The translations under genes were made by a program, and so were the position numbers. Positions 1 through 64,000 of a DNA stretch of 64,000 nucleotides are shown piece after piece. Numbering within the stretch: the stretch's first letter is position 1; the number at the start of each line of letters is the position of its first letter. The notes below the pieces were generated by a model. That model worked only from the letters and a program-made list of their open reading frames with translations. It was not told the DNA's origin and did not search any database. Source of the stretch: Ptychodera flava (lineage: Eukaryota > Hemichordata > Enteropneusta > Ptychoderidae); assembly GCF_041260155.1 (NCBI RefSeq), contig NC_091941.1, forward strand, positions 19,477,747 through 19,541,746, given 5' to 3'.

Positions 1-922
1 GCCGGATGTCAGTTAACTAGGATTTTGTCATCAGCGGCATCATATCATGCCCTTGTTGTAATCTACATGCGGTGTGTAGTTCATTTCTCTGTGTGGGAAT
101 ATTTAGGGACATTGGTATTACATGTAATTTCCGTTGGTTTTCAACATAATTGAAACTGCCTGAAATCATTGGAGATGCAAAGTTGCCCTGTTATTTATTG
201 ACAGTCTGCATAAAGACCTGACAGTCATGTCTAAAATTCCAAAGGCTTTTCCTTGAAAAAATTGAAGTTTGATTGAGAAATTATGGTCACATATCAACCC
301 TCTGAGCACCAAAGTCAATATTTGTCGCCTTTCCAATAAATTTTTTTCATATTTTTGCCGAAATTTTGATAAAAAACTGAAAGCAATGAAATGCGATGTC
401 CATTAGGTCTGAAATTATCAAAAAAAATTGCAGACAGATTCATAAAAAATGTAGTTCACCATTATCATCTGTTTTACATTACAACCAAAATCTTCATTGA
501 CTGACTGTAGTGTAGGGGCCATAGACCCATGCCACTTGCATCTGTGAAGTTGTGAAAAATGTCAAAGGGGTACCTTGTAATGCTATCCCATAGGAACTGC
601 TCTGTACTCGGGGACTAAAAACTGTTACACAGGATTGCAATGAGATATGTATGGAAGTGTGTTCAAAATGATCACAGAATCTCTAAAAAATTCTGGTAGA
701 ATTAAGTAGTTGGATAGAGGGGTAACAGTGTCATCTTTCATCCCCCCCAGCCCGTATCCCTCTCATGAGGTCCAACTTTACCATAAAAACAATGGGATTG
801 GTTCAAACCATGGTGGTGAAAAGGCTAACCGAGTTTTCAAATTTAGTTGCAATTTGACTTCCACATGCCATATGCAGTGTTACCAGGTTCATAATTGTGT
901 GCAAATCTTGTTTTCTGCTCAG
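1..922 (+). other. Calpain intron (5' end outside the window)
   Basis: The sequence before the first recognisable calpain exon is AT-rich, with no coding similarity that I can see. The reading frame stays open from about 710 into the exon, but the pyrimidine-rich acceptor ending at 922 and loss of calpain similarity upstream show that this part is intron. Confidence 0.7.
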
Positions 923-3900
923 ATTGACGAGAATACACCAGTGCCACTACCCAAAGACTACTTCTTGTATCACGCCTCCAAGGCCAGGTCCAATACGTTT
1001 GTCAACTCCCGAGAAATCAGCGGCCGCTTCAAGCTGCCAAAGGGTCACTACGTTATTGTGCCCTCAACCTTTGACCCCGGTGAGGATGGAGATTTCCTGA
1101 TTAGAGTTTTCTCTGTGAAGGAGAGCAAGGCACAGTAAGTAGAGATGGCCTCTTCTCTGTCGTCTGCTGTTTTCCTTTAGGGGAAGCATGACAAATAACA
1201 CACCATAGTCTCTATCTGAGACATAAATCAAAAATCTTTCAACAAAAAAACTTTTTTATTAACAAATTGTGTGCGAGATAAGATTTAAAAAAAAGTATAT
1301 TCATAAGCTTCATATCATTATTAATGTCATACCACTTTGATATAATTCACAAACAAATCACCATATCTGGTCAGTAAAGAAAAACCCAGGAACTTGAAGA
1401 CAAAAGAAAATATCAGAATGATGAGATTATTTTTACAAGGGCATATATGTGTGTGACGGGACATCAATGCATATTTACATGCTGATTTTAATACACAGGT
1501 AGCTTTTACAACAAGCTATTATACACTTTGTAATTCAGTCCTCGTGTTCAAATATCGAGGCTGCAAAAGGCAACGTATGTATGGCCATTAAAGAGTTACC
1601 AGCAGAAAATCTTGTTTGTGCATGCTATAAATATGTCGATGTTTTACCAAGGAAGGCGCATTCTGTTGCATGCATGTCTGTACTGCCCATATACGCATTT
1701 CTGATTTACCGTAATTTCTGCATTTTTTGTGTTTCTTTAGGGATGTTGATGAAGAAACTGGCACAGTTGATGTGACCGGCCCTGAGGTAAGTTGTTAAAG
1801 TATATTCACTTACTGTCATACAACCCTTTTTTCTTTCAGCGAAATTCAAAATGGAAACCATTTGGGTACCGAGTACTGTAATTTGAACCTTCTTCGTGGC
1901 GCTGTTTTGGCCCACCTCAATTCTGTTCAAAGATGTGGTTGGGCCAATACACAGTGCATTAGGGGAGAACAGGCAGATGATTATTTCAACGGTTGTGCCG
2001 TCTGATCAAAAAAATTCCAAAGCAGTGAGTGCAGAAGAAGCAGTATGATCTGAGGCTGTGATGCAACATGAAACTATCTTTTAAAACAAAATATCTTGTA
2101 ATTAATACAAGAGTTTTATACGATGCTTCAGCCATGCTTTGCATGTGTTGTGTTCCAGAAGCATAACTTTATTTTTTTTTGACTGCATTAGTGAAATTAA
2201 TTAGATAAGTCATTTGAAACATTATTATTCTGAAATATAGTTCTCTCGATGTCTTCGTAAAGGCCATGCCTGCATGCTTCAAGCCAAAATTCTACCACTT
2301 TTTCTCATGGCGAACTTTTATTTGAGAAGCTCCTTCCTGTACTGTCCTGCATTTTCCGATTCATCATGTTGCACTGCTATTTAGAAGCCTAAGAAGCCAT
2401 GGAACAGCATTCTTTCAGTGTTTATCATAAACTCTTTTAGGAGCTGTTGTAGGATTCCGCAAGGTAGAATGCGCCTCGGGGATAGATATTCCAACACTTG
2501 AACTTTTACAGTTCTTTTCCGATCTACAACTTGTGGGGGCTCATTTTATCGATAAAGCTCATTGTTTAAAAAAAATTGTCTTTGTTTTAGTTTTTTGGAA
2601 AATCGAAAATTTTATTTTTCTCCATAGAGTTAACACAGGGGTGAATTTTAATTGAATTTCAAATGTTGTTAAATCTTGCGTAATTTGTTTCTCTTGTACC
2701 CAAATTTGCATGGTATCCCCCTGATTTTTATTCTTGATTTTGAAAGAGTACGGTTAAAATATTCCTTGAGCAAGGTTTGAGCAAAAGTTGGAATCTTTCA
2801 CTTTCAAGGCGCATACTACCTTAATATCATTGCACAAACTGTTGACTGATGCTGACTGCTAGAGTTCGAAGGAGTTATGAAAGCAAGCAATTTAAGCTAG
2901 ACTTACTTCAGCTCATTGCATTTTGTATTTTGTTCCAGTGAGTTTTTGTGCATTGTTAGCTCTTACAGTCTATGTGCTTGAAAATCCATATTCACAGGTA
3001 TCCTTCCCTGGATTGTCACCCATTGTATGAAAAATTGCAGTATCTGATAAAAATAGTAGTAGCTAATGCTGCATTTCTTAATGTTTTTAGGATATTTTGT
3101 GCTAGCAACTAACCGACAATCTTCACCCAATACCATGTCCATAATTCTGTTCGGTTTAACTTCATTGTTGCTGTTTTAGTACTGCTGTGAGCAACCTGCA
3201 TCTTACTAAAGGGGTTGTTTTCAATGATGATGTGCGTCATTTATTGTCCTGTCGTCCATCAAATTATAGACAATCTCTAAAACCACCCACACTGATTTCT
3301 TTTAATTTCCTAAAATCGTCTGTACCCATCAATGCAGTTTCAGTTGAGCAAACTATAATGAATATTTTTTCCATATTTTTGCCAGTTTCTGTTGAAAAGA
3401 TCTTTAGAACTGATAGTTCAACTGCTTTGATATTTTATTTTTAGGTGATCTCATCCAGATAAATTCAGTTACAACAAAATTAGCAATTTGTAGATTTTTG
3501 TGTCAAAAAATATTTTTTTGAAATTCTCTAGTCCAGTTTCCTTCATGTCTGTTGAGATAAATGTCATCAAATTTTTTCTGACTCTTACAAAATAAAAAAG
3601 GTGATATTTTTTAGGATAATATTATGTTTCATTTTTATAAATTTTTTTTTTCAAAAACAGTGACGTCTAACTATGATATTAGGTTTGTTAGCAACTGTTG
3701 GTGACTGTATTCAGATTTATTGGCAGTGAAATAAGAATTTTGCCCTTTTAAATATAATTTATGTAAAAATTGCAAGGCCATTGAGTTTCATATAGGATTA
3801 ACTGAATCAGCTTCCATGACATCGTGAATTATTTAACAGTCGGAGAATCAGATTTAAATATTATTATTTTCATTATTACGTGTATTTCATAATTAATATC

Positions 3901-6900
3901 ACAGTCGTACTATACAAAGACTATTGTTTGTCTCTGTAATTACTCCTTTTAAGGTTATGGGATAAAAAATCCCCAATTCAAATATTTTCCAACACAATGA
4001 CATAATTTTGAAAAAACTTGTAATGCCTCTGTATTTCGTTAGTTTTAATTGATCACAGAGTCATTCTTTGTACAGCAATAATCAAACCTCTTCAAAATCA
4101 GTCCAATCATCTCCTATGTAAATATGAAGGGAGATTTTTGAATTAAATTTGGTTCATTAAAAACCATCTCCCAGTGTTTGAAAAGTGTATGCTAATTATC
4201 CGGTTGTGTGGGATTTAATTATACAGACTATCAACCACCATCTAGAACACATTGTTCTGTTGATAATGCAATTCCGTTTTACAAAACTATGTAGTACTTT
4301 TTAAAGCAAAACAAAGTGGAAAAACTAGGAAAACATATTATCACGAAAGTTGCAGAAATGTGTGGAAATCTATTAAATCTAACAACTTTAACAGGGACTC
4401 CTGAATAGGTTTCAAAACTTTCTAGTGCATTGCTTTCAATGCAAGCAGTGACATAGAAATGTTCATAAATGAATATTTTCCCAAAATCTACATTTTTGAA
4501 AGATTTTGATGTATAAATGCTTTGGTAAGTTAAAAGTTGGTAGGAATATCTGAAAGAAGTTTTTTCATTCCCATAAGAGTCTACTGACTGTAACTTGGAC
4601 TATATTAGGATAAGACTTACAATTTGACCCTGCATTGCTTTATTACTGCAGTGTGTGTGTGTGTGTCTTGATATGTCTGTCCTAACCTGCATGTTCCTGT
4701 CTCCTACAGAAAGCTCACAGCGGTAGATCCGCTGCCAGCAGGCACCAACCTACCGGTAGACATAGTGTATGTTATAGTGTAACAGTTTGTGACGTATTTA
4801 CACTTCCAACCGCTTTATGAACGCACTAAATTGTATTTCTTGTGTCCATTCACCCATTATCTGCTCTTTTTTATCACCTTCATGACATGTATCACCTTTT
4901 TTCGCATCGACTTCATCCATCCATCCATCCATCCATCTATTTGCTTCATCACTTTCATCTCCGCGTCCACACGTCCTCGCCACCTTGTGCTCCTTGTGTT
5001 AAGGCTGTTTTGCCGTCGGGTGAAGGCGGTGCACCGGGTGAGAAGCCATCTGAGGATGATGGCGATTTTCCTGCTGTACCCGGGGAGGTAAACAAGCAAA
5101 AGGCTTGGATATTTTTGTTTTTGAATCAACCAGTATCCTAAACTTAATAATCTTCTGAGAACGTTTAAAGTAAAAAGTTTAAAAAGTTGCTATTTCTGTG
5201 TATACTAGACCCTGAAGTTACTTACCCCCTTATTTTTGTAAAATTTCCTTTCTTGTATGCGTGTTTGTTAGTTTTAAATTCTGTAGTTTGTTTAAAATTG
5301 TAACAGAGATTGAAATGTGATAACTATCTCAAGGTGCAGTCTTTGGCACTTTGTGTGACACTGTCATCAACAATCATATCATTGTTTTTTACAATACATG
5401 TGTATGTACAAGCCATGAAGCATGCCACAGCTTCAGTGAAGACCCATCCAATAATATCATCATTAGATTCACTTTGGTAAAGTTCACATGCTCTCTGCCA
5501 TTGATTGCACCTTGTTTTCAAACGAAAAAAAAACAAACTTGACTTTAACATTCTGTGAAAGGAAACCCAGAAGAGATAATGTTTTGGACTTTTTCTGCAC
5601 GGATACTGACATCATGTGTTTGTAACAAAGAAACAGGTGTGTGCCCGGCAACACTGGTGCACATGGAATGGCATGAACATAATACAGTACAACAACATTG
5701 ATTTTGTGTTCATACCGAATACAATGTCGCTTGTCAAACATCAGCAACCATATGACATAAAGCCTTCACATTGTTTTCCAGCCTCCACAAACTCAAAGTT
5801 CAATCATTACAGAATGTAATTGTTCAAAGTATACATCCATAAACACTTTGTAAAGTAAATTTTTATATCAGAATCATGTATTTAGTGTAAGTTGCTGGTA
5901 TTCAACTTTTATGCCAGTGTAAATACAGTGTAGAAACGCTGGTCCTTTGCCACGGGATCAGTGTTTTTACATCACATTCCATGGTTTTAAGGAACCAACT
6001 CATCCACATATGGGTGTGTTTTAAAGTCTGGCAGTGTTTGAACGGCTTAACGTACACTGCATTCAGCGACATTGTGTCACGGAAAAATCAACGCATCTTT
6101 AATGCAAGCAGTCACATGTGTGAGATACATTGCATCCGTGTACATTCACAGTGATAATGGTTGAATCAGATAATTTTGTTAACCCAGATATACTGCTATA
6201 ACTCATAATGTGATGTGTCTGCAAATGCTCAGATTGACGTAGACGTTGGAAATGAGCTGTCTCATAATGCCACCCCTACATTAAATATGTCGTATTTTAC
6301 CATGTTCAGAAAGTGTAACAGCTATCCAGCATACAAAAAATATCAGATGCCACATGAATGAGTCTGTAAAATCGAAATCCGATGTACACAGTTCAAATAT
6401 TTATCATGTATGAGATTACTGACTTCTAACGTCTATGGCAAGTTATACATACTAGTAGTTTAGTGACAAAATTTCTCAGCTCACCCATTTCAGGACAAGA
6501 CTACCACAACGTGCACACAGATGCCAACAATGAATGACATATACTCAACAGCACTCTTTGTGCCACATATCTCAAAAACACATCTACATGCATCGTGGTA
6601 TGAAATTCAACAATGCAAATGCATGTCCTTAAAAACCTAAAAGTTTGAATCTAACAATAGATTTCCATTTTCATCTGAGTGGCATTGCGTGAAACCTTGA
6701 TGTGGATGCAACATAAAAGTAATCATTATCTTGTCCATGTTTAATCTATTTCAATATCACAAGTGGCTCGTGAAAGTCAAACAGAAAAAAATAGAAATTC
6801 GTTCAAAAGATAAAACTATTTATTCTGATTCCCTGTGAAATGAATTACAGTATTTATGAAATGTATTCAGACAGAGGTTTTAAAATTCAGTCATAGATAA

Positions 6901-9900
6901 ATTTGTAATAGATTGGAATGTCTCAAAATCATATTGAGAGGTTTAGTTTCACTTTGTTTGTTTCTATCAGCTGTCCAAATGATTGACATGGAGATACTGA
7001 AATTTGCTTTCGTAAAGAAAAGTGTGAATTTATTTGCTACTGAAAGCATGTACAGGCTCTTCCATAAGTGAAGGTAGCCTTCGTGAAAAAAAATTGTGCA
7101 AAGTTAAAAAAAATTACTTCATGAAAGCAGCGTAAGCTACACAATTATGGCACTTGTGACATGAAATGGAATGGACAACACTTAGATACACCGTAGTATT
7201 AAACTAGTTTTGTTCGTCCTTACGCAGACTGGTCGTCCACTGACTGAGGCAGAAAAAGCACAGGAGGAGAAATTTAAGGAATTCTTCTATAGACTGACCG
7301 GTCCTGTAAGTACTCTGTGTCATGCTGGTGTGGTATCTTTATGCTTAAAGTTAGGCAGTGTAAAAGGCGGGTGATGTGTGGGATTGTGCATACAAGCAGA
7401 AAAAAATGTTTTGAACCAAGTTTGCCTGGTGATTTAAATATATCACTGTGGCATTCGATTGATGAAAATTGTTCCATTTTTTCAACAGATTTTCGTCTAA
7501 AATGGAATTAAAGCATGTAATTGTCATTTGTACGTAAACCCAAAAATTTGGAGAGAAAATTTATGTCAGAATGGCATGTAACAAAAATATTACCCCCAAT
7601 CATTGGACTATTTACCCTTGTGGAAGGAGACCATTTGCCCTCCTTACATCGGGCAAATGGTCACCTACCCTCGAGCACATAGTCCCATGTTTGGGCTGTA
7701 ATGTATATTATGTGAAAGTTCTACATGGTACGTCAAAGTAATCATGCTAATGGACAGCAGAAATTAGAGCAGGGTTCCAAAATTATTTTATTTGGGGGGG
7801 TATTTCCAACACGTCAGAGTGTTCTAAATCATTTGTTGTTTCCAAATCCTAGACCTGTTTCCCCCAAACTTATTTTTAGCTCATATTTGGTTTTATATAT
7901 AAATACCAAAAAGAGCTTATATGATGACTGTATGTCTGTATATTTGTGGGTATGTGCGGATGTATGTCCGTCACACACAAAGGCTCCCATACCGCCAAAG
8001 CTACCATCTCAGTATTTGGTGTACACAAATAATCATTTTGTGCTTCATTTTGTTCATGAAAAAGGCCCTTTAACCCTTTCACCACCATGGTTTGGCCCAA
8101 CCCCATTGTTGTCACTGGTGATTGTGGACCTGTTTACAGGGAATTGGGGGTGAACAGGTTAAACAAAGTTATTTGTGTGCAGGCGCAATGCTGTGCCATC
8201 ACCCATCTGTAGCGCCCTCATTTCTGCATGTATTCCCGTACTCACTTTACCAATCTATCCTGTGTTTCAGGACATGGAAGTAGACGCATGGGAACTCCGC
8301 GAGATCTTGAATGCAGCTCTCAAGAAAGGTAAGGCAGAGATACAGAGTAATAAACTTGCAGAAGAGAAGAAAGAAAGATATAGGAACTGATAAATAATAC
8401 ACAAGCAAAACTCTGCTATGAAAATTGAAATTATCGTGGAAAAAATACAATACTCTTGATTGTAATCTGTATTGATTTGGCAAAATACTGATGAACTCTT
8501 CCATTCACAGGACACATTTCCACCATATTACAGCCTTCTTTGCCATAATCATATCATGTTTACTATCAAAGCTCCATCACTTGTGGTTTTTCAGACCAAA
8601 ACATTTCTGATATAGTTCTTTGATAATTGTCTTGGCCAAAATTAACCATGCAATATAGATTTGATAACTGGTAACAAGATATTTAACGTTTGTGCAGTTT
8701 TTGAAATGCAATAAAGATGTCATCCTTTCTAAATAAAATAATTAATGTAATTTGACTTTTTCCTTCCATCCCATAATGCCATGATTCATAACACTGTAAC
8801 CGTAATTTTCTTTCTAAATGAATCATTAACATTTTATTTTGTTTCTCTACTACTTTGTGTTTACGTTCAACCCTTCTGTGTGCCGATTCCCGTTAACAAA
8901 CCCTCCTGCCCTATGAATGTGGTGTTGCGGAAACAAAAAATAATTGTACAACCAGAGTGTAAGTTTTAAAGGGATTACCCATTGCAATCATCCCAGCGCA
9001 AAGTATGAACTCTTGCTAGTTGTCCCTTCAATCTCTCTTTCATAGTTTTTCTATGTCCATTTTATCTAACACCTCAATTCCCTCCTGCAACCCCTCTGAG
9101 TGAGTAGTCTAGCCTTCGAGGGACGTGCACGAGTGTGTTACACTGCGTGCAGGGATTTACAGGATTGGTCATGAAAACGTACAGCCTTATCCATACATTA
9201 ATCAAAGTCAACGACATTTTCACCTTTTTCTAAAATTTCCATGCATGCATTTTTTCATCTCTCATGATCTGAAGAAGCCGGTGAGCATGTAGATCAACCA
9301 GTCTAATTAATGGATGTATCCTGCATCGGTGTACGCATTTTGTGGCCTGGTTTTTGTGTCGTTAACCATGGATTCCTATATTTGATAACTGTCTGTCTAC
9401 CCATCTTAACGAAACTGTGAATTGTAAAACGTACTTGAAGTTAATATGCAAGGGAGGATGTAGTAGGGAGTTCGATTGTATGATATGCCTTGTGTGATTA
9501 CATTAAACGTATGACTCCTGATTTGTTTTCTGTCATCAACTTGAGAAATTCAGTATAAATTTAAATTTTAAGTGTGTTATTTTTTCCTATGGCAGCAGGT
9601 GATGTTTACCTGTCCAAAGTTTGAATTTCAATATTGAAAGCCATGTGCGCTTCAATTGCATTACATAGAAACAAGTACAGTTTCTCTCTGTCTGCAATCA
9701 CATTTATATTGTGTATATCAGTATTGGACTCCACGCCATCCTTCCTTCAATGCTTGCCATGCCTATCAATGGTCTAACTAAAATGGCTCCACGCAAAACC
9801 GCGATTTTTTTTCTTCAGTTTTTTGTGATCTATACATTTGCTCAAAGCATTGGGTCAGTCCAGGTCATGACCTGTCCTGACCTCAGCCAAGAATCTGAAT

Positions 9901-12900
9901 AAGAATGAAGAGCATTGCCATGGTTACAAGATAACCAATAATCCTCAGAAATCACCTATCATATACACTTTCAATCTGAAACAGTTGACATACCAGTACA
10001 TATTGTGTCGTATGTTGACCATAAAGTTCTAAATGTCGCAGGGTGACGAAAGGATTCTTACAGAATCATTAAAGTGAAACACTGCCTTCATTCTTATATT
10101 ATTTGTGTATAGCTATTGTGCGGTGCAGTTATTGTGACCAGCAGGTCGAAAATTTGTGTCTCAAGTTTACTGTTCATTATGGTCAGAGATATCGATCTGA
10201 TTTAGCAAACTAAAAAGATCGATACTGTTTATACCAAGGAAATTCTTGATATAAAGCAAAAAAAGACTTTCTTTGAAATATATTCCAGAAAGGAAGTTAT
10301 GAGCTATTCGCCCTAGATGCAGACTGTCTGCTAAGTGTGCATAAATGGCTGCAACTATTTCTATTGATGATGCTAGTTGAACGTTTAGGTTGTAGTGATT
10401 GTGTGTTCTGTGATGCGCAATTAAAGCAAGGGCAAAAGCTAGCTATCATGTTTTACCAGTGATGTAATACAACTTCAATATCAATTGTGTTGGGGAGATG
10501 CAGATCAAATGGGAAACTGCATTTCCAACGCCACAATTTTAAACCGCTTTTGATAACTCTCAGGGGAACAATGTAATAAAAATGAATACAAAGCTCTATG
10601 CTGTGTAATAATTTCACATGCGCAAGCTGCAGGTTATAAAAGTTCCACTGCGTTGCTGAACAGATGAGCTATAACACATTAAAAATAGCACTTGTGCTTA
10701 TGTGTGTCAGTAATACAATGCTGCAGCAGGTACTTGTAATATGCTGTGTCTTTATTTGTGGTAATGAAAAGACTATGTGTCATATTTGCCCAGTGGTCAT
10801 GTATTTATGGAGTAGTGGCAGCTGAGCCTAGGAAGTGGAAAGTAAAAGTGTTTGATGTTCCGTTTTGTACACAGTTTCGAGTGGAGTGATACGTACCGGC
10901 CGCCGCGTACTATGCATATAATTATTATATGCATAGTACGCGGCGGCCGGTACGTATCACTCCACTCGTAACTGTGCATAGTACGCGGCGGCCGGTACGT
11001 ATCACTCCACTCGTAACTGTGGTTTTGTACATAATGTTGCCGTTCAATGTGTGAAACTTTGTTATATTGTGTAAGCAAATATGTAAATATGTAGTAAAGC
11101 GCTAAAATTTATTCGTTCGTTGTTCTGATTTTGTCAAATAAGCTAAATTGATCAGTTTTTTCAGTATCCCCATGTCTCTGCAAAGTGTGGTCTGATCCCA
11201 TGTATTCTGCAAGGCTAGTGTGTATTTTTTTCGTAGTCAATTAGCTAGCAGTGGACATAGTAAATGTTGTGCATATCCAGACAGGAATAACCAATGAATG
11301 CATTGTATTCTTACACTTTCCCACAATGCTTCTGCCAACAGATCTGAAGGGGGAGGGCTTCACCGTGGAATCCTGCAAGAGTATGGTGGCGCTATTTGAC
11401 GTATCCTTTATGATGATTCAGTCAAGTTGTGATGTTATGCCACTCAAGAAAACAAAAATAAACACTAGCTAAACTTGAGGTGGTACAGAAACTGCTCTTT
11501 CATTGACACACCCATGCTGCTGGAGAGCTACCAAAACGCGTACTTCGCATTTTGTTGTAAGTTATACAACACTACGTTTCTATGGTCTTCAGTGAAGCCA
11601 TTTAATATCATAGAGATACATGTACTAAAAATCACAATGCTTTCAAAATCCCAGAAGAAAAAATTATCAGAATACAATTGTTATCCTGCAATTAATACAA
11701 ATTTACTTCAGATCGTCAAAATCATTTAAAGCAGCCGTGTAAAAAAATTGGAGGGGAGAGACAGAAATGCAAACAAAGGCGATAGATTTTGCAACTGTTC
11801 ATTGATTGAGAATGCAAGAATACATACTGAGTAAAGCATTCCTGATCGTTCATGGAGATACATCTAATACGAACATTTATTAATGCTGTTTTAACCCTTT
11901 TACCAGGGCACTGTGGTTCGTGTTGTTCTGGACCTGTGTACAGATACATAACATAAGGTTACAATTGGTTATAGTGATTGGAGCTCTTTCATCCTTGTAT
12001 GTCCCACACTGGGATAGCACGTTTATCATGTGTGAAAGTCTGTCCAAGAGAGTTCTTTTGATCTGTCATGTGCTTTGCGTTGTAGTGCGGTTTTCTTTAA
12101 CACAGCGTTCTAGGATGACGGTTCTGGCAAGCTTGGCTTTGACGAGTTCAAAGGTCTCTGGGGTGACATCAGATCCTGGAAGGTAGGTAATCCTGCCTGC
12201 ATGAAGACGCTTGGCAGCCAAGGGCATCTTATCAAAATTCATTCACATGGTCATGTGATGAAAAGGAAAATTGATTAGCAATTGCAAGAATGATTGAAAT
12301 GGCAGAGGGATAGCACAGTGGCAGGTTTGACATCATAGATAGAGAAACAAGAAACACCTTGTGTGAAATAGTTCTGTACATGATGTGCCGCATCTCATTA
12401 ATTTTCTCTGAAGTTTTCCCAATATTTCAAGAGATCTGAAACCAATCCAGATGTAATAATTGATCTCATTTTTCAACGAAATACACGGTTTCAAAGGGTT
12501 ACCAAGCACATCTTTAGAAGTTGAATTTTGGTTCTTTTCTCGAAGTTTGTTTTCAGTAGGAAGTCAGCAAGATTTTAGTGTCTACATGCTCTTATATTGG
12601 CCCAAAATACGTCTTGGTTTTGCAGGTTTCCAACTGAAGTGATATAATAATAATCAAATTCCGCAATCGTTCTCAAGTAGTCACTGTAAAACATTTCCAC
12701 AGAAAGTATGCATGTTATGAACGCCAATAACAGGTTCTCGAATTACATCATGAGAAAAAGAAGTTCTATTTTCAACAAATTTATCATAGTCAAACACAAG
12801 AGCTTTGATTCTGAAATTCCAAAGTGTTTCTAATCTTAGAGGGGCGACACATCACAAAACAAATAGTTCATTTTTTTGGTGCCCTTGACGATAATATTTT

Positions 12901-15489
12901 GATCAAAATTTTTATTTAAACTCTTTGTTAACTGCCTGTATTTAACTGCATTTGTAAAATAGTCCAAACACTCATTCTTTATTTTGTATGTCTGTTTGTA
13001 TTTTTGAATATAAATGCAGATGATTTTTAAGACATACGACAAGGATAATTCCGGATCTTTCAATGCATATGAACTTCGTGAGGCCTTGCGTAGTGTTGGT
13101 AAGTTAATTCGAATCTTGAATTCATTGGTAATAGTTACATCCTCTGGCCTCTGATAGTTCTGCAACATTTTTCATTTATAAAACCATTTTCCCCCCTATA
13201 TCATATTAGCTCCCATATCTTGTATCACTGAGATGCCTATAGAATTACTGTCGATGGTTTAGTTTTAAAATTGTTTATTTGCATTTTAAAATCATAATTT
13301 ATTCAGTGGTCGCTGCACTATGTAAGTATAGAGTGTTTGATAACACAGTACTTTGGCTTTTCTGTGCACTTCTTCAACATGAACAACCTTGGACACTCTC
13401 GCACAGTGGGCAGTAATGACTATGTGACCTCCACTCTTGTAACTTGGATAAGCCTCCATTTTTTTCACTGTCAAACTAAACTAAACTTAACTACGGTAAA
13501 CTACTCTCTCTTAGCAAGAAGTGGGTTATAATAGTTGTCTATTGTCAGATGTAACTCCTCCTCGCCGCTATTTTAATAAGTCGTGCGGTCATAGAGCTTC
13601 TTCGGTATGTGCTCCTTTGCTGTTGAATGCACTGCCCTCAGAAATTCGCTGTCTTTTGTATCTTTTAAACAATTTTGTTCAGCGCACTGATACGTTTGTG
13701 GAGTGCGTTTTTTAACCCTTTCACCACCGTGGTTTGGCCCAGTCCCATTGTAATCAATGGTAGTAGTGGACCTGTTTACAGAGAATTGGGGGTGAACAGG
13801 TTAAGAATTAAAAAATATTATATTATTAGATGATATTTACATGATTTGTCCCAACAAACACCGACCAGTGCATGAGGGCGCCGTTTCAACAGTCTAATCG
13901 GTATAATTGTCATGTGCTTCTTTAAACATCTTCCTTGTAACTCTGCTTCATCAGGTTTCAGACTGAGCTTCAAAGCCATCAGCTCCATGGTGCTGCGCTA
14001 CAGTGAGAAGGACGGTAAAATTGATTTCGATAACTTCATTCACTGTGCCATCAAACTGAAGGGAATGTTCAGTGAGTATGAATTCCCGTTGTTTTTTGCT
14101 TGAATTTTTGTGTTTATCAGTTAAAAAAAAATGAACTGCCACTGTTGTTTTTTCTTTGATGTTAATAATTACTGGCATCATTTGCATTCAGAGTATCCAG
14201 TGTAGAGCAATGTAACAAGCAAAACATATACAAAACAAACCCTGAATGTCTATGACTAGCATCGCCTTGCTTATGGCGTATGGCGGTGTCTTGCATGGAG
14301 TTCTTTACAGGCAGATTTTTCTTCTGTGATAATTTTGTTAACCACCTTCCTAACAGAAACAATCCATGTTTTTTTTAAAGCCACTGACGCTGTTTGATTC
14401 TTTTACACCTTACAGAAGCATTTAATGCGCATGATTCCGGCCGAACTGGTACCACCAAATTTGGGATTGATGACGTAAGTGGACATAGATAATTTGGTGA
14501 TGGCTTCAGAGTAGACTCTCTCACAGTCCCTGTTTCATTACGTGGTTCACAGTCTTTGCTGTATAGAGATATGCCATCGATGGCCTCTTGTAATCACTAA
14601 GCTACGCAGGAGGCAACACATCATGAAATCTTGCTGGCTATGCTAGCTTACCGAGCTTTGCTGCTCTGAGTGTAAATCGTGAAGAGGAGAGAGAGTCATG
14701 TTGAATACCAAACAAAGGGATGTGAAAAGAGGCTAGCCCCAGCCCTATTTGTGGCTAACTATACTTGATATCCATTGCCAGTGTTAAACTACAGGGGGGG
14801 AGCTCTTTGTTCAGTGTATGGCTGCTGTGATGTCATCACTTTATGGCTGTTCCACTTTTTGAGTTTGCCCCTCCATGTAAGTAGGAGTTAGGGAATCAGT
14901 ATCTCATTAAAGAGAGTGGGTTGTCGGAACAGCGCCTATGCGACTTTCTTGATTACAATGTATTTCATGCACGATATCCAGGTGCATCATGTCAACATAG
15001 CTGCAACATTTAAATTTTACGATATTCATCGTTCACAAATATGTTTTAACTTTCATTGATCGCCAACATACCCTATATACAGTGTTTACATTGGTCATAG
15101 GGGTGCCTGGCAACCTTTGAGCAGAGTTTTGACGACATCCTCCCTGTAATTGAAGAATGAAAAGAATTATTGCTGCTAAACGTCATAGGTTGATACTTGC
15201 CGTTTTGCAGTTCCCACAAATAATTTGGTATTGTGACTTTATAACAGTGCAGTTATAGATGATTTTAGAGACGTATGTTGTTTATTTCAAAGTATTAAAA
15301 GCATGCAGCCCAACCAAGAGTACAGCTCTTGATACGCTCAAAAGAGCGCCCTCAGTGTCCTCTAGCATTCATACTGTTCTAAAATGATACGTCAGCATAA
15401 TCAGTACAAGCAAAGGCCTCTTAAGTCTTACTTTGTTTGTTTTTTGTTTGTTTTCCTTCTAGTTCATCCAAACCACCATGTACTCTTAA
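923..15489 (+). CDS. Classical calpain (penta-EF-hand cysteine protease), 3' part only
   Basis: Calcium-dependent cytosolic cysteine protease. The window begins inside the gene, so the catalytic core is missing. Coding exons, all GT/AG and frame-continuous: 923-1134, 1741-1786, 4710-4766, 5004-5087, 7228-7305, 8271-8328, 11342-11400, 12114-12182, 13020-13098, 13955-14071, 14416-14474, 15463-15489 (TAA). Exon 923 encodes the end of the C2-like domain III (RFKLPKGHYVIVPSTFDPGE, DGDFLIRVFS). Exons 1741-5087 encode a low-complexity acidic/Ser linker, and exon 7228 onward the penta-EF-hand domain. Two EF loops are canonical: one spanning the 11400/12114 junction (DDDGSGKLGFDE) and DKDNSGSFNAYE. 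The later two (YSEKDGKIDFDNF, NAHDSGRTGT) are degenerate, as in CAPN2. The C-terminus is FIQTTMYS. The presence of the PEF domain makes it a classical calpain (CAPN1/2/8/9 type); the exact paralogue cannot be told without the core. Confidence 0.96.
8074..8158. mobile_element. TTAA-flanked 85-bp MITE, copy 1 (piggyBac-like)
   Basis: The element lies in a calpain intron. It begins CCCTTTCACCACC and ends GGTGAACAGG (imperfect terminal inverted repeats CCCTTTCACC / CCTGTTCACC) and is bounded on both sides by TTAA (8070-8073, 8159-8162). A TTAA duplication plus CCC-starting ends are features of piggyBac-type elements. It has no coding capacity. Copy 2 at 13716-13800 has exactly the same length and both TTAA boundaries. 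Confidence 0.75.
10870..11021. repeat. Near-perfect palindrome plus direct copy of one arm
   Basis: Positions 10878-10968 form a perfect inverted repeat with 45-bp arms and a single central T. The arms extend outward to 10870 and 10976 with one mismatch. The right arm is then repeated directly at 10976-11021, so three copies of a GC-rich core (GTACGCGGCGGCCGGTACGT, itself partly palindromic) lie within 152 bp. It lies in the calpain intron before exon 11342 and is strikingly GC-rich for this locus. It could be a small foldback element or an assembly artefact. Confidence 0.85.
13716..13800. mobile_element. TTAA-flanked 85-bp MITE, copy 2
   Basis: This is the same family as 8074-8158: it has the same length, starts CCCTTTCACCACC, ends GGTGAACAGG, and is bounded by TTAA at 13712-13715 and 13801-13804. 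It sits in the calpain intron between the exons at 13020 and 13955. Most of the interior is conserved between the copies (for example GGACCTGTTTACAG). Confidence 0.75.
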
Positions 15490-15674
15490 GGAGGACGCAT
15501 CTACTCTCTGGAAAGTCTACGCCGAATTCAAGAATGCACAAATCTCATCAATATTGCTGATGTTATGAAATCCCTTCCTATGGATTTATGCTTGATTGAA
15601 GAGCTTTTTAAAAGTTAAACCATCAAATTGACAAGTAAAATCAATCTTTGCCGCTAAGGTTTTGAAAATTTTAC

Positions 15675-15680
15675 AATAAA
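15675..15680 (+). other. Polyadenylation signal of the calpain gene
   Basis: AATAAA lies 186 bases after the calpain stop codon (TTACAATAAATTACAG), giving a short 3' untranslated region. It is the first canonical signal after the stop. Confidence 0.6.
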
Positions 15681-18460
15681 TTACAGTTTTAAGGAGATCA
15701 TAGTTGATTGATAGTAGATTTAGGGAACGGTAATTCTATAGCTTTACAATGATGAAATAATATTTAGCAAATTTCTTAAGTGTCATAATTATTATAATTA
15801 CTCTCTCTTCATCTTTGGTTTGTTTTTATCTTTTTATTTATGCTTTATACATAAAGTCAAGTTATTGTAAGTTCCTAGCCAAAAAGAAATCAAAAGTACA
15901 GCATTTTTCACAGTTGTTGGTTTTTCATATTTCTATAGTTTTTACGTGTCGTCCACATGTTTAAATATATACTTTGTCGAAGTCAGATATGAACAGACTT
16001 TTTCCAAAACTCTACACAGTTCTCATTATAATGTATTATTTTGACTCTCCATCATGATCATCTTCCTTTGTTTATTTTGTCCTCGTCTTTCACGATCAAA
16101 TTTTCATTCAAACGCATTATCTGAAAAAAATACTGAAATATAAGGTGACAAGGACAGGATAAAGCTTACTTTATGGAAGTTTTGTACAACCTTCTCTCCT
16201 GGCTAAATTTACTTATAACGTAAGTTTTCATTATGACATATATACCACCGTGAGCATTGTAAGTTTTCAGTTCAGAAACCACCGCATGCCAAAAATGAAA
16301 TGGCCTCAGTAAACGTAAAACAATCCTTGCAGAGACCCTGACAGGATTTAACTTTTCCAAGCATTTATTCACAGGATAAAGTGGGTAGTCTCAGCGTGAT
16401 TGCATGTAAACGTCGACCCCTCTATGCCAGTGGTTTGGTCCAATGCCATCGTTGTACAGGGTGACAATGGACCACTCCATCGGTAATTAGGGTGACTAAA
16501 CATGACGTCAAGCAGAGATACAATTCCACGGAAGTCAAGTTATATTTCCAACTCTCGCCTACTGTATAGGCTTTCAAACAATAATAAGTCTCAGGTATAC
16601 CTCATATTTTTTTTTGCATTTCTTTCATGAATAAGTCGTGAATAAATGCAGGAACAAAGACTCTGCCATTTGAAGTGATGTAGCCAAATGAACAAATTGA
16701 TGTTTTGTCCACGAGATCTTAATATCTCATAATAGCTTGAGGTGAATTTCGATTGTTGTCGAAAAAGTCACGTGATTTGTAAATCTCAATAGACAGAATC
16801 ATGATACAGTAATTTTCATCAAACCAAATCTAGATAAAAGTTAGTGAGGGTATATTTCCGAAGGGTAAGTAATGAAATATTCGCTTTTATCTAATTATAC
16901 ACACATCTTCCACAGCACGATTCTGCACAGTGATTCTCTATAATCATGAATATCCATGGTCAAATCATATAATTATGATATTAAATCAAGATGCAAACGT
17001 GTAGGGAATGAAGATAGGAACTGAGCTAGAACACACACTCACCCATCACTAGTGTTTGGATGCGTGTCCATATTTGTATTTGTCGTTGAAGCTGTGACTT
17101 CTGCAGCAGACGCATAACATTTTGTTCATATTGCTGTATTTGCTTACGGTGCCATCAGCGACACTTATCAATTCAGTTTAAGTGAGTCAAGTACATTCAA
17201 AAGATTGGATTTTGAGTGAAAAGGCCAAGCTCCCAGACTAGAACAAAGTATGACAGAGCAAAGTTCAAGGTCTTCTCCATTTGGTGCATTTGAACTCAGA
17301 TGACAATTGTCCTTTGACCTCCAAAGAATTGTTCGTTTGTTTATTAATTATTTTCAATGGTCTTCCACTCAATGTTTTGAATGGGAATCTGGCACCACAT
17401 AGTCTGTTGCCTCGGCTGAAATGCACGTAGCTCAAAATGATTTTATTGGAAAAGAGAAAACAGCAGATAACTCGAGATAGGTGCTATTGGTCAGGGCATT
17501 TTTTAATTTCAGTTGAAAAAGATACTGCACAGTTGCCCTTGACAATTAAACATTCATCCAAGTGCTGAATTAAATACACAATTTTCCACCACTCTAGACA
17601 TTTTATCCAGTTCACATACTTCCATCCCAATGTAGAGTTTTGTGCACTTTGACAAGAGATAATTGTATTTAGTCAGTGTTCTTGAAGACAATCGGTATGT
17701 TTTAGAAGTATAGATCTATTGTAGATATTACTGGTATGTTTGAAGAATCAGCTGCCTTTAAGGTAATTACGAAGTTTAATTATGGGAAAAAATCAAAAAA
17801 CAGATTTGCACCTTTAACGTAATTTGAAAATCTAAAGAGATTAAAAGAAACATATGAAAGTCATTCTTGCCTTTGTTGTGTCTCTGGCGCCTTTGTGCTT
17901 TATAATACACCCTAACTTATTCTATCATCAGAAAACTATATATCTGTGTGTGTGTGTTCAGGAAACTTGTGTCCCTTTTATTCAAAAAATATTGTTTGGT
18001 TGCCACACCTGAAAAACTCCAAACCATATTTGTCTACTGGGATAGAAACTGTTTCTTGTCTGTGGGCCGGATGTGTGCAACGTCACAGTGAATAAACTTA
18101 ATACATAGTGTGCATACCCCTTATGATAATGTTGAATTGTAGTACAAATTAGCAAGGGCCCATGATCTCCAGTCCTCCCACACATTTTCCAGAAAATTTT
18201 GTACAATGATAAGTGTGGTCTGGTTACATCTCTCAAAGAAAAATTGAGCATGGTGCATCAATACAGAGTTCCTGATGATTTTTGAAAGAGTACTGTGTTT
18301 CCCACTTTGCTGCGAAGGTATTTGGAATGGCGCCCCCAGTGTTCTAGTGTGCTGTTTTTACGCAAGGGATTGGTCCAGTTTCTTCAGCCAGTGGAGGGGG
18401 GTTACTGTTTTTGACTTTGGTGATGGATTAGGGGAGTCACCATGTTTTTGAAATGCTCAA

Positions 18461-18463
<3 letters not shown>

Positions 18464-18497
<34 letters not shown>
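18464..18497 (+). repeat. Poly-G run (34 G)
   Basis: This is an uninterrupted run of G. Its true length is uncertain in any assembly. It could form a G-quadruplex. It lies in intergenic sequence with no gene attached. Confidence 0.9.
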
Positions 18498-18498
<1 letters not shown>

Positions 18499-19784
18499 GA
18501 AATGTGTTTTAGAATTAAGATACAGGCTCATGGTTGGACAAGCGACCTAGTGCTAGTTGCCAATATAGCCCTGCTGTGATATTTAAGATACCGTATTAAA
18601 GTGTGGCTGGTTTGTCAACAAAGGAAATACTGATGAACATATCTGGATTTGCATACTGAAAGTCTGGTTTGCAAAGCAACAGATGAGCCTCGAATTGCAT
18701 TATTCAGTTGCAGTCTGTTTTATGTCGAATATATTTCCGACCCTGGATGACAGTTGTGACCCTGGATGACAGACAACTGTTACCCGCTCATGTCCACTTT
18801 GAAGATGGTAAAACTACAGGGGAAAATTAGAGGAATGACCTCGAGACATGCATGCACTATATACTCTGTTAGTTTATTGTCCTTTCTACTCAGAAATGTC
18901 TGAAACTTTTACAAAAAGCACTCATTTTGCTGTATGGCACCGCAAACTCTGGTACCTTGTGAGACCGTGGACAAGAAGGAAATTGCCTTTTCATTATCAC
19001 TAGATACATATTAGACTATACTATTCTTAGATGACCTGCTGTGTATCAGAGACGATAAGCTGAAATTTTGATCTTTTAACCTACTCTGAACATCGCTCTG
19101 TGGCATGAGCAATATTTCACCAAAAGCATTTTTTGCAAGCTGTACACCAAGTCTAGCTTCTAAAACAACTAAAACACTTCAGCATTTCAGTAGTAACAGT
19201 GTTCCGAAGTGCATCTTTTCTCTCTGGCTCTCTCAATAATGAATATGATCGATTTGCGCCCTCTATAGACAAAAAAGGAAGAATTCACCATGGAAAAGGC
19301 TATGTATCTCTACTGGTTGATTATTTTAAAAGAAGTTTACATTACACTGGGATGCGCTTTGTAAGAATTGACTGAATTACACCCAGAGCAGTGTTCAAAA
19401 GACTACAGAACCCTGACAACTTCCACAAACCTATCGATAAAGGCTGTAACCACTGCAAATTGTACCTTTCTACCTATAAAAATTCTCTCAAAAATACCAT
19501 GTTTTGTCATGTCAGGGAAATAAGCCATAATATATTACATTACACATTTGAAACTGTAGCAGTTTATAGCAGTCATGTGCATGCATAAAAGTGAACACAT
19601 TGCATTCTTGATAACCAAAAGATACCAACCTGGATCTTTCTAAGTTTCTAAAAGTACTGCTATCATTTCTTGTTCCAAAAAATAGACTGGAACATTTTAA
19701 TCTCTCTGAATTGCAAGCAGCAAGTTTCTATTTTCATTATTTCAGTATAAAGTTTCATGTCCGAGGTAAGCCACTTAAAATGAA

Positions 19785-19875
19785 CCCTTTCACCACCATG
19801 GTTCAGCCAAGGCTCATCGTTATCAATGGTGAGTAGAGTGTGGACCTGTCTACAGGGAATTGAGGGATGGACAGG
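19785..19875. mobile_element. TTAA MITE, diverged copy 3
   Basis: This is an intergenic, older member of the 85-bp family. It starts CCCTTTCACCACCATGGTT and ends GGACAGG; the flanks have decayed to TGAA and TTAG. More decayed relatives are visible at about 16415-16500 (GTGGTTTGGTCCAATGCC) and about 11892-11943 (TTTTAACCCTTTTACCAGGG). Their boundaries cannot be fixed by eye. Confidence 0.6.
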
Positions 19876-20179
19876 TTAGAAGACTTCAGCCACCAATAAA
19901 ATTGAATGCTGCATTAACTATGGAAAGTGCCTGTATGCTCGGAAATTAAATATGTAATGGTTTGCAAACAATAATATGTCTACGTCTGAGTGGCATCAGC
20001 AAATACGTGATGCAAACGTCATCAAATGGTAGAAGCCGTGCTACCTCCATGCTACACAGATCATAAATACCATGGTGGAAAAATATGTCTGCTTGCAGAT
20101 ATTCAGACATGGTGCCGTTATTTCACAGCCTTTGCAGTGGAATAAGCGGCTTGGTTGCACAGCTGCAAAGCAAAATAAA

Positions 20180-22070
20180 ATTTTGCCCCTGTGACAGGCA
20201 TGTACAGACCCTGACACAACCCTGTGGTACAGGTCTGTGTCAGCAAAGACGTCCCATTGCTGTGATCAGGGTTGGTGTACAGGTCTGTGGCCAGTGCTGT
20301 GATGACATGGCTACATACAGTGCTGTAGACACAGTGATGTGACAGGGCCTGAAATTTGTGCCTGTCCCATCTCTGTATTTGCAAGTCTGTACACAGCAAT
20401 GTGAAAACAGACCTGTAACAAGATTGAGTTTTTTTTAATGTACACACAATTATGCCCGTATTCATTTCTGTCATCAAAATTGGCCCATTTTTCTAAAAAT
20501 ATACACCCCTGAAATCTGAAAATTTTCAGGCCCTGTAACAGGCCCCGTAAACTCAACACTGATACACCACTGTTTGTACACCAGTATTTCAGTCATGTGG
20601 TCACAGCACTGGATATACTCAGAAACAAGTCATCGTTGATGACACAGTCCCCACTTGTTAATGGGTATTTTGATTACAGGTCCTCAGAGAGGATAGAGTC
20701 CTCTTCATTAGGTCTGTGATAAAAATACTTTTGAATGAATTCGCTTGATACATGTCTGAGTTATGGTTCAAAATGGCCGCACAGTGGCCATATTGGATTG
20801 CATCACAAAACAAATTGATGTGCATAGCTATGACATAGGTCAATGTCCTTGTACCAACTTTGAATAAAATCGGTTGAGATATGCCTGAGTTATGGCTCTG
20901 TACATGAAAAAATCGTAATAAAATGGCCGCCTGGTGGCCATATTGGGTAGTATCACAAAACAGATTGAAGTGCATATGTATGACATAGGTCAATGTCCTT
21001 GTACCAACTTTGAATAAAATCGGTTGACATATGCCTGAGTTATGGCTCTGTACATGAAAAAATCGTAATAAAATGGCCGAACAGCGGCCATTTTGGATCG
21101 TATCACAAAATAAATTGCCGTGCACAGCTATGACATTTGTCAATAAGCTTGTACCAACTTTGAATAAAATCGGTTGAAACGTGCCTGAGTAATGGCTCTT
21201 TACATGAAAAAATCGTAAATAAAATGGCCGCCTGGCGGCCATATTGGATCGTATCACAAAACAAATTGACATGCATATCTATGACATTGGTCAATGTCCT
21301 TGAACCAACTCTGAATAAAATCGGTCGAAACATGCTTGAGTAATGGCTCTGTACATGAAAAAATCGTAATAAAATGGCCGCCTGGCGGCCATATTGGATC
21401 GTATCACAAAACAAATTGACGTGCATAGCTATGACATTGGTCGATGTCCTTGTACCAACTTAGAATAAAACCGGTTGGAACATGCCTGAGTTATGGCTCT
21501 GTACATGAAAAAATCGTAATAAAATGGCCGCCTGGCGGCCATATTGGATCGTATCACAAAACAAATTGACGTGCATATCTATGACATTGGTCGATGTCCT
21601 TGTATCAACTTTGAATAAAATCGGTTGGAACATGCCTGAGTTATGGCTCTGTACATGAAAAAATCGTAATAAAATGGCCGCCTGGCGGCCATATTGGATC
21701 GTATCACAAAACAAATTGACGTGCATCTGTATGACATATGAAGTAATCCTTGTACCAAGTTTGAATGAAATCACTCCAGGCATCTCAGAGATATCTGCGT
21801 GAACGGACGGACGCACGGACGCACGCACGGACGCACGCACGCACGGACATGACCAAACCTATAAGTCCCCCCGGACGGTGTCCGTGGGGACTAATCACAT
21901 CACTGTATTTACATTCCTGTAATACCAGGCCTGATACACACCTGTCCATACACCCCTGATACCTGACCAATTTTACAAATCCTGCAACAGAGGTTATTTC
22001 TTAGGGACTGTTACAGGTACTGATCAGACCCTGTTTCAGGCATGCACTGAAATCTGCCTGTGGTTTTCTA
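20180..22070. repeat. Irregular CCTGT/ACAGG-word tract interrupted by the 150-bp repeat element
   Basis: Between about 20180 and 20640, and again between 21905 and 22070, words such as ACAGGTCTGT, CCTGTAACAGG, CAGGCCTG and TACACC recur irregularly. The two halves look alike and are separated by the 20646-21892 element, as though that element was inserted into an existing degenerate repeat. Confidence 0.4.
20646..21892. mobile_element. 1.25-kb element of seven 150-bp tandem units with hairpin end
   Basis: Seven units start (ATGGCC) at 20773, 20923, 21073, 21224, 21374, 21524 and 21674, a regular 150-bp period. Each contains a short palindrome (GGCCGCCTGGCGGCC in the consensus). The array is followed by a GGACG/CGCAC-rich tract and a terminal hairpin (21864-21892: AGTCCCC...GGACG-GT-GTCC...GGGGACT). 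AGTCCCCAC at 20646-20654 is the inverse of the last nine bases, so these may be short terminal inverted repeats; no target duplication is evident. The same end terminates two other elements at 28-29.5 kb. I infer a non-autonomous transposon, either short-TIR or Helitron-related (hairpin plus CTAA end). Confidence 0.65.
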
Positions 22071-22941
22071 GCTGTGTAGGACATAAAAATTGTATTCTCT
22101 ACAAGGATTGTTTTATCAATAACTTGCTGGCAACAATTATTAATCAAGAAGTGACTTGTCACCACAGAAACATGATCTTATTTCTATGCTAGGTTTACAA
22201 GACGACCTGCTGCAGTACATAGTTCCACAATATCTGATTGTATTTATGAAGATATTAGTTTTTTACACTGGTCTCATATATCACTAGCTTATGGCACTTC
22301 AGTTTGATTTGCGGCATTATCAACCAAAAATTTTTTTTCAGAGCAGTAGATGAGGCCATAGGCCTTGTCTATTTCAATATTGATCAAAATATGATAAAAC
22401 TTGTCATATTACACTTGCATTGTCTGTGAAGTTAACGTACAACATTCTACTTGACATTGAGGTGCTGACACAAGCAGTCACCTGATAACATACCCTTTGA
22501 GACAAAAACTATTGGGTATCTAAGACACTTGAAGACAACACAGAAAGATAATTCCTGCCCATTGGTCAGGTGTTTTTTTTGGCAGTTATTTAAAGTCCTT
22601 TAGAGAAGAAAGACAACTTCTCATCTCTTTGGACAGTTGTGATCACATGACGTAAACCTGACAAATATTGAACAATCTTGTGATTTTTTTTATATGAGCG
22701 GCACAGAAATGACAGCACTTCATTAGAGAGTTACTGTTGCCATGACAACAACATTAACGGTTGCTAGGTTCACCATGACATAAAGACATGAATATAGAGA
22801 AAAAAATACCACAGTTTTCCTCATAAAGAGTTCATTTTCAAGGAAGAAGTACTCCATAAGGTGATGTAGAGTTTATGTCTGATGTCACAGCGTTGTTTTC
22901 AAGCCATGGTTGGGGTCATCAGAGGTCATGGACACATGTGT

Positions 22942-39939
<16,998 letters not shown>

Positions 39940-40658
39940 TTTGATAAGAGGTCGAGTGAAGGTGTTTGATTCCTGTGATTGCACAGGAAAGACTTGTCAA
40001 CAATTCAGTCGGACTCCGTCGTGCCGATCCTTTGACGCGCCTGCGAAACTTCTAACAAGAAATGCTCTCGCTTGTATCCACGAGTACAACAATGCCTTCA
40101 ACGGACTTCACAAGCGCCACACCATTTGTTTGGCTGCTACCCGAAGCCAGCGAACAACATCGGCGGGTTTTAAACGGTTAGCCTCCGAGTCTGGGGACAG
40201 GAGTCGGCACAAAGATAAAGTGGGTTGATTATGTGCACCTGGCACTGTCTGTTCGATGAGATGTCGTCTGGTGCAGCAGAAATTCACTAATAATTCTGAA
40301 TTTGGGTGGGTCCGTTTTAAAGCTTGACACCCTGCAACTTTGACCCGGAAGAACAAACTTGAAGCTATGTCACTGAACGGAAGTAGCAGAAATCGGTAAT
40401 GCAGTTTTGACTAACAAATGAGAAAATAGTGTTACTTATATGCATTACTTCATCAAAGAGCCATGATTTTACACAAATCAACGAAAAATACTCTTTTCAA
40501 AATTTTCCAATATTATTCGTTAGTTTATTAGGGTTCGCCTTCGTATAATTTACGAAATAAAAGCAGATACTGTATTAAATACCCAGTTCCCGCGCCGCGC
40601 AAGTGTTTACCAACACGCGTCCAACCGTGTACGTGTGTTCGCGTGACTCTCAAGCAAT
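39940..40658. promoter_or_regulatory. Shared head-to-head promoter interval AIDA / FKBP3
   Basis: The AIDA and FKBP3 start codons point away from each other with 719 bases between. The interval is locally richer in CpG than its surroundings (CACGCGTCC, CGCGCCGCGC near 40590-40620), which suits a bidirectional housekeeping promoter. I see no clear TATA box for either gene. Transcription start sites cannot be placed from sequence alone. Confidence 0.5.
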
Positions 40659-43600
40659 ATGGGGGACGAACCAAGCCCTCCGTGGACTGCAGAGCAACTT
40701 GCATCCGAAGAGGTGTCCAAGAAAGATATTGTTCAGTTCTTACAAGAAAATGCGAGCCATGTGGTAGGTTGCTGGGTTTCAAATGTATAGGACATTCTCT
40801 CCCGAGCGCTAGCGCTGCGCGCTGGCTGAAAGTGGAACCCACACATACACATGATGTGGCGGCCCGGCGGGCCACAGGGTGTTGTCTAAATGTCCGTCCC
40901 CAGGGATGGGTAGGTGTTTCGTTGTATTGCTAATAAAGATATTCTACCAACCTTTGGTGTTTTGGTCTTAAACTTAGCACTGCCCTTGACAATCTTGCGT
41001 TAACGTTTTATCAACATGCTGTATCTATTATCTGATGAGTTTGAGTGCCTAATTGGCCAAAGCATGGAGGTAGTAGCCAAAGCAAGCAAGGGTAAATTAC
41101 TAAGCTGTGGACGCTGTCACCAGATTATCACCGGATTAAATTTGACAAAGTCAACAACGAACGCGCCAGTAAGGTATAACAGTTATACCTTACTGGCGCG
41201 TTCGTTGTTGACTTTGTCAAATTTAATCCGGTGATAATCTGGTGACAGCGTCCACAGCTTAGTAATTTACCCTTGCTTACTTTGGCCAATTAGGCACTCA
41301 AACTCATCAGATAATAGATACAGCATGTTGATAAAACGTTAACGCAAGATTGTCAAGGGCAGTGCTAAGTTTAAGACCAAAGCACCAAAGGTTGGTAGAA
41401 TATCTTTATTAGCAATACAACGAAACACCTACCCACCCCTGGGACGGACATTTAGACAACACCCTGTGGGCGGGCGCACAGAGGATGCCATTCCCCCAGT
41501 TATTCATGCAGGAGGAACGGCGCGTACTTGAAAATTGATGAGTAGTTTTTGTGCTTTGATTAACTTGTTGTAAATGTATGTTGCCCTTCTCGTCAGCAAA
41601 ACACCTGGTTAGTGCAAATCGGAAACATTGACTCGTTTTCTATTTACCGTGGCGTCAATTACCCCAAAAGTAGGTCATAATGTCGTGCATAGTTGAACAC
41701 GTCTGCTGTAGGTTTTGCAAGGGTAACGATATCAAAGCCTTGTCACGATATGAAGTCTGCATGAAAATTTCTTCAAATAATAAAATACGCAACTGTTTCG
41801 TAGCGATCGTGACAGATTTCACTGCTCCAAAAAATCACCTAGTTATAGGTAACACTCTTTGATTTCCCATATTTTTATAGATAAATCATTAAAGGCATTT
41901 ACTGCGGTTCCGCAGCCCTGCCACTCCCTGGCTGGTTGTGTGCACTCCCCCACACAACCAGCCAGGGAGTGGCAGGGCTACGGAACCGCAGCAATAAAGG
42001 CCTGTGTTGGCACCAGATTGTCTCATCAGAAAATTTTCCCGCAAGATTACAATTTCAATAGAAAGCTAAGAGCTATCACACCTCCGTAATCCTCTTACAG
42101 ACTAGAACAAAAGCGATCCCAGGGATCGTGAACAGTAACTTTAAGGTGGCATTCTAAAGGTGGTGTACATTTATAGACGGTAGAGAAACTGTCTATGGTA
42201 TATTCAGAGACCCGTGGAAGTGAATTATCAAAAGCCAACTGGCTAAAACATTGCTATCTTATTGAACTCTTGAAAAAGTAACTTCAAGCTTACTGATTGC
42301 ATGTCGTCAAACAAATTATGAAAGTTTTATTATGTTTCTAAACATCATTTCAGGTTTATATATTGACATAGCATTTGGGAAATCCATCAGACCAAGGTTC
42401 TTGTCAAAGATATACTGTCAGGGAGCGATAAAAAGAGCTAGTATTGCAAACTTTGAAATTGCTGTTGGCCAATAGCTGTGGTGTGTTCAAACGGGATTCC
42501 TGCCTTTTACGGACCAATTTTGACTTTTACGACTTTTACGCCTCCACCAAAGCTAATAGGAACTTCCATAAACAAATGTCTAAATCTGCCTATAAGCACC
42601 CTGTGCGCAAGCTTGATGATATTTCGAAAAGTTTACATCCAAATTACAAATTGCCTACACTCATCAACAGCTTTGTTATTAGGGACTATCACAACCAGAA
42701 ATCTGTAACAAAATTCACCAAAATATCAACTTTTTTCTAGCTGTACCCGATATGACTACCCGGAGACCACCATTTTTCACGCGTAAAATGTGACTGTAGT
42801 GACATGCTTTATTTTTCTAGTGTAAAATGTGACTGTAGTGGCATGCTCTGGGTAGTCATGTCGGGTAAAGCCGGAAAAAGGTGATATTTTGGTGAATTTT
42901 TAGTGGATTCCTGGTTAGGGTGAGTCCCTAATAAACAAGCTGTCGATGAGTGTTTGCAATTTGTCATTTGGATGTAAACTTTTTAGAAATATTGTCGAAC
43001 AAACTTGTGCACAGGGTGCTTGCGGGTGGATTGGGACGTTTGTCTATGGAAGTTCCCATAGCTGTGGTGGAGGGTAATAGTTGTAAAACACCACAGCTAT
43101 GAACCCACAGCTAACTTTAAAAGTGTCTTAAGTCAAGTCAATGTTCAAAATAGATATACTGACCATCATTTGATATTTTTTTAGCTCCATATTGAGAGAG
43201 ACTGCTCATTTTTTTCAGTGTTGATCACCTTATGAAAATTATTCTCGCTTTGAAAATGCCATACTGTCTTTTGCAAGTGAGAAATACAATGACATAGATC
43301 AGTGTTCAATGCATGCATATTTTTCACTAAAATTTATCTGAAAATTTGTCACTGGACAACAGGAAGTGTCCTAAATCTGGCTCAAAATGTTCAATATTCA
43401 CAGTTTCTCCAAGAGAACAAGATGAAAGGCCAGTTGAAGAATGTCGTCAAGACTTCCAAGAAGGATCAACTTATTGTCGTCTACAATAAACTGTTTGAAA
43501 GCAAGGCCTTCAAAGGCAGTGCTGAGGAGGAAGCAGCTGCAGTGGCTGAATCAGAGCTTGCCAAGGTGACAGAGAAAACGGAAAAATTGACTGTGGATGA

Positions 43601-46600
43601 GGGCGCCAAGGGGGATGAAGTAAGGAAATTTTTCTGCTGATGTGCAGTATGCTCTTAAGGTTATATCTGATTGGTCAAGTGCCACTTTTCTCAGCAACTT
43701 AGGCAGTCTAATTTTGTCATTTAATTATAACGGTAAGATTCAGCCATCCAATAGGATAACAGCTTCCGAGAGGCTGCACATTAGCCCAAATTTTTTTCGC
43801 ACACATTTTTGCAATCTTGAAATACACTCCTATGCATGTAGACAAGTGGTTCAAGTCGGTGAATTTTTCAGAAATAAAATCATTTGCAACAGTTTTTCTC
43901 ATCTCATCTTTTTCATACAAACCTATTTGCAATTTGGCAGCCCATGTCAGGTTTACCTAGCAATCGAACGTGTTAACTTTGAGTCTGTGCAGTAGTGAAA
44001 ACAAAACACAAATCACCATGTTCACCCAACTCACACGTTCACGAATCACAGACTTGAACCATGACTACTACACATTCAACGAAAGTCAGCGGTACACTAG
44101 CACTGATCGCAAATGACATCATTTATTTCCTCCTTAATATGCATAAATCTATATATTTGTCTGCATTTTCCGCATAAACGACGAAAATAATACCTGCTAC
44201 TGTTACAATGGCTACTAAAAGTCACACTAATTCGTATGATTTTATGGCTCAGACTACAAGTTACACAACAGCTGCACATGCAATAAAAAAATTCTTCCGA
44301 ATTTTAGGCTGCGTTGTCAGAATGAAGTTGTGCGCGTGCAGCTATATTTAGTAACAAACCTGAAATAGCGATCAACGCTATTTGGTTGAACAGAACATTT
44401 GAATGTGCTCTCATGGCATTTTATGTGAGATATTTAGCAAGGAAATTGAGATGAATAGATACACATAAACAAATTCAATGGTTTTCTTTAAGTTGTGTAG
44501 ATTGTATATGTGAAACATACGTATTTAGTCTAACCTGTCAGATATACCTGTAGAACTTCAATCGTTACCTGGGAAATGGAGCCATAAGCAGCTCACTAGA
44601 CTTACAGCTGTAAATAGGATTTCCTGTTCAGACGCCATTCAGGCATGAATAACTCTTGCAAGTGCCATAACAGCAGTGTCTTGTGGCTAACTTACTTGCC
44701 AATGGCGACCAGTTACAGAGTGGTGTATGCTTGGTGGCGAAATGAAATGACCAGACTACCATAAAACCCTGTTGCTCACTTGAACTTTTTTCTGCATTTC
44801 ATGCTGCTGTGATGCATGCGCACAAAAAAATTCAGTCCACCTTTTAGATTGTGTGCAAAACCCAGATCAATGCTGTTGAAACACATAACAAAAATAGTGT
44901 AAAAATCATCATAAGTTAACAGGTTCCAACATAAAATCTAAACGCTCCACCTTTCAATTCATCAGGTGAAAGAGAAACCTAGATACATGAAGAGAATCAT
45001 GAAGAAAGGAGACAAAATCAACATACCGCAGAAAGGAGACAATGTCAAAGTCTGGTATGTGGGCAAGCTGCAAGATGGCACTGTCTTTGACACCAACATC
45101 CTCACAGGTATCTTGTCATCTTGGTATTAAAGAGAAGTATTTTGTGCATTTGCAAACATTATCTACCCGGGAAACTTGTTAATATGTAAACATTTCTGAG
45201 TGTGAAAAACCTGTTTGAAACCATCACATCTGTGCTGTCACACAGTTCAGGGAGTGTAATTTCCATTATACAAACAGTATGTAGCATAACTCATCATGAT
45301 AAGGTTCAAAATGGTATCGTAGGGTCACACTGTAACTTATCTGTTTATTGCATACGTCTGCTCAAAGTCCTACAGTTATCAAAAAAATACCCAATAATTT
45401 TAGTATTTTCATTATTTTTGTTCAAAAATGTTCTTCTCTCTACCAAAAAATTGTGTGCACATTATGCACTGATATTGCGGACAAATGAATTCTTGTCTGG
45501 ACTAAAATTCAGATGTCAACAACAACTTTGGACTTAATCCTCATACTGGCTATATTCACCAGATGAGCACTAGGTATTTCACAGTGATTTCGGGAGTATT
45601 TCACACAAAGAGCACATCCAAGTCATGTTTCAGCAGAATTCCTAGGGAGTAAGTAGTCCTCAGGTGTCCATTAGTCTGCCCAGTAAAACTTTTCAAATCA
45701 AGGTGTAACTAATATTACTGCTACAATCAATCTCACTGCTGTAAACCCATAAATTAGTTTCCATCATCAGTTGACCTGAACGACACTCAAAACAAACCTT
45801 CCCCTTTGATACAAATAGTCCAGTACAGTCCCCCCCCCTCCCCCCACCTTGTCATCTCCAGTAAATTACGAAGTTGGATCTATAGATTTGGAACAGGGTG
45901 AAAGAATTGATGTGGCAAGCCATAATACGGTAAATGGCAGTTAACTCAACAATGACATGAAACCGCACATGCCTTATCAAAGTTGACAAATGTATTGTAA
46001 CCGTAGCTCACCACTACAGAAAACCTGCATAAATCCCAAGTAGTTGGTCTATAGTCAAACAACATTTGTATTCATGATGAGGTATTCAGTACTGATGCAA
46101 TTGCCACAGAGTACCTTTTATTGGTCTCAAGTAACAATGTATGTATGCCACCTTCATGAAAGTATGTGTTCTTGAATTTTGACTAGTTCATTTATCTATG
46201 AATTCAACCCAACCATTGGCAAGTCTATTTGATTACCTGTATATACTTGTTGAAATTGGCTGGAGTCCTGGCTGTGAGTGCAGATCATGCTGTGCCTCTT
46301 TGATCATTACCAAGTCTTTTGCCAGTGTGTCCCTTTATCTCTCAACTTGACCATGATCATGGTAGACAAAAAGTTATCGCTGACTGCCAAAAATCAAAAT
46401 CCAACTGTGAATATTGTTTCTTTTGTAAAAGTTTCTCATCCACTGTGCCTGAAACACATCAGACTGCATGTACATCGGTTGAAAATCTCAGTTTCAAAGC
46501 AAAAGTTTTTTTCCCAAATGTCCTATCTCAAGGTGTTAGTTATATCTTTTTGAATAAATTTTTGATTTATTCAAGGAAAAAAGAAAAAGTCGGCTCAACC

Positions 46601-49600
46601 ACTGAAATTCAAAGTTGGAACTGGAAAGGTCATTCGTGGGGTAAGCAGATATCTTGTACAGATAATTGATAGATATGTGTTAATTAATTATTATAAAATA
46701 ATTAGAAGTCAAATATTATTTAGCCTTCTGCAGTTAATCATAGACTGTAGAAATGAGACTTTATGTTTAATTACTGCTCTTTGTTCATTGTTTACCCACT
46801 GGATATTTTGATATTTGTGAAAAAAAGAGGCAACATATATTGTAAGAGTAATAGAAATAGTACTGGTAATGATGATTTTCCCATAGGTTTATGCACTGAT
46901 AACATTATTGTCACCTTGTTTTGTACAGTGGGATGAAGCTGTTTTGACAATGAGCTCTGGGGAGAAGGCTGAGCTTACTATTGAACCAGAATGGGCTTAT
47001 GGCAAGAAAGGACTGGAAGGAAAGTATCCTTTGAAAATTGGTCATCATTGAAATGTTGAAGTGCTGGAGTAGACTGATCAGTAGAGGTTACTGAAAAAGA
47101 GGACCATGGGAAAGTGTGGAGCAGGAGAGTGGCTGGTTGTACTGGTTGATTGCTTGATATTGATCTCTCAATGGCAGTGAGTGCTGTGAAGAGTGTGGTT
47201 GGAAACTTGGTTAAAGAGAGAGAGTTATGTTAAGAGTAGTTGTAAGATTTGCAAGATAATAAGATAGTAAAGGTGGTGTGAGAGAGAGGGGGCATGGAAG
47301 AGGTGGGAGGGAGGGGAGAGGTAGGTTAAAGTGTGAGTCCTGCCACATTTTGAGACTTTTTCGTTTGACTTGGGGCATATACTATAGTTCTGGTTGTCAA
47401 TGAAATTGGTATTAATAAAACATACATTTACACACAAACTGAAGCTTATTTGAGCGGTTTTTAGACGGTTGTATTATGTTATTTCGACGAAAACACGGGA
47501 AAAGTTGCACTTTTCGATTTCCATCATGGCGACATTTTCCGGAAATTGCCGAGCTCGCCCCGTTTTGGCGCAAGTAGCTGTGACGTCACTAATAGAATGG
47601 GTGATGGTGACTTCGTGCATTGACTATGGAGATAGTGATAATTTCATGAGTGAAAGCAGTGCAACTGAGAATATCATCGTCACAGAAGATATGACAAAGC
47701 TGTTCAGAATTTACAGGCCTGCAAATTTTAACAGTCGGAACCTTAACCTAAACGAGAACAAGAGCGGAACTCTTGTTGACCGTCGCGTCAGTGACAAGCC
47801 CACCGTGACCACAGTCAAACACACCAGTGCACTACCGTACACACAACCGCAAGCTAACAAAATATAAATATAAGTCTGGAGTTGCCATCCCACCTTATTA
47901 TTACTTCTCAACACAAATTGCCTCGTTCAAAATCTGTATATAAAAATTTGAATTACACCATGACGTTTGTAGATAAATGTAGTAGAGATCAAGTTGAAAA
48001 TTGTCCACCGTTCATAACACACATCTTTCTATCAACAGCTGGAAGTGGAACAGGCTGAGGGTTAGCATAAACACCAAAGGTAGTATTCTCGCCGCAAAAT
48101 CTTCAGTTTGGCGTTATAAAACCTCACATGAACATTGGCACTTTTAAAAATATGTGACCGTAAAGACATGTCTAGCCAAATTCTCGGGAAGAGATAAATT
48201 AAAATTGACATGATGTAAATATCGGGCACACTGGCACCCGAGGCCGCGCCGGGCGGCTCAGCCGGCCATTTCTGTGACGGAGTGATCAGCTACGCTTCCG
48301 CAGTTTTTTCTTGATTAAGTGTCAGCGATATAAAGCACAGTGTTCATTGTTTCATGACTGCGAAATTCTCAAAGAAGCTAAAATATTTTAGGGGAGACTT
48401 AGTCGAGCAGAAGGGAACAGATGACGACAACGCGACTGCTTCGTCAACAGTATAAACTTCTTTGCCTGCTACACGTTGTGTCACTGTTACTGGCAGCGCC
48501 GGGCTGTATTATACTATTATACACAACCTATCGTTCAGTCTCGCAAAGAGTCAGTCAATCACTAGGTAAACTTTTTAGGAATATAAAATTAGATATCTCC
48601 TAACGTTACTAATTATAGAGTCACACATGCATGAGATCTAGTACTTGTATTCATTTATTTATTTACAATCACTTTCGTAAAGCATCTGAATCGGCGATCA
48701 GTCTTGGGGGATGTAAACACGGCCATACTTCTCCGCGGCCCCCGCATCCTTGACATGTTTTGGGCAACCTGTCGCAGTCTTGCTGCTGTTCTCGCTCTTG
48801 TCCACAGTTGATGATGATACACGCGAAGCTTTCTGGTGACAATGGTCGTACTGGTACAGCATTGCGATTACATAATCGATGTAGTAACTCCAGGAATTAA
48901 AGTCTATCTTACCGTACATCTGGCTTCCGAACCGTGTTTATTATAAGTCACGGCACTCGAAAATGTGCACCGCAGAAAACGCTTGTCTGAATGCCTCTTT
49001 TCCGACCCTTTCTTGTAATTTTGTCAAACGCGGCTAATACATCATCCTACAATGCAATAAACTGACAATGGCTGCAGTTACTTCAGCCACCAAAGGCGTA
49101 ACTTCTCACCATGTTGAAGCCACAGCGGTAAGCATTCGCTATGGCCGAGGTGAACACACTCACTCGTACATTCTATTAGTTACGTCATTTCCGGTGGCAA
49201 TGCCCGCGAATTCCGAAACGACCCGAATGGTAGCTATAAACTTCAAAGTCGCACAACATATTGCATTTTAATAATATTTAACCGCGTCGTTTCATTGGGG
49301 CGATGCATTTATTTGATAAAGTAGGGGTGGCAAAATCATATAGCATGGCTCATTTTAAGCAAGATTAACTTTGAATTTATGCGGGACATACACTTTAATT
49401 GTGGGCTACAGTTGTTGAATATATACTACTGGTAGTGGGAGAAAGGAACTATAAATGTGTCATGTTCTATTTGCTGACGTCAAAAATCACACGAATAGTA
49501 TATCTGAAAACTAAATGTATGTCACTTGTCCTCGATGACTTGCCAAGCTGAGCTATGTGAGATGATCCTTCATTGCCTTGCATTTCCATTTTCAGCTGTA

Positions 49601-49680
49601 GTATTATCCTTGACAGCCTCTCACAGAATCCCACCAAATTCAACATGATATTTGAAGTTGAACTGGCTGGCATCGAGTGA
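40659..49680 (+). CDS. FKBP3: FKBP3 (FKBP25), nuclear peptidyl-prolyl isomerase
   Basis: A nuclear FK506/rapamycin-binding prolyl isomerase; family members bind nucleic acids and chromatin factors. Exons: 40659-40763, 43404-43619, 44966-45107, 46576-46640, 46929-47023, 49627-49680. The first two encode the N-terminal helical-bundle domain characteristic of FKBP25 (WTAEQLASEEVSKKDIVQFL; LKNVVKTSKKDQLIVVYNKL). Then come the basic linker GKKKKSAQPLKFKVG and the FKBP domain. Equivalents of the FKBP12 pocket residues are present: Asp in TVFDTN, Trp in VIRGWDEA and Tyr in EWAYGKKG. The last exon contains IPPN and MIFEVELAGIE but in different frames. As written, translation stops at 49648 (214 residues), whereas one added base would give about 225 residues (human 224) ending at 49680. 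Intron 1 holds three inverted-repeat elements. Confidence 0.95.
40872..41469. mobile_element. 598-bp foldback element with about 300-bp arms
   Basis: The left arm 40872-41180 and right arm 41182-41469 are reverse complements around a single base. Differences are few: one or two substitutions, a base in a C/G run, and a 20-base insertion in the left arm near 41063-41083 that duplicates GCCAAAGC. The ends read CCACAGGGTGTTG on both sides. There is no coding capacity and no certain target duplication. It lies in FKBP3 intron 1. Confidence 0.85.
41899..41994. mobile_element. 96-bp MITE with 9-bp target duplication, copy 1
   Basis: The ends are TTACTGCGGTTCCG and the inverse of TTGCTGCGGTTCCG, with long internal arms (CCCTGCCACTCCCTGGCTGG). 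The flanks TAAAGGCAT (41890-41898) and TAAAGGCCT (41995-42003) form a 9-bp duplication with one mismatch. A second copy is at 58145-58245. Nine-base duplications suit Mutator-type transposition. Confidence 0.75.
42472..43100. mobile_element. 629-bp diverged foldback element
   Basis: Outer ends ATAGCTGTGGTGT at 42472 and its inverse at 43088-43100. Long arms (about 42530-42765 and 42845-43085) pair with many mismatches; for example, CATCCAAATTACAAATTGC on the left mirrors the right arm near 42955. The loop holds a tandem duplication of TAAAATGTGACTGTAGTG. It is older than its neighbour at 40872. No target duplication is clear. Confidence 0.7.
45380..45560. repeat. Interspersed repeat family R1, fragment
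   Basis: It shares phrases such as GAATTCTTGTCTGGACT and AAATTCAGATGTCAAC with better copies at 50580-50800 and 59235-59460. The family is unidentified, AT-rich and non-coding. Boundaries are approximate. Confidence 0.4.
47526..47867 (+). CDS. Unrecognised 113-codon open frame in FKBP3 intron 5
   Basis: ATG at 47526 (CCATCATGGCG, good initiation context) runs to TAA at 47867. The peptide starts MATFSGNCRARPVLAQ and includes MTKLFRIYRPANFNSRNLNL. It has no membrane segment and no repeat. A TGACGTCA cAMP-response element overlaps it near 47580. I recognise no family. It may be a transposon remnant or an independent small gene nested in the intron. Confidence 0.25.
   Translation: MATFSGNCRARPVLAQVAVTSLIEWVMVTSCIDYGDSDNFMSESSATENIIVTEDMTKLFRIYRPANFNSRNLNLNENKSGTLVDRRVSDKPTVTTVKHTSALPYTQPQANKI
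48421..48565 (+). CDS. Candidate first exon of a membrane-anchored protein
   Basis: ATG at 48421 begins MTTTRLLRQQYKLLCLLHVV and continues through a hydrophobic stretch (VSLLLAAPGCIILLYTTY), a plausible signal anchor. A donor (ACTAG|GTAAAC) follows at 48566, leaving phase 1. Upstream is a GC-rich, promoter-like patch (48235-48300). No matching downstream exon could be identified, so the gene model is incomplete and uncertain. Confidence 0.3.
48698..48919 (-). CDS. Unrecognised 73-codon open frame, minus strand
   Basis: ATG at 48919 to TGA at 48698. The peptide contains FNSWSYYIDYVIAMLYQYDH and a Ser/Lys-rich second half ending YGRVYIPQD. Its composition looks protein-like. A CAG immediately precedes the ATG, so it may instead be a terminal exon. 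It faces the 48421 exon tail-to-tail. No family is recognised. Confidence 0.3.
   Translation of the reverse strand: MYGKIDFNSWSYYIDYVIAMLYQYDHCHQKASRVSSSTVDKSENSSKTATGCPKHVKDAGAAEKYGRVYIPQD
49068..49127 (+). CDS. Candidate 20-codon first exon
   Basis: ATG at 49068 encodes MAAVTSATKGVTSHHVEATA and is followed directly by the strong donor GTAAGC, leaving phase 0. The exon at 59084 also starts in phase 0, so this could be an alternative first exon of the coiled-coil gene, read across 10 kb. It could equally belong to an unseen transcript. Confidence 0.25.
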
Positions 49681-52337
49681 AAATCACCAAAAGGGGAATG
49701 AATCACTGTCAAATCCGGTCAGCTTCAACTACATATTCACAGAGCTTTTGATATTGTTTCAGCCAAAAGAAAATTGTTAACTGATGAGGAATGGTTGATT
49801 TGGTTCAGGTGTCATGTTTTAAAGGTCTTTATTCGTCACCATGCTGAACGATGTTCTTGATCGAGATCAAAGATAATTTTGATCATTTCACTAGTGAGAA
49901 TGTAAGTTGAGTGGGAAGGGCCTCACATTGCAGAGTATATAGGAATAAGTTAAGCTGTCATAAAAATAAAATATCATATCTATAATATCAGCCAATTTTG
50001 ATAACATTTTCATTTCATGAAACAAAATACATTTTCCTATTTTTCTTTCAAAAGTATATAGAAACAGTATTAGCTTTGCCAACGTAACGTTCAGTGCATG
50101 TACGATATGCAATGTTACCATTGACAGATAAATTTAAGTCTGGACAAAACAACTGTCAACAATAACATCCGACATTAAAACATACAGCCTGTATTGACAA
50201 GCTGAACACTAGACATTTTGATAGGTTATTGGGAGTAGAACAAGAAACTGTATTTTACAGTCGTGACAAAAATATTGGAATATGCATCATAAGTTAGAGC
50301 TAGTTGAGATTTATACACATCTCATATACTACAGTACACTGTTTTCCACTGTTCATTTTTTTATGGCCATTGTTATCAGAAGCCTCTCAGAATTTACTGT
50401 TAACTTTCATTTGCTGCATACAGAGAAAACTGTACATCAGCCATTGCCCTAACCTCTGACAGACTCTGTATTAATGAAGTGATTATTACAGTGTGGCAAG
50501 ACATTAAAAGTCCTGTAGCTGTAACTTTTGATGATTTTTTGACTGTTTTTTTATTGTCGACCTCAGTCTCTTGCTGTACCTCACAAAGCATGTTGAGATA
50601 CACAATACTTAGCTGGTCAACCCAGCGTGTACATGTACGGACTGCATTGTTATTGTTGACAAGTGAATTCTGGTTCGGACTAGCACTCAAATGTAAACAC
50701 TAACAGTGCATTTTCTACACCTAGAAGCTGTGTTGACGAGCTAAATAGCAGGTGTGTTAAGATGCTTTTAGGGGAGAAGAACAAGAATAAGGACTTTGAA
50801 TTGAGATACAGCTACTATATTGAACAGAGAGCCAAAAGAGAGAGAGAGAGAGAGAGCCTCATTTATTAGAGTACAGCGTGTTCAATTACTGTATGTTAGG
50901 TTTTAATCAGAACGTTTCTGTTCATGGAACAAGTCAAACCCCCATTCCAGTTATATATGCAAATTTATGATGTATTTTATCTGTAAAGTGAAATTTTATC
51001 TTTACGTTTCAATGTTCTCTTCATCTGGTCATAGCAAATTTCAAATGTTGAAGTAAATCATTGTGACAAATCATACTTTGATATGTATTTTGACAAAATC
51101 TCGTTTTATTTTTTTTTTCTGTAAAGTGAATACAGATTAGCTGTCCAAGACTACTTAGAAATTCATCAGCTGCTTCTTTCATCTTTCTTTGTTTCCATTT
51201 TGTTGTATTTCTTTGCATTGAATAAAATTTGTTCACTCTGATAACGACGTGGTTGAGTTGTCCTTGAATTGGGGTGGTTTTTAGGTGCAAATGCACAGTA
51301 AGAAGTGTTTGGTGATTTAACATCTACGCTTCTTCATACACAACTTTCAAACCATGAATTAAACGCAGCACATTTATATTGATTGTCATGGTGGAAACTT
51401 ACACAAAAAGCTTTTCTTGCAATGCGTAAAAACTTTCAAATATGCATATTTAGGTTCCAATGGAAGGTGTTAATTGGAAAAGGGGTAATTGTTTACTGGT
51501 AAGGTCAGTGTGTTACCTACTGTCATGAGATTAATAATTCCTAATGCATAGTGCATTGGAATTCTGCTTCCTGATGAATGAAAATATAAGATAGAAATGA
51601 TGGTATGAAATCTGTTGTAACTAAATTTTTAAAAATGTATTCGCTACAATTCGTCCAGAACAAGCTCCCTATGTGGTGTACCTCTAGGTATTTTGTTATG
51701 GCCATCATTAATTCATGCAAGATTTTAGAATATTTCAATTGTTGAAAAATCCTTCTTGTCTCTGCTGCTTCTGGCAATGTGAACAGCTTAGAAAATATAA
51801 CAACACAGTTATGGTGAACAAGGAACTGTGTTTGAGTCTTTTTTTTTTGTTCATTACCTGAAAGTAACAGCCGCAGTATTGGAGACATTTTTGGCATTTG
51901 TATATGTTATTATTTATTTATGTATTTAGCCGTGTACACATATGTGACATTGGCATAAAATGAATTATGTTGCAAGATAAAACAACAGCAAGAATTGTTA
52001 ACAGAAGCAATATCATTTAATCCCATATCCCTGTGCTTTTTTGCCCGCATTTTCTGAGTGTACATGCATTGGCGATATACTAGTAATATTCCGTAAAAAT
52101 TCACTTTCATGTTCCATCTGTCCATCTACTACGAGAACGTTTTGTTCAGAGGCCGTTATTATAATTTGATTAGTGAAAAAAGTTTTACACTATTATTCCG
52201 CGTGAGGGCGTCCTTTACAGTGAATTATTGGAGGAATGTAAGAACAAGCGGACTTACAATTCCTGATTCAAAAATGATCGTGAAAATTTGACTCCCTACC
52301 ATTGACGTTCTCGAGGTTATTTTTCCGCTTAAAGAAG
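49681..52337. other. Interval between FKBP3 and the coiled-coil gene
   Basis: AT-rich sequence with no convincing exon. It contains copies of interspersed family R1 (about 50145-50250 and 50580-50800) and a short GA run at 50838-50856. Confidence 0.6.
50580..50800. repeat. Interspersed repeat family R1, copy
   Basis: It shares ordered phrases with 59235-59460: GTCAACYCAGC, GTACAWGT, GCATTRTTATTGTTGA, GTGAATTCT, CTCAAATGTAAACA, GCTGTGTTGA, GCTAAATAG and GTTAAGATGCTTTT. The agreement is diverged but collinear, typical of an old transposable element. Confidence 0.55.
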
Positions 52338-55300
52338 ATGGCCAAGGATAAGGGCCCTCTGCATACTGCTCAAAGAGAAGGAGACGCACTAAAGAAAGAG
52401 GTAAAATCGCTAAACTATGCAGCTGCTTTTGACAGCGGAGCGAGGAGGCTGACACTGACCTCCTCTGCTCTGGCAACTATTCAGCGTTCATAACAACCAA
52501 GATGGACGACAAGATTTGTATCCAGCCTCCGGTTCCCAGACACTTCGCACCAAAACCACTTCGCACCATACCATCTCGTCCCATACCATTTCGCACCAAA
52601 ACCACTTCGCACCAAAACAACCTCGTACCAAAACCACTTCGCCCCAAAAGTAATGTCCCCCAAACCACTTTGCCCGAAACTTATCGCTAACTGGCAGAGC
52701 TGAAAATAACCACCTTCCTGTCATCCTGGGACTGAAATCTTGAAAGTGTACGCATTTCGCGAAATTGACATCGTGCAATTCCGTGCACGGCACCTGAGTT
52801 GTAGCATTTACGTGTTTCTTTTTTCTTATTCTATCGTTTATGGTTTCATGCAACAATAAATGGTTCGTGGTAGCCAAAATGTCCTATACATTAAGGCCGT
52901 GGCTATTGACAGGCGCCTGTCAATAGACAGAATCCGGCTATTGACAGGCGCCTGTCAATAGACAAAAAATGGCTATTGACACGCGGGACGTTTTTCGCCA
53001 AAATTCACCACATTTTAACGAAAGAAACTGCCCCATGCTTGTTGGAATGCTTTGCAAAGCCTTTTTTCACTGAAATATTGACAAAGTCGCCGCATTTTTG
53101 CGTATTGCACAAGTTAACCTTGCACGATGTTGCCTTAACACCGCGCCTGTCAATAGTCAAAATCTGGCTATTGACACGCGGAACTCGTTCGTCAATTTTT
53201 AATGGTTTTTAAAGTAATAAACTGGACCATGCTTCTCAGAATGTTTTACTTAGCCTTCTTTATGCATGAAATTATGGAAAAGGCGCCGTAGACTTCAACT
53301 TTAGGCCGCAATTTAACGTACACACGTAAACCCGGCATGTCCGATGTTACCACACCACACGTGCACCGCGCCTGTCAATAGTCAAAATCTGGCTATTGAC
53401 ACGCGGGACTCATTCGTCAATTTTTACCGGTTTTTAGCGAAACTAAGTGCCCAATGCTTCTCAAAATGTTTCATATAACCTTCTTATGAATGAAATTATG
53501 GACAAGGCACCATACACTTTACCGTATACGATGTTTCATCACCGCCTGTCAGTAGACAGAATCCGGCTATTGACAGGCGCCTGTCAATAGACAAAAATTG
53601 GCTATTGACACGCGGGACTGTTTTCGCCAAAATTCAACTCACTTTAACGAAAGAAACTGCCCCATGCTTGTTGGAATGCTTTGCAAAGCCTTTTTTCACT
53701 GAAATATGGACCAAGTCGCCGCATTTTTGCGTATTGCACAAGTTAATCTTTCACGATGTTGCCTTACAATGCGCCTGTCAATAGTCAAAATCTGGCTATT
53801 GACACGCGGGACCCGTTCGTCAATTTTTAATGGTTTTTAAAGTAATAAACTGGACCATGCTTCTCAGAATGTTTTACTTAGCCTTCTTTATGCATGAAAT
53901 TATGGAAAAGGCGCAGCAGACTTTACCGTATACGATGTTTCATCACCGCCTGTCAGTAGACAGAATCCGGCTATTGACAGGCGCCTGTCAATAGACAAAA
54001 AATGGCTATTGACACGCGGGACGTTTTTCGCCAAAATTCACCACATTTTATCGAAAGAAACTGCCCCATGCTTGTTGCAATGCTTTACAAAGCCTTTTTT
54101 ACTGAAATATGGACAAAGTCGCCGCATTTTTGCGTATTGTACAACACGCGGCACTCGTTCGTCTATTTTTACAGAATTTTAGCGAAACTATAGGCTAATG
54201 GCTATTGACAGGTGCCTGTCAATAGACAGCCGGCGATGTTGATCGGCCCTACTGACAAACATAATTTTCGCTCTCGATTGCGGTTGACAACATTTTGATC
54301 TTTCTTTTTGTAATTCGCCGACCTAGCTGCTCAATAACACATCGGCGTGTGACAGTACAAAGGCAGCTTTACACTGTGATTAGAACACAAATTTTCATAA
54401 ACATGAGTCGCTGCGCTGCGGTATAGGAATTTTCATCAGTGCTATGTTTATGGTTTTCGGTAAAAGTTGCAAGGCACACTGTGGAAAGGCATTCACATGT
54501 GTCAGTTCAGTCACCTGCTCGAAACTTTCAACCCCGGATACCCTTACGGGCCGCAGTCTTGAACTAGGGCTTCCCGACTATAACGGCCTCGTTATAACGA
54601 AATGACCTTTGACCGCATGTGGTTGTTACAAAGGCGAAGATCTGGAGGCAAAACGATGTCGTCGATGTCAGTGCTGAGGTAGGTTTATTAGTTATTTCCT
54701 GGCAAAAGTAAATTATAATTTAAAGTTCAGCCATCAACTTTCGTTACTTTGTTTTAGTTGTACAATTGGGAGGCCTGCGATGTAGGGGGGACTTAGAGAG
54801 TGAAATGACACAAAGGCTACCGAACTGTCAAACGTGTCAAACGTACAGCAAGTAATACTTTGAAGTTGACCGGTAGCGGCAAGTGTTTGTAGGAGTGGGA
54901 GGTATGATAGGATGTTGACAGTTTAAAAGTGTATGAATAACCGCGGCCTGTTTATATATTGTTCAAGTTTGGATGGAATGAGCTATTTGAGAAACTTGTC
55001 ATGGACATGAAGGTACATAAATGTTTCTAAGAATTATCCATCTCCATAATTAGCAGTGTATAATTAAGTATGCATATTAGCTGGAAAGTGTATATAAGGA
55101 GATGCATCAGAGCATTCTTTCCCTCTCTGCTGCAGATTCGACTGAGTATCATACTGGTCATCTCTAGCCGTGATAATTCCAACTGCTTGCTGTGATCCCG
55201 CTTGACAGACCGAGAATACCAACAAGTATATTTGCAATTTGTGAATATTTTCATTCTTCAATAATGGCTACCTTTTCCTGTCTTATTGTAGGTGATTCCA

Positions 55301-58300
55301 TGGTCAAGTATCTGCAAGACAATGTTTATCCTGTTGCAGGTATCACACCTGTTGTTCTTTCCTTCCCAGGAAAACGTGTTGAGCAGATTTTTGAAGAGAT
55401 AAGCGACATTGTTCATCAATTTGATGTTTTGATTTTTCATGCAGGTATCAATAACTTTGGTGAGAGCCCTGTTGCAGTAGCTTCCAAAGTGAAGATGTTT
55501 TACCAACAGGTGAAGGCAGTGTCCCCAAGTACTTACATTCTCCTTTCTTCTCTCTTGTTCAGGTGTTGCAGTGCATACACCAATCTTCGGCTGGATTTCA
55601 TTCAGAGTGTTAATTATGAGTTTGTCATACCTCTTAACCGACTCTTGCGAGATTTGGGAAAGAAGGTTACAGACCTAGGCTTTATTGATTCACTTTATTA
55701 TTTCTCTAGGGAATCTGTGGAGATGAAGAAACTGTTGGCAAGGGATGGTCTTCATCTAAACCGACGTGGTGCAGCTTTGTTGGCCTCTGTCTTTTGCAGC
55801 GAATTGTCAACAGTGAAAAGAAAGGTGTTAGCTGACAAAATAATGTCAAACTTTGATTCTGTTTGCAGATCAGATGGTAGCAGTGTCTCCAGGCCTAAGT
55901 CTAAGAAGTCAGAGGTGAAAGTGGCTTTGCCTGAGAAAACTAACCATGATTTGTTTACTTGCAGGGAACCTGAGAGCAGTGTCTCCAGGCCTAAGTCTAA
56001 GAAGTCAGAAGTGTTAACTTTGCCTGAGAAAACTAACCATGATTTGTTTACTTGCAGGGAACCTAAGAGCAGTGTCTCCAGGCCTAAGTCTAAGAAGTCA
56101 GAAGTGAAAGTGGCTTTGCCTGAGAAAACTAACCATGATTTGTTTACTTGCAGGGAACCTAAGAGCAGTGTCTCCAGGAATAAGTCTAAGAAGTCAGAAG
56201 TGAAAGTGGCTTTGCCTGAGAAAACTAACCATGATTTGTTTACTTGCAGAGAACCTAAGAGCAGTGTCTCCAGGCCTAAGTCTAAGAAGTCAGAAGTGAA
56301 AGTGGCTTTGCCTGAGAAAACTAACCATGATTTGTTTACTTGCAGGGAACCTAAGAGCAGTGTCTCCAGGCCTAAGTCTAAGAAGTCAGAAGTGAAAGTG
56401 GCTTTGCCTGAGAAAACTAACCATGATTTGTTTACTTGCAGGGAACCTAAGAGCAGTGTCTCCAGGCCTAAGTCTAAGAAGTCAGAAGTGAAAGTGGCTT
56501 TGCCTGAGAAAACTAACCATGATTTGTTTACTTGCAGGGAACCTAAGAGCAGTGTCTCCACACAAGTGGATAGCAAAGTACCTAGCCACGTACAAGTGGG
56601 CGGAGGAAATGCAATCGCTGTAGGCTCAACATTTTCCACTTATTCAGACTTTGAGGTTTCTTACAGGCAGTGGTGTCAGGATAATTGCCATCCAATGAAA
56701 GTGTCGACGAGTCACAGAAATAAAGGCGCCTTGGATCCCAAAAACTTTCTGATTCTGCTGGCTGACCCTAAATAAATGAATGTTCCTTTTAATTGCAAAG
56801 GAAAAGATGATGAGAGGTAATGCTATTGCAATTGGCGAATCAGGAATTTCTCCTGAATGGTATCATCTTTTAAGAATAGTTCTGAGAATAATGTTACAAA
56901 GTAAACAAAACATTTATTAGGTAAAGACATCAACTTTGTTGGGGCAAGGCGACTAATTGCTTCCCTAGCAAACTTGTTTTCCAAGTATTGATCCATATTG
57001 AAGAACTTTTTTGCACATTGAGAAGAAAAGGCATGATGTTAAAAGTGATAGCAATATTTACTACGATGTTCGAAACGAGAAAAAATTGTGACCAAAATGT
57101 TTTAATTTCCGGGTACAGTTTTGTCGTACCCAAGGCCATTAGCTTTGCTATGCCACAGAGGCAGCACAGCAGTGCTGACCCGAACTGGGGGGTCAAAGGT
57201 TACAATGTCGGCTCCCCCGTACATTGAGACTCCTTGTATCTTTCTCTCTGGGTCTTGCTTCGCGCCGTTCTAGGTCGTGAAGTTACGCTTCGGGTATGTT
57301 TTGCTTGCTATTTTGGATTATGTGACGACGATATAGAATGTTGTCACCATCGTAATAGTCGTTTCTCAATGCAGGCATGGCATGCGGAGCTATGTTGAAA
57401 GCGATCAAGCTGTCAATGTCGCGGCCATCGGAAATCGCGATGTCTGTCATGACAGTTTTCTGACGTGAACTACTCAGATTTTCCGACTTTTACACTGCAA
57501 AAACGGACTTCATCATCACTAAAGAGTGCCATTGTACACAATAAGTATCACCAATCGGCAAAAATACGCGTATGCAGGGCCGTTGTTTTGCTAGAGTGAC
57601 ACGGTGAACGCGTACGCCGAACGCGTGCGACGTACCGTGCGTGACGGCTTTCGCTAGCATTGCAAAATGCTGATTTTCCGACGTATTAGAACTTATTTTG
57701 TAATTACTACATGGCAGAACAATGTCTTCTTCATTTACATGGAAGAAGAACAGTTTATTTCGCTAAAATTTGGTGAAATATGGCAAAAAAAGTCCCGCGT
57801 GTCAATAGCCAACTTTTGTCTATTGACAGGCGCCTGTCAATAGCCTGATTCTGTCTATTGACAGGCGCCTGTCAATAGACACTCCGATACAATTAATGCT
57901 TCCAAGTTGTAGGTAAAAACAACCTTATGATACGTCGTAACATCGTTGTTTCGGACGAGTTGACGGTACTGCACTTTGGGCGAAGTGGTTTTAGTACGAT
58001 GTGGTACTTGGGGCGAAGTGGGGTTGGGCGAAGTAGTACTTGGGAAGAGGTGGTTTTGGTACGAAATGGTTTTGGGACGAAGTTGTGTGGGGCGAACTGG
58101 TTTTGGTGCGAAGTGTCTGGACCCCCAGCCTCCTATGGGTAGACTTGCTGCGAATCCGTAGCCTCTGCCACTCGGGTAGGTTGGTCATTGGAGTGCACTC
58201 CCAGCAGAACACGTCAAGGAGTGGCAGGGCTCGTTTTCGCAGCAATGGGTAGACATACTCAGAGAAACTTCATATTTCAATCATCCTAATGCTTTCTTAT

Positions 58301-61300
58301 GCAATACTATTGATCGTAGGCTTATTGTGATTCGATACACGACGAGGACCCCTATAAGCATTACACCTAATACTTACAGGGCCCTCGCCGAGTATCAAAA
58401 GACCAGCTCAGTGACAGTAGCTGCAATACTGTGGGTATGTGGTTCGGAGGGTTTTGCCGTCCGACCCACATTCCCCGGGGAAAATCTCGAGCTACAGTAC
58501 TGCAGCTGCGCGATGCGAACGACAAGCAACTGTGATCGTAGACTCCTGTACCGCACAATTATTACAAGTTATACAACCCCTCTCTCTGAGACAACAGAGC
58601 TGGGAGACTACTGAAACACCCTCGGATATAGCTGCAAAATTGAAATTTGTTCAAACACGTCGATCGCTTTCCGAAAACATTTCTTGGAGCAGCCATTACA
58701 AAATTCCGGTAATGGCGGCTCCCAGTAACACGGATGCCCCACGCTCAATGTTTATGGAATGCGATCGACGTGTTTGAACAAATAAACATAAACATAAACA
58801 ACAAGGTTAAGTGTAGTATGTGTTTAGTCTTCAGAAGTGATAAATCGGTACGACCAAATGCAGTAAATATGTAGCATTTCACATCAACACGTCTAGTCCA
58901 GTGGGATGCCGTATTTTATACTCCCTAAGGCCATCGGCATTGTACCGCTACTGGTGAGCAAAGTCGCAAAAAACAAAAATCACCGACCGCCTCACCGTAG
59001 CACTACAATTTTGCAGCTACCTTGGATATCACAACAAATCTAAAATAACATTCACCATATAAATATTTCTTTATATCATACAGGTTGATACATTTCTAAG
59101 CCACTATCAAACTGTTGTTGAAGACTCAAGTCATGACCAGAAAGAACTCAGTAATCTTCACAAACAGTGAGTAAAAGTGAACAACTGTAACTGATGAATT
59201 TATTACACACAACTACAGTTACTTCATCTACCCCCCGGAGGATGTCAAGATATACAGTATTCAGCCTGTCAACTCAGCCTGTACAAGTGCAAACCGCATT
59301 ATTATTGTTGAATGTTGTGAAGTGAATTCTTGTCTGGACTGGAATTCAAATGTAAACAATGATACTGCATTTGCACATACAAAGGCTGTGTTGAAAAACT
59401 AAATAGTGAGTCTTTTAACATGCTTTTTGGGAGTAGAACAAAATCTTGCAATTGACATACAAAACAAATACAGTGAAAATGTCATCAAAAGCTATAGCTA
59501 CCAGCCTTTCAAATTTTACTTCAGATGTTTACGTTCTTTGCCTAACTTTCTGCTCAAGCGACTATTTTTCAACAAATACATTTAGATACAGTGACATTAA
59601 ATTAATCTTCATTCAGCCTGGCAAAAGACTTTTCATGACTTTTACCTGCCTAAGCACTGCCTTCTTCATGAACAAATTATCCTGGTAAATTTTGTTGACA
59701 AGCAACTGTACAAATGAGAATATAAAAGAACATTCCCTTGGGTCAACAATAAACATAATTTCTTGTTTTCTGCTTTTAAAGAAAATCTGTTATGTTTATT
59801 TTTCCAATTTGTCAACATCATAACCTAAAGTTATAAACCAGACCGGTATATTCATAGCAATTTTAGAAAAAGGAAATCGTATATAAACTCGTGAATACTT
59901 GAGTCATTAAACATTTTTGTCTTTGCTTCTTACCAAGATCTCAAGAACTTACTAAGAAAGTGAAAAGTCAGAGCAAAACGGTATCCAAGCTCCAAAAGGT
60001 GAGAAAATTATGATCTGTTATGATTTGTAATGATACTGTTTCATCTTACTGTTTATGCAAATGCTTCTTTGCAACTAAACTACCACTAAAGAAAGAAAGA
60101 AAAGGTTTTGTTTCTCCTCCATTGGTCACAACTGCGTGCGTTGATCTTAACTAGCTATGTAGACCTTTTTTGACACTGCCTAAAAACATTTAAACAAAAA
60201 AAATGAAAGTAAAACACATACGTCAGAAAATAATAGTACCTTTAGATGTATGCTCTGTACGGCTCCAAACAGTGACCTTATCACTGTCATCATGCTGCTG
60301 TGCATGTTAGAATTGCTACTGCAGGTCCCAGTTTCATAATTTTCATGTCCGTAGTTTGATCTTGGGAGTTAGAAAAAGAATAAAAAAGTCCATATTTCTG
60401 AATTATTTTTACAATAAACCTAGGATGAGAAGCAGACTAATGGCATAATTTGTTGAGGCTAACACAATAACATCATTTCCAATGTTACAATCAGAAGTGC
60501 TATTCGATAACTTTTCATACTGAACTTTCAGGGTAATGAGCCTCAGAGTGTGAAAGACTTTGATGGTAAAAAGGAACAAGAATTGTCAAGACTAAAGAAA
60601 ATACAGGTAAGACTTACGTGAAGATTTTCCCTCATTGCCAAGGACAGTGGGTAGACTTGAAGGAACACACGTGCCATCAGTTAACAATGTCTGGGGAAAA
60701 CTTTCAATGAATCATACCCCTCCACATTTAGAATATTAAGCAATTCAAATCAGAATTCTGTTTTTTCTATTTCCCTTTTTTGTGTAGGATCAGTTGTCAA
60801 AAGTCAATGATAAATTGAAACCTGACCAAGTTGAGGAAGACTACCTCAGGTAAGTTATTTACCTACATTGTTTGAATTTATTCACTGAAGTGTGGATTTT
60901 TGTGAGTCGTGAGTGCATATTATTTGATACTAACTCCAGTTTTATGGCCACTTTGGTGTGTTGTGCACTGGATTTTCATAATATTGCAGTGGACCACATG
61001 GTATGGACATTGCTTGATGACCTCACCGGTGACGTTTCCCATCCATACCTACATACATTTTATACTAACTCTGATTTTCTCAGTTTGTCATGATTTCATT
61101 TGGAGAAGACAATGGACACTCCCCAACCGGTTCTGTGACATTTGCATGCGACATGCATACCATATTTGCATGCTGTACTTTCATAAAAGTCATATGCATG
61201 TGTACACTTAGGCATCATTTAAAAAGAAAGCAGGCAAAAGATACATTCAAAATTTTTCATTTCCTCATTGGGGCTGCGCTTTTGTAAAAATTTTCTCAGT

Positions 61301-62529
61301 TTGGTAAATGTGTCAGATGTACGTGTATTCTTTCAAAGCCTGGCTTGTATGGTGTCCTGATGATTTTAAAATGGTTAGGATTTTCTGGGGTTTTTTTGCC
61401 ACGTGTGTGTTTCATTTTCATGTGTGTCGCTTGCAAGATTGATTTTACTTGACCTCAGTATTAAATCAGTGGACATTGTGACATGTGTATAGTATGCAAT
61501 GTGGATACATGCAATTTGGACACAAAATGATCACAAAAAACTCCACACAAGCATTAGATCACTGTCCATCCACTGTACGGACCAGGCTAAAGACACCACC
61601 CGGTGTGTAAACATTTTGACCCATTCATGATTATCTGCGGCTTACAGTATGCATGCATGCGTGCAAACTATCTGTGCACCAACCAAATTCCAACACAACT
61701 CACACTTGAAATTACACCGAGTGTTGTGCTTTTAAACTGGTATGGCTTGAAACTCTGTCGTTTGTCTTTGAAATAGCTTTGGCTGTAGCCGCTGCATGAT
61801 TGTAGTGCTGTATACTGCGTGAGTGTTCTGCATGTCTGTAACAAATGCCACCAGATTTCTTTGCATAACTGGCATTTCCCCCTTCTCAGAAGAGTATCCC
61901 AAGAAGGTATTGATGATGATGATGACCTCCCCATTGAGGATCTAGAAAATGAGGAGGAGGATGAGGAGGAGAGTGATGAAGTTTCTGATCTTGAGGACAC
62001 TAACGAACACGCTCGAAGCGAAAGTCCTGATCCTAGAGACACAACAAAATCTGATGAGAAAAAGAAAAAATTTAGCATGTTTCATAGGTCCAAGTCGCCA
62101 GAGAAAGAGGCCAACAAAAAGGCCAAGGAGGAGGCTAAGCTAGAAAAAAAGAAAGAAAAGGAGCGAGAGAAAAAAGCTAAGGAACAGGAAAAGAAAGAGA
62201 AAAAAGAAAGAGAGAGACAGGAGAAGGAAAAGCAGCAGAAGGAAAAGGAAAGGGAAAAAGCGGATAAGAAAAACAAAAGCAAAGAGAAAAGTAAAAATAA
62301 AGATAAAGGTAAAAAGGGCAAAGTTGAGGAGGAGGTTAGAGAGAGTGATGATGAAAATCAAGAGTTAAACGAGACAAACGCTGACACTGAGAGTGAAGGA
62401 TCAGAGGACGATCAGGAGGAGGTGGCCGAGCAGAGAACTGACGCTAAGAGCAAGAAGTCGGACAAGTCCAAGGAAGAAAAGAAAGAGAGGAGTAGCCGAT
62501 GGAGTATGTTCAGAAGGTCTGACAGGTGA
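52338..62529 (+). CDS. Charged coiled-coil protein, unrecognised
   Basis: Coding exons: 52338-52400, 59084-59166, 59938-59998, 60532-60606, 60788-60849, 61890-62529 (TGA). All junctions are GT/AG and keep frame, predicting 327 residues. The start is MAKDKGPLHTAQREGDALKK. Residues from about 22 to 115 are heptad-rich (VDTFLSHYQTVVEDS, ELTKKVKSQSKTVSKLQK), a likely coiled coil. Then follow an acidic stretch (GIDDDDDLPIEDLENEEEDE), a long Lys/Glu single-helix-like segment, a second acidic stretch, and two related basic motifs: KKKKFSMFHRSKSP in the middle and SSRWSMFRRSDR at the C-terminus. I know no family with this order. The first intron is mostly a transposon. The gene may have further exons, so ends are provisional. 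Confidence 0.7.
52541..52680 (-). repeat. Left subterminal short-repeat array of the 5.6-kb transposon
   Basis: About seven units of roughly 17-20 bp of the form CACTTCGCACCAAAAC, with variants CATCTCGTCCCATAC, CCTCGTACCAAAAC and CACTTTGCCCGAAAC. They are the reverse complement of the right array. Confidence 0.85.
52903..54225. repeat. Palindrome-bearing higher-order repeat, left flank of the transposon
   Basis: A 24-bp perfect palindrome (CTATTGACAGGC joined to its own reverse complement) occurs at 52903, 52938, 53567 and 53971; a variant with one changed base is at 54202. Half-site variants joined to CTATTGACACGCGG occur at 53148-53180, 53370-53405 and 53772-53805. Between them alternate two longer modules: module A (AAACTGCCCCATGCTTGTTG; starts near 52970, 53600, 54002) and module B (AAACTGGACCATGCTTCTCA; near 53168, 53390, 53792). 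The right flank has only the end of such a module plus two palindromes. Confidence 0.85.
55091..55098 (+). promoter_or_regulatory. TATA box of the transposon gene
   Basis: TATATAAG lies 166 bases before the likely start codon. It is followed 15-30 bases on by a plausible initiator region (ATCAGAGCATTC), then a pyrimidine-rich leader. It is the clearest TATA box associated with an intact open frame in the window. Confidence 0.55.
55264..56775 (+). CDS. Transposon-borne SGNH/GDSL-hydrolase protein with 32-residue repeats
   Basis: Intronless, 503 residues. Residues 1-180 form an SGNH-hydrolase domain: block I IVGDSM (nucleophile Ser12), a Gly near FPGKR, block III HAGINNFG (Asn63), block V DGLHLN (Asp161, His164). 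Such folds are lipases, esterases or deacetylases; the substrate is unknown. There is no signal peptide, so it is probably intracellular. Residues 206-428 are seven 32-residue repeats (one of 31) with SSVSRPKSKKSEVKVALP and TNHDLFTCREPK. The tail has FSTYSDFEVSYRQWCQDN, resembling the FAR1/ZSWIM-type domain found before Mutator-like transposases (weak, by eye). I chose the ATG at 55264 for its position just before the domain; an in-frame ATG at 55192 would add 24 residues. AATAAA overlaps the stop. The long antisense frame is a by-product of the repeats. Confidence 0.85.
   Translation: MATFSCLIVGDSMVKYLQDNVYPVAGITPVVLSFPGKRVEQIFEEISDIVHQFDVLIFHAGINNFGESPVAVASKVKMFYQQVKAVSPSTYILLSSLLFRCCSAYTNLRLDFIQSVNYEFVIPLNRLLRDLGKKVTDLGFIDSLYYFSRESVEMKKLLARDGLHLNRRGAALLASVFCSELSTVKRKVLADKIMSNFDSVCRSDGSSVSRPKSKKSEVKVALPEKTNHDLFTCREPESSVSRPKSKKSEVLTLPEKTNHDLFTCREPKSSVSRPKSKKSEVKVALPEKTNHDLFTCREPKSSVSRNKSKKSEVKVALPEKTNHDLFTCREPKSSVSRPKSKKSEVKVALPEKTNHDLFTCREPKSSVSRPKSKKSEVKVALPEKTNHDLFTCREPKSSVSRPKSKKSEVKVALPEKTNHDLFTCREPKSSVSTQVDSKVPSHVQVGGGNAIAVGSTFSTYSDFEVSYRQWCQDNCHPMKVSTSHRNKGALDPKNFLILLADPK
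57820..57878. repeat. Right-flank palindromes of the transposon
   Basis: Two copies of the same 24-bp palindrome, at 57820-57843 and 57855-57878, are preceded by GTCCCGCGTGTCAATAG (57793-57809), the inverse of the left-flank CTATTGACACGCGGGAC. This shows that the two flanks are arranged as an inverted pair. Confidence 0.9.
57977..58120 (+). repeat. Right subterminal short-repeat array of the 5.6-kb transposon
   Basis: Units such as GGCGAAGTGGTTTTAGTAC, GAAATGGTTTTGGGAC and GAACTGGTTTTGGTGC repeat up to the terminus GTGCGAAGTGTCTGG. They mirror the left array in inverse orientation. Confidence 0.85.
58145..58245. mobile_element. 101-bp MITE with 9-bp target duplication, copy 2
   Basis: Ends are TTGCTGCGAA and its inverse. 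Perfect 9-bp flanks TGGGTAGAC occur at 58136-58144 and 58246-58254. The interior shares CTGCCACTC, GGAGTGCACTCC or similar, and GAGTGGCAGGGCT with copy 1 at 41899-41994. It lies two bases beyond the target duplication of the 5.6-kb transposon. Confidence 0.8.
59235..59460. repeat. Interspersed repeat family R1, best copy
   Basis: Collinear with 50580-50800 (CAGCCTGTCAACTCAGCCTG, GAATTCTTGTCTGGACTGG, GGAGTAGAACAA). It is non-coding and lies in intron 2 of the coiled-coil gene. The class is not identified; no terminal repeats or poly-A tail are evident. Confidence 0.5.
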
Positions 62530-64000
62530 TGGAAAAAAAAAGAAAACATCATCTCTTGCATTTGTTCTTACATAGCAAAAATGTGGCTTGTATATAGATG
62601 GCTTGCGAGAACTCTATACACAAGTGTCTCTCTCTCTACATTTTTGTTATGTAAGGCTGGGGGACATTTTGTGTGAAGGTAGCATTAGACGTGCATGGTG
62701 CAGTTTTATTTTTTTTAAGGGACAAGGCACGCACACACATACATGTGCACACACATCATATTTTCTTCATCAGTCAACTGCACTAACAGGTTACCATAAA
62801 TGCTGTGTGGATCTCATTTTATACAACTTGGTGTCATCAGTGGAGTTATTGTACATGTGAGATGTCTGTCATTGTGCTCATGTTGGTGTCTCATGTTTGT
62901 TTTTCTGTGCGGTCTCCAATTGTGAGGGTCTTGCGTCAGTAACTGCATGTGGTCAGGTGCCAGCTGTTGCCGTCGGCTGCAGTGCTTGGGGTGTAAACCT
63001 GAAAAATGCCACAATTGTGTGCAACAAATGTCTCGTCAATATACAATGTTGTATATCCTAATATATGTGTGTCATCATGTATTCTAACAATGTGGTTGTC
63101 TGAAACCCTTTTTGTATTACCTTAAAACAAAATAATAATTTTACAGCTATTTTAGCTTGTGTTCTTTAAAATAATAATGTTTTGTGTACTCACGACCATA
63201 TTCTTGTATCATGCATACTAAAAATATCATTCTATGTCATGACTTTTTCTCTTTAAGGATTTAAATTTCTGTTCAAATATCATCCCGTTTTCTGTATTTA
63301 TTCATATTACTAACAGCTCTCCATATTTCCTTTCAGACATTCTGTGTTTAATCGTAAATTGTAACTTTTCTCTTGTTAAGACTCAGAATAAGATGATGTA
63401 TTTTGTGTTTTCTCTTCTTTGTACAGGAACGCTCTCTGTCGTTAATCTCAACAAGTATCTATATTCAAAACTAAATGAGGTCATTTGAAAAATGTGAATT
63501 TCTTTTGGTGAAAACAAAATTGCAGTACTTATTTTGAGCTGTCACAATGATAGTTCAACAGCAGGGCCAACAATTTTGGAATATCGTCATAATCGGTATA
63601 TGGTACCATGATGTAATCTTATCTGAGATCACTACAAAATTTTTGTGGGTAACACTATTTTTGTTTCAAAAAGCTGAAGGTGGTATTCTGTACACTATTA
63701 CGTTCAGTACCTGAATCTGGCCAAAAGTGTTTCTGTTTTCCAGAGTTTGTGCAGACATGTTGTTTTACAAATTATCAGGGACTGGGTACTAGTAAAAAAT
63801 TGGCAACCTTCTCCATGCTGTCCCTGAACTCAATACGACCTCATTTGTTCTATTTTCTCTCCATTCCTTCCATCATTATGAACTCATTTTGCAATCATTC
63901 CGTCTTAGTGAGATTTGCAGGTAACAGAGTCTCATTTTAATAATTATGTATTTAGCCCACTGGCAGATGCTTTCCTTGCAAGAAATCAGTGGGCATATAA
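62530..64000 (+). other. 3' flank of the coiled-coil gene
   Basis: This is probably 3' untranslated and then intergenic sequence. No strong AATAAA lies close to the stop. A good acceptor at 63426 (TTCTTTGTACAG) could join a donor that overlaps the stop codon (GACAG|GTGATG at 62525) and change the C-terminus to DRNALCR with a stop at 63445. No other gene is apparent to the end of the window. Confidence 0.45.

Follow-up and report, generated by a model that had tools for sequence, protein, structure and literature searches.

Structure of the element

Within the window, i.e., the whole 64-kb stretch of DNA that was analysed, we located a foldback-type element with modular, repeat-built arms on both sides of a single intact gene, which codes for an SGNH hydrolase domain followed by a repeat region (Table 1). 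No second copy of the element was found in the window, and a search against Rfam families revealed no match there either.

Table 1. Features of the foldback-type element (positions are those of the window)
Feature	Position	Strand	Basis
Whole foldback-type element	52531..58124	.	Duplication and mirrored ends as bounds
Left copy of the 9-bp target-site duplication CCAGCCTCC	52522..52530	.	Sequence
Left outer module: end GGTTC+CCAGACACTTCGCACC, then array of units of about 16 bp CACTTCGCACCAAAAC	52531..52660	+	
Left spacer, unrelated to right spacer	52661..52898	.	Local alignment against shuffles
Left inner module with two 24-nt palindromes	52899..53030	+	121/132 identical to right inner module
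Inner part of left arm, tandemly duplicated	52914..54229	+	Repeats and palindromes
TATA-like promoter site TATATAAGG	55091..55099	+	Sequence; consensus
Sole intact open frame P0001, 503 codons	55264..56775	+	Open-frame listing
SGNH hydrolase domain, residues 1-196	55264..55851	+	PF13472, catalytic residues, fold
Tandem array: 7.1 copies of a 96-bp unit, one copy measuring 93 bp	55879..56560	+	
C-terminal part, no recognised relative	56560..56775	+	Pfam and protein search
Poly(A)-like signal AATAAA, sharing bases with the stop codon	56771..56776	+	Sequence; consensus
Right inner module, holding palindromes at 57820 and 57855	57751..57882	-	Palindrome and module comparison
Right spacer	57883..57969	.	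Spacer comparison
Right outer module and end, reading inward GGGT+CCAGACACTTCGCACC	57970..58124	-	Comparison with left outer module
Right copy of the 9-bp duplication CCAGCCTCC	58125..58133	.	Sequence

The two copies of CCAGCCTCC abut the element exactly on either side, and since the flanking bases beyond them differ at both sides, the duplication is 9 bp long and no more. Of 2,000,000 position pairs drawn at random from the window, 728 (about 4 of 10,000) showed a 9-bp match lying 0–6 bases from both positions. Inside the duplication, CCAGACACTTCGCACC is present in exact form and opposite orientation at both ends (52536–52551, plus strand; 58105–58120, minus strand), with no further site in the 64 kb when up to 3 mismatches were tolerated; two matches at this tolerance were also seen in 2 of 100 shuffled sequences. 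The extreme ends are asymmetric: reading inward, CCAGACAC is preceded by GGTTC on the left and by GGGT on the right. An origin by chance or artefact was ruled out by the exact duplication edging exact mirrored ends, together with the palindromes described below.

Arrays of short repeats are mirrored between the arms (52541–52649 and 57976–58106), the right one being arranged in two overlapping rows. Comparison of the outer modules revealed 106 identical positions in 164 gapped columns (65%), and the inner modules are 92% alike. The spacers separating outer from inner modules gave a local alignment score of 14 when compared with each other (200 shuffles: mean 15.2, maximum 24). Mirrored modules with unrelated spacers between them are as expected if function keeps the modules. 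The palindrome CTATTGACAGGCGCCTGTCAATAG is found in the inner modules of both arms, with six exact copies and one with a single mismatch, all of them inside the element (expectation from 100 shuffles: 0); those of the left arm lie at 52903, 52938, 53567, 53971, and 54202, the last being the mismatched copy. The left arm is enlarged by tandem duplication, as in foldback elements, so that the arms are unequal in length, with repeats extending to 54229 on the left and only back to 57751 on the right. Given this difference in length and the limited identity of the outer modules (65%, gapped columns counted), the copy could be an old one or unable to move. The locus displays the anatomy of foldback elements, which are defined by structure rather than by descent, namely long inverted ends of variable length built of short tandem repeats, with a target-site duplication directly outside them. 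The direct duplication, the inverted ends, the mirrored arrays and palindromes, and the intact gene between the arms had all been described in an initial annotation made by eye, and each of them was recovered in our analysis.

The SGNH hydrolase gene

The gene product matched the SGNH profile PF13472 with an E-value of 2.3e-8 and 35.2 bits (cut-off 32.9) when the domain alone was used as query, and with 31.9 bits against the same cut-off for the full protein, while NCBIfam contained no match for the domain. Alignment to the solved structure 4c1b and to P0002, a protein consisting of a coiled coil and an SGNH domain, placed the catalytic residues at S12, G36, N63, D161, and H164. Block III, which has the form GxND in SGNH hydrolases, reads GINN here. 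A structure model of the domain (pLDDT 64) agreed with the SGNH hydrolase fold in a fold comparison; that of the full-length protein, with a pLDDT of 41, was left unused. Judged from profile, residues, and fold, the SGNH domain is well supported as intact, its catalytic residues included.

If translated, the 96-bp array following the domain codes for a basic 32-residue repeat, and the repeat region as a whole is strongly basic (pI 9.9, charge +25). As one antisense frame is also open across the array, its openness is weak evidence for coding, and the 32-residue repeats and the C-terminus may not be translated as drawn. With the full protein as query, AMPK_alpha_AID matched the repeats (4.3e-4, below cut-off). 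A suspicion raised by eye, that the C-terminus stems from the DNA-binding domain of a transposase, found no support in Pfam or in the protein search. The putative signals for promoter and poly(A) site are short motifs, both of which recur elsewhere in the element: a TATA-like match is also present at 54953, and the poly(A)-like signal is weak because AATAAA occurs at four other positions.

Among solved structures, sequence comparison of the isolated domain placed the ORF1 esterase of the LINE ZfL2-1 (4c1b) first (E 8.2e-5); with the full protein as query it dropped to third (E 1.6e-3), and the individual aligned stretches are weak, the better of them having an i-Evalue of 0.011. Since 4c1b is missing from the 50 matches listed in either structure comparison, its closeness rests on sequence. 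Viral structures listed as matches were of a general SGNH kind and included many phage proteins. A protein search returned one match among 1164 candidates, P0002, which is 31% identical to the SGNH domain, and further searches gave 0 of 129 (E up to 0.1) and 0 of 189 (E up to 0.01). No texim sequences were returned by these searches, and no relatives were found in viral contigs and prokaryote genomes, collections that are unlikely to contain animal elements.

Search for a transposase and other mobile-element genes

Apart from the SGNH frame, 38 interior frames of at least 35 codons were listed; 37 of them, along with the antisense frame of the array, were scanned against Pfam, and none matched a transposase family. 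Among frames of this length, the scan covered all but 57755–57871 (right arm, minus strand) and those lying wholly within 52531–53897 or 57800–58124. All other matches of interior frames were below cut-off (DEAD_2, 0.087; PRTase_2, 0.099; DUF3880, 0.085), as were five matches of the antisense array frame, including ORF158L-like (4.3e-4) and T_hemolysin (0.0031). The scanned frames also contained no reverse transcriptase or other retroelement domain, and thus no reverse transcriptase of the kind that accompanies ORF1 in CR1/L2 LINEs.

The initial annotation had assigned the locus to a Foldback-like element of the Mutator superfamily. While the foldback part of this assignment agrees with the anatomy of the arms, the Mutator part was deduced from two features, a duplication of 9 bp and ends made up of repeats. 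The duplication falls within the 8–11 bp of Mutator-like elements (MULEs; PMC6446971), but a MULE DDE transposase encoded by the element was not recognised in the 37 of 38 frames scanned. Since this copy yielded no recognisable transposase and a non-autonomous member would likewise lack one, any assignment to a superfamily is tentative, and we do not claim membership in Mutator.

Comparison with known systems

Foldback anatomy with modular, repeat-built arms is known from the TU elements of sea urchin. According to passages of its description, Tetris of Drosophila virilis also shares this anatomy as well as duplications of 8–10 bp, but its complete copies lack conserved ORFs (PMC4079207). Tm1 of root-knot nematodes likewise has inverted ends of 13–15-bp tandem repeats, with short, asymmetric motifs lying beyond the inverted repeat, and includes non-autonomous copies; duplications of 8–10 bp, most often 9, are reported for 45 of 53 complete elements (PMC3169594). 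Its outer motifs CGGTTAA and CCTACCC include GGTT and ACCC, the outermost four bases of the element described here, which we regard as a lead only. One Tm1 copy, in contrast, carries a MULE transposase, and neither an SGNH gene nor a palindromic inner module is reported in the passages available (PMC3169594). Galileo shares long, internally repetitive ends, for which several transposase binding sites have been demonstrated, but differs in its P-superfamily transposase with a THAP domain (PMC3688188, in part).

A protein-coding gene between long inverted foldback ends has been described for Ssk-FB4 of Drosophila, with duplications of 9–10 bp and movement attributed to an unknown transposase; its cargo is the known host gene Ssk with introns, whereas the SGNH frame appears intronless (PMC8277862, in part). 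With texim of fish Helitrons, the element has in common that a DNA transposon mobilises an SGNH hydrolase gene; there, however, the vehicle is of the rolling-circle type and the genes contain several introns. Passages of the same paper report texim-like genes in amphioxus and sea urchin as well, and a patchy distribution across animals (PMC4021074). The ORF1 esterase of CR1/L2-type LINEs, finally, is an SGNH esterase within a mobile element, one that depends on a reverse transcriptase and an RNA intermediate (PMC3905857, in part). Thus, the halves of the combination are known separately: foldback ends, gene capture by foldback elements, and SGNH genes on DNA transposons.

In line with the initial annotation, which knew of no described counterpart, the open-access literature, as represented by titles and abstract openings of the matches listed, revealed no foldback or Mutator element with an SGNH gene, Repbase and subscription papers lying outside this search. 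The word "hydrolase" does not occur in a survey of MULEs (PMC6446971).

Interpretation

We consider it likely, with a probability of about 70%, that 52531–58124 is a non-autonomous foldback-type DNA transposon that was moved in trans, probably by a Mutator-type transposase, and whose cargo is the SGNH gene. What was observed is a duplication next to mirrored ends, arms of modular build, an intact SGNH domain, and a copy in which no transposase was recognised, and Tm1, Ssk-FB4, texim, and the binding sites of Galileo serve as precedents by analogy. Such an element would have inserted by a cut-and-paste reaction leaving the 9-bp duplication. Its transposase, most likely a MULE enzyme, would come from a different copy; by binding to the motifs repeated in the modules of each arm, outer as well as inner, it would bring the two ends together and mobilise the unit. 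The cargo may be expressed from its own promoter-like and poly(A)-like signals, and the gene could have been captured from an SGNH gene of the host or of a retroelement before spreading with the element.

Alternatively, the SGNH protein could be a standing accessory of an animal foldback or Mutator-type family, a basic-tailed esterase that aids transposition or counters silencing and possibly acts on the element's own repeats and palindromes, by analogy to vanC of VANDAL elements. Several findings would fit this view: SGNH/GDSL esterases are recurrent in Penelope-like elements as well as in LINE and LTR elements, additional ORFs such as the anti-silencing vanC are found in some MULEs, the repeat region is strongly basic, and one of two queries against solved structures ranked the LINE esterase first by sequence. 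Texim has also been suggested to aid Helitrons, although its authors report it to be absent from most of them (PMC4021074, in part). As gene and ends were seen together in one copy only and the repeat region is possibly untranslated, we regard an accessory role as unlikely.

Foldback-like ends arose in more than one superfamily, the Galileo transposase being of the P type (PMC3688188, in part). Duplications measure 8–9 bp in Merlin and 8 bp in P elements, and the same cargo could be carried by a Merlin-like or a P/Galileo-like element. We consider this quite unlikely, since the combination of a 9-bp duplication and ends of short tandem repeats matches Tm1 with its MULE transposase (PMC3169594, in part) and most foldback elements are considered Mutator-type (PMC4079207, in part). 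Also unlikely is that the SGNH gene arrived in an older foldback element by a separate, nested insertion, e.g., as a retrocopy or as part of a retroelement, and stands outside the mobile family: an intronless appearance, the proximity to retroelement-type esterases in one query, and the similarity to P0002 would fit, but in 54230–57750 direct repeats of 13 bases are confined to the 96-bp array and a single, trivial palindrome is present, hence no trace of a nested element's ends, and retroelement domains were missing from the scanned frames.

On the preferred reading of a trans-mobilised transposon with cargo, the locus would, if the gene is mere cargo, add one more gene capture by foldback elements. 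With conserved modules and unrelated spacers, its arms also lend themselves to testing whether long inverted ends contain binding sites in repeated form. SGNH esterases recur in unrelated mobile elements, and a foldback cut-and-paste carrier would be a further vehicle for them. For the LINE esterase, a lipid or membrane role has been proposed (PMC3905857, in part); the present element would be a test case lacking reverse transcription, in which particle or membrane assembly of RNA should not matter. If the accessory role were true, one enzyme class would have been recruited by LINEs, LTR elements, Penelope-like elements, Helitrons, and cut-and-paste elements, which would point to a common benefit of esterase activity to mobile DNA that is independent of reverse transcription.

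Boundaries and modular arms of the element

The stretch from 52531 to 58124 displays the anatomy of a transposed unit. As claimed in the initial annotation, it is flanked by an exact 9-bp direct duplication. When positions in the window were paired at random, a 9-bp match within 0–6 bases was found for 728 of 2,000,000 pairs. The claimed inverted ends were borne out as well, namely by CCAGACACTTCGCACC, which is common to both ends in inverted orientation and occurs nowhere else in the 64-kb window (≤3 mismatches); outside of it, the left end reads GGTTC and the right end GGGT.

Features of the element and its surroundings in the window
Feature	Position	Remarks
Duplication CCAGCCTCC	52522-52530 and 58125-58133	neighbouring bases differ on either side
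Left outer/inner module	52531-52660/52899-53030	
TATA-like site	55091	second TATA-like match elsewhere in element
SGNH frame	55264-56775 (+)	503 codons; SGNH domain, residues 1-196
96-bp array	55879-56560	about seven units, one of 93 bp; after SGNH domain
AATAAA	56771	overlaps stop codon; four others within element
Right inner/outer module	57751-57882/57970-58124	
Exon	710-1135	calpain domain III, E 2.3e-19
Exon	13876-14100	weak EF-hand match, E 0.02
Tandem array	20770-21772	150-bp unit, 6.7 copies
Exon	24090-24341 (-)	AIDA C2 match, E 1.6e-6
Tandem array	28137-28991	225-bp unit, 3.8 copies
AT run	36026-36292	about 134 dinucleotides
Inverted repeat	40899-41443	near-perfect; arms 164 and 105 nt, 99% complementary
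Exon	43293-43637	BTHB domain, E 1.2e-16

From the outside inwards, each arm consists of arrayed units, roughly 16 bp long, that resemble CACTTCGCACCAAAAC, a spacer, and an inner module carrying the perfect 24-nt palindrome CTATTGACAGGCGCCTGTCAATAG, of which six exact copies and one with a single mismatch were detected. Left and right inner modules are identical at 121/132 positions and the outer modules at 106/164 gapped columns (80–84% identity for outer-module pieces by BLAST), confirming the mirrored arrays and palindromes described initially. The spacers (238 and 87 bases) revealed no detectable similarity (local score 14; 200 shuffles, mean 15.2, maximum 24). All 13 plus-strand occurrences of CTATTGACA and all 11 of TGTCAATAG in the window fall inside the element. 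As single-stranded DNA, a palindrome pair folds at -32 kcal/mol versus -6.7 (sd 1.9) for shuffles, 0/200 being as good. The left arm is enlarged via tandem duplication: 52914–53505 is repeated from 53543, and its start again from 53947. For Galileo, repeated protein-binding sites were demonstrated within the long ends (PMC3688188); conserved modules with unrelated spacers would be the trace expected of such sites here.

The right flank (58145–58246) is 71% similar to 41899–41995 in both orientations, so that the element adjoins another dispersed, palindromic repeat. The inverted repeat lies between a frame at 40659, which on visual inspection resembles the first exon of an FKBP3-type gene, and the BTHB-domain exon of this putative gene. 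Judging by its exons for calpain domain III, AIDA C2, and BTHB, the window is animal DNA.

The SGNH gene and the 96-bp array

The gene product is an SGNH hydrolase, as profile, residues, and fold all show. Its proposed fusion to a repeat domain is less certain, as is the protein beyond the SGNH domain in general, C-terminus included; an antisense frame is also open across the array. The units would code for a basic 32-residue repeat (pI 9.9, charge +25), followed by about 70 residues without a recognised relative in Pfam and protein searches. By chance, one unit was open in 2087/20,000 simulations and the C-terminus in 663/20,000.

The array could be a multiplied intron rather than a coding repeat, because its units carry intron-like motifs: AGGTGAAAGT in the first unit (at 55913) and CTAAC...TTGTTTACTTGCAGG, also given as CTAAC...TTGCAGG, in six units look like an intron's two ends by the splice consensus. 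Read from the unit sequences, joining this donor to any of these acceptors would lead to a stop two codons on, and such splicing would leave essentially the SGNH domain alone. The TATA-like site and AATAAA suggest a compact transcription unit, but neither motif is confined to these places: the element has one more TATA-like match and four more AATAAA.

Classification and putative role of the SGNH gene

The element shows the foldback structure in all features examined here, so this part of the Foldback/Mutator-like assignment stands. Its duplication has the Mutator length (9 bp), but this copy encodes no detected transposase (no such family in 37/38 other interior frames by Pfam scan), and it was therefore not filed as a Mutator member. 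Mutator affinity is nevertheless likely, since most foldback elements are thought to belong to this superfamily, with exceptions such as Galileo (PMC4079207, PMC3169594). A CR1-type LINE was rejected, as the scanned frames revealed no reverse transcriptase.

No further copy was found within the 64-kb window. We propose a non-autonomous foldback element whose arms would be recognised by a transposase made elsewhere, insertion producing the 9-bp duplication. Most simply, the SGNH gene would be cargo, comparable to Ssk in Ssk-FB4, a foldback element, and texim in fish Helitrons. An accessory role within the element is possible: there are MULEs (Mutator superfamily) with extra ORFs, including anti-silencing vanC, and SGNH/GDSL esterases are present in LINE, LTR, and Penelope-like elements. 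A single copy cannot separate the two roles.

In agreement with the initial claim of novelty, no description of a foldback element combined with an SGNH gene was found in the open-access literature among the matches listed, while gene-carrying foldback elements and SGNH genes borne on transposons have each already been published.
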